In this document: piece after piece, positions 1-64,000 of the stretch
Numbering within the stretch: the stretch's first letter is position 1
Layout: each line of letters opens with the position of its first letter
NCBI GenBank assembly: GCA_000818095.1
Contig: CP009416.1
Location: forward strand, 1,410,501-1,474,500
DNA from: Jeotgalibacillus malaysiensis
GTDB taxonomy: Bacteria; Bacillota; Bacilli; Bacillales; Jeotgalibacillaceae
Direction: 5' to 3'
DNA: 64,000 nt
Notes under the pieces: model-generated
What the model saw: the letters and a program-made list of their open reading frames with translations, nothing else
Told to the model about the DNA's origin: nothing
Database searches by the model: none
Position numbers and translations under genes: made by a program

Positions 1-313
1 TTAAAAGTCCAAGCGCAAGCTTTCCGCCGTATACAGGAACATTTACCTGTCGGAGTAAATAAGGTATTCCGCCGATGTGATCTTCATGGCCGTGAGTAAT
101 AAAAAGGCCTTTGATCTTATCAATATTTTTTTCTAAGTAAGTGTAGTCTGGAATAACATAATCAATTCCAAGAAGTTCATCTTCAGGAAATTTGATACCG
201 GCATCGATCAGAATAATTTCATCCTGAAATTGTACGCCGTATGTGTTCTTTCCGATTTCTCCAAGACCACCGAGGGCAAACACAGCAGTCTGGTCATTTT
301 TAACAAATTTCAT
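1..313 (-). CDS. rnjA: Ribonuclease J1, N-terminal part (cut by window edge)
   Basis: RNase J is an endo- and 5'-3' exoribonuclease acting in mRNA turnover and RNA maturation in the cytoplasm. Only the first 104 codons lie in the window. They begin MKFVKNDQ and contain the metallo-beta-lactamase metal-binding signature HGHEDHIGG near residue 80, preceded by the GGLGEIGKN strand typical of RNase J. The start ATG lies 3 bases after the rpoY stop, so the two genes form one transcript, as in B. subtilis (ykzG-rnjA). The C-terminal part lies outside the window. Confidence 0.95.
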
Positions 314-316
314 CTA

Positions 317-526
317 TTACAGCTGTTCCAGTTTGTAATTTTGATGATTTTGTTCGTACTCTAAATATTTGCCCTCTAGCTTTTGTACAAACTCAATATT
401 GTAGCCATGTCCGCTGAGCTTTTTACGTACTTCTTCTTCCGTCTCAGACTCAATATACATCGCCTTCGTTTTTTCTCTCACTGGTACCTCTGAAGCAATT
501 TCCTGGTAATAAACCTTAAAAATCAT
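317..526 (-). CDS. rpoY: RNA polymerase epsilon subunit
   Basis: Small accessory subunit of Firmicute RNA polymerase (YkzG family), 69 residues, the usual length for the family. The start MIFKVYYQE, the acidic middle and the motif [13 protein letters not shown] match the family. It has a good GGAGAG ribosome binding site. It directly precedes rnjA with a 3-base gap, the conserved arrangement in Bacillales. A terminator-like hairpin lies about 30 bases upstream on the same strand, suggesting that read-through controls the pair. Confidence 0.93.
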
Positions 527-549
527 GTGTATCTCTCCTTCATATAATT

Positions 550-576
550 ACTAAAAAAGCGCATTCTTTGCGCTTT
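550..576 (-). terminator. Terminator-like hairpin in the rpoY-rnjA leader
   Basis: On the minus strand AAAGCGCA and TGCGCTTT form an 8-bp stem (+ strand 556-563 and 569-576) with a 5-base loop, followed by a run of T. It lies between any upstream promoter and the rpoY ribosome binding site, and the space to the rpoY start is too short for a separate promoter. It may terminate upstream transcripts or act as an attenuator. Confidence 0.5.
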
Positions 577-666
577 AATTATCATGTTCAACAATTTAAA
601 AATCTTACTTCATTTTATAGGGTGTAAATATGTCAGTAATATTCTGTACGCTTTACCCCGAACATA

Positions 667-695
667 AAGAACAGCCCTCCTGATGATGAAGGGCT
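667..695 (-). terminator. Weak terminator after the small basic peptide gene
   Basis: AGCCCT (673-678) and AGGGCT (690-695) form a 6-bp stem with an 11-base loop. On the minus strand a TTCTTT run follows. It begins about 10 bases after the stop of the 23-codon ORF. Confidence 0.4.
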
Positions 696-704
696 TACAG
701 GGGC

Positions 705-776
705 TCAGGCAATCATCTTTTTACGCAACATGTCTCTCCACTGTCGTGCAAGCTTTTTCTTAAGCTTCTTCAACAT
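705..776 (-). CDS. Predicted 23-residue basic amphipathic peptide
   Basis: I do not recognise this gene. The ORF encodes MLKKLKKKLARQWRDMLRKK followed by MIA and a TGA stop. It has an excellent AAGGAG ribosome binding site (786-791) 9 bases before the ATG and a good sigma-A-type promoter just upstream (TTTACA, 17 bases, TATGAT). A hairpin follows the stop. The peptide has about ten basic residues and one acidic one, and hydrophobic residues at 2, 5, 9, 13, 16, 17, 21 and 22, which would give an amphipathic helix. It sits between def and rpoY. Function unknown; it could be a membrane-binding or RNA-binding peptide, or a leader peptide. Confidence 0.55.
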   Translation of the reverse strand: MLKKLKKKLARQWRDMLRKKMIA

Positions 777-797
777 CGCGGATCACTCCTTATCATT

Positions 798-826
798 ATC
801 ATAACGCGGAATGAGCGATCTGTAAA
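798..826 (-). promoter_or_regulatory. Sigma-A-type promoter for the small peptide gene
   Basis: On the minus strand TTTACA (821-826) is spaced 17 bases from TATGAT (798-803). Transcription would begin near 791, leaving a very short leader with the ribosome binding site at its 5' end. Confidence 0.55.
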
Positions 827-865
827 GATAAGGTTCTTGACATAGGAAGTAAAAAAGTTATTTAA

Positions 866-1420
866 TTATCTTTCAAGTGGTTCAGCATCATCAGGCTCTT
901 TGAATGGATCTTCCTGATTGATATGATCATAAAACATGATTCCGTTCAGATGATCAATCTCATGCTGTGCAGCAATTGCGGCAAGTCCTTTTAAACGGAA
1001 CTTCACCTCAGCGCCATCTGTATCAATTCCGCGGATTGTTACTCTGGCATAGCGGACAACATATCCCGGAATATTTTCATCTACTGACAGACAACCTTCA
1101 CCTGAAGTTAAATAGGTCTTATCAACTGAATGACTGATGATCTTAGGATTGGCAATACTAAAACTGTACTCCCTGCCATTGCTGTCTTCAAGATGCAGGG
1201 CAAATATTTGTTTTGAAACATTTATTTGCGGAGCAGCAAGTCCGATCCCGGGACGCAGGTCATATTTCTCAGCAGTCTCGGGATCCTGGCTGTTTTTTAT
1301 ATAGTCAAGAAGTAAAGCCATTGTTTCTTTATCTGTGTCAGATAAAGGAATCTGTACTTTTTCAGCTTTTTGCCGCAGGACAGGGTGACCGTCCCGGACA
1401 ATATCTTTCATTGTAATCAT
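866..1420 (-). CDS. def: Peptide deformylase
   Basis: Removes the formyl group from the initiator methionine of new proteins; metal-dependent cytoplasmic enzyme. All three active-site motifs are present: GIGLAAPQI, GEGCLS and QHEIDHLNG. Residue pattern and length (184) match B. subtilis DefB, including the start MITMKDIVRDGHP. I chose the second ATG because it has better spacing to GGGAGG. It is divergent from ykyA, as in B. subtilis. Confidence 0.95.
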   Translation of the reverse strand: MITMKDIVRDGHPVLRQKAEKVQIPLSDTDKETMALLLDYIKNSQDPETAEKYDLRPGIGLAAPQINVSKQIFALHLEDSNGREYSFSIANPKIISHSVDKTYLTSGEGCLSVDENIPGYVVRYARVTIRGIDTDGAEVKFRLKGLAAIAAQHEIDHLNGIMFYDHINQEDPFKEPDDAEPLER

Positions 1421-1575
1421 CATTCTTTCCTCCCGATCAAATCATTATAAGCCATATCATATCAGATTATACGGCTGAAAAAAATTAATGAAGCCAAAAC
1501 ATGTGTGTAAAAGATATATTATGACAAAAATATCTCAATTTAGGGGAATTACAATAGTGCTCCGGCTAAAAAAGA

Positions 1576-1604
1576 TTGAAGTTTGTCCTAATCATAGATA
1601 TGAT
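1576..1604 (+). promoter_or_regulatory. Promoter of ykyA
   Basis: TTGAAG (1576-1581), a 17-base spacer and TATGAT (1599-1604), 34 bases before the GTG start of ykyA. Confidence 0.6.
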
Positions 1605-1637
1605 ATTAAGTGTTATTATTCAAGGGGGTTACATTAA

Positions 1638-2288
1638 GTGAAAACATACATAGCAGGCGCTTTTTGTTTTTCAGCGATTTTACTGTCGGGTTGTGTGTTC
1701 GGAGCACCTGCAGAGGAAGAAATCAGTGAAAAACTTGAAGCTGCTGTAGCAGCAGAAGAAAATTACGTAAGTGCACAGAATGATCTGCGGGAACTCGAAA
1801 CAGCAGAGCAGGAATTATACGATGAAATTATGTCCATGAGCATGGAAGAGTTTGAACAGATTAATACTTTGGCAGATGAGGCCCTGAGTAATCTCGATGA
1901 AAGAGAAGAAAAGCTGGCTGAAGAAAGAACTGCGATTGAAAATTCACAGGAAGAATTCAGCGGTGTAGAAGAGCTTACGGGTGACCTTGAATCAGAAGAA
2001 GTTAGAGCGCATGTAGAAGAGATGATTGAAACGATGAATAATCGTTATGCTTCTCATGAGGAACTGACAAAAGCATATGAATCAGGCATCTCACTAAACA
2101 GAGAACTATATGAGCTGCTTAAGAACGAAGAACTTCAGCTTGAGGAGCTTGAACAGCAGATTACATCAGTGAATGACCAGAATGCAGTGATTATTGAAGC
2201 GAACACAGCATTTAATGAATTAACAAGTGAATACAATGAACTGAAGGCTGAATATTATGATTTGGCGGAATTAAATACTGAAGAGTAG
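1638..2288 (+). CDS. ykyA: YkyA-family cell-wall lipoprotein
   Basis: Putative exported lipoprotein of 216 residues. The signal peptide ends in a lipobox LLSGC near residue 19, so it should be lipid-anchored outside the membrane. The rest is almost wholly acidic helix with heptad-like repeats of E, L and A, suggesting a long coiled coil. The start is GTG after AAGGGGG. It lies between def and the pdh operon exactly as B. subtilis ykyA does. The family (YkyA, putative cell-wall binding lipoprotein) has no established biochemical function. Confidence 0.85.
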   Translation: MKTYIAGAFCFSAILLSGCVFGAPAEEEISEKLEAAVAAEENYVSAQNDLRELETAEQELYDEIMSMSMEEFEQINTLADEALSNLDEREEKLAEERTAIENSQEEFSGVEELTGDLESEEVRAHVEEMIETMNNRYASHEELTKAYESGISLNRELYELLKNEELQLEELEQQITSVNDQNAVIIEANTAFNELTSEYNELKAEYYDLAELNTEE

Positions 2289-2312
2289 ACAATTGTCTGC
2301 TCTTTTTTTTAT
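2283..2312 (+). terminator. Terminator of ykyA
   Basis: AGAGTAGACAA pairs with TTGTCTGCTCT and is followed by eight T. The hairpin overlaps the ykyA stop codon. Confidence 0.8.
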
Positions 2313-2434
2313 GTTCAGACATATAACAGTTTCTGAACCAGCCAATTAATATAGTACAGATACGTTAAAAAGTAATACAGATATAGAAACCTGTGTAAAA
2401 AAATAACTTTAAAAAACTGGTCAAAACTTTATGA

Positions 2435-2463
2435 TTGACGTTATATAAGCAGTCATGTAGAAT
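2435..2463 (+). promoter_or_regulatory. Promoter of the pdh operon
   Basis: TTGACG (2435-2440), a 17-base spacer and TAGAAT (2458-2463). It predicts an untranslated leader of about 160 bases before pdhA. In the leader I see only a small hairpin near 2540 (CCAC/GTGG with T/A flanks); the rest of 2313-2620 is AT-rich and shows no gene. Confidence 0.65.
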
Positions 2464-2621
2464 TTATTTCGTAAACTGTATTAATGGTTTAAACAAACAA
2501 ATTAATACAGATAAAAAGAATTTAGCACTTTAGGTTTTTTACCACTTGATTTGTGGAAAAATATAAAGTAATTGTGTTCTGAAGATGGACACGCATGAAT
2601 TTGACAAAACCGAAAGGATAG

Positions 2622-3743
<1,122 letters not shown>

Positions 3744-3746
3744 GCC

Positions 3747-4724
3747 ATGGCACAAATGACGATGATTCAGGCAATTACAGATGCACTCCGGACAGAACTT
3801 AAAAATGACGAAAATGTTCTTGTGTTCGGTGAAGACGTTGGTAATAACGGAGGCGTATTCCGTGCAACTGAAGGTCTGCAAAAAGAATTTGGTGAAGAAC
3901 GCGTATTTGATACTCCGCTTGCGGAATCAGGTATCGGCGGTCTTGCAATTGGTCTTGCCCTTGAAGGCTACCGTCCAGTGCCGGAAATTCAGTTCTTCGG
4001 CTTCGTATTTGAAGTAATGGACTCAGTAAGCGGTCAGATGGCACGTATGAGATACCGCAGCGGTGGCAAGTACAGCTCACCAATTACAATCCGTTCACCA
4101 TTTGGAGGCGGTGTTCATACACCTGAACTTCACGCTGATTCATTAGAAGGCTTAATGGCACAGCAGCCTGGTCTGAAGGTTGTTATCCCTTCAACACCAA
4201 CTGATGCAAAAGGACTTCTAATTTCAGCAATCCGCGATAACGATCCTGTTATCTTCCTTGAGCACATGAAGTTATACCGTTCATTCCGTGAAGATGTACC
4301 TGAAGAAGAGTACACAATCGAGATCGGTAAAGCAGATGTGAAACGTGAAGGAACTGATCTTACAATCGTAACTTACGGTGCAATGGTACACGAATCACTT
4401 AAAGCTGCTGAACAGCTTGAAAAAGATGGCCACTCTGTAGAGGTTATTGATCTTCGCACAATTCAGCCGCTTGATATCGAAACAATCATCAAATCAGTTG
4501 AGAAGACAAATCGTGCAATCGTCGTTCAGGAAGCTCAAAAACAGGCTGGTATTGCAGCAAGCGTAGTAGCTGAAATCAATGACCGCGCGATCCTTAGTCT
4601 TGAAGCACCAGTGCTTCGTGTAGCAGCTGCTGATACTGTATTCCCATTCTCTCAGGCAGAATCAGTATGGCTTCCAAATGCTAAAGACGTAGTAGCAACA
4701 GCTAAAAAAGTACTTGAATTTTAA
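3747..4724 (+). CDS. pdhB: Pyruvate dehydrogenase E1 component, beta subunit
   Basis: Transketolase-like beta subunit of E1, 325 residues. Conserved segments seen: [50 protein letters not shown] and the C-terminal domain [12 protein letters not shown]. Sequence is nearly colinear with B. subtilis PdhB. It lies 3 bases after pdhA and is followed by a stem-loop before pdhC. Confidence 0.97.
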
Positions 4725-4730
4725 TGAGTG

Positions 4731-4760
4731 AAACGGAGAGTTTTCTCCGTTTTCCCTTTT
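4731..4760 (+). terminator. Stem-loop between pdhB and pdhC
   Basis: AAACGGAGA (4731-4739) and TCTCCGTTT (4744-4752) form a 9-bp perfect stem with a 4-base loop, then TCCCTTTT. The T tract is interrupted, so it may be a partial terminator or an mRNA-stabilising or processing structure that sets E1 against E2/E3 levels. Confidence 0.55.
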
Positions 4761-4810
4761 ATAAAAACTAATGCAAGAATAGAAAATTCCTAACCAGGAG
4801 GGTGAAAACA

Positions 4811-6133
4811 TTGTCATTCGAATTTAAATTACCTGATATCGGTGAAGGTATTCACGAAGGTGAAATTGTAAAATGGTTTATCAGTGTTGGAGATAAAGTA
4901 GAAGAAGATGACGTGCTGTGTGAAGTACAAAATGATAAAGCCGTTGTAGAAATTCCATCTCCAGTAGCTGGTACTGTTGAAGAAATTCTTGTAGATGAGG
5001 GAACAGTAGCAGTAGTAGGTGACACGCTGATCAAATTTGATGCACCTGGCTATGAAAACCTTCAGTTTAAAGGTTCTGACAGCAGTGATGAGAAAAAAGA
5101 AGAGCCTAAAGAAGAACCAAAAGAAGAAAAGAAAGAAGAAGCGCCAAAAGACACTTCTTCTGAAGAAACAACTGAAGCTAAGCCTCAGGAAGATGTAGAT
5201 CCTGACCGCCGCGTAATCGCGATGCCTTCAGTACGTAAGTATGCGCGCGATAACGATGTTGATATCCGTTACGTATCAGGTTCAGGTAAAAACGGCCGCG
5301 TCTCAAAAGAAGATATCGATGCATATCTGAAAGGCGATACAGCTGAAGCTAAATCAGAAACAACTGAACAGCCAGCTGAGCAGAAAGAAGAAAAATCAGC
5401 ACCAAAATCAACTCCGGCTCCAGAGGGTGAATTCCCTGAAACACGTGAGAAGATGAGCGGCATGAGAAAAGCTATTGCTAAAGCAATGGTTAACTCTAAG
5501 CACACTGCTCCACACGTTACGCTAATGGACGAAGTTGATGTAGAAAAGCTTGTTGCACACCGTAAGAAGTTCAAGGAAATTGCACTTGAAAAAGATGTCA
5601 AGCTGACATTCCTTCCATACGTTGTGAAAGCACTTGTATCAGCACTGCGTGAGTACCCTGTACTTAACACAATGCTTGATGATGAAACGCAGGAAATTGT
5701 TCAGAAGCACTACTACAATATTGGTATTGCTGCTGATACTGAAAAAGGACTTGTGGTACCAGTCGTGAAGCATGCTGACCGCAAATCTGTATTCGGTATT
5801 TCTGACGAGATCAACCAGCTTGCAGGTAAAGCACGTGACGGTAAACTTTCAGGTGATGAAATGAAGGGTGCTTCTTGCACAATCACGAATATCGGTTCAG
5901 CTGGTGGACAATGGTTCACACCGGTTATTAACCACCCTGAAGTTGCAATTCTAGGAATTGGCCGTATTGCAGAGAAGCCGGTAGTAAAAAATGGTGAAAT
6001 TGTAGCGGCTCCTGTGTTAGCATTATCATTGAGCTTCGATCACCGTATGATTGATGGTGCAACGGCACAAAATGCGTTAAACCACATCAAACGTTTATTG
6101 AACGATCCAGAACTTTTACTAATGGAGGCGTAA
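4811..6133 (+). CDS. pdhC: Dihydrolipoyllysine-residue acetyltransferase (E2 of PDH)
   Basis: Core of the pyruvate dehydrogenase complex, transferring the acetyl group to CoA. Domains in order: lipoyl domain residues 1-80 with lipoyl lysine K43 ([10 protein letters not shown]); an acidic Glu/Lys/Pro/Ala linker; the E1/E3-binding domain ([14 protein letters not shown]) near 140-175; a second linker; and the catalytic domain from about 205 with the DHRMIDG motif (His near 411). I place the start at TTG 4811, 9 bases after AGGAGG (4796-4801); a GTG at 4802 abuts the ribosome binding site. 440 residues. Confidence 0.95.
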
Positions 6134-6137
6134 AACA

Positions 6138-7547
6138 ATGGTAGTTGGAGATTTCCCAATCGAAACAGATACTCTCGTCATCGGATCAGGTCCTGGAGGT
6201 TATGTTGCAGCAATCCGTGCAGCACAGCTTGGACAAAAGGTAACAATTGTTGAGAAAGAAAATCTTGGCGGCGTATGTCTAAATGTTGGCTGTATCCCGT
6301 CAAAAGCAATGATCTCAATCGGTCACCGCTATGAGCATGCTAAAGGCTCAGATGACATGGGAATCGTAGCTGAAAATGTGAAGATTAACTTTGATAAAGC
6401 TCAGGAATGGAAAGCCGGTGTAGTTAAAAAACTTACTGGTGGCGTTGAAGGGCTTCTAAAAGGTAATAAAGTAGAAATCGTTCGCGGTGAAGCATACTTT
6501 GTGGACAGCGAAACAGTGAAAGTAATGGATGAAAAGAATTCTCAAACTTACAAGTTTAAGAATGCAATTGTGGCAACCGGTTCACGCCCGATTGAAATTC
6601 CATCTTTCAAATTCTCTAAGCGTGTACTTGATTCAACTGGTGCTCTTGCACTTAAAGAAATCCCTAACAAGCTTGTTGTAATCGGTGGAGGATATATCGG
6701 TACTGAGCTTGGAACTGCATATGCAAATATGGGTTCTGAAGTAACAATTCTTGAAGGTGCTGATGACATCCTTGGCGGATTCGAAAAGCAGATGACTTCA
6801 GTTGTTAAAAAAGGTCTGAAGAAAAAAGGCGTTGACGTCATTACAAAAGCAATGGCTAAAGGCGTTGAAGAGTCTGAAGACGGCGTGAAAGTATCGTACG
6901 AAGCTAAGGGTGAAGAAGTAACAATTGATGCTGATTACGTACTTGTAACTGTTGGTCGTCGTCCAAATACAGATGAGCTTGGTCTTGACCAGGTTGGTAT
7001 TGAAATGACTGACAAAGGAATTATCAAAACAGACAAGCAGTGCCGTACAAGCGTTGATAATATCTATGCGATCGGTGACATCGTTGACGGACCACCACTT
7101 GCGCATAAAGCTTCTTACGAAGGTAAAATCGCTGCTGAAGTAATCGGCGGAGAAAAGTCTGAAGTAGACTACCTTGCAATTCCTGCTGTATGCTTCACAG
7201 ATCCTGAACTGGCAACAGTTGGATATAACGAAGCACAGGCAAAAGAAGAAGGTATTGAAGTGAACGCTGCCAAATTCCCATTTGGTGCAAATGGACGAGC
7301 GCTTGCACTTAACCAGACTGAAGGTTTTGTTAAGCTTGTAACGCGTAAAGAAGATGGCTTGATCATTGGAGCACAGATCGCTGGTGACGGCGCTTCTGAC
7401 ATGATCGCTGAGCTTGGTCTTGCAATCGAAGCAGGAATGACTGCTGAAGATGTGGCAATGACAATCCACGCTCACCCAACTTTAGGTGAAATTTCTATGG
7501 AAGCTGCAGAAGTAGCACTTGGAACACCTATTCATATCGTGAAGTAA
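6138..7547 (+). CDS. pdhD: Dihydrolipoyl dehydrogenase (E3 of PDH)
   Basis: Flavoprotein that reoxidises the lipoyl groups of E2 with NAD. The FAD site [14 protein letters not shown] is near residue 12, the redox-active pair is C47/C52 ([13 protein letters not shown]), the NAD site is [10 protein letters not shown], and the active-site base is H446 in HAHPTLGE. 469 residues, normal length. It lies 4 bases after pdhC and is followed by a strong terminator, so it closes the operon. Confidence 0.97.
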
Positions 7548-7555
7548 TACTTTTT

Positions 7556-7584
7556 AAGAGCTGTGCTTTTTGCACAGCTCTTTT
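7556..7584 (+). terminator. Terminator of the pdh operon
   Basis: AAGAGCTGTGC (7556-7566) and GCACAGCTCTT (7572-7582) with a TTTTT loop and trailing T. Confidence 0.85.
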
Positions 7585-7667
7585 AAATTTGTCATATTTC
7601 AGTTAAATCTGGAAAAAAGTTTGTGCTATACTGATCATATACATATATTGAAGGGTGAGGTTATCCG

Positions 7668-8507
7668 TTGAAAATTTATGCACCAGTGGCTGTCTCAGCA
7701 GCGCTATTACTTGCTGCATGCAGCTCAGAAGAAGCAGAGCAGCCGAAAGAACAAGAGCAGGAACAGGCAGTATCATCTGAAGAGAGTACAGATGAACCTG
7801 TTGAAGAAAATACGGAAGTAGAAGAAGCAGTTGAAGAGTCAGAAGAAACTGCCGCAGAACCAGTTGAGCCATTGTATGAAATCAATGAAGCAAATTGGTC
7901 TGTAACACCAATCAGTGATGCGCCTTCAAATGTTGTTTTACTGACAATTGATGATGCGCCTGATCAGCATGCAGTAGAAATGGCTCAAAAATTACATGAA
8001 ATGGATGCCCCGGCTATCTTTTTTGTGAATGGTCACTTCTTGGACACGCCTGAGGAAGAAGAGATGTTAAAAGAAATTCACGAATTAGGCTTTCCGATCG
8101 GGAATCATACTTTTTCACATCCGAATTTAAGAGAGATTTCAGAAGAAGAACAGCGTGAAGAAATTATTTCTCTAAGTGATCGCGTCGAAGAAATCATTGG
8201 TGAACGTCCTAAATTCTTCAGAGCGCCATTTGGTGCTAACACTGACTTTACAGAATCACTTGTAAAAGAAGAAGGAATGGTACTGATGAACTGGACATAC
8301 GGATATGACTGGGAAGCAGATTATCAGGATGCAGCAGCACTTGCTGACATTATGGTAAACACTGAATACCTTTCACCAGGTGCGAACCTGCTGATGCATG
8401 ACCGTACCTGGACAAATGAAGCACTGACTGACATTGTCGAAGGTCTCAGAGCAAAAGACTATTCAATTGTAGATCCAAAAACAATCAATGGATATGAAGA
8501 GAATTAA
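7668..8507 (+). CDS. Polysaccharide deacetylase (NodB-domain) lipoprotein
   Basis: Likely an extracellular, membrane-anchored deacetylase of N-acetylated glycans such as peptidoglycan. The start is TTG after GGTGAGG. The signal peptide has a lipobox LLLAAC near residue 18, then a Glu-rich linker to about residue 65. The NodB homology domain has the metal/catalytic motifs TIDDAPD, HTFSHPN and RAPFG, followed by LLMHD. The second aspartate of motif 1 is present. It stands alone between two terminators; the substrate is not shown by the sequence. It occupies the place where B. subtilis has slp. Confidence 0.85.
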   Translation: MKIYAPVAVSAALLLAACSSEEAEQPKEQEQEQAVSSEESTDEPVEENTEVEEAVEESEETAAEPVEPLYEINEANWSVTPISDAPSNVVLLTIDDAPDQHAVEMAQKLHEMDAPAIFFVNGHFLDTPEEEEMLKEIHELGFPIGNHTFSHPNLREISEEEQREEIISLSDRVEEIIGERPKFFRAPFGANTDFTESLVKEEGMVLMNWTYGYDWEADYQDAAALADIMVNTEYLSPGANLLMHDRTWTNEALTDIVEGLRAKDYSIVDPKTINGYEEN

Positions 8508-8511
8508 TTCT

Positions 8512-8542
8512 AAAGCAGGGCATGAGATTGCCTTGCTTTTTT
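8512..8542 (+). terminator. Terminator of the NodB-domain lipoprotein gene
   Basis: AAAGCAGGGCA and TGCCTTGCTTT (one G-T pair) followed by TTT. Confidence 0.75.
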
Positions 8543-8595
8543 ATAATCCATAAGTTTTCAGAACATACAAATTTTAATGATTGATCAATTTGTTA

Positions 8596-8644
8596 TTGTA
8601 TTTTTTACCCTGAAGCGTTAAAATATTAAACGAAAGCGCTTACA
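8596..8644 (+). promoter_or_regulatory. Promoter with overlapping cre (CcpA) site for a small RNA
   Basis: TTGTAT (8596-8601), a 17-base spacer and TAAAAT (8619-8624) predict a start near 8631. CGAAAGCGCTTACA (8631-8644) matches the cre consensus TGWAANCGNTNWCA at 13 of 14 positions and sits on the predicted start, which would place it for repression by CcpA. Confidence 0.6.
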
Positions 8645-8747
8645 AGCATATGGGGATGGGAGTAAGCCGAACGGGTGAGCAATCTATATATACTCGTCAT
8701 GAATAATAAGGGAAAGAAAAGCTGATGCCCGTTGCATCAGCTTTTTT
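8631..8747 (+). ncRNA. Predicted small RNA in the SR1 position (pdhD-speA interval)
   Basis: A promoter, a cre site and a very strong terminator (AAAGCTGATGC / GCATCAGCTTT, 8718-8744, then T) bound a transcript of about 115 bases that carries no convincing gene. The longest ATG frame has 18 codons and no ribosome binding site. In B. subtilis the dual-function regulatory RNA SR1 is encoded between pdhD and speA and is repressed by CcpN and CcpA; position and cre control match, but I find no SR1P-like reading frame. The 5' half is G-rich (GGGGATGGGAG). Confidence 0.5.
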
Positions 8748-8762
8748 CTTTTCTGAGATATT

Positions 8763-8956
8763 GGCTTTGTTAAAGCTGGCTGTTGATGTCAGCTACTGGG
8801 GGATGCTTTTTAGCAGGTGCGCCATTTTGTGGCGCCATCCCCGCCTCCTCGTCTTTCCTCCTGGAGTCGCCTCTTTTGCTAAAATCAACAGCTGTGTTAA
8901 TGACCAATGTTATTTCGTGCAGCCGGGGCTACATTCGCCAGCTAAATTTAACAAAG
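8763..8956 (+). repeat. Degenerate, rearranged copy of the 195-bp dispersed element
   Basis: Begins GGCTTTGTTAAAG and matches the reverse complement of the copies at 10329 and 21025 through the block CTTTTTAGCAGGTGCGCC and the GGCGCCATCCCCGCCTCCTCG core. It then lacks most of the GCTTCGCC-to-GGTCTC segment. At the far side the terminal arm (GTGTTAATGACCAATGTTAT) is inverted relative to the rest, and it ends TTTAACAAAG. No clear target duplication. It fills most of the 8748-8968 gap; nothing else is seen there. Confidence 0.7.
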
Positions 8957-8968
8957 TAAAAAGGCATC

Positions 8969-10159
8969 CTACAAATCAATTTCATCCATTCTGATTTCTA
9001 CTTCATCCATTCTCTCTGAAAGAATATCTGTGACATAGTTTTTGTGAGCAGGGAGGTCGCACCATCTGAATTCGTTTTGTTCAAATTCTCCAAGAGGGAC
9101 GACCTCATAGTCAGTATAGTCTTCAGTAAAAGACGTGAAGGTTGGGACAGCATAGACCGACTCGAAGGAAATCCTCTCTCCGTTTTTAACCAGGTCAAAC
9201 CCGATCATGGATCCTGTAAGCCGTTCGCAATCAAGCTGCGGCACTCTGTCATCAAATGGACCGGAGATAAAATTCCCGAGCGAATAAGCTACCAGAGCCC
9301 GCTGGTTATCAGGACCTTCAATCCACTCTATTGGCTGAAGGACATGAGGGTGATGACCGAGAATGATATCTGCTCCATTTTGTACGAGTTCATAAGCGAG
9401 TTTCTCCTGAGATTCGACGGGCTGCTGATACTCATTACCCCAGTGAATGCCGACAGCAACTACATCTGCAATCTCCTCAGCACGCGCAACATCATATAAA
9501 AGCTGATCTTCATTTCCGGTGAATATATTAACAGATTCGGGATATTCAACCGGAAGATTGGAGCTGTATGTACTTGAAATTAAAGCGATTGTGATACCTT
9601 GCTTTTCAATAACCGGAATGGCCCGCTGCTCATCAAATGATTGATAGACTCCGCTCAGAACAACATCTGGATAGTGATTTTTCCAAAAGGCCAAATTTCT
9701 TTCAAGCCCTTCATACCCCATATCAAGCGTATGGTTATTTGCCAATTGAAGCATATTAAAACCCGTTTCATAATAGTAGTGTCCGAGCGCATAAGGATTA
9801 TTAAAGACAAAGTCTCCATCTCCTAACCCGTATTCTGAACCGGTGATTGGCGTTTCCTGATTCGCATAAACAAAGTCACCTTTTTGAATCAGATGCCTGA
9901 CGTTAGCGAGAAGGGGGGCAAATTCAAAACTTCCATCCTTTTGCAGGGCATCGTATAAAATGGGACGTTCAACCAACAGATCACCAACTGCTGTGAAATG
10001 AGCTTTATGTAATGAATCAGACTGCGTTTTTGAACTGTCCGGATCGGCTTTTGCAGTATCGGTTTGACTGGGCTGCGGCGCGTTTACATAAATCAGATCA
10101 GCGGAACATGCGCTGATCAGCAGTAACAGAAGGACAACAGATAAAATTTTGTAAAACAA
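8969..10159 (-). CDS. CapA-family metallophosphatase-like lipoprotein
   Basis: Belongs to the CapA/PgsA family, linked in some species to capsule or poly-gamma-glutamate surface polymers. A lipoprotein signal (FYKILSVVLLLLLISAC) precedes a Ser/Asp/Gln linker. Family motifs follow: AVGDLLVERP, YANQETPITG, LQLANNHTLDMG, AVGIHWGNEY, GADIILGHHPHVLQ and AYSLGNFISG. I prefer the TTG start at 10159, with GGGGAG 9 bases upstream; an ATG at 10207 has no ribosome binding site. It is a single gene, without capBC/pgsBC neighbours, so a poly-glutamate role cannot be assumed. Confidence 0.8.
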   Translation of the reverse strand: MFYKILSVVLLLLLISACSADLIYVNAPQPSQTDTAKADPDSSKTQSDSLHKAHFTAVGDLLVERPILYDALQKDGSFEFAPLLANVRHLIQKGDFVYANQETPITGSEYGLGDGDFVFNNPYALGHYYYETGFNMLQLANNHTLDMGYEGLERNLAFWKNHYPDVVLSGVYQSFDEQRAIPVIEKQGITIALISSTYSSNLPVEYPESVNIFTGNEDQLLYDVARAEEIADVVAVGIHWGNEYQQPVESQEKLAYELVQNGADIILGHHPHVLQPIEWIEGPDNQRALVAYSLGNFISGPFDDRVPQLDCERLTGSMIGFDLVKNGERISFESVYAVPTFTSFTEDYTDYEVVPLGEFEQNEFRWCDLPAHKNYVTDILSERMDEVEIRMDEIDL

Positions 10160-10320
10160 AAAACATGTCTCCCCATAAATATTTCGTTTCCTTAAATAGT
10201 CTATCATGTACTCATACTAAAAACATGGTTAAATAGAAAAAATTACTACTTATTATTTTGAGTGCCTGTTTAGTTCTCGTGTAGAAAATCTTTAGTTGGA
10301 TTCACACGATGGTAATCTTT

Positions 10321-10532
10321 TAAGTAATCGCTATGTTAAAGACCAATGTAGTTTTTGCACAGCTGTTGATTGTAGCGAAAGGGGGGCGACTCCCAGTAGG
10401 AGAGCGTGACAGATGAGACCCCCGCAGGCGAAGCCGAGGAGGCAGGGATGGCGCCATAAAACGGCGCACCTGCTAAAAAGCGTCCCCCCTGTAGCGGAAA
10501 TCATCAGCCAACTTTAACAAGGCCTAAGTAAT
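10321..10532 (+). repeat. 195-bp dispersed non-coding element with 8-bp target duplication
   Basis: The element (10329-10524) starts CGCTATGTTAAAG and ends CTTTAACAAGGCC, imperfect inverted ends. It is flanked by the direct repeat TAAGTAAT (10321-10328 and 10525-10532). Inside is the GC-rich core GAGACCCCCGCAGGCGAAGC, then GGCGCCATAAAACGGCGC and GCTAAAAAGCGTCCCC. It contains no plausible gene. The remaining bases between capA and it (10160-10320) are AT-rich and show nothing else. Confidence 0.8.
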
Positions 10533-10534
10533 AT

Positions 10535-10563
10535 AAAAAACGCTGATGCATAAGGCATCAGCG
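10535..10563 (-). terminator. Terminator of speA
   Basis: CGCTGATGC and GCATCAGCG form a 9-bp stem with a 5-base loop, followed on the minus strand by six T. The stem core GCTGATGC is the same as in the small RNA terminator at 8718-8744. Confidence 0.85.
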
Positions 10564-10569
10564 CAAAGG

Positions 10570-12090
10570 TTATTTAATCGCTCTATGTTCTTTAATCACA
10601 CGTAGCTTTGTTAATGTTTCATCCTGAGGTCCCTGAACAGGTAATCCTGCCTCAATATTCTCATGGATATATCTCAGGTTATCTTCTGTTACGATTTCAC
10701 CCGGGATAAAGATCGGGATCCCCGGTGGATATACCATAATAAATTCAGCGCATACCCTTCCTGCTGTTTCATCAAGCGGTAAGAGCTCTGTGTCTGCATA
10801 AAACGCTTCACGCGGCGTCACGGCAAGTAAAGGAATGTCTGGCAGCATAACTTCTGGAACTGAATGACTGCTGTCGTGTCTGAATTCTTTAGCGAGCTCC
10901 TGAATTGCTTTAACGAGCACGTCAGCTTCGTATTGTGTATCACCCGGTGTGACAATACATAGGATATTGTACAGATCCGACAGTTCAACCTCGAGATTGT
11001 ACTGTTCTCTCAGCCATACTTCAGCCTGATAGCCTGTGATGCCGAGCTCTTTAATTGAAATGATAATTTTTGTCGGATCATAATCAAATGTTGCAGGTGT
11101 ACCGAGAATTTCACTTCCAATGCACTTGATTTGATCTATTTCGCCAAGGCGCGCTCTAATGTCTTCAGCGAGATCAATCGATTGACTGATCAGTTCTCTT
11201 CCGTCAATTGCAAGTCTTCTTCTTGCTGTATCCAATGAAGCCAAAAGAGGATAGGAAGTCGAAGTTGTTGTCAGCATGCTGAGAATAGACTGCACACGCT
11301 TAGGTGAGACAAGTCCTTCTTTCACATTTAATACTGAGCTTTGTGTCATCGAACCACCAAGCTTATGAACGCTTGTAGCAGCCATGTCAGCACCAGCCTG
11401 CATAGCTGAAGCAGGCAGACGATTATGGAAGTGGATGTGAACACCATGTGCTTCATCCACTAATACCGGCACATTTTGTTCATGAGCGATTTTAACAATT
11501 TCTTTCAGGTCTGCTGCAATACCAAAGTATGTCGGATTAATCACAAGCACACCTTTAGCATCTGGGTGCTGTTCAAGTGCATGTGCTACTGAGATCGGTG
11601 TGATTCCATGAGAAATACCAAGTTCTTTATCCACTTCCGGATGAATGAAAATTGGGATAGCGCCACAGAAAACAATCGCTGACATAACAGATTTGTGAAC
11701 ATTTCTCGGGACAATAATTTTTTCGCCCGGACCGCAGACGCTCATCACCATTGTCATAATTGCTCCGCTTGTTCCCTGAACCGAAAAGAATGTATGATCA
11801 GCACCAAAAGCTTTTGCTGCTAGGTCCTGAGCATCTTTGATCAATGACTTTGGCTGATGAAGATCATCAAGCGGTGCAATGTTAATCAGATCAATCGATA
11901 ATATATTATCACCCGCAAACGCTCTGAACTCAGGGTCCATGCCGGCACCTTTTTTATGGCCGGGGATATGGAACTGAACTGGATTGCGGTCTGCATGTTT
12001 TTTTAATCCTGTGAATAACGGTGTATCATATTGTGTTAAAGTATGGTCTTTTCTCTCTACATTCAGCAGAGATGAAGGTGTATTGGACAA
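10570..12090 (-). CDS. speA: Arginine/lysine/ornithine decarboxylase, probably arginine decarboxylase
   Basis: PLP-dependent decarboxylase of fold type I with an Orn/Lys/Arg decarboxylase C-terminal domain; in B. subtilis SpeA makes agmatine for polyamine synthesis. Seen: QFHIPGHKKGAG near residue 40, FSVQGTSGAIMTMV, VLVDEAHGVHIHF and the PLP lysine in ATSVHKLGGSMTQSS. The C-terminal MVYPPGIPIFIPGE is typical. About 506 residues from TTG 12090, which has AGGTGA 10 bases upstream; a GTG at 12102 lacks a ribosome binding site. It lies in the same place as in B. subtilis, before yktA. Substrate is inferred from synteny. Confidence 0.9.
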   Translation of the reverse strand: MSNTPSSLLNVERKDHTLTQYDTPLFTGLKKHADRNPVQFHIPGHKKGAGMDPEFRAFAGDNILSIDLINIAPLDDLHQPKSLIKDAQDLAAKAFGADHTFFSVQGTSGAIMTMVMSVCGPGEKIIVPRNVHKSVMSAIVFCGAIPIFIHPEVDKELGISHGITPISVAHALEQHPDAKGVLVINPTYFGIAADLKEIVKIAHEQNVPVLVDEAHGVHIHFHNRLPASAMQAGADMAATSVHKLGGSMTQSSVLNVKEGLVSPKRVQSILSMLTTTSTSYPLLASLDTARRRLAIDGRELISQSIDLAEDIRARLGEIDQIKCIGSEILGTPATFDYDPTKIIISIKELGITGYQAEVWLREQYNLEVELSDLYNILCIVTPGDTQYEADVLVKAIQELAKEFRHDSSHSVPEVMLPDIPLLAVTPREAFYADTELLPLDETAGRVCAEFIMVYPPGIPIFIPGEIVTEDNLRYIHENIEAGLPVQGPQDETLTKLRVIKEHRAIK

Positions 12091-12199
12091 TTGAAAATTC
12101 ACCTCATTAACGGTATTGTTATCTAAAGAAGGATAACAGAAGAATTATATCATTTTGTAATAGAAAAAGATATATTTTAGATGGAAAGGAAGTTGTATC

Positions 12200-12475
12200 A
12201 TGGAATATCAATACCCGCTGTCAATGGACTGGTCAACAGAAGAAATTATTGATGTCGTTAAATTTTATGAAGCCGTTGAAAAAGCGTATGAAAAGTCAAT
12301 TGAGAGGGATGAGTTCATGAACCAGTATAAGCGGTTCAAAGAAATTGTCCCAGGCAAGGCTGAAGAAAAAACGATTGATAAAGAATTTCAGGAAATGAGC
12401 GGATATTCTATTTACCGCACACAGAAAAGAGCAAGGGAAGCAGCATCAGGTGATAAAATTTCAATGAAAAAATAA
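12200..12475 (+). CDS. yktA: UPF0223 family protein YktA
   Basis: Small cytoplasmic protein of 91 residues and unknown function. The start [31 protein letters not shown] and the later [13 protein letters not shown] match the UPF0223 family. Ribosome binding site GGAAGG is well placed. Divergent from speA and followed by a strong hairpin. Confidence 0.88.
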
Positions 12476-12506
12476 ATAGATCATGAAAACGAACCGCAGT
12501 TAAACG

Positions 12507-12547
12507 AAAGGGAGGATGGAATCAAAATGATTCCATCCTCCTTTTTT
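12507..12547 (+). terminator. Terminator between convergent yktA and yktB
   Basis: GGAGGATGGAATCA (12511-12524) and TGATTCCATCCTCC (12528-12541), 14-bp perfect stem, then six T on the + strand. Confidence 0.85.
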
Positions 12548-12548
12548 G

Positions 12549-13187
12549 TTACACAGTCTGCTGAATACGTGTTCCAAGCTTATAAAGTGGAAGCAGTTCT
12601 GTCCATGTTTGAAGGATCAGCTGCGATAGTTCATCTTTACTTAATTTAACCGCTTCTGAAGCTTCGATTCTTCTTCCGGCAAGAAACTCTGCTTTTTTAA
12701 CATTCTCAAATCTTTCAAGCATATGAAGAATATCCCCTTCATTCATTTCGCTGATCTTTTTTGCTTCTTTCTTCGTATGATCACCGCTGATCCAGCCGTC
12801 TTCAGGAAGTATCTTAACGAGATCATCAAGGTTCTCAATCATTGTCTTAGCAATCGTCTCTTTTTCAGGCAGCTCATAAATAAATGCTGTCCATATAAAA
12901 AGGTGATCACCCCATAATCCAAATTGGAAATGCGGCAGTTTTTTGTATCCGCGCTTACTTGGTGCTGCAGCCATCCAGGTATCATTCGGCGGATTTACAG
13001 AACGTCGTGCATGTCTTGCGATGTGCAGATGCATTTCTTCATCTGAATGTGCTGAAAGTGTGGGAACAGTCATTTCCCCAAGCTCCTGGAATTTCGGCTG
13101 AATCTTTGAGCGGATGCCTTCCATACGCTCATCAAGCCCTTCGATTGTAAATATGTCAAAGTCTTCTGTAGTGAAATACCCGGTCAT
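12549..13187 (-). CDS. yktB: UPF0637 family protein YktB
   Basis: Conserved Bacillales protein of unknown function, 212 residues. Family features: FTTEDFDIFTIEGLDERM at the start, HIARHARRSVNPPNDTW, SKRGYKKLPHFQFGLWGDHLF and SGDHTKKEAKK. The start ATG at 13187 has GGAGGG 7 bases upstream; an earlier ATG adds 20 unconserved residues. Same place as in B. subtilis. Confidence 0.88.
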   Translation of the reverse strand: MTGYFTTEDFDIFTIEGLDERMEGIRSKIQPKFQELGEMTVPTLSAHSDEEMHLHIARHARRSVNPPNDTWMAAAPSKRGYKKLPHFQFGLWGDHLFIWTAFIYELPEKETIAKTMIENLDDLVKILPEDGWISGDHTKKEAKKISEMNEGDILHMLERFENVKKAEFLAGRRIEASEAVKLSKDELSQLILQTWTELLPLYKLGTRIQQTV

Positions 13188-13360
13188 GAACAACCCTCCA
13201 TTGTGTTTTAAACAGTTTAAGGCCTGTTGATTTTGGCTATAATACATGTAACAGGCTGCCTGAAACTGAATTTATTCTAGCATATAAGATCTTTGCGAAT
13301 AAACTGATTTGAATTGAATAAACTGCTTTAAATACATTAATTCAAGAGGAGTGAAAGGGT

Positions 13361-13561
13361 ATGAAGCAAGTTATCCAGGTAACCAGAAAAAGAGATTATA
13401 TTCAGGAGAGACTAGCTGTACTTAGAATGGAACTTGATTATGAACTTGCAGTATTATTTGAAGCGATGGAGCTCGGAGATAAGTCAGAGATCGAAAGTAC
13501 AAAAGAAAGATTGTCTTTGATCAGACATGAAATCAATGAACTGGACGGATTTGTCAGATGA
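13361..13561 (+). CDS. ykzI: YkzI-family small protein
   Basis: 66-residue, strongly helical and charged protein of unknown function, in the position of B. subtilis ykzI (between yktB and suhB). Heptad-like leucines suggest a short coiled coil (IQERLAVLRMELDYELAVLF). GAGGAG ribosome binding site 11 bases before ATG. Confidence 0.75.
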   Translation: MKQVIQVTRKRDYIQERLAVLRMELDYELAVLFEAMELGDKSEIESTKERLSLIRHEINELDGFVR

Positions 13562-13584
13562 AACAGTTAATCTTATACGGCAGC

Positions 13585-13637
13585 AAGCAATGCTAAGACG
13601 AACGCTTATAAAGTGAGCGTTCGTCTTAGCATTGCTT
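13585..13637 (+). repeat. 22-bp perfect inverted repeat without a T tract
   Basis: Arms 13585-13606 and 13616-13637 are perfectly complementary (AAGCAATGCTAAGACGAACG...), with a 9-base loop. The right arm is followed by ATGTGG rather than T. It follows ykzI by 20 bases and precedes suhB. Confidence 0.85.
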
Positions 13638-13716
13638 ATGTGGCGGTTTTCTTGATAATGAATGGAAAATCCACTAAAGTCTAATGTAGGATTGTTAGGT
13701 ACTGGAGGTAGGTTAG

Positions 13717-14511
13717 ATGGATAAAAAATGGCATGAGATTGATTTGTTTGCTAAAAACGCGATCAGAGAAGCCGGAAGAAAAATTATTGATTCTTTTGAT
13801 GAGGTTTTAAATATACAGACAAAAAGTAACGTTAATGATCTGGTGACAAATATGGATAAGCAAATTGAGAAGTTCTTTGTAGAAGAGATCAGCAAAGCAT
13901 ATCCTGACCACCGGGTGTTAGGGGAAGAAGGATATGGAGACCGTGTAAAAGATATGGATGGAACTGTATGGATTATCGATCCGATCGACGGGACAATGAA
14001 CTTTGTACACCAGCAGCGAAATTTTGCCGTTTCTATCGGCGTTTATCATGAAGGCATCGGCATGCTCGGGTACATTTATGATGTCGTGTCAGATGAACTG
14101 TACCATGCTGTTAAAGGAAACGGAGCTTATGTTAATGACGAAAAGCTATCGCCACTTGAAGATGTTCCATTAGAGGAAGCAATCTTTTCTTTAAATGCAA
14201 CCTGGCTTGTACCAAATCGAAAAGTGGATCATGAAAGATTTATTCCAATTGTCCACAAAGTGAGAGGGACAAGGTCATATGGCTCAGCAGCGATTGAACT
14301 CGCTTATATTGCTGCAGGCAGACTTGATGGCTATTTGACCTTAAGACTCTCACCCTGGGATTTTGCAGGTGGGAAAGTGTTGATTGAAGAAGTAGGCGGT
14401 ATTGTTACGGATTTAAATGGTGATGAACTGTCAATGGTCGATAATTCTCCGGTTTTCGCCGGCAACCGTGCTGTTCATGAGAAAGTGTTAAATGAGTATC
14501 TGAAAAAATAA
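13717..14511 (+). CDS. suhB: Inositol monophosphatase family protein
   Basis: Mg-dependent phosphatase of the inositol monophosphatase superfamily (B. subtilis YktC/SuhB), 264 residues. Motifs: LGEEGYGD (first metal ligand Glu), WIIDPIDGTMNFVH (DPIDGT signature) and WDFAGGKVLIEEVGG (C-terminal Asp ligand). Start ATG follows TGGAGG. The substrate in Bacillales is not settled; related enzymes act on inositol phosphate, NADP or fructose bisphosphate. Confidence 0.9.
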   Translation: MDKKWHEIDLFAKNAIREAGRKIIDSFDEVLNIQTKSNVNDLVTNMDKQIEKFFVEEISKAYPDHRVLGEEGYGDRVKDMDGTVWIIDPIDGTMNFVHQQRNFAVSIGVYHEGIGMLGYIYDVVSDELYHAVKGNGAYVNDEKLSPLEDVPLEEAIFSLNATWLVPNRKVDHERFIPIVHKVRGTRSYGSAAIELAYIAAGRLDGYLTLRLSPWDFAGGKVLIEEVGGIVTDLNGDELSMVDNSPVFAGNRAVHEKVLNEYLKK

Positions 14512-14512
14512 T

Positions 14513-14546
14513 AAAAACGTGCAGAGAAAATTCTGCACGTTTTTTA
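14513..14546 (+). terminator. Terminator shared by suhB and ylaF
   Basis: AAAAACGTGCAGA and TCTGCACGTTTTT flank a 6-base loop; A and T tracts on both sides allow use in both directions. Confidence 0.85.
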
Positions 14547-14726
14547 ATGTTCAGCCTGCTCGCGGAACTTCTTTTTTGTTTTAAAGCCCATTCCAAAAAC
14601 AGCAATGACAGCTAAGATAGATACAATTGCACCGATTGCACTTCGTTCAGCAATTGCGATCCCGATACCGGACATGGCAATGACTGCAGCAAAAGCATAT
14701 AGCAAAAATACAGCATTATTTTTCAT
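14544..14726 (-). CDS. ylaF: YlaF, small membrane protein (DUF5325)
   Basis: 60-residue protein with two hydrophobic helices separated by the short charged turn AERSAIG and ending in a basic tail FKTKKKFREQAEH. I use the second ATG, 6 bases after AGGAGG. It is divergent from typA as in B. subtilis. Function unknown. Confidence 0.8.
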   Translation of the reverse strand: MKNNAVFLLYAFAAVIAMSGIGIAIAERSAIGAIVSILAVIAVFGMGFKTKKKFREQAEH

Positions 14727-14837
14727 CGTCATCCTCCTCTATATAGCCATTCTACATAATTCATTTCTATATTTCCACCAATTGTGATACAATAGTACAG
14801 TTAGAAAAGATTAGTACGTAAAAACAGGAGTGAAATA

Positions 14838-16685
14838 ATGACGAATCTTAGGCAAGACTTACGAAACATTGCAATTATTGCTCACGTTGACCATGGTAAA
14901 ACGACTTTAGTAGACCAGCTATTGAAACAATCAGGTATCTTTCGATCAAATGAGCATGTAGACGAACGTGCAATGGATTCGAACGACATTGAAAGAGAGC
15001 GCGGTATTACGATTCTTGCGAAAAACACTGCGATTCAATATAAAGATACACGTATCAACATTCTCGATACGCCGGGACACGCAGACTTCGGTGGAGAAGT
15101 AGAACGAATCATGAAAATGGTTGATGGTGTTCTTCTTGTTGTTGATGCATACGAAGGCTGTATGCCTCAGACACGCTTTGTACTGAAAAAAGCACTTGAA
15201 CAGAATCTGACGCCAATCGTTGTTGTTAATAAAATTGACCGTGACGCTGCACGTCCTGCAGAAGTGATTGATGAAGTACTTGAACTTTTCATCGAGCTTG
15301 ATGCAAATGAAGATCAGCTTGAATTCCCTGTAGTATATGCTTCTGCAATCAACGGTACTGCAAGCCTTGATCCGGAGCAGCAGGATGAGACAATGGAATG
15401 TCTGTATGATTCTATTGTAGAAAATATTCCTGCACCAGTTGATAACAGCACTGACCCGCTGCAGTTCCAGATCGCACTTCTTGATTATAACGATTACGTA
15501 GGACGTATCGGAATCGGCCGTGTGTTCAGAGGTACAATTGAAGTAGGTCAGCAGGTTTCTCTTATGAAGCTTGATGGCAGTGTGAAAAACTTCCGAGTAA
15601 CAAAAATATTCGGTTTCTTCGGACTGAAGCGTGAAGAGATTCAATCAGCTAAAGCCGGAGATCTGATTGCTGTATCAGGAATGGAAGACATTAACGTAGG
15701 AGAAACAGTAACGCCTGTTAACCATCAGGAAGCGCTGCCTGTTCTGCGTATCGATGAGCCTACACTTCAGATGACTTTCTCTGTAAATAACAGTCCTTTC
15801 GCAGGACGTGAAGGGAAGTTTGTCACTGCACGTAAGATTGAAGAACGTCTTGAAGCACAGCTTGAGACTGATGTAAGTCTTCGTGTCGATCAGACTGATT
15901 CTCCGGATGCATGGGTAGTGTCAGGACGTGGTGAGCTTCACCTGTCAATCCTGATCGAAAACATGAGACGTGAAGGATATGAACTTCAGGTTTCAAAGCC
16001 TCAGGTAATCGTACGTGAAATTGACGGTGTTCGCTGTGAGCCAGTTGAGCGCGTTCAAATTGACGTTCCTGAAGAAAATACTGGTTCAATTATTGAATCA
16101 ATGGGTGCAAGAAAAGGCGAAATGCTTGATATGGTGAATAACGGTAACGGACAGGTACGTCTTGTATTTATGGTACCTGCACGTGGACTGATCGGTTACA
16201 CGACTGAATTCATGACAATCACACGTGGATTTGGAATCATCAATCACTCATTTGACAGCTATCAGCCAATGCAGCAGGGCCGTGTAGGCGGACGCCGCGC
16301 AGGTGTACTTGTATCAATGGATAAAGGTCAGGCATCACAATATGCGATCCTTGGTGTTGAAGACCGCGGTACAATCTTTATCGAGCCGGGTACAGAAGTG
16401 TACGAAGGTATGGTCGTTGGTGAACACACGCGTGAAAATGACCTGACAGTGAATGTAACGAAAATTAAAGCTGCTAACAACATTCGTTCTGCGAATAAAG
16501 AGCAGACGACAACGCTTAAAAAAGCAAGACTGATGACACTTGAGGAATCTCTTGAGTATCTGAATGATGATGAGCTGTGTGAAATCACACCGGAATCAAT
16601 CAGAATCCGTAAGAAGATTCTTGATAAGAACGAACGTGAGCGTGCGCAAAAGAAACAGAAGTACGCTGAGCAGGTAAATAATTAA
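14838..16685 (+). CDS. typA: Ribosome-associated translational GTPase TypA/BipA
   Basis: GTPase related to EF-G that binds ribosomes and supports growth under stress. The G domain starts with [15 protein letters not shown] (G1) near residue 15, then RGITI (G2), [14 protein letters not shown] (G3) and NKIDR (G4). Domains II, III and V and the BipA-specific C-terminal domain follow ([23 protein letters not shown]). 615 residues, normal length. An extended -10 (TGATACAAT) lies about 50 bases upstream. It is likely cotranscribed with ylaH. Confidence 0.96.
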
Positions 16686-16703
16686 GAGGAGCTGACTGCC
16701 TCC

Positions 16704-17015
16704 ATGGTAAATGTAGAAGACCGTTTATCGTTTTTTCCTGCACTTTACAGAGTGGATGTAAATCCGGATGCAGGAATGTGGTATCTTTACCTCACGATTA
16801 TTTTTTTATCAATTGTAGTTTATAAGCTGGGCTTTGCTAAAAAGCTTCCGCCATTAAAATCTGCGCTTATCTATCTGTTCCTGATCATGGGATGTACTGT
16901 ACTGACGTTTCTGGCTGTCTTTTTGCCGGTTACAGAAGGGCTGATCATCGCAGCACTGATTCTGATTATTTATAAGATCAGATTAAGAAGAGAACAGGCG
17001 AAAGGGACCGTATAG
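16704..17015 (+). CDS. ylaH: YlaH family membrane protein
   Basis: 103-residue integral membrane protein with three predicted membrane segments ([46 protein letters not shown]) and a basic C-terminus. Matches B. subtilis YlaH in the start (ERLSFF-like segment, then NPDAGM) and the [12 protein letters not shown] loop. 18 bases after typA. Function unknown. Confidence 0.85.
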
Positions 17016-17039
17016 TCCAGATAAGCATAAAAACACGAG

Positions 17040-17069
17040 AGACACCCGCATAAGCGGGTGTCTTTTTTT
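17040..17069 (+). terminator. Terminator of typA-ylaH
   Basis: AGACACCCGC and GCGGGTGTCT with an ATAA loop, followed by seven T. Confidence 0.9.
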
Positions 17070-17338
17070 GCCCGGAAACATCCTTTAAATGAATAAGGTC
17101 ATTAAAGAGAAAAGTTAATAAACATGATTTTAAACTTTATTTTTTGTATAAAGAGTAATATTAATTCATATTATTGAATAACCTTCACGAGTTGTAATTT
17201 TAGCTTCCCGAAGATCATTATGTTGCATCTAAAGGCTGTCAAGACACCTTCACTAAGGCATTTCGTAAAAAAATTCTCACATGAGCGTGTAAAAAATAAA
17301 AAAATTTTATTTTGCAAAAAAGTGCATAGTATCAACAA

Positions 17339-17427
17339 TGTAAACGCATTCATAAAATCATAAAATTCTAATTTGTCTAAAAATTTAATTTTCAGCTGTT
17401 GACGGACTTGTATATCCGCGTTATGAT
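17339..17427 (+). promoter_or_regulatory. Control region of the ilv-leu operon: cre, CodY-like site, promoter
   Basis: TTGACG (17399-17404), a 17-base spacer and TATGAT (17422-17427) form the promoter. TGTAAACGCATTCA (17339-17352) matches the cre consensus at 13 of 14 positions, centred about 88 bases before the predicted start, an activating position in the B. subtilis ilv-leu operon. AATTTTCAG (17387-17395) is a half match to the CodY box and lies next to the -35. The rest of 17070-17463 is AT-rich; no gene seen. Confidence 0.6.
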
Positions 17428-17481
17428 TGTCAACAATTCAAGCCTACGGGCGACGACAAAGCGATGGAAGGAGTGAATAAG

Positions 17482-18381
17482 GTGAGTGAACAATTAATCT
17501 TTTTAGACGGAGAATTTGTTTCAAAAGAAAATGCAAAAATTTCTGTTTATGATCATGGATTCCTATATGGCGATGGGGTGTTCGAAGGCATTCGTTCATA
17601 TAACGGAAATGTATTCCGCCTTGAAGAACATTTAGTCAGATTATATGATTCCGCAAAATCAATTTTGCTGGAAATCCCTTATACAAAAGAGGAGATGCAG
17701 CAGATTATTATTGAAACACTTCAGAAAAACGAATTGAAAGACGGCTATATCCGATTAGTTGTTTCACGGGGTGTTGGCAATCTCGGACTTGATCCATTTA
17801 CTTGTAAGAGACCGAGTGTCATTGTCATAGCTGAATCCTTAGCACTGTTTCCGAAAAAGCTTTATGAAACTGGCATTGAAATTGTAACAGTTGCCAGCAG
17901 AAGAAACCGCTCAGATGTATTGAGCCCGAAAGTGAAATCATTAAATTATCTAAATAACATCTTAGTGAAAATTGAAGCAGGACTTGCAGGTGTTCCAGAA
18001 GCATTAATGCTGAATGACCAGGGTTATGTAGCAGAAGGTTCTGCTGACAATATCTTCATTGTCAGAGGAAATAAAATTCTCACGCCTCCCGGTTACGTTG
18101 GTGCACTTGAAGGCATAACAAGAAATGCAATTATTGAACTTGCAAAAGCAAAAGGCTACGAAATGGAAGAAGCAGTATTTACAAGACATGATGTATATGT
18201 TGCAGATGAAGTATTTCTGACAGGCACTGCAGCTGAAGTCATTGCAGTTGTGAAAGTGGATGGCCGTACAGTAGGAGACGGCACACCTGGACAGGTAACA
18301 AATGATTTACTTGAATCTTTTAGAGAATTAGTCATAAAAGACGGTGTAAAAGTATATGATTCAGCATTAAACGCTGGTTAA
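17482..18381 (+). CDS. ilvE: Branched-chain amino acid aminotransferase (class IV)
   Basis: PLP enzyme that performs the last step of valine, leucine and isoleucine synthesis. Fold-type IV features: YGDGVFEGIRSYNG, the PLP lysine in SPKVKSLNYLNNILVKIEA, EGSADNIFIVRG and FLTGTAAEV. I use GTG 17482, 8 bases after AAGGAG; the upstream in-frame ATG (17464) lies before that site. 299 residues. It is the first gene of the operon and lies upstream of the T-box, so its control may differ from that of ilvB onward. Confidence 0.92.
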   Translation: MSEQLIFLDGEFVSKENAKISVYDHGFLYGDGVFEGIRSYNGNVFRLEEHLVRLYDSAKSILLEIPYTKEEMQQIIIETLQKNELKDGYIRLVVSRGVGNLGLDPFTCKRPSVIVIAESLALFPKKLYETGIEIVTVASRRNRSDVLSPKVKSLNYLNNILVKIEAGLAGVPEALMLNDQGYVAEGSADNIFIVRGNKILTPPGYVGALEGITRNAIIELAKAKGYEMEEAVFTRHDVYVADEVFLTGTAAEVIAVVKVDGRTVGDGTPGQVTNDLLESFRELVIKDGVKVYDSALNAG

Positions 18382-18419
18382 AAATTTATCGCTTAACTTT
18401 CGTGAGTTAAAGCATCTAT

Positions 18420-18697
18420 ACGTTAAATCATTGATGAGGTTAAAGTATACAGCAAGCGGCATTTACAGAGAGCCGGGATAGGTGGAACCCGGTATTGCCA
18501 GCTGTATATGACATCCCCTCGGAGTGGAACACTGAAATCTTTCAGTAGGTGTTCACGGACAATTTGTTCGTTAACAAAGAACAGTCTAACTGTTCATGAG
18601 GCAGCATTTGCTGTGAAGTAGGGTGGTACCATGAAAAGTCTTTCATCCCTATACAAAGGATCACGTATCTATTTGTATGGGATTGAAAGACTTTTTT
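18420..18697 (+). promoter_or_regulatory. T-box leader upstream of ilvB (probably tRNA-Leu)
   Basis: Stem I arms include ATACAGC (18447-18453) and GCTGTAT (18501-18507). Distal-loop bases GGTGGAAC and an AGAGA motif are present. A CTC triplet (18518-18520) is followed by GGAGTGG, pointing to a leucine specifier; an ATC at 18513 is a weaker alternative. The T-box AGGGTGGTACC is at 18620-18630, and its TGGT would pair with an uncharged ACCA end. The terminator (18634-18697) pairs AAAAGTCTTTC with GAAAGACTTTT, then T. A weak promoter (TTAACT, 18 bases, TATACG) may precede it. Confidence 0.92.
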
Positions 18698-18734
18698 ATA
18701 TGTCAATAAAAGGAATTAAAGGAGGCATGTTTCA

Positions 18735-20474
18735 ATGAGTGTGCAAGTTAATACGAAACAGGCAGAAGCACTTGGCGGTGATGTAGAGAAGCAGGCGGTT
18801 CAGGGAGCAGATATATTTATCCAGTCACTTCAAAATGAAGGAGTGGAAATGATTTTTGGTTATCCGGGTGGCGCAGTACTGCCGATCTATGATGCGCTAT
18901 ATAAAAATCCAATTCCTCATATTCTTGCAAGACATGAGCAGGGAGCGATCCATGCAGCTGAAGGGTATGCGAGAGTGTCAGGAAGAACAGGCGTTGTCAT
19001 TGCAACGTCAGGTCCCGGAGCAACAAACCTTGTAACAGGAATAGCTGATGCCATGATGGATTCACTGCCGCTCGTTGTATTTACTGGACAGGTCGCCAGT
19101 GCAGTGATCGGAACAGACGCATTCCAGGAAGCTGACATTGTTGGCATCACACAGCCGATCACAAAACACAATTATCAGGTAAAGGATGTAAATGATCTGC
19201 CGAGAATCATTCATGAGGCATTTCATATCGCATCAACCGGGAGACCGGGGCCTGTATTGGTAGATATCCCAAAAAATGTGTCTAATGAGATCTTTACGAT
19301 GGCAGAAGTAAAGCAAACTGAAGTGAACCTGCCAGGTTATCAGCCGACAACTACACCAAATTTTCTGCAGATTCAGAAAGTAGCACAGGCGATTCAAAAA
19401 GCGAAGAAACCACTTGTTCTTGCAGGAGCAGGTGTACTGCACGCAGGAGCTGCTGAAGAGCTGACAGCTTTTATAGAACAAACTGGTATTCCAGTGACAA
19501 ATACACTCCTGGGCCTCGGCACAATTCACGGAGAACATAAACAGTTCCTTGGTATGGCCGGTATGCACGGCACATATGCAGCGAACATGGCAATCTGTGA
19601 ATGTGACTGTCTCATTAATATCGGTGCAAGATTCGATGACAGGCTGACAGGGAACCTTGAACACTTCGCACCGAATGCGCAGGTCATTCATATTGATATC
19701 GATCCTGCAGAAATCGGAAAAAACGTACCGACCGACATCCCGATTGTCGCAGATGCCAAAGAAGCTTTGCAGGCACTGTTAAAGCTTGGTGTAAGTGCTG
19801 AAGGGCTTGAAGAGTGGACAGCCCATTTAGATGGCATGAAAGAGGAGTATCCATTGCAATACAAAAAGCAGGAAGAAGGAATCTTACCTCAGGAAGCGAT
19901 CGAGATGATCCATAAGCACACTCGTGGTGATGCGATCGTAACAACCGATGTCGGACAGCATCAGATGTGGGCAGCACAGTATTACAAATTCAATCATCCT
20001 GATCACTGGGTAACATCTGGAGGCCTTGGCACAATGGGATTCGGATTCCCGGCAGCTATTGGCGCTCAGCTTGCTAAGCCGAAAGAAACAGTTGTTGCAA
20101 TTACAGGTGACGGAGGGTTCCAGATGACACTGCAGGAGCTTTCACTGCTGCAGGAAAGTCAGATCCCGGTAAAAGTAGTTATTCTCAATAATCAGTGTCT
20201 TGGAATGGTCAGACAGTGGCAGCAGACATTCTATCAGGAAAGATATTCAGAATCACTGATGCCATCGCAGCCTGATTTTGTAAAACTAGCCGAGGCTTAT
20301 AATCTTGAAGGCTATAAAGTAACAACAGTTGAAGAGGCAGATGAAGTATTCGAAAAAGCATTGAACTCAAATAAACCGGTGCTGATCGATTGCAGAGTAA
20401 AACAGATTGAAAATGTATATCCAATGGTTGCACCAGGTAAAGGGTTGCATGAAATGATAGGGGTGAAACCATGA
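18735..20474 (+). CDS. ilvB: Acetolactate synthase, large subunit
   Basis: TPP-, FAD- and Mg-dependent enzyme condensing pyruvate (or pyruvate and 2-oxobutyrate). Three-domain TPP enzyme of 579 residues: [17 protein letters not shown] (catalytic Glu) near residue 60, a central FAD-binding domain, and the C-terminal TPP motif [12 protein letters not shown] ... [23 protein letters not shown] ribosome binding site. Its last bases overlap the ilvH start (ATGA), implying translational coupling. Confidence 0.97.
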
Positions 20475-20983
20475 AGCGAATCATCACAACAACCGTAATT
20501 AATCAAAGCGGCGTACTCAACCGGGTCACCGGGCTGCTGATGAAAAGACAGTTCAACATTGAAAGTATCACAGTCGGACACACTGAACAGCCTGGCATCT
20601 CAAAAATGACATTCGTTGTTCATGTAGAAGATCAGCGAAAGCTTGAGCAGCTTTTAAAACAGCTGCAAAAACAGATTGACGTACTGAAGGTAAACGATAT
20701 CTCAGATAAAGCAATCGTAACAAGAGAGCTAGCACTGATCAAAGTGCTCTCACCGCCGGCAGTCAGAAGTGAGATCACAAGCATCATTGAACCATTCAGA
20801 GCAACTGTCATTGATATGAGTAAAAACGTCATTACGGTTCAAGTAACAGGTGATCCTGAAAAGGTTGAAGCATTCATTGACTTAGTCAGACCATACGGCA
20901 TCAAAGAAATGACCAGAACAGGCGCTACAGCCTTTGTCAGAGAAAACCAAAAAACACCATCCCAGCAATTATCGATTTTATAA
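20471..20983 (+). CDS. ilvH: Acetolactate synthase, small regulatory subunit
   Basis: Confers valine feedback control on IlvB. The N-terminal ACT domain is clear ([26 protein letters not shown]) and the C-terminal IlvH domain follows ([23 protein letters not shown]). 170 residues. Overlaps ilvB by 4 bases. A mobile repeat and a structured segment separate it from ilvC. Confidence 0.96.
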
Positions 20984-21016
20984 ATAATTGATTAACAATG
21001 TATTGATGGAAATTTT

Positions 21017-21225
21017 TAATCTTTAGCTATGTTAAAGCCCAATGTTGTTTTCGCACAGCTGATGATTGTAGCGTAAGGGGGCGACTCCAGCAGGAGAAGC
21101 GTGACAGATGAGACCCCGCAGGCGAAGCCGAGGAGGCGGGGATGGCGCCACAAAACGGCGCACCTGCTAAAAAGCGTCCCCCTGAAGCGGAAATCATCAG
21201 CCAACTTTAACAAAGCCTAATCTTT
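21017..21225 (+). repeat. 193-bp dispersed element inside the ilv-leu operon, 8-bp target duplication
   Basis: The element (21025-21217) starts AGCTATGTTAAAG, ends CTTTAACAAAGCC and is flanked by TAATCTTT direct repeats (21017-21024 and 21218-21225). It is about 90 percent or more alike by eye to the copy at 10329-10524. It lies 41 bases after ilvH and about 120 before ilvC. It codes for nothing convincing. Its GC-rich core can fold strongly in the operon transcript. Confidence 0.85.
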
Positions 21226-21239
21226 AAATGACTAATCCA

Positions 21240-21295
21240 GCTGAAGCTCACCGTCCGGGGGCAGGAAAGCGAAGTCCTCCACGGAGAGATTCAGC
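21240..21295 (+). other. Structured RNA segment upstream of ilvC
   Basis: GCTGAA (21240-21245) pairs with TTCAGC (21290-21295), CTC with GAG, CCGT with ACGG, and AGGA with TCCT, giving a long interrupted hairpin about 45 bases before ilvC. In B. subtilis the ilv-leu transcript is processed and the ilvC part is stabilised; this fold is a candidate for that role. It has no T tract and so is not a terminator. Confidence 0.45.
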
Positions 21296-21303
21296 GTTAA
21301 TGA

Positions 21304-23896
<2,593 letters not shown>

Positions 23897-23914
23897 CAAA
23901 GGGGAGGAATTATC

Positions 23915-25015
23915 ATGAAGAAAACAGTAGCAGTTCTACATGGAGACGGAGTTGGACAGGAAGTAACAGAGGCAGCAGTGAAGGTTCTCCAGTCAGTTGG
24001 CCGGAGATTTGACCACACGTTTGAGGTTAAAAAAGGACTGATTGGTGGAATTGCTATTGATGAAATGGGTGATCCTCTGCCAAAAGAAACACTTGATACA
24101 TGTGAAAAAAGTGACGCAGTTCTGCTTGGTGCAGTAGGCGGTCCGAAATGGGATCAAAATCCATCAGCACTTCGTCCGGAAAAAGGACTTCTTGGCATCA
24201 GAAAACACTTTGGATTATTCGCTAACCTGAGACCTGTAAAAGCAATCAAAGGGATGAGCGAAGCTTCACCGCTGAAAGATCACCTGTCAAAAGATGTTGA
24301 TATGATGATTGTCAGAGAATTGACAGGCGGACTTTATTTCGGCGAACCAAAACGAAAAAACCACAATGGAGCAGTTGATTCCCTTACTTATTCACGTGAG
24401 GAAATCGAGCGCATCGTTGAACAGGGGTTTGAGCTGGCACGCCTCAGAAAAGGAAAAGTAACATCTGTTGATAAAGCGAACGTGCTGGAAACAAGTAAGC
24501 TGTGGAGAGAAGTTGTAGAAGAGAAAAAGGCTCATTATCCTGATGTTGAGGTTGAACATCTACTGGTAGATGCAGCAGCAATGAAGCTGATCACACAGCC
24601 GGCTTCATTCGATGTTGTAGTAACGGAGAATCTGTTCGGAGATATTCTGAGTGATGAAGCATCCGTACTAACTGGATCACTCGGTATGCTACCTTCAGCA
24701 AGTATCCGTTCTGACGGCTTCGGACTATACGAACCAGTACACGGTTCAGCACCGGACATCGCAGGAATGAATATTGCCAATCCATCCGCAGCCATTCTGT
24801 CAGTCGCAATGATGCTTAAGTATTCATTCGGTATGGAAACAGAAGCCTCAGCAGTTGAAACGGCTGTATACAGCGTGTTTGATGATGGTTATTGTACAAC
24901 GGATGTCCAGAAAGCAGGGCACCGCGTACTAAGCACATCCGCTTTTGCTGATAAAGTTATTGAAGAGCTTGAAAGAGAACTGGTATCAGATCATATCTTG
25001 TCTGCTTATGTATAA
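23915..25015 (+). CDS. leuB: 3-isopropylmalate dehydrogenase
   Basis: NAD-dependent oxidative decarboxylase of leucine synthesis. Features: HGDGVGQEV, GAVGGPKWD, the isopropylmalate-specific helix ALRPEKGLLGIRKHFGLFAN, VRELTGGLYFGEPK, and EPVHGSAPDIAGMNIANPSA. 366 residues. GGGGAGG ribosome binding site. In operon order leuA-leuB-leuC-leuD. Confidence 0.97.
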   Translation: MKKTVAVLHGDGVGQEVTEAAVKVLQSVGRRFDHTFEVKKGLIGGIAIDEMGDPLPKETLDTCEKSDAVLLGAVGGPKWDQNPSALRPEKGLLGIRKHFGLFANLRPVKAIKGMSEASPLKDHLSKDVDMMIVRELTGGLYFGEPKRKNHNGAVDSLTYSREEIERIVEQGFELARLRKGKVTSVDKANVLETSKLWREVVEEKKAHYPDVEVEHLLVDAAAMKLITQPASFDVVVTENLFGDILSDEASVLTGSLGMLPSASIRSDGFGLYEPVHGSAPDIAGMNIANPSAAILSVAMMLKYSFGMETEASAVETAVYSVFDDGYCTTDVQKAGHRVLSTSAFADKVIEELERELVSDHILSAYV

Positions 25016-25034
25016 GTGAGGAGGGAACAGTCTT

Positions 25035-26438
25035 ATGGCGAAGACGATTATTGAAAAAGTTTGGAATGACCATGTTGTATATGAAGAAGAAAGTAAACCC
25101 GACCTTCTCTATATTGACCTGCACCTGATTCACGAGGTTACCTCACCGCAGGCATTTGAAGGTTTGAGGCTAAAAGGCAGGAAAGTCAGAAGACCGGATC
25201 TCAGCTTCGCCACGATGGACCATAATGTCCCTACTAAAAACCGTGAAGTCATAAAGGATCCGGTATCAAAACAGCAAATGAATACGCTGGCTGATAACTG
25301 TAAGGAATTCGGTATTCCGCTTGCACACATGCATCATCCGGATCAGGGGATTGTACATGTCATCGGACCGGAACTCGGACTTACTCAGCCGGGTAAAACG
25401 ATTGTATGTGGTGATAGCCACACGTCAACGCATGGCGCATTCGGTGCACTGGCATTTGGTATTGGAACAAGTGAAGTTGAGCACGTGCTATCTACTCAGA
25501 CACTGTGGCAGTCCAAGCCTAAAACAATGGAAATCAGAGTAGAAGGTGAGCTTGGTTTTGGTGTAACAGCTAAAGACGTAATTTTGGCGATCATTTCAAA
25601 ATTCGGTGTAGATGCAGGAACAGGCTATGTTGTAGAGTACACTGGTGATGCGATCAGAAAGATGTCAATGGAAGAGCGCATGACAGTCTGCAACATGTCA
25701 ATTGAAGCGGGTGCACGTGCGGGATTAATCAGTCCGGATGAAACAACTGCTGAATTTTTAAAGAGCCGTGCACACGTACCGGCTGAAAGATATGAAGAAC
25801 TTAAGCAGAAATGGCTCAGCTACGCATCAGATGAAGGTGCTAAGTATGATAAAACATTGACGATTCACGCTGATGAAATCGAGCCATTTGTGACATGGGG
25901 TACAAATCCTTCCATGGGATCCGGTATCTCAGCTACTGTCCCAAGAGCTGAAGATTTCACAACGCAATCGAAAAAAGAAGAGCTGAAGCAGGCACTCAAC
26001 TATATGGACCTTTCAGAGGGGATGCCAATTACTGATATTGAAGTACAGCATGTGTTTATTGGGTCATGTACAAACTCCCGTATCGGTGACTTGAGAGCAG
26101 CTGCAAAAGTGATTGAAGGTAAAAAAGTACATGAAAATGTAACAGCGATTGTCGTACCTGGTTCTTTTACAGTGAAAATGAAAGCTGAGCAAGAAGGACT
26201 CGACCAGGTCTTTAAAGATGCAGGATTTGAGTGGCGTGAATCCGGCTGCAGTATGTGTCTTGCGATGAATGATGACATTGTGCCAGCTGGCGAACGCTGC
26301 GCATCAACATCCAACCGTAATTTTGAAGGCAGACAGGGAGCAGGCTCAAGAACGCACCTTGTCAGTCCTGCAATGGCCGCTGCAGCAGCAGTTGAAGGTA
26401 AATTTACAGATGTAAGAAAGCTTCAAGTACATGCATAA
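25035..26438 (+). CDS. leuC: 3-isopropylmalate dehydratase, large subunit
   Basis: Aconitase-family enzyme with a [4Fe-4S] cluster that interconverts 2- and 3-isopropylmalate. Seen: [27 protein letters not shown], the cluster cysteines in IGSCTNSR and [10 protein letters not shown], and [16 protein letters not shown]. 467 residues. GAGGAGGG ribosome binding site. Works with LeuD, encoded next. Confidence 0.97.
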
Positions 26439-26450
26439 GGAGGGGAATTG

Positions 26451-27023
26451 ATGGAACCGGTAAAAAAGTTATCAAGTAATATTACACCACTTGACCGGAT
26501 CAACGTAGATACCGATCAGATTATACCAAAGCAGTTTTTAAAAAGAATCGAGCGTACCGGATTTGGTCAGTTTCTCTTTTATGGCTGGCGCTTTAATGAA
26601 GACGGCACACCAAACCAGGAGTTTATACTGAATCACCCTGCTTACAAGGGGGCAGAAATTCTTGCTGCAGGTGACAACTTCGGCTGCGGCTCTTCAAGAG
26701 AACATGCTCCCTGGGCACTTCAGGACTATGGTTTTAAAGTAATTATTGCACCATCTTTTGCAGATATTTTCTATAATAACTGTGTGAAAAACGGAATTCT
26801 TGCCATCAGACTTGAAGAAGCAGATCAGATCATCCAGGCAGGAAAAGAGGGGAAGTCAGCAACAGTCGATCTTGAATCACAGACAGTACAGTGTGACGGA
26901 AAGACATGGCATTTTGACATTGACCCTTACTGGAAACAGATGCTTTTAAATGGGTGGGATGAAATTTCGATTACATTCCAGTACGAAGATGCTATTAAGA
27001 AATATGAAGAATCGCATGTCTAA
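26451..27023 (+). CDS. leuD: 3-isopropylmalate dehydratase, small subunit
   Basis: Swivel domain of isopropylmalate isomerase. Motifs: [36 protein letters not shown] and [17 protein letters not shown]. 190 residues from ATG 26451, which has GGAGGGG at good spacing (a TTG just upstream is also in frame). Followed at once by the ilvA region. Confidence 0.96.
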
Positions 27024-27146
27024 TTACAATGAGAGGATGATCAACTTGGGAATTTCTATAACACGAGCGCATTATTCGACGCAGCAGAAGAACTAAGCAG
27101 TTATGTACACAGAACGCCATGCAAACAGTCTGAAACACTGAATAAA

Positions 27147-28043
27147 ATGACTGGACAGCAGGTATGGATGAAGCTTGAAAACCTTCAGAAAACAGGATCA
27201 TTTAAAGTCCGCGGAGCAATGAATAAAGTATCTTCATTGACAGAGCTTGAATGTAAAAGGGGTATCATCGCAGCATCAGCAGGCAACCATGCCCAGGGCG
27301 TTGCACTTGCGGGTCAGAAAAAAGGGGTGGATGTGACGATCTTTATGCCGCATTTAACGCCAGACGCAAAAGTAAATGCAACCCGTGAATATGGTGCTGA
27401 AGTGGTGCTGACTGGCGAATCATTTGATGAAGCTTATGCAGCGGCCTGCAAAAAACAGGAAGAAACAGGTGCGGTATTTATTCATCCGTTTGATGATTTG
27501 AAAATCATTGAAGGGCAGGCAACAGCTGCAATTGAAATGCTGCAGCAGTGTCCTCATCTTGAAAGAGTATTTGTACCGGCAGGCGGAGGTGGATTGCTTG
27601 CAGGAACTGCGCTTGCAGTAAAGGCTTTAAAGCCGTCTGTTAAAGTAATCGGTGTCCAGTCTGCATCAGCACCTGCCATTGCAGCTTCATTCTTCGGACA
27701 GTCCAGCAGTGACGTGCCATTTTTACCGACTATTGCTGAAGGAATCAAGGTCAAATCACCTGGAAGACTGACAACTTCCATCATTAATAAGTATGTTGAT
27801 GATATGGTTACAGTAACTGAAGGTGAGATTGCAAAAGCTATCCTGTTTATGCTTGAAAGAGAAAAGATGATGGTGGAAGGAGCAGGTGCAGCAGGAATCG
27901 CAGCGCTTCTCAGTAATACATTATCTTATTCAGGTCAGACGGGCGTTATTGTGAGCGGCGGAAATTTTGATGCAGCTAAACTCGGCAAGTGTATTGAATT
28001 GGCCGGGGAAGTGAAGGAGCCTAAGCGCAAGTTGATTATTTAA
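27147..28043 (+). CDS. ilvA: Threonine dehydratase without regulatory domain; 5' end frameshifted or truncated
   Basis: PLP fold-type II enzyme that makes 2-oxobutyrate for isoleucine. The PLP lysine is in GSFKVRGAMNK, then AGNHAQGVA and the phosphate loop PAGGGGLLAG. It ends near the fold's end with no ACT-like regulatory domain. Family similarity continues upstream of 27147 in the same frame (SALFDAAEELSSYVHRTP) to about 27048, but no start codon exists there. The only start near the ribosome binding site (GAGAGG, ATG 27037) is in another frame and would join with one added base near 27049. So either a one-base deletion occurred or translation starts at 27147, losing about 33 residues. Confidence 0.8.
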   Translation: MTGQQVWMKLENLQKTGSFKVRGAMNKVSSLTELECKRGIIAASAGNHAQGVALAGQKKGVDVTIFMPHLTPDAKVNATREYGAEVVLTGESFDEAYAAACKKQEETGAVFIHPFDDLKIIEGQATAAIEMLQQCPHLERVFVPAGGGGLLAGTALAVKALKPSVKVIGVQSASAPAIAASFFGQSSSDVPFLPTIAEGIKVKSPGRLTTSIINKYVDDMVTVTEGEIAKAILFMLEREKMMVEGAGAAGIAALLSNTLSYSGQTGVIVSGGNFDAAKLGKCIELAGEVKEPKRKLII

Positions 28044-28047
28044 CGTA

Positions 28048-28085
28048 TTAAGAGCCTGAGACAAAAAGTTGTCTCAGGCTCTTAA
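28048..28085 (+). terminator. Hairpin at the end of the ilv-leu operon (recurring type)
   Basis: TTAAGAGCCTGAGACAA and TTGTCTCAGGCTCTTAA form a 17-bp perfect stem with an AAAG loop. There is little T tract. The AGCCTGAGACA stem recurs at 49539 and 58017. Confidence 0.75.
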
Positions 28086-28215
28086 TCGTTTCGCTGCGCT
28101 TCAGGCGGACGCTTTCCGGACGGAGGTTGCTGAGCCTCCTCAGGCTTCGCCTTGCGGGGTCTCAGCTTCCTTCTATTCGTCCCGGAGTCGCCGCCTTACG
28201 CTTCGCTACACTTTA
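28086..28215 (+). repeat. Core-type Bacillaceae intergenic repeat
   Basis: GC-rich block with imperfect inverted ends (TCGCTGCGCTTCAGGCGGAC and, at the other end, GCCGCCTTACGCTTCGCTAC). It shares the GAGCCTCCTCAGGCTTCGCC ... GCGGGGTCTC core with the elements at 10329 and 21025 but lacks their GTTAAAG ends. Such repeats are common between genes in Bacillaceae. No gene in 28086-28261. Confidence 0.75.
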
Positions 28216-28261
28216 ATTACAAAAAAACCTCTGTTAAAGCTTACTAATTCAATGTAATAGT

Positions 28262-28465
28262 TTAAAATTCTTTTTCAATTTTTCTTGAACTTTTATATTG
28301 CTTAAAATTGCCGGTAGCGATCCGTTTTTTTGTTTTACTCTCTATACGTGTATTACACTCATCGCATAAATAAGTGTGAATCGGCCGGTTGCGGAGCTTT
28401 TTGGCAAGCGGACTGAAATCCTCAATTGATTCAATTTTATCGCATAAAAAACATTTTACTCTCAT
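28262..28465 (-). CDS. ylaI: YlaI, small zinc-ribbon-like protein
   Basis: 67 residues with two CxxC pairs (VKCFLCDK at the N-terminus and YLCDECNTRI near 33) that could bind zinc, and a very basic C-terminal tail. RNRPIHTYLC is characteristic of B. subtilis YlaI (DUF2197). AAGGAG ribosome binding site. Function unknown. Confidence 0.85.
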   Translation of the reverse strand: MRVKCFLCDKIESIEDFSPLAKKLRNRPIHTYLCDECNTRIESKTKKRIATGNFKQYKSSRKIEKEF

Positions 28466-28576
28466 GACAAAGCTCCTTTTTATCTATACTGGTAAAACCA
28501 TTATAACATGTAGAAGGCAGGAACTGTTAAGGGAAGAAGAACTGCTGTATAATAAGTCAAAAAAGGGAGTGGTTAT

Positions 28577-29032
28577 GTGGCGAACAGAGTTGAGGATCAC
28601 TTAACACCTGGCTTATACGAGGAATTTTTACATGAACGGTTTGTTCAGCTTGCAACAGTTGATGCGCAAAGCGGCGGAACAAACGTTGCATCATTGTCAT
28701 GGGTTCATGCAAAAGATGAATCAACACTTTTATTTGCAGTGGATCATCGTTCAAGAATCATCCAGAATATCGAAAAACAGCCGCTTTGTTCACTCTCAAT
28801 TATTGCAGGAGGAAGCACTTATTCAATCAGCGGAAACGCACATGTCGTTGGTCAATCTTCAGCTGATGTGCCAGTAGGGCTGTCAATTATCCGCCTTGAT
28901 ATTGACGAGGTGCGTGATGTGATGTTTTATGGAGCAAAGATTGTAACAGAACCTGCATTTGCAAAAACGTATGATGAACAGGCTGCAAGAAACCTTGATG
29001 AACAGGTAATGGAAGAGTTAAAAAAGCACTGA
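28577..29032 (+). CDS. Pyridoxamine 5'-phosphate oxidase-like FMN-binding protein (YlaL-like)
   Basis: 151 residues with the split-barrel pattern of the PNPOx-like family: FVQLATVDAQSGGTNVASLSW, then STLLFAVDHRSRIIQNIEKQPLCSLSII and STYSISGNAHVVG. GTG start after GGGAG. Its place between ylaI and ylaN corresponds to B. subtilis ylaL. The family may bind FMN or heme; the substrate is unknown. Confidence 0.7.
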   Translation: MANRVEDHLTPGLYEEFLHERFVQLATVDAQSGGTNVASLSWVHAKDESTLLFAVDHRSRIIQNIEKQPLCSLSIIAGGSTYSISGNAHVVGQSSADVPVGLSIIRLDIDEVRDVMFYGAKIVTEPAFAKTYDEQAARNLDEQVMEELKKH

Positions 29033-29053
29033 TCGGTGATCAGTGCTTTTTTA

Positions 29054-29554
29054 TCAGGACAGCGTAATTTTCCTAACATGCTTAATCGGATGATCTCTGT
29101 TTGAGCCATCCTCAAATAGAATATGAACCGGACCATCCTCGCGAAGCGGTTTACCTTCTTTTGAGAAGGCCATGATTAATTCACCTGCTTCTTCGATTGA
29201 AAATGAATGTACCCCTTCAGAAGTTGAGATCATCACTTTCTCTGCGCCTTCTTCCGGCTCGGCGTTCTGAATAAACGGTTTCATTTTAATGCCGAATGTT
29301 CCATTTAACAGCTTTTCCTTTTCATAGCGCTTTTTCGTTTTTGAAGCAGGCTTTGGAATCTCAGCCCCTTCTTTAATTTCTTTAGAAAAATGCTCTGCTA
29401 CAGCTTTAGAGTATTGCTCTATTTCATCTATTTCCACACGTTCTTCATCAAAGTAAGTAGTCAGATCAATTTTTCTTTCATCAAAAATCCATACACTCGG
29501 ATCGATCGTAAGCTGAAATTTAACACGTCCTGTGATTGGTATAATATCGCTCAT
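29054..29554 (-). CDS. Conserved Bacillales protein of unknown function
   Basis: 166-residue soluble protein with start MSDIIPITGRVKFQLTIDPSVW, a charged helical middle and a C-terminal half ending in EDGPVHILFEDGSNRDHPIK. Similar proteins are sometimes labelled peptidyl-prolyl isomerase, but I see no cyclophilin, FKBP or parvulin signature. AAGGGGG ribosome binding site. Convergent with the ylaL-like gene and divergent from ylaN. I cannot assign a function. Confidence 0.7.
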   Translation of the reverse strand: MSDIIPITGRVKFQLTIDPSVWIFDERKIDLTTYFDEERVEIDEIEQYSKAVAEHFSKEIKEGAEIPKPASKTKKRYEKEKLLNGTFGIKMKPFIQNAEPEEGAEKVMISTSEGVHSFSIEEAGELIMAFSKEGKPLREDGPVHILFEDGSNRDHPIKHVRKITLS

Positions 29555-29645
29555 TATTATATCCCCCTTTATCTATGTCTTGAGTATACATTGGATTTGT
29601 AAATGTGTCACATTTCAGAAACGTGTAAAAGCGGCGAGTCACTGC

Positions 29646-29674
29646 TTGCATTTTTAGCAATAAAACGCTACACT
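29646..29674 (+). promoter_or_regulatory. Promoter of ylaN
   Basis: TTGCAT (29646-29651), a 17-base spacer and TACACT (29669-29674), giving a start near 29681 and a leader of about 50 bases. Confidence 0.55.
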
Positions 29675-29731
29675 TTAGGTTAAGCAGATATGATGTATTG
29701 CACGAATAATGAATGGATTGGGGGGATCAGT

Positions 29732-30013
29732 GTGACATCAGAAATGAAGATTGATCATCGTGAAAAAGCATATGAGCTTTTACGTAAAGATGCCGAAAAA
29801 ATAGCGCAGCTAATCAAAGTTCAAATGGATAACTTAACGATGCCCCAGTGTCCATTGTATGAAGAGGTATTAGATACGCAAATGTTTGGGTTATCCCGTG
29901 AAATAGAATTCGCCGTCAGGCTCGGGCTAGTGGATGAAGTGGATGGAAAGACATTATTAGACTCACTTGAACAAGAAATGTCTGCACTCCATGAAGCTTT
30001 CACCAATAAATAA
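29732..30013 (+). CDS. ylaN: YlaN family protein
   Basis: 93-residue helical protein, highly conserved in Firmicutes: [20 protein letters not shown], then [21 protein letters not shown]. subtilis YlaN was reported essential under some conditions, and work in Staphylococcus points to an iron(II)-binding partner of Fur. I use GTG 29732, which follows GGGGGG; an upstream ATG (29690) adds unconserved residues. It precedes ftsW but is separated by a terminator. Confidence 0.9.
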
Positions 30014-30020
30014 CTTAACC

Positions 30021-30057
30021 ACTCAAACAAACTTTTCAGATTGTTTGAGTTTTTTTA
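30021..30057 (+). terminator. Terminator of ylaN
   Basis: ACTCAAACAA and TTGTTTGAGT with a 10-base loop, followed by seven T. Confidence 0.85.
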
Positions 30058-30120
30058 TATCAAAAAAAGAGGATTTTACACATTTCCTGTTGAATAAATA
30101 TACAGATGGGACTGATAAGG

Positions 30121-31365
30121 ATGTCGATCATTCTGAAAAGAATGTTCAGGTCTTACGATTATTCTTTAATGGCTGTATACATACTCTTAGGAATTTTCGG
30201 GGTAGTCATGGTCTACAGTGCAGGAATGGTGTACGCAGTAGAAATCCTTGACCAGAGCCCGGATTACTTTTACATCAGACAGCTTAGAAATTTAATTATC
30301 GGTGTCATTCTTTTTACAGTAATGGCGCTGATCCCTTATAAGCTTTACCAGGAAGGGTTTATGTTAAAGTTAATTTTCGGTCTGATGTTTGGTCTCCTGA
30401 TTGCAGTACATATAATCGGATCTGAAGTCAATAACGCACAAAGCTGGATTATGCTGCCTGGCTTCCAGCTGCAGCCTGCTGAATTTGCAAAACTCGGAAT
30501 GATTGTGTATCTTTCAGCAGTTTATGCAAAAAAACAATCGTACATTAACGAGTTCAATAAAGGGGTAATGCCGCCGATCATCATACTCGTATTTGCATGT
30601 TTTCTGATTGCTGCTGAACCCGATTTCGGTACTGCTGCAATTGTATTTGCAATTGGTATGAGTGTCATTGTAGCTTCAGGTATGAAGGTGAAAAGCATGT
30701 TGAAGCTCGCTGCACTTGCCGGTGGTGTGATCACATTGTTTTCCGGTATATTATACTTATTTAACCGGAACACTTTTCAGAGTATTTTTTCAGAAGAAAG
30801 ACTCGGGAGAATTGCTGCTTATCAGGATCCTTTCGCACACATCAGTGATAATGGCTGGCAGCTTGTCGGTTCGTATTATGCGATCGGCAATGGCGGTCTG
30901 TGGGGAACAGGACTTGGCCAGAGTATTCAAAAGCTCGGTTTTTTACCTGAACCTCATACAGACTTTATCATGGCCATTATTGCAGAGGAGCTTGGGATCT
31001 TCGGTGTAAGCTTTGTACTGTTAGGACTTGCTTACATCGTGTTAAAAGGAATCATGGTTGGTCTCAGATGCAAAAACCAATTCGGGAAAATGCTCGCGAT
31101 CGGTATTTCAAGCATGATTGGGATCCAGACTTTCATTAATCTTGGCGGTATGTCAGGGTTGATTCCAATAACCGGGGTTCCGCTGCCGTTTATTAGTTAC
31201 GGCGGGTCCTCACTAATACTTCTTTCATTGTCTATGGGTCTGTTAGTGAATGTATCCATGTTTGTGAAATATGAAGAGAAGTATTTTGCTAAGGAAAAGC
31301 AGGGTGTGCCACAAAAGAAAAGTAAGACATCTTCAATCAATGAGAAAAACACAGCAAGATTGTAA
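30121..31365 (+). CDS. ftsW: FtsW, SEDS-family peptidoglycan glycosyltransferase
   Basis: Polytopic membrane enzyme that polymerises lipid II at the division septum with a class B penicillin-binding protein. About ten membrane segments; SEDS motifs: LQPAEFAKLGMIVYLSAVYA, AEPDFGTAAIVFAIG and the C-terminal TGVPLPFISYGGSS. I chose ATG 30121 (MSIILKRMFRSYDYSL), which lines up with B. subtilis FtsW. 414 residues. pyc follows after 35 bases, a likely co-transcript. Confidence 0.93.
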   Translation: MSIILKRMFRSYDYSLMAVYILLGIFGVVMVYSAGMVYAVEILDQSPDYFYIRQLRNLIIGVILFTVMALIPYKLYQEGFMLKLIFGLMFGLLIAVHIIGSEVNNAQSWIMLPGFQLQPAEFAKLGMIVYLSAVYAKKQSYINEFNKGVMPPIIILVFACFLIAAEPDFGTAAIVFAIGMSVIVASGMKVKSMLKLAALAGGVITLFSGILYLFNRNTFQSIFSEERLGRIAAYQDPFAHISDNGWQLVGSYYAIGNGGLWGTGLGQSIQKLGFLPEPHTDFIMAIIAEELGIFGVSFVLLGLAYIVLKGIMVGLRCKNQFGKMLAIGISSMIGIQTFINLGGMSGLIPITGVPLPFISYGGSSLILLSLSMGLLVNVSMFVKYEEKYFAKEKQGVPQKKSKTSSINEKNTARL

Positions 31366-31400
31366 CGCTAGAAGTTTGACATCATGGAGGAGGATCATTT

Positions 31401-34400
31401 ATGAAAAAGATTAACAAAGTGTTGGTAGCAAACAGAGGAGAAATTGCAATTAGGGTGTTTCGTGCCTGTACGGAATTAAATATTCGTACAGTCGCTGTTT
31501 ACTCTAAAGAAGACAGTGGTTCATTCCACCGTTTTAAAGCTGATGAAGCATACATAGTAGGTGAAGGGAAAAAGCCGATTGATGCTTATCTGGATATCGA
31601 GGGTATTATTGAGATTGCAAAACGTGCGAACGTAGATGCCATTCACCCTGGATACGGCTTCCTTTCAGAGAATATTCATTTTGCGCGTCGCTGTGAAGAA
31701 GAAGGGATTACATTTGTAGGACCAACTTCAAAACACCTTGATATGTTTGGTGACAAGGTAAAGGCGAGACAGCAGGCAATTAACGCAGGTATTCCGGTTA
31801 TCCCGGGTAGCGATGGCCCTGTTGAAAGTCTTGAAGAGGTAGAAAAGTTTGGTGAGGATTATGGATTTCCTTTCATTATAAAAGCTTCGCTTGGCGGCGG
31901 CGGAAGAGGGATGAGAATTGTTCGTTCAGCCGGCGATGTAAAAGAATCTTATAACCGCGCAAAGTCTGAAGCAAAAGCGGCATTTGGTAATGATGAAGTA
32001 TATGTAGAGAAATTCATTGAAAATCCAAAGCATATTGAGGTTCAGATCTTAGGAGATCATGAAGGCGAAATCATTCACCTGTATGAGCGTGACTGCTCAA
32101 TTCAGAGAAGACATCAGAAAGTTGTAGAAGTGGCTCCATCTGTTTCACTTCCGAAAGGACTTCGTGATGAAATCTGTGAGGCAGCAGTAAAGCTGACTGA
32201 TAATGTGTCTTATGTTAATGCAGGAACAGTAGAATTTCTTGTAGCAGATAACGAATTTTTCTTCATTGAAGTAAACCCGCGTGTTCAGGTTGAACATACG
32301 ATTACTGAGATGATTACAGGTGTTGATATTGTACAGTCTCAATTAAAAATCGCTGAAGGGCATGCGCTGCACAGTAAGGAAGTCGGTATTCCAAAGCAGG
32401 ACGAGATCCAGCTGAACGGTTTTGCGATTCAATCACGTGTAACGACAGAGGATCCATTAAACGGATTTATGCCTGATTCAGGGCGTATTATGGCATATCG
32501 TTCCGGCGGAGGATTTGGTGTCCGTCTTGATGCAGGTAACGGCTATCAGGGGGCAGAAATATCAGCGCACTATGATTCACTTTTAGTTAAAGTTTCTACG
32601 TGGGCGCTCACTTTTGAACAAGCTGCAGCTAAAATGGTCAGAAATTTACAAGAATTCCGTATTCGCGGAATCAAGACGAATATTCCTTTCCTTGAAAATG
32701 TAGTAAAGCACGAAAAGTTCCTAAGCGGGGAGTATGATACATCATTTATCGACCATACACCTGAGCTGTTCCTTTTCCCGAAACGTAAGGACAGAGGAAC
32801 AAAAATGCTTGCGTATATCGGTAATGTAACGGTCAATGGATTCCCGGGTATTGATAAGAGCGAAAAGCCGGACTTCGGTAAACCGAGAATTCCAAAAGTA
32901 AACCTGCTTGAAGAACCGCCGGCAGGTACAAAACAGATCCTTGACGAAAGAGGCGCAGACGGACTGAAGGAATGGGTAAAAGAACAGGATGATGTCCTCG
33001 TTACTGATACAACATTCCGTGATGCACACCAATCACTGCTTGCAACACGTGTCAGAACTGTTGATCTTAAAAATATTGCAGATGCATCAGCTCGTATGCA
33101 AAATGATTTGTTCTCATTTGAAATGTGGGGAGGCGCTACATTTGACGTCGCCTACAGGTTCCTGAAAGAGGATCCTTGGATGAGACTCCTGACACTGAGA
33201 GAAAAAATTCCAAATGTGATGTTCCAGATGCTGCTTCGTGCATCGAATGCAGTCGGATATAAAAACTATCCGGACAATGTCATTCAGGAGTTTGTAAAGC
33301 GCTCTGCCTACGCAGGTATTGACGTATTCAGAATTTTCGACAGCTTGAACTGGGTTGAAGGAATGGAAACAGCGATTACAGCAGTACGCGACTCCGGAAA
33401 AGTAGCTGAAGCAGCGATCTGTTATACAGGTGACATTCTGGATCCGACTCGTACAAAGTATGATACTGACTATTATAAATCTCTTGCGAAAGAGCTTGAG
33501 AACCAGGGTGCCCATATCCTTGCAATTAAAGATATGGCAGGTCTGCTTAAGCCGGAAGCTGCTTACCGACTGATTTCTGAATTAAAGGATACTGTAGACC
33601 TTCCGATTCACCTTCATACACACGATACAAGCGGAAACGGTATTTTCCAATATGCGCGTGCAATTGAAGCAGGTGTTGATATTGTAGATACTGCCCTTGG
33701 ATCAATGAGCGGACTGACTTCACAGCCTAGTGCAAGCTCCCTTGCTTACGCGATGAAAGGGAACACTAGACAGCTTAAGCTTGATGTTGATCATTCAGAA
33801 ACGCTATCGCATTACTGGGAAGACGTTCGTAAATATTACGCACCGTTTGAGAGCGGCATGAACTCGCCACATTCTGAAATTTATAAGCACGAAATGCCAG
33901 GCGGTCAGTACTCAAACCTTCAGCAGCAGGCGAAAGCTGTTGGGCTTGGCGCACGCTGGGAAGAAGTAAAAGAGATGTATGCTCGAGTGAATCAGATGTT
34001 TGGTGATATTGTAAAAGTAACACCATCTTCTAAAGTAGTCGGTGATATGGCGCTGTTCATGGTTCAAAATGATCTTGATGAACAGTCAGTCATTGAAAAA
34101 GGCTATTCAATCGACTTCCCTGATTCAGTGATCGAATTATTCTCTGGCTATCTTGGACAACCGCACGGCGGCTTCCCTGAAGATCTGCAGAAAGTGATTC
34201 TGAAAGGTAAAGAGCCAATTACTGTCCGTCCCGGGGAGTTAATGGAGCCGGTTGACTTTGATAAGCTGAAAGAAGAATTGTTCCATGAACTTGGCAGACC
34301 GGTAACAAGCTTTGATGCACTTGCACATGCACTGTATCCAAAAGTATTTAAAGAGTTTACTGATACAGCTGCCCAGTTCGGAGATGTTTCAGTAGTCGAT

Positions 34401-34844
34401 ACACCAACATTCTTCTACGGTATGAAGCTGAATGAAGAAATCGAGGTTGAAATCGAAACTGGTAAAACGCTGATTCTGAAGCTTGTCTCTATCGGCGAAG
34501 CAAGAGCGGATGGCACACGTGTCCTATACTTTGATCTAAATGGACAGCAGCGTGAAATTGTCATTAAAGATGAAAGTATCAAATCAACTGTTGCAGTAAA
34601 GCAGAAGGTAAATCCATCAAATCCTGAAGAACTTGGTGCAACAATGCCTGGTACAGTTATTCAGGTAGTTGTATCAGTTGGAGATCAGGTTGAAAAAGGA
34701 GAACACCTGATCATTACTGAAGCGATGAAGATGGAAACAACTGTTCAGGCACCGTTTGACGGTACTGTTGAAGAAGTCTGCGTGGAAAGCGGGGAGTCAT
34801 TATCTCCTGGAGACCTGATGATCAGACTGAAAAGAGATAACTAA
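31401..34844 (+). CDS. pyc: Pyruvate carboxylase
   Basis: Anaplerotic enzyme forming oxaloacetate from pyruvate, bicarbonate and ATP with biotin. Domains: biotin carboxylase/ATP-grasp about 1-455 (LVANRGEIAIRVFRAC, ASLGGGGRGMRIV, EVNPRVQVEHT), carboxyltransferase TIM barrel about 530-800 (DTTFRDAHQSLLATRVRT, HLHTHDTSGNG), allosteric linker, and C-terminal biotinyl domain with K1110 in TEAMKMETTV. 1147 residues, single-chain type. GGAGGAGG ribosome binding site. Follows ftsW as in B. subtilis. Confidence 0.97.
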   Translation: MKKINKVLVANRGEIAIRVFRACTELNIRTVAVYSKEDSGSFHRFKADEAYIVGEGKKPIDAYLDIEGIIEIAKRANVDAIHPGYGFLSENIHFARRCEEEGITFVGPTSKHLDMFGDKVKARQQAINAGIPVIPGSDGPVESLEEVEKFGEDYGFPFIIKASLGGGGRGMRIVRSAGDVKESYNRAKSEAKAAFGNDEVYVEKFIENPKHIEVQILGDHEGEIIHLYERDCSIQRRHQKVVEVAPSVSLPKGLRDEICEAAVKLTDNVSYVNAGTVEFLVADNEFFFIEVNPRVQVEHTITEMITGVDIVQSQLKIAEGHALHSKEVGIPKQDEIQLNGFAIQSRVTTEDPLNGFMPDSGRIMAYRSGGGFGVRLDAGNGYQGAEISAHYDSLLVKVSTWALTFEQAAAKMVRNLQEFRIRGIKTNIPFLENVVKHEKFLSGEYDTSFIDHTPELFLFPKRKDRGTKMLAYIGNVTVNGFPGIDKSEKPDFGKPRIPKVNLLEEPPAGTKQILDERGADGLKEWVKEQDDVLVTDTTFRDAHQSLLATRVRTVDLKNIADASARMQNDLFSFEMWGGATFDVAYRFLKEDPWMRLLTLREKIPNVMFQMLLRASNAVGYKNYPDNVIQEFVKRSAYAGIDVFRIFDSLNWVEGMETAITAVRDSGKVAEAAICYTGDILDPTRTKYDTDYYKSLAKELENQGAHILAIKDMAGLLKPEAAYRLISELKDTVDLPIHLHTHDTSGNGIFQYARAIEAGVDIVDTALGSMSGLTSQPSASSLAYAMKGNTRQLKLDVDHSETLSHYWEDVRKYYAPFESGMNSPHSEIYKHEMPGGQYSNLQQQAKAVGLGARWEEVKEMYARVNQMFGDIVKVTPSSKVVGDMALFMVQNDLDEQSVIEKGYSIDFPDSVIELFSGYLGQPHGGFPEDLQKVILKGKEPITVRPGELMEPVDFDKLKEELFHELGRPVTSFDALAHALYPKVFKEFTDTAAQFGDVSVVDTPTFFYGMKLNEEIEVEIETGKTLILKLVSIGEARADGTRVLYFDLNGQQREIVIKDESIKSTVAVKQKVNPSNPEELGATMPGTVIQVVVSVGDQVEKGEHLIITEAMKMETTVQAPFDGTVEEVCVESGESLSPGDLMIRLKRDN

Positions 34845-34848
34845 GTAA

Positions 34849-34888
34849 AAAAAAGAAAGTTGAGCCAGCGGGCTCAACTTTCTTTTTT
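34849..34888 (+). terminator. Bidirectional terminator between pyc and ctaA
   Basis: AAAAAAGAAAGTTGAGCC and GGCTCAACTTTCTTTTTT, 18-bp perfect stem with an AGCG loop; it overlaps the end of ctaA. Confidence 0.92.
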
Positions 34889-35797
34889 GCTGTTTATTTT
34901 GCTTCTTGAGATTATGAGAATGAAGTAACTCAGTAAACCGAACAGCAGCGAAATAATTAAAGCATGTGATAATGCAATCAGCAGGTTCAGCTTAGTCACA
35001 ACCACCAGTGCGCCTGTAATGACCTGTCCTGTTACAAGAATCAATGCAATAATCCATCCATAATAGACGATTTTCTGGTGCTTATAGTTTTTAATTGCAA
35101 TAATCGCGACATAGATAATCCAGATAAAAATAAAGGCAGCCGCCATACGGTGACCCATCTGAATCCATTGAATAGAATTTAGAGAAAGATTACCCGGTGC
35201 TGAATTGACACAAAACGGCCAGTCAGGACAGGCAAGACTTGCATCTGTATGTCTGACAAATGCGCCTGAGTAGACGACTGCAAAAATATAAATCATTAAA
35301 CCGTAAGTATGAAACTTAATTCTGCGGTCGATCACGAGCTTATAGGCATCAAATTTCTTATCCACTTCAAATATAAGAAGTGTTAAAAGCAGTACAGCTG
35401 CAAATGATATAAGAGAGATGCCGAAGTGTGCCGCCAGAATGATATCAGAATGACCCCAGACAACGGCCCCTGCACCAAGCAATGCCTGGAGCATTAAAAA
35501 GAAGAATGCAAGGATCGCAAGGAAGTTCGTTTCTCTGATATGTCCCATTGCCCGCCATGACCAGATGGATAGAGCGAGTACTAAAAATCCTGCTCCTGCA
35601 GATACAACTCTGTGTGAGAGTTCAATAATGGTTTCTATTTCAAGCTGATCCGGGATAATCTGACCGTGACAGAGTGGAAAAGACTGTCCGCACCCTTGTC
35701 CTGAATCAGTTTTAGTTACCAGCGCGCCGCCTAAAAGTACAAGCAGCATGACTAGCGTGGTAACAACCCCTAAAAGTTTTAATCCCTTTGATTGCAA
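34874..35797 (-). CDS. ctaA: Heme A synthase
   Basis: Membrane enzyme converting heme O to heme A for the cytochrome oxidase. Eight membrane segments; [16 protein letters not shown] near residue 32, the histidine helices [29 protein letters not shown] and ALSHALI, and the paired cysteines in [12 protein letters not shown] prefer TTG 35797 ([10 protein letters not shown]), with AAGGTGA upstream; a GTG at 35806 lies in that ribosome binding site. Divergent from ctaB. Confidence 0.94.
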
Positions 35798-36136
35798 AAG
35801 TTTCACCTTCTCATTTATTTCTCTTTAAGTACTTTGTACGGATTGAAATACTCGTAATGTCTATTATGGTACAGATTAAACGTCAGGTGTACCTTTTTTG
35901 TGTAAAAATCTAATATTATTCACTCGGAAAGACAAATAATTTTCACATAGCAAAACTATATAAAAATAATTCATATCATAGGTGAACGTAAAAGTTGTGA
36001 AGGAATTGTTACATTTATTTAAATGCATTATTTCAGAAGTTGTCTGAATTTCATTTTAAATATAGAAATCATGTTCGCTATCCTTTATAGTAGATGTAGT
36101 ATAATGTATTAGCAAGTTTGGAGAGGAGGGGAAAGT
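35798..36136 (+). promoter_or_regulatory. ctaA-ctaB divergent control region
   Basis: About 340 AT-rich bases with no gene. A consensus -10, TATAAT, is at 36100-36105, about 32 bases before ctaB, but no good -35 is seen at 16-18 bases, which would fit activator-dependent expression (ResD controls this region in B. subtilis). I could not identify the activator site. Confidence 0.45.
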
Positions 36137-37051
36137 GTGTCAAATAGTCGAGTTGTGTCGGCTGTAAAAGAGGCAGATTTTTCTGGAACAACTGCTTGGA
36201 AGGATTTCCTCGCTCTGATTAAAATCGGTATTGTAAACTCGAATTTAATAACAGCGTTTACCGGATTATGGCTTGCGCTCTATTTTACCGATACTTATTT
36301 TCTGGGCTCTATTGATGTCATGCTTCTCACATTAGTCGGATCATCGCTTGTTGTTGCGGGCTCATGCAGCATTAATAATTACATAGACCGTGATATTGAT
36401 CCTTTGATGGAAAGAACAAAAAACCGTCCGACTGTAACAGGACGTGTCGCACCTTCAAGAGCGCTTGGTCTTGGAATCGGTTTCGTCATTTTTGGTGAAA
36501 TTATGCTATTCATGACAACGCCAATGGCCGGATTAATCGGATTGTTTGGTGTGTTCAGTTATGTCGTCCTCTATTCAATGTGGACGAAGAGAAAGTATGC
36601 AAGTAACACAATTGTCGGGAGCATTTCAGGAGCAGTTCCTCCATTAATTGGATGGGCAGCGATTGACCCTGGTCTGGGCGCAATGCCATTCGCTCTATTT
36701 CTGATTATGTTTGTCTGGCAGCCACCTCACTTTTATGCAATTGCAATGAGAAGGGTGGAAGAATACCGCGCTGCAGGAGTGCCAATGCTACCTGTGGTAA
36801 AAGGGTTTGCGAGAACGAAGCTGTCAATGCTTCTATGGGTTATTGCCTTGTTCCCGCTGCCATTTTTAATGCCTTCACTTGGTACCGCTTTTATCGTGCT
36901 CGCAACCGTCCTGAATATCGGCTGGCTTGTGCTTGCGCTTAAAGGCTACAAAGCAAAAGATGACCACAAATGGGCTACGATGATGTTTGTATACTCATTG
37001 AATTACCTGACAATTATGTTTACAGGTATGGTTATTCTTACATTTATTTAG
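36137..37051 (+). CDS. ctaB: Protoheme IX farnesyltransferase (heme O synthase)
   Basis: UbiA-family membrane prenyltransferase that adds farnesyl to heme B. Polyprenyl-diphosphate motif [20 protein letters not shown] near residue 80 and the second loop [21 protein letters not shown]. 304 residues, GTG start after GAGGAGGG. Feeds CtaA, encoded divergently, and leads the cta oxidase genes. Confidence 0.96.
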
Positions 37052-37132
37052 GGAATTCTTTCTTTAGAGAAATCCATATAAACAGTCTCCATCAACAAGA
37101 ATATTCGAATGAAAGAGGGGTTTAAAAAAGCT

Positions 37133-38251
37133 ATGAAAAATGGGCTTAAGAAATGGCGTTTTCTGCCGCTCGTAGCGGCAATGGCGTTTATTCTTTCCGG
37201 CTGTGGAGAGCCGTTTCTGTCAACGCTTCAGCCTGCGGGTGAAGTAGCACAGAAGCAATTTAACCTGATGATTCTGAGTGTAGTAATCATGGTTCTGGTA
37301 ATCATCGTTGTAGCAATTGTATATGTTATCGCTGTTACTAAGTTCCGCCGCTCGAAGCTGGGTGAAGACTTTATTCCAAAACAGGTGGAAGGAAGTCACA
37401 GACTGGAAGTTATCTGGACTGTTATTCCAATTATTCTTCTTCTTATCCTTGCAGTACCTACTGTTGCACTGACTTTTGAACTTGGTGACACATCAGGAAT
37501 GGAAGTAGAAGATGAAGATGGAAACAGAGAAGCACTTGTGGTTGATGTGCGTGCAAATCTTTACTGGTGGGAATTCTCATATCCTGATCAGGGAATTGTA
37601 ACAGCACAGGATCTTGTTGTACCAACAGATCAAAATGTTTACTTTAATGTAATCGCTTCTGACGTTAAGCACTCATTCTGGATCCCGGCAGTCGGAGGAA
37701 AGATTGATACAAACGTTGATAATATGAACACATTCTACCTGAATTTTGACGGGGAAAAAGCTGCAGAAGCGAATAACCTGTTCTATGGTAAATGTGCTGA
37801 GCTTTGCGGACCGTCACATGCTTTAATGGACTTCAAAGTACAGACAATGTCTCAGGAAGACTTTGACGGCTGGGTTGCATCAATGCAGGAAGCTGGAGAA
37901 GCTGAGGGAGACCCTGAGTTTGAAAACGAAACAATCGCAAGAGGTTACGAAGTATTTAGTGACAATCAAAATGGATGTATCGGATGTCACGCTATTAATC
38001 CGACTCAGCAAATTGGAACTTCTCAAGGACCTAACCTGACTACATTTGGTGAACGTTCTTATACAGCAGGAATCCTTGATAATGAGGATTCAGAAGAAGT
38101 ACAAGCTGAAAACATCAAAAACTGGATCCGTAATGCAGATGCTTTAAAGCCTGGTAACACGATGGGTGCTTATAATGAAGACGATATCTCAGATGAGGAT
38201 CTCGATGCACTGACAGAATTCTTAATGAGCTTAAAGGTTTACTCTGAATAA
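37133..38251 (+). CDS. ctaC: Cytochrome caa3 oxidase subunit II with fused cytochrome c
   Basis: Electron-entry subunit of the caa3 oxidase. Lipoprotein signal with lipobox FILSGC near residue 22, two membrane helices, then the CuA domain (DVKHSFWIPAVGGK, YGKCAELCGPSHALM) and a C-terminal cytochrome c domain with the heme motif CIGCHA near residue 285 and a possible methionine ligand in GNTMGAY. I use ATG 37133, preceded by GAGGGG; an ATG at 37109 has no ribosome binding site. 372 residues. Confidence 0.95.
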   Translation: MKNGLKKWRFLPLVAAMAFILSGCGEPFLSTLQPAGEVAQKQFNLMILSVVIMVLVIIVVAIVYVIAVTKFRRSKLGEDFIPKQVEGSHRLEVIWTVIPIILLLILAVPTVALTFELGDTSGMEVEDEDGNREALVVDVRANLYWWEFSYPDQGIVTAQDLVVPTDQNVYFNVIASDVKHSFWIPAVGGKIDTNVDNMNTFYLNFDGEKAAEANNLFYGKCAELCGPSHALMDFKVQTMSQEDFDGWVASMQEAGEAEGDPEFENETIARGYEVFSDNQNGCIGCHAINPTQQIGTSQGPNLTTFGERSYTAGILDNEDSEEVQAENIKNWIRNADALKPGNTMGAYNEDDISDEDLDALTEFLMSLKVYSE

Positions 38252-38277
38252 TTTGATTTTTAAGGGAGGTATACTTA

Positions 38278-40170
38278 GTGAGTACCGTTGCTGAAAAAAG
38301 AGGTTTCTTAGCAGTCCTGTGGGACTACCTCACAACGGTCGACCACAAGAAAATCGCCATTCTTTATCTGATTTCCGGCGGATTTTTCTTCTTGGTTGGC
38401 GGTATAGAAGCAATGCTGATCCGTATTCAGCTTGCGGTTCCTGATAATGATTTTGTGTCAGCAGGACTATACAATGAATTACTTACCATGCATGGAACGA
38501 CAATGATTTTCCTGGCAGCCATGCCGCTATTATTTGCTTTTATGAACGCAGTCGTACCGTTACAGATCGGTGCGCGTGACGTAGCATTTCCATTTCTGAA
38601 CTCACTTGGGTTCTGGTTATTCTTCTTCGGTGGAATTTTCCTTAACCTTTCATGGTTCCTTGGTGGAGCACCTGATGCAGGGTGGACTTCTTACGCTTCA
38701 CTGTCACTTGCATCACCTGGTCATGGTATTGACTTTTACGTATTAGGTCTTCAGATCTCCGGAGCCGGTACATTAATTGCAGGGATTAACTTCCTTGTTA
38801 CAATCATTAACATGCGTGCGCCTGGTATGACTTACATGCGTATGCCGCTATTTACATGGTCAACATTTGTTGCATCTGCACTGATTCTGTTTGCATTCCC
38901 TCCACTGACTGTGGGACTTTTCCTGATGCTGTTTGACAGAATGTTCGGTGCGAACTTCTTTGATGTAACAATGGGAGGAAACACGATTATCTGGGAGCAC
39001 TTATTCTGGATCTTCGGTCACCCGGAAGTATACATATTGATCCTTCCGGCATTCGGTATTTTCTCTGACATCATCTCTACATTTTCTAAAAAGCGTCTGT
39101 TCGGTTATGCTGCGATGGTATTCGCAACAGTATTGATCGGTTTCCTTGGATTCATGGTTTGGGCGCACCATATGTTCACAACTGGTCTTGGACCAACTGC
39201 GAACGCAATCTTCGCTGTAGCAACAATGGCGATCGCCGTTCCTACAGGTGTTAAGATCTTTAACTGGCTTCTTACAATGTGGGGCGGAAGTATCCGTTTT
39301 ACAACGCCAATGCTTTATGCGGTAGCGTTTATTCCTTCATTCGTTGCCGGTGGTGTTACAGGAGTTATGCTTGCATCAGCTGCAGCTGACTATCAGTATC
39401 ACGATTCATACTTTGTAGTAGCTCACTTCCACTATGTAATTATCGGTGGTGTTGTTCTTGGACTACTTGCAGGTACACATTTCTACTGGCCGAAAATGTT
39501 CGGTACAATGTTAAATGAAACACTTGGAAAGATCACATTCTGGTTATTCCTGATCGGTTTCCACGGCACATTCTTTATCCAGCATTTCCTTGGATTAATG
39601 GGTATGCCTAGACGTATTTGGAAGTTCCTTCCGAACCAGGGTCTTGACCTTTTCAATATGATTAGTACAATCGGTGCTTTCTTCATGGCACTTGGTGTAA
39701 TTGTTCTTCTTTACAATGTTGTCATTACACAAGTTAAAAATGTACGCGTTGGAAATGACCCATGGGGAGATGGACGTACGCTTGAATGGGCAATTCCGTC
39801 ACCACCGCCATACTATAACTTTAAGCAGCTTCCACTTGTACGTGGACTTGATCCGCTTTGGATTGAAAAGATGGAAGGTCATACTGAAATGACACCGGCT
39901 GAACCGCTTGGTGACATCCATATGCCGAACAACTCATTTATTCCATTCGTGATGTCACTTGGGCTATTTATTGCAGCATTCGGAGCGATGTATCAGGTAG
40001 ACTGGAGAGCTTCTGACGGTGCAGATTATGTATGGTCAATTCCTGTTCTGATTATCGGTATGCTAATTACAATCGGTTCTATGGCTGTCCGTTCATTGAA
40101 AGATGATCACGGTTACCATATTCATAAAGAAGAATTGATGGATGATCATGATAAAGGGGGTAGGGAGTAA
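38278..40170 (+). CDS. ctaD: Cytochrome caa3 oxidase subunit I
   Basis: Catalytic heme-copper subunit with low-spin heme a and the heme a3-CuB site; reduces oxygen and pumps protons. 630 residues and about 14 membrane helices. Seen: LTTVDHKKIA at the start, TMHGTTMIFLAAMP (heme a ligand), WIFGHPEVYILILPAFG (CuB histidine and cross-linked tyrosine), WAHHMFTTGL (CuB histidines) and YFVVAHFHYVIIGG (heme ligands). GTG start after GGGAGG. Confidence 0.97.
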   Translation: MSTVAEKRGFLAVLWDYLTTVDHKKIAILYLISGGFFFLVGGIEAMLIRIQLAVPDNDFVSAGLYNELLTMHGTTMIFLAAMPLLFAFMNAVVPLQIGARDVAFPFLNSLGFWLFFFGGIFLNLSWFLGGAPDAGWTSYASLSLASPGHGIDFYVLGLQISGAGTLIAGINFLVTIINMRAPGMTYMRMPLFTWSTFVASALILFAFPPLTVGLFLMLFDRMFGANFFDVTMGGNTIIWEHLFWIFGHPEVYILILPAFGIFSDIISTFSKKRLFGYAAMVFATVLIGFLGFMVWAHHMFTTGLGPTANAIFAVATMAIAVPTGVKIFNWLLTMWGGSIRFTTPMLYAVAFIPSFVAGGVTGVMLASAAADYQYHDSYFVVAHFHYVIIGGVVLGLLAGTHFYWPKMFGTMLNETLGKITFWLFLIGFHGTFFIQHFLGLMGMPRRIWKFLPNQGLDLFNMISTIGAFFMALGVIVLLYNVVITQVKNVRVGNDPWGDGRTLEWAIPSPPPYYNFKQLPLVRGLDPLWIEKMEGHTEMTPAEPLGDIHMPNNSFIPFVMSLGLFIAAFGAMYQVDWRASDGADYVWSIPVLIIGMLITIGSMAVRSLKDDHGYHIHKEELMDDHDKGGRE

Positions 40171-40799
40171 TGGATATGAATAAAAAATACACGGCTCGTA
40201 CGTGGCCTGAATCTCCTGAAAAAACTACCCTTGAAGGTAAAAATAAATTTTTGGGATTCTGGCTCTTCCTTGGTGGAGAAACAGTTCTCTTTGCTTCATT
40301 ATTTGCAACATATCTTGCATTAAAAGATAAAGTTCCGGGTAGTGATCACTATCTGGCTGCAGATATGTTTGAACTGCCACTTGTCTTCATTATGACGATG
40401 CTCCTTTTGACGTCGTCACTGACAAGTGTTTATGCGATGTATCATATGAAAAACCATAATTACCAGAAGATGCAGACATGGTTACTGATTACTGTATTCC
40501 TAGGACTAGCCTTCCTTGGGTTTGAGATTTATGAGTTTAATCACTATGTTCATGAATTTCATCACACATTTACAAGCAGTGCATTCGGATCAGCCTTCTA
40601 TACACTTGTTGGCTTCCACGGAGCGCACGTTGTAGTTGGGCTTGGCTGGTTTATTCTTCTGCTAGTTCGTAACGCCAAGCGTGGACTGAATCTATATAAC
40701 GCACCGAAGTTCTTTACTGCTTCTTTATACTGGCACTTCATCGACGTTGTATGGGTATTCATCTTCACGGTTGTATACTTAATGGGAATGGTGGGATAA
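40170..40799 (+). CDS. ctaE: Cytochrome caa3 oxidase subunit III
   Basis: Membrane subunit of the COX3 family, 209 residues, five predicted helices. Typical segments: LGFWLFLGGETVLFASLFATYLAL, GSAFYTLVGFHGAHVVVGL and WHFIDVVWVFIFTVVYLMG. Its ATG shares one base with the ctaD stop, so translation is coupled. Confidence 0.96.
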   Translation: MDMNKKYTARTWPESPEKTTLEGKNKFLGFWLFLGGETVLFASLFATYLALKDKVPGSDHYLAADMFELPLVFIMTMLLLTSSLTSVYAMYHMKNHNYQKMQTWLLITVFLGLAFLGFEIYEFNHYVHEFHHTFTSSAFGSAFYTLVGFHGAHVVVGLGWFILLLVRNAKRGLNLYNAPKFFTASLYWHFIDVVWVFIFTVVYLMGMVG

Positions 40800-40803
40800 A
40801 CTG

Positions 40804-41133
40804 ATGGCACACGAATCAACTTCAGCGAACCCTAAAGTCAATTATGAATACCGCCGCAGAAAAGCACGCGATGAAATGCGCGGGCAGGTAACATCTTTTG
40901 CGATGATGATCTTTATGACATTTATTGCATTTATCATTGTGATTGCAGACTTTGATAAGTTTTATGCATTTCCGATTCTGCTTGTGTTAGCAGCAGCTCA
41001 GGTTGTGCTCCAGCTTTACTATTTCATGCATATGAGTCACAAAGGACACGGAACAGCAGCATTGTTCCTGTATTCCGGTGCACTGATTGCATTTGTTACG
41101 ATCCTGACGTTCCTGACGATCGTCTGGTGGTAA
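40804..41133 (+). CDS. ctaF: Cytochrome caa3 oxidase subunit IV
   Basis: 109-residue COX4-prokaryotic family subunit with three membrane helices; VLQLYYFMHMSHKGHG between helices is typical. Four bases after ctaE, last gene before a strong terminator. Confidence 0.93.
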   Translation: MAHESTSANPKVNYEYRRRKARDEMRGQVTSFAMMIFMTFIAFIIVIADFDKFYAFPILLVLAAAQVVLQLYYFMHMSHKGHGTAALFLYSGALIAFVTILTFLTIVWW

Positions 41134-41140
41134 AGTTATG

Positions 41141-41167
41141 AGGACCGGCATATGCCGGTCCTTTTTA
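41141..41167 (+). terminator. Terminator of the ctaBCDEF genes
   Basis: AGGACCGGCATATGCCGGTCCT palindrome followed by TTTTT. Confidence 0.88.
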
Positions 41168-41202
41168 TATGCTATCGTTCATGAACTTGTCATCTGACTG
41201 CA

Positions 41203-41231
41203 TTGAAGTAACCCGTGCATGGGCTTATAAT
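41203..41231 (+). promoter_or_regulatory. Promoter of ctaG
   Basis: TTGAAG (41203-41208), a 17-base spacer and TATAAT (41226-41231), about 42 bases before the ctaG start. It separates ctaG transcription from ctaBCDEF. Confidence 0.65.
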
Positions 41232-41272
41232 GGAAGAGATGAAACAGGAGTATTCAGAAAGGAAGGTGCCTG

Positions 41273-42193
41273 ATGTCAATCAGTATATTTGGATTCCAGG
41301 CTCTGTGGAGTCCTTACTTTTTTATCAGCCTGACAGTGTTAACCGTCCTGTTCTTTTTATTAGCAACTAAATGGAGACATAAAATGCATGATGCAAGGCC
41401 GATCACGAAAAAAGAAACGGTTTTAGTACTTACAGCTGTGGCAATTATTTATATCATCAAAGGATCACCTGTAGATGTATGGGGACATATCCTGTTTTCC
41501 GTACATATGATTCAAATGGGTATCTTCTATCTATTAATTCCGCCTTTATTAATTGCCGGTGTTCCGAATTATATGTGGAAGGCATTATTAAATCTTCCTG
41601 TCATTAAACCGCTTTTCAGCTTTTTTACAAAGCCATTGATTGCACTGATTTTATTTAATGGGGCATTTTCTTTTTATCATATCCCATTGATCTTCGACAC
41701 AATCAAAGTGGATATGCTGCTTCATTCTGTCGTTACAGGAACGATTTTTGTTTTCTCTTTCCTGATGTGGTGGCCGCTTGTTAACACATTAGAAGGAGAA
41801 TATAAGTTGAGCGGGGTTAAGAAAATCGGTTATATTTTTGCTGATGGTATTTTACTCACACCTGCCTGTGCATTAATTATCTTTGCTAATAACCCGATGT
41901 ATGACACCTTCTTTAATGGAGGAGCCTGGCTTGAAGCGATGGCGCTATGTGTGCCGGCTGCTACACTTCAGAGTCTGAGTGGACTGGGCATCACAGGTCC
42001 TGAATTATTCACGAATATGCAGCCGCTTGAGGATCAGCAGGTTGGCGGCGTCATAATGAAAATTATTCAGGAAATTATCTATGGTGTGATTTTGGCTCAG
42101 GTGTTCTTTGAGTGGTATAGAAAAGAAAGATCAGAAGAAGATGCATTGAACGCTTCATTATATGCAGCGAGAGAACCTAAAACTTTATCGTGA
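41273..42193 (+). CDS. ctaG: CtaG, cytochrome caa3 oxidase assembly factor
   Basis: Integral membrane protein needed for caa3 oxidase assembly in B. subtilis (caa3_CtaG family, not the Cox11-type CtaG). 306 residues and about seven membrane segments; FGFQALWSPYFF at the start, HILFSVHMIQMGIFYLLIPPLL and LHSVVTGTIFVFSFLMWWPL carry histidines in or near helices that could bind copper. AAGGAAGG ribosome binding site. Confidence 0.92.
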   Translation: MSISIFGFQALWSPYFFISLTVLTVLFFLLATKWRHKMHDARPITKKETVLVLTAVAIIYIIKGSPVDVWGHILFSVHMIQMGIFYLLIPPLLIAGVPNYMWKALLNLPVIKPLFSFFTKPLIALILFNGAFSFYHIPLIFDTIKVDMLLHSVVTGTIFVFSFLMWWPLVNTLEGEYKLSGVKKIGYIFADGILLTPACALIIFANNPMYDTFFNGGAWLEAMALCVPAATLQSLSGLGITGPELFTNMQPLEDQQVGGVIMKIIQEIIYGVILAQVFFEWYRKERSEEDALNASLYAAREPKTLS

Positions 42194-42217
42194 TGACACA
42201 GAAAGAGGATCAAGACG

Positions 42218-42679
42218 ATGACATTACCGATTTTACCTACATTAAGTACGTTTTTTATTGTAACCAGTGCAGTGCTCGTAGCGATCGGCTGGGCACTTGT
42301 CAGAAAGAGAAAGATCGAAGCTCATAAGAAAACGATGTTTGCTGCAGCTATTGCCGCATTAACATTTTTTATTATTTATATGAGCAGAACAATTTTTATG
42401 GGAAATACTGCATTCGGCGGTCCAGATGAGATGAAGATTTACTATACCGTTTTCTTAGTATTTCATATCATTCTGGCAACTACTGGAGCTGTATTCGGGC
42501 TTGTGACGATCTGGCTCGGGTATAAAAACAGAATTAAAAAGCACCGTAAAATTGGTCCGGTTACGTCTATCATCTGGTTTGCCACTGCAACAACCGGCGT
42601 GATGGTGTATCTGCTGCTTTACGTGCTGTACGATGGCGGAGAAACAACTTCTGTCATTAAAGCCATTCTTGGAACATAA
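42218..42679 (+). CDS. DUF420 membrane protein (YozB/CtaM-like)
   Basis: 153 residues, four to five membrane helices. Histidines in EAHKKTMFAAA, FLVFHIILATTGAVFG and KKHRKIGP lie in the pattern of DUF420. S. aureus CtaM, described as needed for an aa3-type oxidase, is a similar protein, and the position next to ctaG supports an oxidase-assembly role. This is inference from family and context. Confidence 0.75.
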   Translation: MTLPILPTLSTFFIVTSAVLVAIGWALVRKRKIEAHKKTMFAAAIAALTFFIIYMSRTIFMGNTAFGGPDEMKIYYTVFLVFHIILATTGAVFGLVTIWLGYKNRIKKHRKIGPVTSIIWFATATTGVMVYLLLYVLYDGGETTSVIKAILGT

Positions 42680-42710
42680 AAAAGCGCGCCGTTCATTCGG
42701 CGCGCTTTTT
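42679..42710 (+). terminator. Bidirectional terminator after the DUF420 gene
   Basis: AAAAAGCGCGCCG and CGGCGCGCTTTTT around a 6-base loop; also serves the convergent transporter gene. Confidence 0.9.
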
Positions 42711-42719
42711 GTATGCTTC

Positions 42720-43778
42720 TTAAAACTTGAAATCCATTTTAAAAATCCCGGCTTCTTTTGCAGAATTAAAGATAATCAGAATCAGCGGTCCAATAATGAA
42801 GCCGAGAATACCAAATATTTTTAACCCGATAAACATTGCAATTAATGTAGCAAGCGGTGAAAGTCCGATATGCGTTCCCATTACCTTAGGTTCAACGGTT
42901 CTTCTGATCACAAGGAGTATCACTGCTAGAATTGCGAGCTGCGTTCCCTGTTCGATGTCTCCAGTAATCAGCTGGAAGATTGCCCAAGGTGCCAATACAA
43001 CAATGGATCCGATAATCGGTATTAAGTCTATAAGCCAGATAATAATCGCCATAACAAGCGCTACTTCCGGTGCAATAATGTAAAGCCCGATTAATGACCC
43101 TGCGAGGATTAACAAACTGACTAAAAACTGTGCCTTAGCAAACCCCCAGATCACCTTTGACAGCCTTGCTGTCATAAAGCGTACCTTTTCAGCTGTCTGG
43201 TCTTTCAGGTGCTTATAGATATTCTTTCTGATTGCCGGCAGATCAAGCATGATCAGGAACAATGCAATTAGGTATACAAGAAAGCTGACTAGGTAATCAG
43301 GAATATTTGTGATCATTCCGGTTACACTTTCAGCATTGATTGAATTTGTAATGCTCGTTCTGAAATCGTTAATGAAATTATTGATTTCCGCACTCGTCTG
43401 ATCCATTACCTGTGAAGGTACCTGTGCGAAAGTCACAGCCATATCGTTCTCAACAGACTTCCACCAGACAGCAAGTTCATTAATATAATCAGGTGTATTT
43501 TCAACAAACTGGATGGCCTGTCCGATCAACTTGGTTACAGCTATGTATAGAAGAAACCCGATCGTACCTAAGAAAAGTATAAAAACAGTTCCGACAGACA
43601 GCTTTCTGTTGAATTTTGTTTTATTTTCAATCAGCTTTACAAGCGGATCTAAAATAAGTGCTGTAATGAGAGCAACAATCAAAGGAACTGAAACTGGTAA
43701 GATGAAGTAGATCAACAATAATACAGCAATTACTACAAAGGTTGTAATCACATTCTTTTTAGTAAATAACTTGTTCAA
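42720..43778 (-). CDS. AI-2E family transporter
   Basis: Polytopic membrane protein of the AI-2E/PerM family (about eight helices, 352 residues). Family features: FILPVSVPLIVALITALILDPLV near the start, IIWLIDLIPIIGSIVVLAPW and the C-terminal GLKIFGILGFIIGPLILIIF. Members export varied small molecules or act as Na+/H+ antiporters; the substrate cannot be read from sequence. I place the start at TTG 43778, after AAAGGGGA; a GTG at 43829 lacks a ribosome binding site. Confidence 0.82.
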   Translation of the reverse strand: MNKLFTKKNVITTFVVIAVLLLIYFILPVSVPLIVALITALILDPLVKLIENKTKFNRKLSVGTVFILFLGTIGFLLYIAVTKLIGQAIQFVENTPDYINELAVWWKSVENDMAVTFAQVPSQVMDQTSAEINNFINDFRTSITNSINAESVTGMITNIPDYLVSFLVYLIALFLIMLDLPAIRKNIYKHLKDQTAEKVRFMTARLSKVIWGFAKAQFLVSLLILAGSLIGLYIIAPEVALVMAIIIWLIDLIPIIGSIVVLAPWAIFQLITGDIEQGTQLAILAVILLVIRRTVEPKVMGTHIGLSPLATLIAMFIGLKIFGILGFIIGPLILIIFNSAKEAGIFKMDFKF

Positions 43779-43892
43779 CGCCGGTCCCCTTTCAATATCT
43801 AATGGGTAATTAAGAGGATATTCTGCCACTTTTTTATAGCGGAATGATGATTGTATATAAATAAAGAGCCATTATACCATGGCTCCTGTCCA

Positions 43893-44252
43893 TTAGATGG
43901 CGATCTTTGCAAGATCCTCATAAATGGCAATTAAGATTTTTTCACAAGTCTGTACAAGGTGTTCCGGGAATTCTTCACCTTCACCATATTCAACACCGTG
44001 TGGGTAGTAATGTTTGCCTAAAAGAGGTGTAAGAAGCTTTACATCTCCATCGCTTGCACCGATATCGCCGTTTTCAGTATATCCGAAGATACGAAGGTAA
44101 AAAGTACCTTCTCTGATTTCGAACTTTCTGTCATATGTAACACGTTCCCAGTCCCATTGACCTGCACGGATCATGCCATGTTCATTCATTACATCCTCTA
44201 AAGGATCAAATTCAATTAGTAAAGATTCTAATCCAGTATTTTCAAAGCGCAT
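43893..44252 (-). CDS. YugN-like family protein
   Basis: 119-residue soluble protein with the YugN family pattern: GLESLLIEFDPLEDVM, WDWERVTYDRKFE, YLRIFGY and HYYPHGVEYGE. AGGAGGAG ribosome binding site. Structurally characterised relatives have no known activity. Between 44253 and 44458 is an AT-rich divergent promoter region with a TATAAT about 35 bases before the next gene. Confidence 0.82.
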   Translation of the reverse strand: MRFENTGLESLLIEFDPLEDVMNEHGMIRAGQWDWERVTYDRKFEIREGTFYLRIFGYTENGDIGASDGDVKLLTPLLGKHYYPHGVEYGEGEEFPEHLVQTCEKILIAIYEDLAKIAI

Positions 44253-44458
44253 TTGAAAATCTCCTCCTGTAAACCAGTTTTAAAAATAAGTCGTCTCATG
44301 CTTAATAATAGTCGAAACAGTAACAAGTTGCAATTATGTCATTCATTTAATTCACGTTTTTTGTGGCGAAAACATGACAGTTGATATACGGTCTCATGCT
44401 ATTATTATCACCAGATCCTATGTATAATATAATTAACAGATAAAAAGGGGGGACACAG

Positions 44459-45538
44459 ATGAAGGCAATGATCAGAATAGGCGTAGTCATATTAGTCATA
44501 TTCCTCATTGGCTTTTACAATGGTCCTTCATTTCAGGAGAACGAAGAGCTTGAAAACGAACCGTTTAGTGTAGATTCCAATGATAATGCAGAGATTCCGG
44601 ACTCAGATGGACTGACAAGACCAAAATCAGGTGTATCTGTTTATATAGGTAAAAATGTAAAAGATTTAGTGGATGAATACGGCGAGCCTGTCAGAATGGA
44701 TCCCGGCAGAAACGGGTTGACCTGGTATATCTATCAGTCTGAAAACGGCTATATGCAGACTGCAGTTAAAGATGATGTTGTTAAAGCATTGTTTGTAATG
44801 GGGAGTGCGTATGACAGCACACCTTATTTTTCAGGTCAGTCGGTTCAGGATATTTATCAATTCACAATGATCAACAGCGAAATTATTGTAGAAGATGATG
44901 GAAGGGTTTATCAGCTTGAACTGAGTGAGCAGGACCTGCATACAAGACTGCTTGTACAGTTTGAAGATATTTATGCTCAATTGATGATTGATTCAGTGTC
45001 GAACAATCTGATGGGTGTGTATTATCTGGATAAAGAAACGCTGCTCGATCAGCAGCCATATGAAGGATCTGTAGAAGGTGGCCCGCTTGCCGATCAGGAT
45101 CAGCTGATTCTTGATGAAGTAAATAAAGCAAATGAACGGCAGATGTTTGATATCGTGAATTTCATCAGAGAGCGCAATGGGCTTAATGAATTGATCTGGG
45201 ATGATCAGCTGGCTGAAGCTGCCAGAAGTTTAAGTCAGACCCGCGAGCAACTGTCAGCGGAATCATCTGAAGAAACAATCGGCTTATCAGATCGCCTGGA
45301 TATCCTCGACAGGAGCTATCAATCAGCAGCAGAAAATACTGCCTCGCAATATTATCTGACTCCAGCAGTTGTCCACGGATGGCTTAATTCTGAAAGTCAC
45401 CGTGACACGATGCTTGACGATGAGTTTACGCATACAGGATCTGGTGTATATGGCAGTTATTATACGCAGGACTTTGTTCAGTTTGATGAGGAAGACGTGG
45501 ACGATGAAGATGACGCATTATCTGCTCAGAGTGAATAG
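44459..45538 (+). CDS. ylbC: YlbC, secreted CAP-domain protein
   Basis: 359 residues: an N-terminal signal anchor (IRIGVVILVIFLIGFY), a CAP-associated domain about 60-200 (VYIGKNVKDLVDEYGEPVRMDP), then a CAP/SCP-PR1 domain from about 225 (IVNFIRERNGLNELIWDDQLAEAARS, LTPAVVHGWLNSESHRDTML, THTGSGVY). An acidic tail ends the protein. Likely extracellular and membrane-attached; role unknown. The CAP histidine after the first helix is not obvious here, so enzymatic activity should not be assumed. Confidence 0.85.
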   Translation: MKAMIRIGVVILVIFLIGFYNGPSFQENEELENEPFSVDSNDNAEIPDSDGLTRPKSGVSVYIGKNVKDLVDEYGEPVRMDPGRNGLTWYIYQSENGYMQTAVKDDVVKALFVMGSAYDSTPYFSGQSVQDIYQFTMINSEIIVEDDGRVYQLELSEQDLHTRLLVQFEDIYAQLMIDSVSNNLMGVYYLDKETLLDQQPYEGSVEGGPLADQDQLILDEVNKANERQMFDIVNFIRERNGLNELIWDDQLAEAARSLSQTREQLSAESSEETIGLSDRLDILDRSYQSAAENTASQYYLTPAVVHGWLNSESHRDTMLDDEFTHTGSGVYGSYYTQDFVQFDEEDVDDEDDALSAQSE

Positions 45539-45545
45539 TACTGTT

Positions 45546-45575
45546 AGGGGTGAGACATTTGTCTCACCCCTTTTA
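45546..45575 (+). terminator. Terminator of ylbC
   Basis: AGGGGTGAGACA and TGTCTCACCCCT with a very short loop, followed by TTT; overlaps the end of the convergent thioesterase gene. Confidence 0.85.
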
Positions 45576-46049
45576 TTTTTTGCGGTCTATTAAAGCGAAT
45601 GAACCTGTTGCATGAGCAGCTCTTTTTCCTTCTGCTGTCTCAACCCATCCTTCAATGACCATACTTCTGGTCCCGTGATGAATCACTTTTGCATAAGCGT
45701 AAATATCACCTTCAAGAATTGGTGCAGTATAATGCAGATTAAGCTGACTTGTGACTGCTGCCATAGCAGGCGGTGCCACTTTATTTGCAAGTGTACCCAT
45801 TGCAGTATCAATAGCAGTCGCAGTGATACCGCCGTGCATGATCCCGAGGGAATTATGCACAATAGGTGTAACCGGCATCGTAATTTTTAATGTATCACCA
45901 TCGAATTCGTGCGCCATTGCGTACATAGCGCTGACATAAGAAGTGGTGCGTCCCTGTCTTTTAGATTCAAACCCCTTTAAAACCTGTTCGATAATATTTT
46001 TTTCTTCGTCATTTAGCTGATCAAGCTGCAGCTGATTAAGTGTATTCAT
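45573..46049 (-). CDS. Hotdog-fold thioesterase (PaaI family)
   Basis: 158 residues with the PaaI thioesterase core: HNSLGIMHGGITATAIDTAMGTLANK (the HGG helix with Asp), then LNLHYTAPILEGDIYAYAKVIHHG. Predicted to hydrolyse an acyl- or phenylacetyl-CoA thioester; substrate unknown. ATG 46049 has AAGGGGGC upstream. Not part of the usual B. subtilis ylb order, so an insertion here. Confidence 0.8.
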   Translation of the reverse strand: MNTLNQLQLDQLNDEEKNIIEQVLKGFESKRQGRTTSYVSAMYAMAHEFDGDTLKITMPVTPIVHNSLGIMHGGITATAIDTAMGTLANKVAPPAMAAVTSQLNLHYTAPILEGDIYAYAKVIHHGTRSMVIEGWVETAEGKRAAHATGSFALIDRKK

Positions 46050-46122
46050 CTTACGCCCCCTTTTAACCATTCAATCCATTTTACCATAAAATATAAGATG
46101 AATATGAAGAGGAGGGAGTCGG

Positions 46123-46449
46123 ATGACTAACAGCGACAGGCTGGAATCTTTCAAGCATTATCTGAGAAAGAATCCTGAACTGATTAAAAAGGTGAGGCAA
46201 CATGAAAGCTCATGGCAGGAGTTGTATGAAGAGTGGCTGCTGCTCGGAGAGGACAGTGGGCAAAAAATTGAATTTGACCAGTTGTTTTCAACAATGAAGG
46301 AGAAGCTGCAGCATTTTGATCCGTCACAAATTGAAGAGTACTCTAAAAAACTGCAGTCAGGTCTGGATTTTTTTCAGGAGATGCTGAACCATTTTAATCG
46401 TGAGAAGGAAGCTGAACATGATATCCTGATGAAACAATGGAAACAATGA
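46123..46449 (+). CDS. ylbD: YlbD, spore-coat-associated protein
   Basis: 108-residue helical protein; LESFKHYLRKNPELIKKVR and the WQELYEEWLLLGED segment match the YlbD family, annotated as a putative coat protein in B. subtilis. GAGGAGGG ribosome binding site. In B. subtilis ylbE stands next; here ricF follows directly. Confidence 0.82.
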   Translation: MTNSDRLESFKHYLRKNPELIKKVRQHESSWQELYEEWLLLGEDSGQKIEFDQLFSTMKEKLQHFDPSQIEEYSKKLQSGLDFFQEMLNHFNREKEAEHDILMKQWKQ

Positions 46450-46495
46450 TTCATTTCACGTATTTCATGTTATGATAAAAGTGGAGGTGCGAAAT

Positions 46496-46942
46496 ATGTT
46501 AGCGACAATGGAAAGAATCCAGCTGCTTGATGCGTCAGATGAGCTGTCTGAAATCATCCTGCAATCAGAAACATTAGAGAATTATTACGAGAAGTACCGC
46601 ACTTTAAAATCGTCCACCACGTCGATGGATAAAATATATAAGTTTAATGCGTTGAAGGAGCTGTATGAAGAGGTTCAGCGCTTTGGCAGGTATCACCCTG
46701 ACTACGCCAGTGTGATGAAAGAGATCCGTGAGACAAAGCGGGATATGGATATGGACCCGAATGTGGCACAGTTCAGAGTAGCTGAAAATGAACTGCAGCA
46801 GCTGCTTGATGAAGTGAGCGCACTGATTGGCCATGCGGTTTCAGAAAATGTGAAAATACCAACAGGAAATCCATTCTTTGATTCACAGTCCGGCTGCAGC
46901 GGCGGCTGTGGTTCAGGCGGCGGCTGTTCTTGCTCAGCATAA
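46496..46942 (+). CDS. ricF: RicF (YlbF), Fe-S subunit of the RicAFT RNA-processing complex
   Basis: With RicA (YmcA) and RicT (YaaT) it forms a complex that directs RNase Y cleavage and affects sporulation, competence and biofilm formation. 148 residues: helical DUF964/ylbF domain (ELYEEVQRFGRYHPDYASVM, NELQQLLDEVSALIGHAVS) and a Cys-rich tail GCSGGCGSGGGCSCSA that provides cluster ligands. ATG 46496 has GGAGGTG upstream; the earlier ATG (46472) precedes it. Confidence 0.92.
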   Translation: MLATMERIQLLDASDELSEIILQSETLENYYEKYRTLKSSTTSMDKIYKFNALKELYEEVQRFGRYHPDYASVMKEIRETKRDMDMDPNVAQFRVAENELQQLLDEVSALIGHAVSENVKIPTGNPFFDSQSGCSGGCGSGGGCSCSA

Positions 46943-46944
46943 TA

Positions 46945-46984
46945 AAAATGACGGAATGCAGCGTGTGCATCCCGTCATTTTTTT
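46945..46984 (+). terminator. Bidirectional terminator after ricF
   Basis: AAATGACGG(A)ATGCA and TGCAT(C)CCGTCATTT, one mismatch, then T; overlaps the end of the convergent GDPD gene. Confidence 0.85.
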
Positions 46985-47885
46985 AGTCATTTTTTAATAG
47001 CTGCATGGCGATGTCAGGGCGGTCAGTGATGATACCATCTGCACCATATCCAATCAGGCGGTCCATCGTCTCAACATCATTCACTGTCCAGTATTCAACC
47101 TGAATGTTAAGTGATGTCAAAAACTCAATAAACCCTTTTGAATCAAGCGGAATAGACTTATGTTTTGTAGGAATCTGAATCGCATCAGCATTTGGATGAT
47201 AAAGGTGTCCAAAGCCGCTGCGGTATAATGAGAAAGCTTTTCTGGCTTCATTTTCACCGGCACCAATGGCTACGCGGTCCTGTGAATATAAAGAAAAGCG
47301 GTCAATCTGCTCATCGTAAAAGCTTGTGACAAGAACTCTGTCTTCTACACCAAGCTTTTCAATCAGACGCCATAGTTTTGAAGGCATCAGACTGCCTTCA
47401 TAAGTATCAGGATCTTCTTTCATATCGATATTAAACAGCATGTCAGGGAATTCTTCGAGTGCTTCTTTCAGGCTCAGTACAACTTCACCTTTATCCCGGT
47501 ATGTCTGTTCACCCTGCAAGTCTCTGAAATGGTAACCAAGATCGAACTCTTTCAGTTCAGCAAGAGTATAATCAGCAACCCTGCCGGCACCGTTTGTTGT
47601 ACGGTCGATAAATTGATCATGGAAAATGACCAGTTCTTCGTCTTTTGTCATGCGGATATCAATCTCAAAGCCGTTAACACCAAGCTCAGCAGCATGCTTA
47701 AAAGCTGCGAGTGAACTTTCAGGTGCTAAAGCCGCACCGCCTCTATGAGCAAATACACGGGGTTTTTCACCTTCAAAAAACGTTTTTGATGGTCGTTTAG
47801 CTGGTTTTGATGTCATCTTAGTTCCCGCCCAGATTGCTGCACCAGAAGCAGCAAGAGCAAGTCCGATATTTGTCTTCTTTCCCAT
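46983..47885 (-). CDS. Glycerophosphodiester phosphodiesterase
   Basis: Hydrolyses glycerophosphodiesters to glycerol 3-phosphate and an alcohol. 300 residues; an N-terminal hydrophobic segment (IGLALAASGAAIWAGT) suggests membrane anchoring or export, then the GDPD barrel: VFAHRGGAALAPESSLAAF (catalytic His), GFEIDIRMTKDEELVIFHDQFIDRTTNG, FNIDMKED, and ADGIITDRPDI at the end. ATG 47885 has GGGAGG upstream. Not in the B. subtilis ylb order. Confidence 0.88.
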   Translation of the reverse strand: MGKKTNIGLALAASGAAIWAGTKMTSKPAKRPSKTFFEGEKPRVFAHRGGAALAPESSLAAFKHAAELGVNGFEIDIRMTKDEELVIFHDQFIDRTTNGAGRVADYTLAELKEFDLGYHFRDLQGEQTYRDKGEVVLSLKEALEEFPDMLFNIDMKEDPDTYEGSLMPSKLWRLIEKLGVEDRVLVTSFYDEQIDRFSLYSQDRVAIGAGENEARKAFSLYRSGFGHLYHPNADAIQIPTKHKSIPLDSKGFIEFLTSLNIQVEYWTVNDVETMDRLIGYGADGIITDRPDIAMQLLKND

Positions 47886-47958
47886 TTCAAATCCTCCCTT
47901 ATACAAATATTTCACATTTTAATGTTAGCACGCTGCGGTTCGGTTCACAAACATAAGC

Positions 47959-48273
47959 TCACCTGAACCGGATACAATCACTGCAGAGGTTCCCGCAGCA
48001 GAACATCTTCTCCTGTGGTACATAAAAGCGGTGCCTGTATACCCATTCATGTTTCCCTGACCTGACAAAGATCGTCTCAGCATTCAGACGTTTACCTCTC
48101 ATCGCCCGTACAGCACATCTTTTAATTTTCTGTTCAATTTCCTTCCGGTCGGTGCTCACTGTATCAAGATATAAAAAAGGGATGCCGGCAGACTTCCTCC
48201 ATTCGGCTGCTATAATCCCCGGTTCTTCACTTAATAGTGAGATAAACCGATCCCAAATTTCGTTTACATCCAT
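47959..48273 (-). CDS. Unrecognised 104-residue protein with C-terminal Cys cluster
   Basis: I do not recognise this family by function. The N-terminal part is helical (NEIWDRFISLLSEEPGIIAAEWRKS), followed by a basic middle (KRCAVRAMRGKRLNAETIFV) and a C-terminal FCCGNLCSDCIRFR with four cysteines, which could bind zinc or an Fe-S cluster. Good AAAGGAAG ribosome binding site. Divergent from ylbG. Confidence 0.7.
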   Translation of the reverse strand: MDVNEIWDRFISLLSEEPGIIAAEWRKSAGIPFLYLDTVSTDRKEIEQKIKRCAVRAMRGKRLNAETIFVRSGKHEWVYRHRFYVPQEKMFCCGNLCSDCIRFR

Positions 48274-48352
48274 ATAAGCGCTTCCTTTCGTTGCCGGAAA
48301 GGCATACTGTATGCTACAATTTTGTGTAAGAAAAACGAGTGAGGTAATGACT

Positions 48353-48628
48353 ATGCTGACAGAGCGTCAAGGATTAATCGTATGGCTGCACAGCTTAAAG
48401 CACGCAAAAACGCTGAGGCGCTTTGGGAACGTGCATTACGTATCAAGAAAAATGAAGTATGTTTTATTATACTGTAATCAGAATGAAATTGAAAAATTAA
48501 CGGAAAAACTCTCAAATTACTCTTATGTAAAAAAGGTGGATGTATCCCTGAGACCGTTTATCAAAACAGAATATGAGAATGCAAGACCGGATAAAGCGAA
48601 AGAGTACGACTACAAAATGGGTCTTTGA
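48353..48628 (+). CDS. ylbG: YlbG, UPF0298 (DUF2129) protein
   Basis: 91-residue cytoplasmic protein with [37 protein letters not shown] and [11 protein letters not shown], as in B. subtilis YlbG. Start ATG 48353 has GAGGT 9 bases upstream. Function unknown. Confidence 0.88.
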
Positions 48629-48634
48629 CAATTT

Positions 48635-48664
48635 AAAAAGGCGGGCATAAGCTCCGCCTTTTTG
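48635..48664 (+). terminator. Terminator of ylbG
   Basis: AAAAAGGCGG and CCGCCTTTTT stem with the GCATAAGCT inner part, then T. Confidence 0.85.
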
Positions 48665-48673
48665 TGTCTTAAC

Positions 48674-49069
48674 TTAGAATGATGATGTAAGTGGCGGGAT
48701 GTAATGATTCATTCTTAAAATCCCGACCAGGTGCTGAAAATACAGCTCCTTTTCCCCAAATGCAATTGAAGGCTTAACTTCTAAGTGAACGATCGGGATA
48801 TCAGCATGTTCAGCTGCTGATTCAATCAACCTGAGACGCTCTGAGGGTGTATCAAGATCCGGTATACCTTCAGTTGAAATATATATCGCCTGGAAGTTGC
48901 CTATTTCAGTTTTGTTCATAATCAGCGCAGGGGATACAACCTTTTTATCCTTCAGCACTGTATGAAATACAGCTAGCCTCATTGCACGATCTTTATTATA
49001 TTTGATCAAATCAAGTAATTCATAAACATCAGCGTACCCTTCACCAAGTTCAATAAATCGTTGAATCAT
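48674..49069 (-). CDS. Conserved Bacillales hypothetical protein
   Basis: 131-residue soluble protein, start MIQRFIELGEGYADVYELLDLIKYN, with a conserved-looking end ELYFQHLVGILRMNHYIPPL. I believe it is a family restricted to Bacillales without known function (possibly DUF7147). ATG 49069 follows AGGTG; a GTG at 49078 also opens the frame. Convergent with ylbG. Confidence 0.68.
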   Translation of the reverse strand: MIQRFIELGEGYADVYELLDLIKYNKDRAMRLAVFHTVLKDKKVVSPALIMNKTEIGNFQAIYISTEGIPDLDTPSERLRLIESAAEHADIPIVHLEVKPSIAFGEKELYFQHLVGILRMNHYIPPLTSSF

Positions 49070-49174
49070 CTGTTTCACCTGCTTTATCTAATTTAATCAT
49101 TTACAACCCTTAATGTATCATATGTTTCAGAATTATGCTTTCAGTAAAAGAATATAAAATCCGGGGTGATCATT

Positions 49175-49465
49175 ATGCATATTGCAGCGATTGTCATTGT
49201 TTTGTTACTGGTCATTATTTATTTTCTTCCTGGCAGTAAAAATGAAACAAAAGTGAATGACGAGGGATGGCTTGTGGCCGCAATCGTTACAGCATTAGTA
49301 ACGTACGGCTTGATTGAACTTGCAAAAGAGGATGAAATGAAAGAGATGTCTCTGCAGGAACTTAAAGACACGCTGGAGAAAAACGGGGACTTACCGGACC
49401 TTGAACAAATTGTTCATGAGATGGGAACAGAAAATTTGATGCCTGATCTGCCTGATTCAGGATGA
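49175..49465 (+). CDS. Small membrane protein of unknown function
   Basis: 96 residues: a hydrophobic N-terminal helix (HIAAIVIVLLLVIIYFL), a second weaker hydrophobic stretch (WLVAAIVTALVTYGLIEL), then an acidic soluble tail ending in MPDLPDSG. ATG 49175 has GGGGTGAT upstream. I do not recognise it. Confidence 0.6.
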   Translation: MHIAAIVIVLLLVIIYFLPGSKNETKVNDEGWLVAAIVTALVTYGLIELAKEDEMKEMSLQELKDTLEKNGDLPDLEQIVHEMGTENLMPDLPDSG

Positions 49466-49538
49466 CAAAGAGGTAAGATAAAAAATCTGTTGTTTTTAAA
49501 TTAGACTGCTGATCTGCACGCCCAGATAGTATGGTAGC

Positions 49539-49574
49539 AAAAGAGCCTGAGACTGTTGTCTCAGGCTCTTTTTT
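49539..49574 (+). terminator. Terminator of the recurring AGCCTGAGAC type
   Basis: AAAAGAGCCTGAGAC and GTCTCAGGCTCTTTT, 15-bp perfect stem, TGTT loop, then T. Second of three copies in the window. Confidence 0.88.
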
Positions 49575-49687
49575 GAAAATATAACGTATCACATGGCGGT
49601 CTACAGTCAATTATGGTAGCATAGGTACGAAAAGTGTCATACCTTATCAGAAATTGACAAATTGACATGAGAGATTGTGGTGAGAAA

Positions 49688-50742
<1,055 letters not shown>

Positions 50743-50760
<18 letters not shown>

Positions 50761-51831
50761 TTTATAGTAGTTGTGCAAAAGCAGAAATGTGCAGATCGCT
50801 AGGAGCATAACCGTGGCATATTGAGAAAAACCAATGCTGTTAAAAACAGGTCCTGACACATCGAGCACAGGCAGGTCTTTCTTTTGAACCGGGAAAAAGA
50901 AATGATAAACCACAAAAATAGCCGGTGATAAAATCATATGAAACGGTCTTGAGATCAGGTAGGAGCGGTAAGAGATCGGCAGCTGATGAATAAATGTGAT
51001 GACCTGCATATGTATACATAACCCGCTGAAAGAGATCATTGCAAGAATAACCAAACCTGCTAAATAGGAATCTGATATCCGTGCTGCCGCTTCAACACCA
51101 TTCGAAAGTTCGAGAAGTCCCGGGATTAAAAGCTGTAACTTTTCATCATACAGCCCATCAGAAAGAGATATTATTAATTGTTCAGATAAAGTGATGCAGA
51201 CCGAAAAAAACGTAATCAGTCCGCCAATGATTAATAGCTGCTTCACTGACACGGTAACTGATTCCCTGAATAAAGTCAGATAATCTGCTTTTGATGATGC
51301 AGAAATGTATGAACTGAACGAAGGACCTTTAATGATCCTTCCTGCTGCCATCCCGATTATTACATTTCCAAGAAGGTGACATAAAAAAAGAACGATGCCT
51401 AAAGTGGGCTGATTCATTAGTCCCCCTGCTACAGCTACAATCACAAACATCGGACTGGCCCCATTTGTATAGCAGATCAACCGCCTGGCATCTGATATAC
51501 TGATTTTATGATTTTTTAACAGATCAGCGGTCATTTTAGCTTCGATTGGAAATCCTGATAAAGAGCCTGCGAAAAATACTAATGCGCCCTGTCCTGAAAC
51601 ATTAAATAAGGGTTTCATCAACGGACTGAACAGCCTGGCGCCGAAGTTCACCCATGAAATCGCGGGAAGCATAGCTGTCAGAACAAAAAAAGGAAACAAT
51701 GAAGGGAAAATAATATCAGCGAAAAGTGTCATTCCGTTTAAGGCTGCTTCCATTGTTAAGCTTGGTGAAGAGAGCATAAAGATAAAAAAGGTTACATAGA
51801 TAAATGACACAATATGCTCTTTAATTTTCAT
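50743..51831 (-). CDS. ylbJ: YlbJ, sporulation integral membrane protein
   Basis: 362 residues, about eight membrane segments, nucleoside-recognition (Gate) domain type: FPSLFPFFVLTAML, GSLSGFPIEAKMTADLLK, CYTNGASPMFVIVAVAGG, LLELSNGV. B. subtilis YlbJ is needed for efficient sporulation. ATG start after GGAG. Convergent with coaD. Confidence 0.9.
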
Positions 51832-51952
51832 TCAATCGGCTCCATTGCAGTGTGATTAGTTCTTTTTACAGTTCAGCAGTGCTAAAATTAACTGTAAGAG
51901 AATTGTATGAAAGGTTAGCTGGAATAGAACTGCTGGTTAGGGGTGTGGAGTG

Positions 51953-52744
51953 ATGGAACCAAAGATTGGTCTGGCGCTTGGTTCAGGTGGATCGCGCGGA
52001 TTTGCTCATCTGGGTGTCTTAAAGGTGCTTGAGCGTGAAGAGATTCCGATTCACTATATTTCCGGCAGCAGTATGGGGTCTTTAATCGGGGCTCTCTACA
52101 GTGCCGGACAGACAGTTGAAGATATGGAAAGAGTGGCGGTTACGTTCAGAAGTAAATACTTCATGGATCTGACTGTTCCAAAAATGGGATTTATCTCCGG
52201 GGAAAAATTCCGGCAATTTATCAGGTTATTTACACATCATAAAAAAATTGAAGAGTTGAATATACCATTATCAATCGTTGCAACTGATCTGATTAAAGCT
52301 GAAAAGGTTATATTTACAACGGGACCTGTTGACCGGGCTGTCAGAGCAAGTACAGCCATACCAGGGATTTTTGTACCTGAAAAAATTGATGGGAAACTGC
52401 TTGTTGACGGCGGTGTTATTGACAGAGTACCTGCTTCTGTTGCAAAGGATATGGGTGCTGATCTTGTGATTGGGGTAGATGTATCACAAGTAAAGAAAAA
52501 TGCTGAAATTACAACAATTTATGATGTAATCATTCAAAGCATTGATATCCTGCAGACAGAAATTGTACACCTGAAAATGACAGGGGCAGATGTTTTGATC
52601 TCTCCCCGCGTAGAAAAGTTCAGCAGTAAATCCTTTCAAAATGCGAAAGAAATTATACAACTGGGTGAAGAAGCTGCTGAAGCAGCTCTGCCGAAAATAT
52701 ATGAAGAAATTGAACGCTGGAAGGAGCTTCACAAAGATGAATAA
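51953..52744 (+). CDS. ylbK: Patatin-like phospholipase family protein (YlbK, RssA-like)
   Basis: 263-residue predicted serine hydrolase of the patatin family. Oxyanion motif GSGGSRGFAHLGVL near residue 8, nucleophile serine in SGSSMGSLIGALYSAG near 38, and catalytic Asp in LLVDGGVIDRVP near 150. Lipid substrate unknown. The ATG follows GGGGTG. It overlaps ylbL by 8 bases. Confidence 0.9.
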   Translation: MEPKIGLALGSGGSRGFAHLGVLKVLEREEIPIHYISGSSMGSLIGALYSAGQTVEDMERVAVTFRSKYFMDLTVPKMGFISGEKFRQFIRLFTHHKKIEELNIPLSIVATDLIKAEKVIFTTGPVDRAVRASTAIPGIFVPEKIDGKLLVDGGVIDRVPASVAKDMGADLVIGVDVSQVKKNAEITTIYDVIIQSIDILQTEIVHLKMTGADVLISPRVEKFSSKSFQNAKEIIQLGEEAAEAALPKIYEEIERWKELHKDE

Positions 52745-53771
52745 AAAAATGATGCTGACACTGACAGTGATTATGCTTGTATCAGTGTTTCTCAGCTTTT
52801 ATTCGCTGCCATATTATATCCAAAAGCCGGGCAGCGCATTTGCACTTGATGATATTGTTGAGGTGGCGGACGGTACCGACAGTGAAGGAGATTTCTCTTT
52901 GATGACTGTTTCACAGGTTCAGGCAAATGTATTTGCCTATGCATGGGCTTATTTCAGCGAATATCAGGAGATTTTTCCGGTCGAACAGGTCAGAAACCCT
53001 CATGAAAGCGAAGATGAATATTCAATACGTCAGCTCTATCTGATGGATAATTCAGCGGCACAGGCAATTGAAGTTGCCTTTAGAGAAGCAGGTGCTGAAT
53101 TCGAATACATTTACAATGGCATTTATATACTGAATGTATTTCCGGGGATGCCGGCTGAAGATATACTTGAAGCCGGTGACAGGATTACTCAGGTTGATGA
53201 TCTGGAATTGGAATCTTCTGAACAGTTTATTGATTATGTGTCTGAGAAAGAAGCGGGAGATACGGTAACGATTCTTTATGAAAGAGATGGAGAAGAAAGA
53301 GCAGATGACATTACACTTGAAACTTTTCCGGAGAATAATAACCAGGTTGGAATGGGGATCTCTCTTGTAGATGACATTGAGCTTGAAACGGATCCAACGG
53401 TCAATATTGATTCGGGCGGCATCGGAGGCCCATCTGCCGGATTGATGTATGCACTTGAAATTTATGACCAGCTTGTTGAAGAGGATCTGACTTCAGGAAA
53501 AATGGTTGCCGGAACAGGTACGATCTCTTCTGAAGGGGTAGTCGGCAGAATTGGCGGGATTGAACAGAAGGTAGTAGCAGCAGACAGACAGGGAATCGAG
53601 ATATTTTTTGCGCCTGATGATGAGCTGCCTGAAGACGTGTTAAGTGAAAATCCTGATATTCAGACAAATTATGAAGCGGCAGTACAGACTGCTGAAAGTA
53701 TCGGAACTGATATGGAAATTGTGCCGGTCAGCGAATTTGAAGATGCACTTGAATATCTGAATTCACTCTAA
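52737..53771 (+). CDS. ylbL: YlbL, membrane-anchored Lon-type serine protease with PDZ domain
   Basis: 344 residues: N-terminal membrane anchor (MMLTLTVIMLVSVFLSFY), a PDZ domain about 130-210 (FPGMPAEDILEAGDRITQVDD), and a C-terminal Lon proteolytic domain with catalytic dyad S233 (GGPSAGLMYAL) and K278 (GGIEQKVVAA). B. subtilis YlbL is a growth/checkpoint-related protease. ATG 52737 follows AAGGAG inside the end of ylbK, so the two are coupled. Confidence 0.93.
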   Translation: MNKKMMLTLTVIMLVSVFLSFYSLPYYIQKPGSAFALDDIVEVADGTDSEGDFSLMTVSQVQANVFAYAWAYFSEYQEIFPVEQVRNPHESEDEYSIRQLYLMDNSAAQAIEVAFREAGAEFEYIYNGIYILNVFPGMPAEDILEAGDRITQVDDLELESSEQFIDYVSEKEAGDTVTILYERDGEERADDITLETFPENNNQVGMGISLVDDIELETDPTVNIDSGGIGGPSAGLMYALEIYDQLVEEDLTSGKMVAGTGTISSEGVVGRIGGIEQKVVAADRQGIEIFFAPDDELPEDVLSENPDIQTNYEAAVQTAESIGTDMEIVPVSEFEDALEYLNSL

Positions 53772-53810
53772 ACTAAAGGGGCGGGACTAATGTCGCGCCC
53801 TTTTAGTTTT
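53772..53810 (+). terminator. Terminator of ylbK-ylbL
   Basis: ACTAAAGGGGCGGGAC and GTCGCGCCCTTTTAGT, 16-base arms with two mismatches, TAAT loop, then T. Confidence 0.78.
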
Positions 53811-53873
53811 TCTGCTTATACCTCATAGCTAAAGGCTTAAAATTGATACTTTATCGCTGGATATTATTCGTTA

Positions 53874-55073
53874 TCAATGTATAACCGGTGGAGCGGTAAA
53901 ATCCTTAGTCAGCATATTGATCCGCTTTAGCGGGTCAGAAAAACCCATTGCGTATGATTTTGAAGCTCTAATATCAATTGCGCAAAGATCATGGTGCTGT
54001 TGATTCAGGTTGCTGATTACAGGCAGCTTAAAATCTTTTTTATAGCGGCTGAGATATTCTCTGCCTTTTCTTGACATACCAAGCAATCTCAGATACTCCG
54101 GCTCTTTATGCTGTTTGATTTCCTCTCTGGTTGTTCTTGTGATCAGATGGGTCAGCATGCGCTGAATTCTCGTCCAGGTATATCGTTTTGTTTTAACGTG
54201 CTGCATGAATGTATCAAATGACGGGCTCTTTAACGCGGCTTCAATTAAACGGTATTCAATGCCTTCTTCAACCTCATAATAAGTCTGTAGTTCCTGTGGA
54301 GAAGATGTAATCAGCATATGCTGAAGGTAAGGCCAGAAATGTTCCCAGTTCAGAAAATGACTATCCTGGCTGAATTTGCTCAATACGCGGCAGGAGTCTT
54401 TGGGAAGGTGCCCTGATACTGCTTCAAGATTCTCCTCAAAAATTTTCTTTCTGATTGAAGTAGCGCTTGAAATAAATGACTGATCTAATGACTGATCATG
54501 ATAATCAGAAGATATACGCTGGATCGTGTAAGGGGTCATGTCAGAAAATTGATCTGCTGCGCGTATGTACTGATAACCGAGCATATTATTAGGCTTTGAG
54601 AGGTCAAGCCCGGATGCATCACCAAACAGTAGACGGTAGCTTTCAGCTGCTGCTGCGGGGTAGCTGTTACCGAGCTGCATCTGTTCATGGATCGTCTGCT
54701 GCAGTTGTTTAAAATCTTTTTTTTCAAGTACAAGCTGATTAATAAAAGGTTCAATTTGTCCGCTTTCACTGCCAAAGCAAAATGAATCACACCCGGCAGC
54801 ATCCAACAGCTTCACAGCTCCTTCTGCAAAAATTGATGCATGCTGAACAGCAAAGTGATAAGGGAGCTCAAAAACAATATCCACGCCTCCACAAAGCGCC
54901 ATTTCAGCCCGTTCTCTCTTAGGGCAGAGTGCAGGTTCGCCCCGCTGAAGAAAGTTTCCGCTCATAACAGCAATGACAACATCACGGCCTGATTCCTTCC
55001 GTGATTGTTTCACGTGGAGATGATGCCCATTATGAAAAGGGTTGTATTCAACTACTACACCACAAGCCCTCAT
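53874..55073 (-). CDS. tmcAL: tRNA(Met) cytidine acetate ligase
   Basis: Makes N4-acetylcytidine at position 34 of elongator tRNA-Met from acetate and ATP (B. subtilis YlbM/TmcAL). Nucleotidyltransferase fold with GVVVEYNPFHNGHHLH at the N-terminus, then GNFLQRGEPAL, FELPYHFAVQHASIFAEGAV, SKPNNMLGYQY and SSDYHD. 399 residues; ATG 55073 lies 8 bases after AAGGAG. Divergent from the yceD-rpmF genes. Confidence 0.93.
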   Translation of the reverse strand: MRACGVVVEYNPFHNGHHLHVKQSRKESGRDVVIAVMSGNFLQRGEPALCPKRERAEMALCGGVDIVFELPYHFAVQHASIFAEGAVKLLDAAGCDSFCFGSESGQIEPFINQLVLEKKDFKQLQQTIHEQMQLGNSYPAAAAESYRLLFGDASGLDLSKPNNMLGYQYIRAADQFSDMTPYTIQRISSDYHDQSLDQSFISSATSIRKKIFEENLEAVSGHLPKDSCRVLSKFSQDSHFLNWEHFWPYLQHMLITSSPQELQTYYEVEEGIEYRLIEAALKSPSFDTFMQHVKTKRYTWTRIQRMLTHLITRTTREEIKQHKEPEYLRLLGMSRKGREYLSRYKKDFKLPVISNLNQQHHDLCAIDIRASKSYAMGFSDPLKRINMLTKDFTAPPVIH

Positions 55074-55247
55074 ATCTCTCACTCCTTAAATAAAGTCGAA
55101 TCAATAAATGAACAATACCTTTATATTCTAACTCATTTACGTTATAATAGGGTGTAGTTTCGACCGGGCATCATAACCGGTCTTTTATTGTGCAGCCTAA
55201 AGCGTAAATACTTTCAGGTCAGTGCTTTTAGTTGTAAAGAAAAAATC

Positions 55248-55276
55248 TTGACATTCCTTTATACAGGGAATATAAT
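55248..55276 (+). promoter_or_regulatory. Consensus promoter of the yceD-rpmF transcript
   Basis: TTGACA (55248-55253), a 17-base spacer and TATAAT (55271-55276): both hexamers match sigma-A consensus at every position, fitting a ribosomal protein transcript. Confidence 0.85.
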
Positions 55277-55303
55277 CTACTTTGTGCCTTGAGGTGATGA
55301 CAG

Positions 55304-55849
55304 ATGAAATGGTCAATCATTCAGCTGCAGAAATATCGCAATGAGGACTTCAAGATCGATGAAACGGCAGAAATGAATGAACTGACAAACAGACACCGTG
55401 ATATCAGACAGGTTGCACCTGTTCGTGTCACTGGACGTGGTGATATCAGTTCGTCAAAGATTACGTTTCACCTTCATATTGAAACAACCCTGACTTTACC
55501 ATGTGCAAGAACACTTGTGGATGTTGAGTACCCGGTTTCTCTTGATACTGTGGAAACTTTTATTTTGAATTCATCATATGTTGATGAAGAATTGAGTGAA
55601 GAAGTCCATGAGCCGGAAGGTGAGGTTATTAATCTCAAACCGGTGATCGAAGAGATTCTGCTGCTTCAGGTACCACTTCAGGTCTTTAGTGATAAAGCGC
55701 TTGAAGAGGAAGGCATGGACAGCGGTAACGGCTGGGAAGTGTTATCAGAAGAGGAACTTGAAGAAGCGAGAATTGAGGAGCAGCAGGAAGAACCTGCAGC
55801 AGATCCAAGACTTGCTGATCTTGCGAAATTTTTCGACGAAAAAAAATAA
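55304..55849 (+). CDS. ylbN: YceD family protein (DUF177, YlbN)
   Basis: 181-residue protein of the YceD/DUF177 family, linked to ribosome or 23S rRNA maturation in several organisms. Features: [32 protein letters not shown] with the conserved cysteine, and an acidic C-terminus ending [15 protein letters not shown], the family's typical tail. It precedes rpmF, the universal arrangement. Confidence 0.9.
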
Positions 55850-55908
55850 CCGTAAAAACTGGACCTCTGGTTCATTTTACAATCACTCTCTTTAAGGAGG
55901 TGGGAAAC

Positions 55909-56082
55909 ATGGCAGTACCATTTAGAAGAACATCGAAAACCGCTAAAAGAAAGCGTCGTACGCATTTCAAGCTATCTGTACCAGGTATGGTAGAGTGCTC
56001 TAACTGTGGAGAAATGAAGCTTTCTCACCGCGTGTGTAAAGCGTGCGGAACTTATAAAGGCAAAGAAGTAGTAGGAAAATAA
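55909..56082 (+). CDS. rpmF: Ribosomal protein bL32, zinc-binding form
   Basis: 57 residues: [19 protein letters not shown] start, then the zinc ribbon [18 protein letters not shown] with four cysteines. AAGGAGGTGG ribosome binding site. The zinc-ribbon form suggests that a zinc-free paralogue, if any, is elsewhere. Confidence 0.97.
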
Positions 56083-56094
56083 TTACTTCTTCTG

Positions 56095-56135
56095 AAAACC
56101 TGCAATAGGGACCATGGCCCTTTGCAGGTTTTTTT
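56095..56135 (+). terminator. Terminator of rpmF
   Basis: AAAACCTGCAA(T)AGGG and CCCTTTGCAGGTTTT with an ACCATGG loop, then T. Confidence 0.88.
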
Positions 56136-56223
56136 GTGCGAAAAAATAAGTTACCCATTCTGCTCCTGAAAATCTCATGTTACAATTATTTGCAGACTTA
56201 AAGGGAAATGGGGACTGTTTTGT

Positions 56224-56976
56224 ATGGGGTATCAAATACATCAGAAGAATAACGTACTGGTTTTTACAATTACTAGACCCGATCGCAGAAATGCAGTTAA
56301 CTATGAAGTAATGGATGGACTGGATGAAGCAGTTTCATTAGCTGAAAACGATCACAGTATTAAAATCCTTTTAATTACAGGAGAGGGTACGCAGGCGTTT
56401 TGTGCCGGTGGAGACTTACAGGAATTTCACGGGTTAAAAACGCAGGAAGAGTCTTTTGGGATGCTCTCAAGAATGGGGGGAATCCTCTACAGACTGGCTA
56501 CACTTGATAAAGTAACAGTCGCGTATATTAATGGAACAGCTGTAGGTGGCGGATGCGAAATTGCTGCAGCGTGTGACTACCGTTTTGCACGCCCTGGTGC
56601 AAAATTGGGCTTCGTTCAGGGAACGCTGGCGATTACGACCGGCTGGGGTGGCGGCACGCTTCTCTATGAACGGCTTCCTGCAAATCAGGCTTTCCGTCTC
56701 CTCACTGAAGCACATATTCTAACAGGTGAAGAGTTGAACGAGTTAGGATTTATCGATCAGGTCCTTCAGGCGTCTTCAGCTGATGAATTGATTGAACAGT
56801 TTGAGCCTGTTATCCAAAAGACAGGTCCGGTTTTATCAGCCTATAAAAAAATGCTGACGAGAAAATGGATCGCCAGTGATCTGAAAGAGCGTATGGCAAG
56901 TGAAATATATGAATGCTCGGTTCTATGGGAATCAGAAGAGCATCATGCTGCAGTGGGAAGGTTTTTAAATAAATAG
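56224..56976 (+). CDS. Enoyl-CoA hydratase/isomerase family protein
   Basis: Crotonase-fold protein of 250 residues. RPDRRNAVN, the oxyanion-hole loop AFCAGGDLQEF near residue 60, and VGGGCEIAAACDYRFARPGAKLGF. The substrate is undetermined. Its TAG stop is formed with the first two bases of a small inserted repeat (56975-57038); without the insertion the frame would add S, C, Y, K before stopping. Not in the B. subtilis ylb order. Confidence 0.85.
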   Translation: MGYQIHQKNNVLVFTITRPDRRNAVNYEVMDGLDEAVSLAENDHSIKILLITGEGTQAFCAGGDLQEFHGLKTQEESFGMLSRMGGILYRLATLDKVTVAYINGTAVGGGCEIAAACDYRFARPGAKLGFVQGTLAITTGWGGGTLLYERLPANQAFRLLTEAHILTGEELNELGFIDQVLQASSADELIEQFEPVIQKTGPVLSAYKKMLTRKWIASDLKERMASEIYECSVLWESEEHHAAVGRFLNK

Positions 56977-57046
56977 CTGTGTTAAAGATCAGTTCTTTTT
57001 CTTTACAGCTTTAATCAACAGCCAACTTCAACATGGTGAAATAAAT
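56967..57046 (+). repeat. 64-bp internal-deletion form of the dispersed element, with 8-bp target duplication
   Basis: AGCTGTGTTAAAGATCAGTT (left end) and ATCAACAGCCAACTTCAACA (right end) match the ends of the 195-bp element, with the GC-rich centre missing. AAATAAAT occurs at 56967-56974 and 57039-57046 as the direct repeat. Confidence 0.7.
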
Positions 57047-57060
57047 CGTGTTACAAATAA

Positions 57061-57110
57061 AAAATAGACATAAAAAATACGATAATCGTATTTTTTATGT
57101 CTATTTTTTT
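57061..57110 (+). terminator. Terminator after the enoyl-CoA hydratase gene
   Basis: Arms of 21 bases (57061-57081 and 57087-57107, AT-rich, containing ATAGACATAAAAAATACG) with a 5-base loop, then T. Confidence 0.85.
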
Positions 57111-57185
57111 ATGTTCAAGCATAAGATATCAATAGATTCAGAAACTCCAGGTTAAAAGTTTACTATGAGGACTGGGGGAGTCAGT

Positions 57186-57578
57186 ATGAAATTAAGACAG
57201 GATGGCTGGACGTCACGTGAGGATCAGTTGTTAAAAGAAAAAGTGTTATCACACATCGAACAGGGAAGTACACAGTTGAATGCATTTGAAGAAGTGGCCC
57301 TTGAACTGAACAGAACACCGGCAGCATGCGGATTTCGCTGGAATTCTTCTTTAAGAAAAGAATGCCAGAAACAGATCTCTGAAGCCAAAAGATTAAGGTA
57401 TGCAAAAAGAAGGGAAGAAGAAAAGAAGTCTGTTGAAAAAGTAAGTGACTGTAATGCTGATCAGCTGATCCAAAAAATGAATCAATGGATTTCAAGGCTT
57501 GAACAAAACCAGCCGGCACTTGATATAAAGCAAAAAGCTGAGGAAGCAGAAAAAACGGGAACGCCTGGAAAAAGATAA
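57186..57578 (+). CDS. rsfA: RsfA-like sporulation regulator, N-terminal part (frame broken)
   Basis: RsfA is a Myb/SANT-like DNA-binding regulator of sigma-F-dependent genes in the forespore. The N-terminal domain is clear: DGWTSREDQLLKEKVLSHI, FEEVALELNRTPAACGFRWNS. The frame runs through the helical linker to an A6 tract (57550-57555) and then stops after TGTPGKR. One A fewer would continue into a leucine-rich coiled coil that is present in the next frame to 57768. ATG 57186 has GGGGGAG upstream. B. subtilis has rsfA at the same place after rpmF. Confidence 0.8.
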   Translation: MKLRQDGWTSREDQLLKEKVLSHIEQGSTQLNAFEEVALELNRTPAACGFRWNSSLRKECQKQISEAKRLRYAKRREEEKKSVEKVSDCNADQLIQKMNQWISRLEQNQPALDIKQKAEEAEKTGTPGKR

Positions 57579-57768
57579 TCAGTTTTTAAAAGAACAGATC
57601 ACTGAACTGAAGGGAGATTACCATGCGCTATTATATTTAATTGAAAAAGCGAGAAAGCTTGGAACAGATGATCATGACCGATCTTCAAGCGTCTTTAAGA
57701 TGGAGCCCAATAGCAACCTTTTTAGAATGGATAAAAAAGCCGTCAATGAATCATCTGAACAGTTTTAG
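57556..57768 (+). pseudogene. rsfA: C-terminal coiled-coil part of rsfA, in the +1 frame
   Basis: This frame reads RERLEKDNQFLKEQITELKG, then DYHALLYLIEKARKLG, and ends SSEQF at a TAG (57766-57768). It has no start codon or ribosome binding site of its own at its beginning and continues the helix of the upstream frame. It looks like the lost end of RsfA after a one-base expansion of the A tract. Confidence 0.7.
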
Positions 57769-57813
57769 CATTGTTGAATAAAAGATTTAGTGAATAGGTA
57801 CCTTTTAAACCGG

Positions 57814-57878
57814 CTGGTGTTAGAAGGTCCAAAGTGACGTTTTCCGCGGGAAGCGCCCGCTTTCGCTTTAAACACCAG
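57814..57878 (+). repeat. Short palindromic repeat remnant
   Basis: CTGGTGTT (57814-57821) and AACACCAG (57871-57878) bound a block with GACGTTTTCCGCGGGAAGCG and an inner GCGGG/CCCGC stem, resembling part of the Bacillaceae core repeat. The rest of 57769-58016 is AT-rich and shows no gene. Confidence 0.55.
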
Positions 57879-58014
57879 ATGAACAAATACAATTACTATA
57901 ACTAAACTTTAAAACTAACATAAAAACTATAAATGATTGCGAATTGGAATCATACAAACTCTTTATTTAACTAATTTTTTCTAAAGCACTCGATTAAGCG
58001 TATCTGAACGAATT

Positions 58015-58050
58015 AAAAGCCTGAGACATCATCAATTTTGTCTCAGGCTT
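58015..58050 (-). terminator. Terminator of ylbP, recurring AGCCTGAGAC type
   Basis: AAGCCTGAGACA (58017-58028) and TGTCTCAGGCTT (58039-58050); on the minus strand the stem is followed by TTTAATT. Third copy of this hairpin. Confidence 0.78.
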
Positions 58051-58070
58051 AAATATTGTTTAAGGTTTAT

Positions 58071-58547
58071 TTAATCGTGCACCTGTTCAGTAACACCCTC
58101 AGGATACCAGACCATCGGATTTTCACCTAAGTCTCTCTCTAAATCGTATGTTACACGTTCAAAGCCCATTTTCTCCCAGAATTGAGTTGAATTTACTCTT
58201 GGATTTGTTTTGATTGGCAGGCCGAAACCTTTTGCAAACTCTACCATTGCCTGACCGTAGCCTTTTTTCTGATAGCCTGGCAGGACTTCTACTTTCCAGA
58301 GCTCAAGATAGTTCTGTGGCGGCTCAAAATACTGGTCAAACCTTGCATCTCTTTTGTACAGGTTCATTCGTGCTACTAGCTTGTTTCCTAAGTAGATTCC
58401 GTAAAAAGGTGAATCACTGTCGTTTTCAACCATATTCGTTTCGAGTTCTTCTTTCATTGACAGTTCCTGCACGCCAACTTCCCGAAACTTATTAAACTCT
58501 TCAAGAGTTTTGTAATTGATTTTTAAATTCTCCACTTTAAAAGACAT
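58071..58547 (-). CDS. ylbP: GNAT-family N-acetyltransferase YlbP
   Basis: 158-residue acetyltransferase; acetyl-CoA-binding motif LPGYQKKGYGQAMVEFAKGFG near residue 95, preceded by ARMNLYKRDARFDQYFEPPQNYLELWKVEV and followed by NSTQFWEKMGFERV. Substrate unknown. I use ATG 58547; a GTG at 58556 is in frame but lies in the ribosome binding region. Same place as in B. subtilis. Confidence 0.87.
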   Translation of the reverse strand: MSFKVENLKINYKTLEEFNKFREVGVQELSMKEELETNMVENDSDSPFYGIYLGNKLVARMNLYKRDARFDQYFEPPQNYLELWKVEVLPGYQKKGYGQAMVEFAKGFGLPIKTNPRVNSTQFWEKMGFERVTYDLERDLGENPMVWYPEGVTEQVHD

Positions 58548-58651
58548 TCCGGACACTCCCTGTTTGTATAATGACTTTCTTCTGAAACCGCTTTATACGG
58601 TATTTAGATATATTATAGCGCAACAGGTCAAAAAATTCTGCACATTTACCC

Positions 58652-58667
58652 AGAAAGCGTTTACAAT
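58652..58667 (+). promoter_or_regulatory. cre site overlapping the -10 of the acyl-CoA carboxylase operon
   Basis: AGAAAGCGTTTACA (58652-58665) fits the cre consensus at 13 of 14 positions and overlaps TACAAT (58662-58667), a likely -10 about 45 bases before the first gene. CcpA binding here would repress transcription. Confidence 0.55.
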
Positions 58668-58711
58668 AGAAGGTGGGGATGGAAAGTATTTATTATTGAA
58701 GGGGGATTTTT

Positions 58712-60052
58712 GTGAGGAAAATACTCATTGCGAATCGCGGGGAAATTGCCCTCCGTATTATCAGAACGTGTAAAAAAATGAATATCAAAACAGTTGCAGT
58801 TTATTCTGAAGCTGACGAGGAACTGCCTTATGTAAAAGAAGCGGATACTGCAAAGCTGATTGGTCCGCCACCTGTAGCGCAGTCCTACTTACATATTGAC
58901 AGACTCCTTGAGATCGCAGCTGAGGAGAAGGTTAACGCAATTCATCCGGGATATGGCCTTTTATCAGAAAACGCTGATTTTGCGGAACGAGTAGAGAAAG
59001 AGGGCATCATTTTTATTGGTCCATCTTCTTCAGTCATGCGCAAAATGGGTGATAAAATTGAAGCCAGAAAGACAATGGTAGATGCAGGTGTTCCAGTCGT
59101 ACCTGGTTATGAAAGTGAAAACATGACAATAGAAGAGGCGCGTGAAGAGGCTGCTAAAATCGGTTATCCGGTTATGCTGAAGGCAAGCAGTGGAGGCGGA
59201 GGCGTTGGAATGGTGCTGTGCGAAGATGAACAAGCGCTCAATCAGCATTTTGAACCAACGATCAAACGCTCTCAAACCTACTTCGGATCCGGGAAGTTGT
59301 TCATTGAGAAATACATTGCAAATGCGAGGCATATTGAAGTGCAGATCTTTGGGTCTGCAACAGGTGAAGTGTTCCATTTATTTGAACGGAACTGTTCGAT
59401 TCAGAGAAGAAATCAAAAAGTAATTGAAGAATCTCCATCTCCGTCACTAACTGAACCCGCTAAAAACAAGTTATATCATTTAGCTGTTCAGGCGGCTGAA
59501 GCAGTCGGCTACAAAAACGCAGGCACGATTGAATGCATCCTTGATATGGATGAAAATCCTTATTTTCTTGAAATGAACACAAGACTTCAGGTGGAACATC
59601 CGGTCACTGAACAGATAACAGGTTATGATCTTGTAGAGTGGCAGATTAAAACTGCCTTTGAAGAAAAGCTGCCTGTTACAAAGCAGGAAGATATTCAGGT
59701 CACAGGGCATTCAATTGAATTCAGAATCTATGCAGAAGACCCTAAAACATTCTATCCTTCACCAGGCACATTAACAAAGGTGCATTTTCCAAATGGAGAA
59801 GGAATTAGAGTGGATATCGGCTATGAGGCAGAAAATAAAGTTACGCCTTATTATGATCCGATGATTGCGAAATTTATCGTAACAGCTGATTCAAGACACT
59901 CCTGCATTCAGGCAGCACGGCAGGCGTTTGATTCAGTCAGTGTAGAAGGTGTAAAAACAAATATTCCAATTCATAAACTTGTTCTGGATTCAGCTGAATT
60001 CATGGACGGTAAATACCATACCCAAACTTTAATGAACATAAAAGGAGAATGA
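58712..60052 (+). CDS. Acyl-CoA carboxylase, biotin carboxylase subunit (AccC-like)
   Basis: ATP-dependent carboxylation of biotin. 446 residues: ILIANRGEIALRIIRTC start, ASSGGGGVGMVL (ATP-grasp glycine loop), ERNCSIQRRNQKVIEE and FLEMNTRLQVEHPVTE. GTG start after AAGGGGG. Grouped with a separate 70-residue biotin carrier and a carboxyltransferase, so it belongs to an acyl-CoA carboxylase (propionyl-, methylcrotonyl- or similar), not the housekeeping AccABCD set. Its stop overlaps the next gene region. Confidence 0.9.
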   Translation: MRKILIANRGEIALRIIRTCKKMNIKTVAVYSEADEELPYVKEADTAKLIGPPPVAQSYLHIDRLLEIAAEEKVNAIHPGYGLLSENADFAERVEKEGIIFIGPSSSVMRKMGDKIEARKTMVDAGVPVVPGYESENMTIEEAREEAAKIGYPVMLKASSGGGGVGMVLCEDEQALNQHFEPTIKRSQTYFGSGKLFIEKYIANARHIEVQIFGSATGEVFHLFERNCSIQRRNQKVIEESPSPSLTEPAKNKLYHLAVQAAEAVGYKNAGTIECILDMDENPYFLEMNTRLQVEHPVTEQITGYDLVEWQIKTAFEEKLPVTKQEDIQVTGHSIEFRIYAEDPKTFYPSPGTLTKVHFPNGEGIRVDIGYEAENKVTPYYDPMIAKFIVTADSRHSCIQAARQAFDSVSVEGVKTNIPIHKLVLDSAEFMDGKYHTQTLMNIKGE

Positions 60053-60057
60053 TGGAC

Positions 60058-60270
60058 ATGACACAAATTACATCAACAATGGCAGGAACAGTATTACAGG
60101 TACTCGTTAATTCAGGAGATGAAATTGAAAATGGCCAGGCAGTGATGATGCTTGAATCAATGAAGATGGAAATACCGGTTGAAGCAGAAACAGCAGGGAA
60201 GGTAAGTGAAGTGAAAGTAAATGCCGGAGACTTTGTTAACGAAGGCGATACACTTCTGATTCTTGAATAA
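60058..60270 (+). CDS. Biotin carboxyl carrier protein (single biotinyl domain)
   Basis: 70 residues forming one biotinyl/lipoyl domain, with the biotin lysine K36 in MLESMKMEI. I place the start at ATG 60058, 10 bases after AAGGAG; ATGs at 60049 and 60052 are too close to it. It carries CO2 between the two flanking subunits. No N-terminal extension of the AccB type. Confidence 0.9.
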   Translation: MTQITSTMAGTVLQVLVNSGDEIENGQAVMMLESMKMEIPVEAETAGKVSEVKVNAGDFVNEGDTLLILE

Positions 60271-60291
60271 ATTTTGAAGGGAGATCTGATC

Positions 60292-61830
60292 ATGCAATCT
60301 GAAACAATCCAGAGCAGGCTGAGAGAAGCCCGTGAAGATATTAAAAAAGGCGGTAAGCCAAAGTATCATGAGAAGCTTCAGGAGCAGGGGAAAATGTTTG
60401 CGCGTACAAGAATTGACCTGTTAGTTGATGAAGGGTCATTTAAAGAAGATGCGATGTTTGCCAATTTCAATGCCGGCGACCTGCCAGCTGACGGTGTAGT
60501 AACTGGAACAGCGATGGTAGATGGAAGACCTGTTTGTATTATGGCAAACGATTCTACGATCAAAGCAGGCTCCTGGGGTGCAAGGACGGTAGAAAAGATT
60601 ATCAGAATTCAGGAAACGGCTGAGAAGCTGCGTGTGCCGCTATTGTATTTAGTCGATTCTGCAGGTGCCCGCATTACTGACCAGCTTGATATGTTCCCGA
60701 ACCGCAGAGGAGCAGGAAGAATTTTTCATAATCAGGTCAGATTATCAGGGTTTATCCCTCAGATCTGTCTGTTATTTGGTCCGTCTGCTGCGGGTGGTGC
60801 TTATATACCGGCTTTTTGTGACATTGTCATCATGGTTGAAGGGAATGCATCCATGTATCTTGGTTCGCCGAGAATGGCAGAGAAGGTAATCGGTGAGAAG
60901 GTAACACTTGAAGAAATGGGTGGTGCGAGAATGCACTGTTCAGTCAGCGGATGCGGTGATGTACTGGCTCAAAATGAAGAAGAAGCCATTCAGCATGCAA
61001 TTAAATACTTAAGCTATTTCCCTTCGAATTTTGAAGCAGAGGTTCCTGTAAAAGAATCCGGACCTGTTCAAAGCAGTGACTCTCTTTCAGGGCTTATTCC
61101 GCAGAATCAGAATGCTCCATTTAACATGTATGACGCAATTGATACTTTAATTGATCAGGACAGTTTTTTTGAAATAAAGAAGTTGTTCGCGCCGGAATTA
61201 ATTACGGGATTTGCCAGAATGAATGGCAAGCCGGTCGGTATAATTGCCAACCAGCCAAAAGCAAAAGGCGGCGTATTGTTTGTAGACTCAGCTGATAAAG
61301 GCGCAAAATTTATTCAGCTTTGTGACGCTTTTAATATTCCATTACTGTTCCTTGCTGATGTACCTGGCTTTATGATTGGTACGAAAGTTGAACGGGCAGG
61401 TATTATCCGCCATGGCGCCAAGCTGATCTCAGCAATGAGTTCAGCAACAGTACCGAAGATTTCAGTAGTCGTCAGAAAAGCATATGGTGCAGGACTTTAT
61501 GCAATGGCAGGCCCAGCTTTTGAGCCTGACTGCTGTATCGCACTTCCATCTGCTCAAATCGCAGTAATGGGACCTGAAGCGGCAGTTAATGCCGTGTACT
61601 CCAACAAGATTCAGGAAATTGAAGATCCGAAAGAGAAGCTTAAATTCGTTCAGGAAAAGCATAAGGAATATCAGGAAGAAATCGATCTTTACAGACTGGC
61701 ATCTGAACTGATTATTGATGACATAGTTGAACCGGACGAGCTGAGAGAAGTATTGATCAGCCGGTTTGACTACTACTCGACAAAACATGTTCCATTGCCG
61801 CCTAAAAAACATCCGGTTAATCCGGTTTAA
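60292..61830 (+). CDS. Acyl-CoA carboxyltransferase subunit
   Basis: 512-residue carboxyltransferase with fused N- and C-terminal crotonase-like halves (PccB/MmdA type). Seen: LVDSAGARITDQLDMFPNR, FGPSAAGGAYIPAFCD, EMGGARMHCSVSGCGD, LLFLADVPGFMIGTKVERAG and KAYGAGLYAMAGPAFEPD. ATG 60292 follows GGGAG. The acyl-CoA substrate cannot be fixed from sequence; propionyl-CoA or a branched enoyl-CoA are likely. Last gene of the operon. Confidence 0.9.
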   Translation: MQSETIQSRLREAREDIKKGGKPKYHEKLQEQGKMFARTRIDLLVDEGSFKEDAMFANFNAGDLPADGVVTGTAMVDGRPVCIMANDSTIKAGSWGARTVEKIIRIQETAEKLRVPLLYLVDSAGARITDQLDMFPNRRGAGRIFHNQVRLSGFIPQICLLFGPSAAGGAYIPAFCDIVIMVEGNASMYLGSPRMAEKVIGEKVTLEEMGGARMHCSVSGCGDVLAQNEEEAIQHAIKYLSYFPSNFEAEVPVKESGPVQSSDSLSGLIPQNQNAPFNMYDAIDTLIDQDSFFEIKKLFAPELITGFARMNGKPVGIIANQPKAKGGVLFVDSADKGAKFIQLCDAFNIPLLFLADVPGFMIGTKVERAGIIRHGAKLISAMSSATVPKISVVVRKAYGAGLYAMAGPAFEPDCCIALPSAQIAVMGPEAAVNAVYSNKIQEIEDPKEKLKFVQEKHKEYQEEIDLYRLASELIIDDIVEPDELREVLISRFDYYSTKHVPLPPKKHPVNPV

Positions 61831-61868
61831 AAAATACCGCCAGAATCAACTTCTGGCGGTATTTTTTT
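61831..61868 (+). terminator. Terminator of the acyl-CoA carboxylase operon
   Basis: AAAATACCGCCAGAA and TTCTGGCGGTATTTT, 15-bp perfect stem, TCAAC loop, then T. Confidence 0.92.
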
Positions 61869-61926
61869 GCAAAAAACTACGTATTTCGATACTTAATTTT
61901 GATAAACTAGTATAAAAGGGGTGATC

Positions 61927-62817
61927 ATGATAAACATTCATATCATAGGAGCGGGATCAATTGGGCTTCTTTTTGCTCACCGCCTCAGCAAGTGCGGTCA
62001 TTCAATACAAATCATTACACGTTCAGAAAAACAATCAGAGGAACTTAATCGACATGGAGTAGTAAATCAGTCTGCTCAAAAAATAACCGCAGGACCTTTG
62101 GAACATACACAATTTCATCAGGCAGATGCAGTCTTGATCGCAGTTAAACAATATCACCTTGAAGCGATTATGCCTGCCATCTCAGATATACCTGCATCCA
62201 TACCACTGATCTTTTTACAAAACGGCATGTCACATCTTGAGCATTTATCATCACTTACGCATGAACACATATTTGTCAGCACGGTTGAGCATGGAGCTAA
62301 AAAGCTGAATGCCTATAGCGTTCAGCATAACGGGGTTGGCTGGTGGCGCTTAGCTGCTTACAGAGGTGAAGATGAAAAGTTACAGTCAATTCTTGCGTGT
62401 CATCATAAAGACTTTCCTATTGAATACGAATCAGATTACCTTAAGCTATTAAGGGTGAAATTAATTAAGAACCTGATGATTAATCCTTTAACAGCCATTT
62501 TTCAGGTGAAAAATGGTGTGCTGGCTGATAATCCGTACTTTAATAAAATGATGATTTCCCTGTACGAAGAACTTTCAGCAGTGTTTCCGGAAGAGATTGG
62601 GTACTGCAGCTTTCAAGACATCTTAGATCTGTGCAGAAGAACCGCAGAAAACGAATCATCCATGCTCTCTGATATTAAGGCCGGGCGGAAAACTGAGGTT
62701 GAGTCACTTACAGGTTATGCAATAAAAATTGCTGAAGAGAAAAATGTGATGCCTGTCCTCCTTATATTTTTGGAGAAGAGTATATTGGCGATTCAGATTG
62801 AAAGGGGATCGGATTAG
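61927..62817 (+). CDS. panE: 2-dehydropantoate 2-reductase family protein (PanE/YlbQ-like)
   Basis: NADPH-dependent ketopantoate reductase family, a pantothenate and CoA synthesis step. 296 residues; IHIIGAGSIGLLFAHRLSKCGH at the N-terminus, AVLIAVKQYHLEAIMP, LQNGMSHLEHL, and the catalytic-lysine helix KLIKNLMINPLTAIFQVKNG. ATG 61927 after AAGGGG. It overlaps the next gene by one base. Enzyme identity is by family; paralogues exist in many Bacillales. Confidence 0.85.
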   Translation: MINIHIIGAGSIGLLFAHRLSKCGHSIQIITRSEKQSEELNRHGVVNQSAQKITAGPLEHTQFHQADAVLIAVKQYHLEAIMPAISDIPASIPLIFLQNGMSHLEHLSSLTHEHIFVSTVEHGAKKLNAYSVQHNGVGWWRLAAYRGEDEKLQSILACHHKDFPIEYESDYLKLLRVKLIKNLMINPLTAIFQVKNGVLADNPYFNKMMISLYEELSAVFPEEIGYCSFQDILDLCRRTAENESSMLSDIKAGRKTEVESLTGYAIKIAEEKNVMPVLLIFLEKSILAIQIERGSD

Positions 62818-63203
62818 TGGAAGCTGCAGCCATATTTTTCAGCATATTTTTATATGCGCCATATCTGATTTATCTGATTGTATTTATCATCGTTAAAAAA
62901 ATATCTGCAAGGCACCGGACAGCCGTTTCTACAGGCATCCATGCAACAAATCCTTTTCTGATCGGCTCAGTGTATTTTTTGATTTTGTTTATATGGGGCC
63001 TTTCTATGTTCTGGATGCTGTGTCTGCTGATTGCGATGATCGGTATTTTATCTGCATTTTACATAAGAAGTAAAAAAGACGATTTTACGTTTGGACTTAT
63101 TTTAAAAAGCACCTGGCGTCTGTCATTCTTAGTTTTTGTTCTGTTGCATATTTCATTGGTAATTGCCGGGACAGTGCTTGCCATTTATCATTCAGTCAGT
63201 TAA
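62817..63203 (+). CDS. DUF3397 membrane protein
   Basis: 128 residues, four membrane helices (IFFSIFLYAPYLIYLIVFIIV, PFLIGSVYFLILFIWG, FWMLCLLIAMIGILSAFYI, LSFLVFVLLHISLVIAGTVLAI). GTG start shares a base with the panE-like stop. DUF3397 genes commonly sit between panE and bshC/mraZ in Bacillales, as here. Function unknown. Confidence 0.82.
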   Translation: MEAAAIFFSIFLYAPYLIYLIVFIIVKKISARHRTAVSTGIHATNPFLIGSVYFLILFIWGLSMFWMLCLLIAMIGILSAFYIRSKKDDFTFGLILKSTWRLSFLVFVLLHISLVIAGTVLAIYHSVS

Positions 63204-63282
63204 CGAGCAATATCCTTTCGGCTTTCGAAAGTCAGATGGTATACTGACAATGGACTAATGCGGATTAAAGGAGAATGTAACA

Positions 63283-64000
63283 ATGCTCGTAAAACAATTG
63301 GACCTTCCGGCTATTCAGCCTTTTGCGTCAGCATATATAAATGAGTCAGATCAGGCAATGAAGCATTTTCATTATTCTTACCGGAATGATTTTAAAAAAA
63401 GGCTTGAGGATCTTGACCAGAGAACGTTTATGAGAAATGAATTAGCAGCCTGTATAGAGAACTATATGGATGGATTACCTTCATCCTCAGAAACATATGC
63501 TTCTCTATCTGCTTTAAGAGAGGACGCTCCCGCTGTTGTAGGCGGTCAGCAGGCCGGGCTTTTGACAGGACCGCTTTATTCGATACATAAAGTTATCTCA
63601 ATTATAAAGCTCGCCAAACAGCAGACATCAGCACTTGGACGACAGGTAGTCCCGATCTTCTGGATTGCCGGGGAAGACCATGATTTTCTTGAAATTAATC
63701 ATGTGTATACAGAGTCAGAGGGGAAGTTGAAAAAGAAAGGCTACCCTGAGAGAGTGCTGACAAAGAAAATGGCCTCTGATATTGAGTATGATCACGCAGA
63801 AATGCAGCAATGGGTTAAAGACATTCTATCAGAATTCGGTGAAACCCAGCATACGGCTCGTTTAAAAGAAAAGCTGTATGAGGCTGCTGAAAAAAATACG
63901 AATATCTCACAGATGTTCGCATGGCTTATAATGGATCTCTTTAAAGAGTCAGGTCTTCTTGTACTCGATGCTGCAGATCCTGAACTTAGAAGGCTTGAAT
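63283..64000 (+). CDS. bshC: Bacillithiol biosynthesis cysteine-adding enzyme BshC (cut by window edge)
   Basis: Adds cysteine to GlcN-malate in the last step of bacillithiol synthesis. 239 codons are in the window, starting MLVKQLDLPAIQPFASAYI after AAAGGAG. Family signatures seen: VVGGQQAGLLTGPLYSIHKV and PIFWIAGEDHDFLEINHVY. An extended -10 (TGGTATACT) lies about 50 bases upstream. The C-terminal half lies beyond the window. Confidence 0.94.
   Translation, partial: MLVKQLDLPAIQPFASAYINESDQAMKHFHYSYRNDFKKRLEDLDQRTFMRNELAACIENYMDGLPSSSETYASLSALREDAPAVVGGQQAGLLTGPLYSIHKVISIIKLAKQQTSALGRQVVPIFWIAGEDHDFLEINHVYTESEGKLKKKGYPERVLTKKMASDIEYDHAEMQQWVKDILSEFGETQHTARLKEKLYEAAEKNTNISQMFAWLIMDLFKESGLLVLDAADPELRRLE

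Follow-up and report, generated by a model that had tools for sequence, protein, structure and literature searches.

A small RNA (sRNA) gene between pdhD and speA of Jeotgalibacillus malaysiensis, in the interval occupied by SR1 in Bacillus subtilis, is real and conserved across the genus, and its G-rich core GGGGAUGGGAG is a perfect complement of a C-rich region of RoxS/RsaE. Because this 11-nt complement is both perfect and conserved, the sRNA probably soaks up RoxS, and we think it probable that the gene encodes a stand-alone, CcpA-repressed RoxS/RsaE sponge working like RosA. The original prediction, made for the 64,000-nucleotide stretch of DNA analyzed here (the window), had proposed a CcpA-linked sRNA in the SR1 interval with a possible pairing region in its G-rich 5′ half. 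Comparison of 12 Jeotgalibacillus genomes upholds this proposal: the sRNA is conserved at the locus in 12/12, a putative CcpA site (cre) lies on the predicted start, and the G-rich half, as the candidate pairing region, holds the conserved RoxS complement. The likely partner itself, RoxS/RsaE, was overlooked.

Table 1. Features of the sRNA locus (window coordinates)
Feature	Position	Strand	Description
pdhD	6138–7547		One flank of the sRNA; name presumed (our own assignment)
Polysaccharide deacetylase gene	7668–8507		Between pdhD and the sRNA
Predicted sigma-A promoter	8596–8624	+	TTGTAT (8596–8601), 17-nt spacer, TAAAAT (8619–8624); read from the sequence
Predicted sRNA	8631–8747	+	About 117 nt; predicted start, end taken from the terminator
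cre-like CcpA site	8631–8644	+	CGAAAGCGCTTACA; sits on the predicted start; 13/14 match to the presumed consensus
5′ hairpin	8639–8666	+	CUUAC (8639–8643, within the 3′ half of cre) pairs with GUAAG (8662–8666) around the G-rich core
Core	8652–8662	+	GGGGAUGGGAG; identical in 11/12 genomes; fully complementary to the C-rich region CUCCCAUCCCC of RoxS/RsaE
ACGG	8671–8674	+	Short additional contact predicted with RoxS CCGU (RNAduplex and alignment)
Intrinsic terminator stem-loop	8715–8747	+	14 pairs
Capsule-synthesis-type (PGA_cap) gene	8969–10207	−	Between the sRNA and speA
speA (Orn/Lys/Arg decarboxylase)	10570–12102	−	Pfam assignment

The predicted transcript (Table 1) agrees with the length of about 115 bases first proposed and is shorter than SR1 (about 205 bases). 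The cre had been described as a 13/14 match, and this score was reproduced against TGWAANCGNTNWCA, which we take to be the consensus; the other 11 genus genomes have a 12/14 match at the same place, so that a putative cre lies on the predicted start in 12/12. The strong terminator of the original prediction also stands, and a 3′ hairpin appears in the predicted fold of all 12 genus sequences. The promoter, described as clear, did not hold up as well: its −35-like hexamer matches TTGACA at 3/6 positions, it was not reported by a consensus scan, and a script allowing two or fewer mismatches per hexamer located a promoter pair where expected in only 5/12 genomes. Against Rfam, the sRNA reached the gathering score of no family and returned only chance-level matches (E up to 10), among which there was no match to RsaOG, for which we presume Rfam to have a family. 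A T-box leader (RF00230, 106.6 bits) was found elsewhere in the window (18422–18653, + strand).

A DNA search of the J. malaysiensis genome and 100 relatives gave clear matches (E 4.9e-6 or better) in nine of the 11 same-genus relatives, and the best match outside the genus covered 43 bases (E 9e-5). A covariance model built from 10 sequences placed the sRNA at the locus in all 12 genus genomes (55–143 bits), including G010 (96 bits) and G002 (55 bits), both of which were missed in the DNA search; the G002 sRNA is the most divergent. Synteny was assessed by tblastn of the window neighbors. The pdhD and deacetylase genes occupy one flank in 12/12 genus genomes, and speA is found on the opposite flank in the window, in 10/11 relatives by locus search, and in G006 via a further locus (L094), with a PGA_cap gene intervening before speA in G000, G006, and G008. 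The 15-mer GGGGATGGGAGTAAG was present in 9 of 299 genomes from the order, all of them Jeotgalibacillus and corresponding to 9/11 genus members in the sample, and an exact pattern scan returned 12 records, eight from Jeotgalibacillus (including alimentarius, campisalis, proteolyticus, salarius, and terrae). In the sRNA alignment, the 5′ block is conserved, the middle drifts, and the terminators differ; CGTCATG occurs in 11/12 sRNAs and CGTCATGAATAA in nine. The surrounding DNA also contains a repeat of up to ~200 bases (8755–8965, 10358–10524, and 21054–21217; one direct, two inverted plus partial; 83–90% identity). Two copies flank the PGA_cap gene, another piece lies beside yqfL (L160 1330–1418), and the repeat resembles a small mobile or MITE-like element.

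RoxS/RsaE was identified in all 12 genus genomes with its Rfam model (RF01820; 102–107 bits), and the J. malaysiensis copy is located about 101 kb before the window (C1:1309518–1309623). The exact complement of the core, CTCCCATCCCC, occurs at 30 sites in the 12 genomes: 11 are the sRNA's own antisense, 12 are RoxS (one per genome), and seven are scattered, compared with one site for the reversed control pattern. Contiguous pairing between GGGGAUGGGAG and CUCCCAUCCCC amounts to 11 pairs in 10 genomes, 14 in G010, and eight in G002, with the contact falling at RoxS nt 54–64 as counted from the start of the Rfam match. The stacking energy of the 11-bp helix (−26.3 kcal/mol) was reached by none of 3038 window tiles, the best other value being −20.7. 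Beyond the core, the sRNA 5′ end aligns partially with the RoxS reverse complement through TTAC, AACA, and ACGG blocks. Shuffled sequences aligned as well in 0–5 of 2000 trials in 11 genomes and in 71 of 2000 in G002; the highest alignment scores came from G004, G009, G008, and G005. The core is also Shine-Dalgarno-like, which counts against a RoxS-specific reading; RoxS contacts Shine-Dalgarno-like sequences in mRNAs. FsrA was considered as a second partner and rejected, as its model gave no match over the cut-off in the 12 genus genomes (weak matches in seven). Among the literature matches listed for RoxS, RsaE, or SR1P, Jeotgalibacillus is not named, and the titles and abstract openings returned for Jeotgalibacillus small RNAs contain no link to the present sRNA.

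The conserved seed gives a clearer picture than either the RNAduplex energies or the predicted accessibility. Predicted sRNA-RoxS duplexes ranged from −29.6 to −35.4 kcal/mol, and for G000, 14 of 3039 window tiles were as low. Four genomes were compared with 1000 shuffles in each direction. For G000 (1 and 3) and G004 (3 and 0) very few shuffles were as low, so these two are distinct from background; G001 (68 and 49) and G002 (43 and 137) are not. Whole-length RNAduplex predictions contained very long loops, and other duplex and helix tests were used in their place. In predicted folds the core is partly paired (mean unpaired 0.38–0.64), and the RoxS region in G000 likewise (0.45).

CUUAC pairs with GUAAG, located where the core ends, and this places the core in a predicted 5′ hairpin; 98.3% of the hairpin cells are paired across 12 sequences. 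One two-sided stem change was seen, CUUUC/GAAAG in G010; covariation support for the hairpin is weak because this is a single event and 83 of 500 shuffles reach its score. The paired stretch of RoxS has a sole variable position among the 12 genes, and it also falls in G010, where GUAA becomes GAAA and the sRNA has CUUUC rather than CUUAC. These matched changes in the sRNA and RoxS are suggestive of pairing in trans but are confounded, because they represent one event that is shared with the hairpin and with the choice of cre sequence. In G001 the sRNA has CUUUC, yet RoxS retains GUAA.

Two gene leaders with RoxS complementarity were also noted. In Mesobacillus maritimus (L085; NZ_JACWFH010000012.1, 6173–6200, − strand), a thiolase-like gene has GCGCTTACACCATGGGGATGGGAGTAAG in its 5′ leader, which shares the cre, the hairpin arms, and the anti-RoxS core with the sRNA (27.7 bits, E 0.005 with R1, the sRNA's own model); this leader may pair with RoxS as part of the mRNA or may represent a related sponge. 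A conserved gene leader in G009 and G004 (L245/L246, ~315–332) contains GTCAAACAAAGGGG just before the ATG; this sequence complements the first RoxS C-rich region exactly, and the gene is a possible source of a RoxS target mRNA.

SR1P (PF13790) scores over the cut-off in 204 of 249 genomes from the order and in 92 of 105 sampled genera. In J. malaysiensis the best match is under the cut-off (E 4.2), consistent with the original observation that no SR1P-like frame is present, and 11/12 genus genomes are without a match above it. The only genome over the cut-off, G002, has two SR1P copies, both elsewhere and none at speA. Of these off-site G002 copies (L076 1501–1605 and L083 1501–1602), one is an SR1P gene with CcpN-like sites and a cre and the second is a weaker SR1P-like frame ~14 kb from the first; the short sRNA is still at the original site. 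In other families, speA adjoins SR1P in 30/30 fetched loci, these being the 30 best-scoring. Their leaders share a common order of a promoter with CcpN-like sites, a cre, an AAAGGGG-type ribosome site, and AUG GGN; in the Jeotgalibacillus sRNA the order is cre, 7 nt, and then GGGGAUGGGAG. The SR1P start region of one such locus (L053), TATGGGGATGGG, has 12 nt identical to the sRNA. A second G-rich stretch was seen past the SR1P stop codon in several loci (L032–L034, L050, L052, L053, and L060; e.g., GGGGGATGAGGAG) and might contact C-rich RNAs.

A profile of SR1 leaders was built from 26 leaders of other families, four of the 30 being left out as near duplicates. Its top hit in the 64-kb window was 8624–8663 (8.7 bits, E 0.2; next 6.9), and it ranked the sRNA site first in 11/12 genus loci with weak scores (E 0.01–1.2), with no G002 match among the 40 best. 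The covariance check with SR1 homologues advised in the original prediction came out negative in the reverse direction, where model R1 scored no better than chance across 31 SR1P loci (best E 0.59). A CcpN-like site, scored with one or fewer mismatches against what we take to be the consensus, was found in 27/27 SR1 promoters versus 1/12 at the sRNA, where 173 of 1000 shuffles have one. CcpN control thus appears to have been lost at the sRNA promoter although J. malaysiensis encodes CcpN (NCBIfam equivalog NF053704, 341 bits); a CcpN-like frame lies beside a yqfL homologue in three other genomes inspected.

Other SR1P-less lineages were surveyed by seeking speA in 30 of 37 non-genus genomes (25 of the 37 inferred by elimination). 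Of the 22 loci examined, 16 were informative, because five (L123–L127) have a distant speA homologue (41–44% identity) in another context and one (L106) has a 157-base flank. Model R1 gave nothing above chance in the 22 loci (best E 0.53), and the core at one or fewer mismatches occurred once only, as GGGGATGGCAG in L120, which we place inside the deacetylase frame; a similar short RNA beside speA is therefore rejected for the 16 informative loci. PMC8501984 reports SR1 homologues in 139 species, only from Bacillus and Geobacillus. The shared locus, the leader-profile rank, and the lack of anything alike in these other lineages make descent of the Jeotgalibacillus sRNA from SR1 likely, if not proven. 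As for the two origins offered originally, synteny and the SR1-leader profile favor the base-pairing-only descendant over the unrelated RNA, tempered by the weak profile scores and the failure of R1 to reach SR1P loci.

If the sRNA descends from SR1, it could simply be a reduced SR1 that still represses SR1-type mRNAs such as ahrC, with the RoxS complement a by-product of a retained Shine-Dalgarno sequence. The locus and orientation are those of SR1, and a match to RoxS that is better than that of ordinary leaders is already present in SR1 leaders from other families: against G000 RoxS the SR1 leaders average −16.5 (n = 27) versus −10.7 for the leaders of 54 window ORFs, which were taken from 150 codons upward and include some spurious ones, with SR1-leader matches up to GGGGAUGGG in 3/27. 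We nevertheless consider this reading unlikely. Target prediction, as recommended at the outset, gave best contiguous ahrC helices of −8.9 to −14.8 kcal/mol at sites that differ between genomes; no complementarity to ahrC is conserved across the 12 genus genomes, and ahrC was rejected as a target on these grounds. Moreover, a ribosome site freed of its SR1P frame would not need to stay unchanged over 11–15 nt. Somewhat less probable again is that the transcript serves as a short mRNA, with the retained AUG GGA starting a tiny peptide whose translation RoxS represses. The SR1P-start-like AUGGGA (Met-Gly) is kept in 11/12 sRNAs, and RosA itself is described in PMC8216469 as having a 7-codon frame with a G-rich region for its ribosome site. 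By our reading, however, the AUG frame has 4 codons in G006, G011, and G007, 7 in G004 and G009, 16 in G000 and G008, and still other numbers in the remaining genomes, and SR1P or any other conserved peptide was rejected as no frame common to the 12 genus genomes was seen.

The GGA triplets in the core, together with a second CGGAUG in G006, G011, and G007, raise the prospect of a decoy for a GGA-binding protein such as CsrA, which is reported to bind B. subtilis SR1. In G000 and G008 the second motif reads CGGGUG, so its GGA is not conserved, and GGA binding alone would not predict an 11-nt perfect complement of RoxS; we give this explanation little credence. Least probable of all is a decaying SR1 relic with no present function. 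SR1P has indeed been lost here, and the other SR1P-less lineages examined have no similar RNA beside speA, but the cre and the 3′ hairpin are kept in 12/12 genomes and the core in 11/12 while the middle drifts.

Under the preferred reading of a RoxS sponge, CcpA would repress the sRNA through the cre on its start site, so that the sponge would be off in glucose. In poor carbon, CcpA would leave the promoter and the sRNA would titrate RoxS, freeing RoxS-repressed respiratory mRNAs. The 5′ hairpin is envisaged to display GGGGAUGGGAG for pairing with RoxS CUCCCAUCCCC, and the UUAC/AACA and ACGG flanks may lengthen the contact. The gene most likely arose from an SR1 gene that lost its SR1P frame and CcpN sites and kept its cre and G-rich leader. 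We tentatively extend this to a fuller proposal, on which our judgment is almost evenly balanced: in the Jeotgalibacillus ancestor, a dual-function SR1 would have turned into a dedicated RoxS sponge by dropping SR1P and CcpN control and by sharpening the GGGG-AUG-GG of the ribosome site and start codon, a region that in some SR1 genes partly matches RoxS as it stands, to an 11-bp anti-RoxS seed, with part of the cre doubling as the stem that displays it. Beside RosA and RsaI, this would make a third CcpA-linked sponge for RoxS/RsaE, independent of the other two. If this is true, a peptide-coding regulatory RNA was rewired in place into an sRNA sponge, and CcpA-controlled sponges coupling RoxS/RsaE to carbon catabolite repression arose repeatedly in Firmicutes. 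An RNA pair this small, conserved, and easily mutated offers a test bed for sponge action, and the locus illustrates that the SR1 site can be occupied by something other than SR1.

SR1/SR1P of Bacillales (PMC8501984, PMC8152036, PMC8464778) shares with the Jeotgalibacillus sRNA the interval, the orientation, a G-rich leader, and, in the loci fetched for this analysis, a cre near the start. The sRNA differs from SR1 in that it lacks SR1P, CcpN sites, and complementarity to ahrC and is about half as long; the CcpA site of B. subtilis SR1 is reported ~260 bp upstream (PMC8501984, PMC8152036, PMC8464778). Staphylococcus aureus RsaI (RsaOG) is a stand-alone, CcpA-regulated RNA with G-rich regions that contacts RsaE, and its sponge role is proposed, not definitively proven (PMC8216469). 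The Jeotgalibacillus sRNA resembles it, at the level of sequence, as a CcpA-linked stand-alone RNA with a G-rich region facing RsaE, and is unlike it in that RsaI also carries a C-rich region for mRNAs (PMC8216469). RosA (S345) of B. subtilis is a RoxS/FsrA sponge of ~225 nt with three G-rich regions (PMC8216469); it is stand-alone and CcpA-repressed, its cre spans −1 to +12, and it contacts RoxS mainly at CRR1 (nt 28–42). Binding by the RosA G-rich regions shortens the half-life of RoxS and relieves the RoxS targets (PMC8216469, PMC8464778). A search for rosA by CRR1 complement in eight Bacillus-group (f43) and 20 other genomes gave no candidate in the 14 stretches inspected; these contained coding sequence, ordinary gene leaders, and, in L244, RoxS itself. 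We do not apply the name RosA to the Jeotgalibacillus sRNA. As in RosA, the predicted start of the Jeotgalibacillus sRNA carries a cre and a G-rich region is complementary to RoxS; unlike RosA, it is ~117 nt long, has one conserved core directed at RoxS nt 54–64, and occupies the SR1 site. By analogy, it most likely works like RosA, from a different address and through a different main contact.
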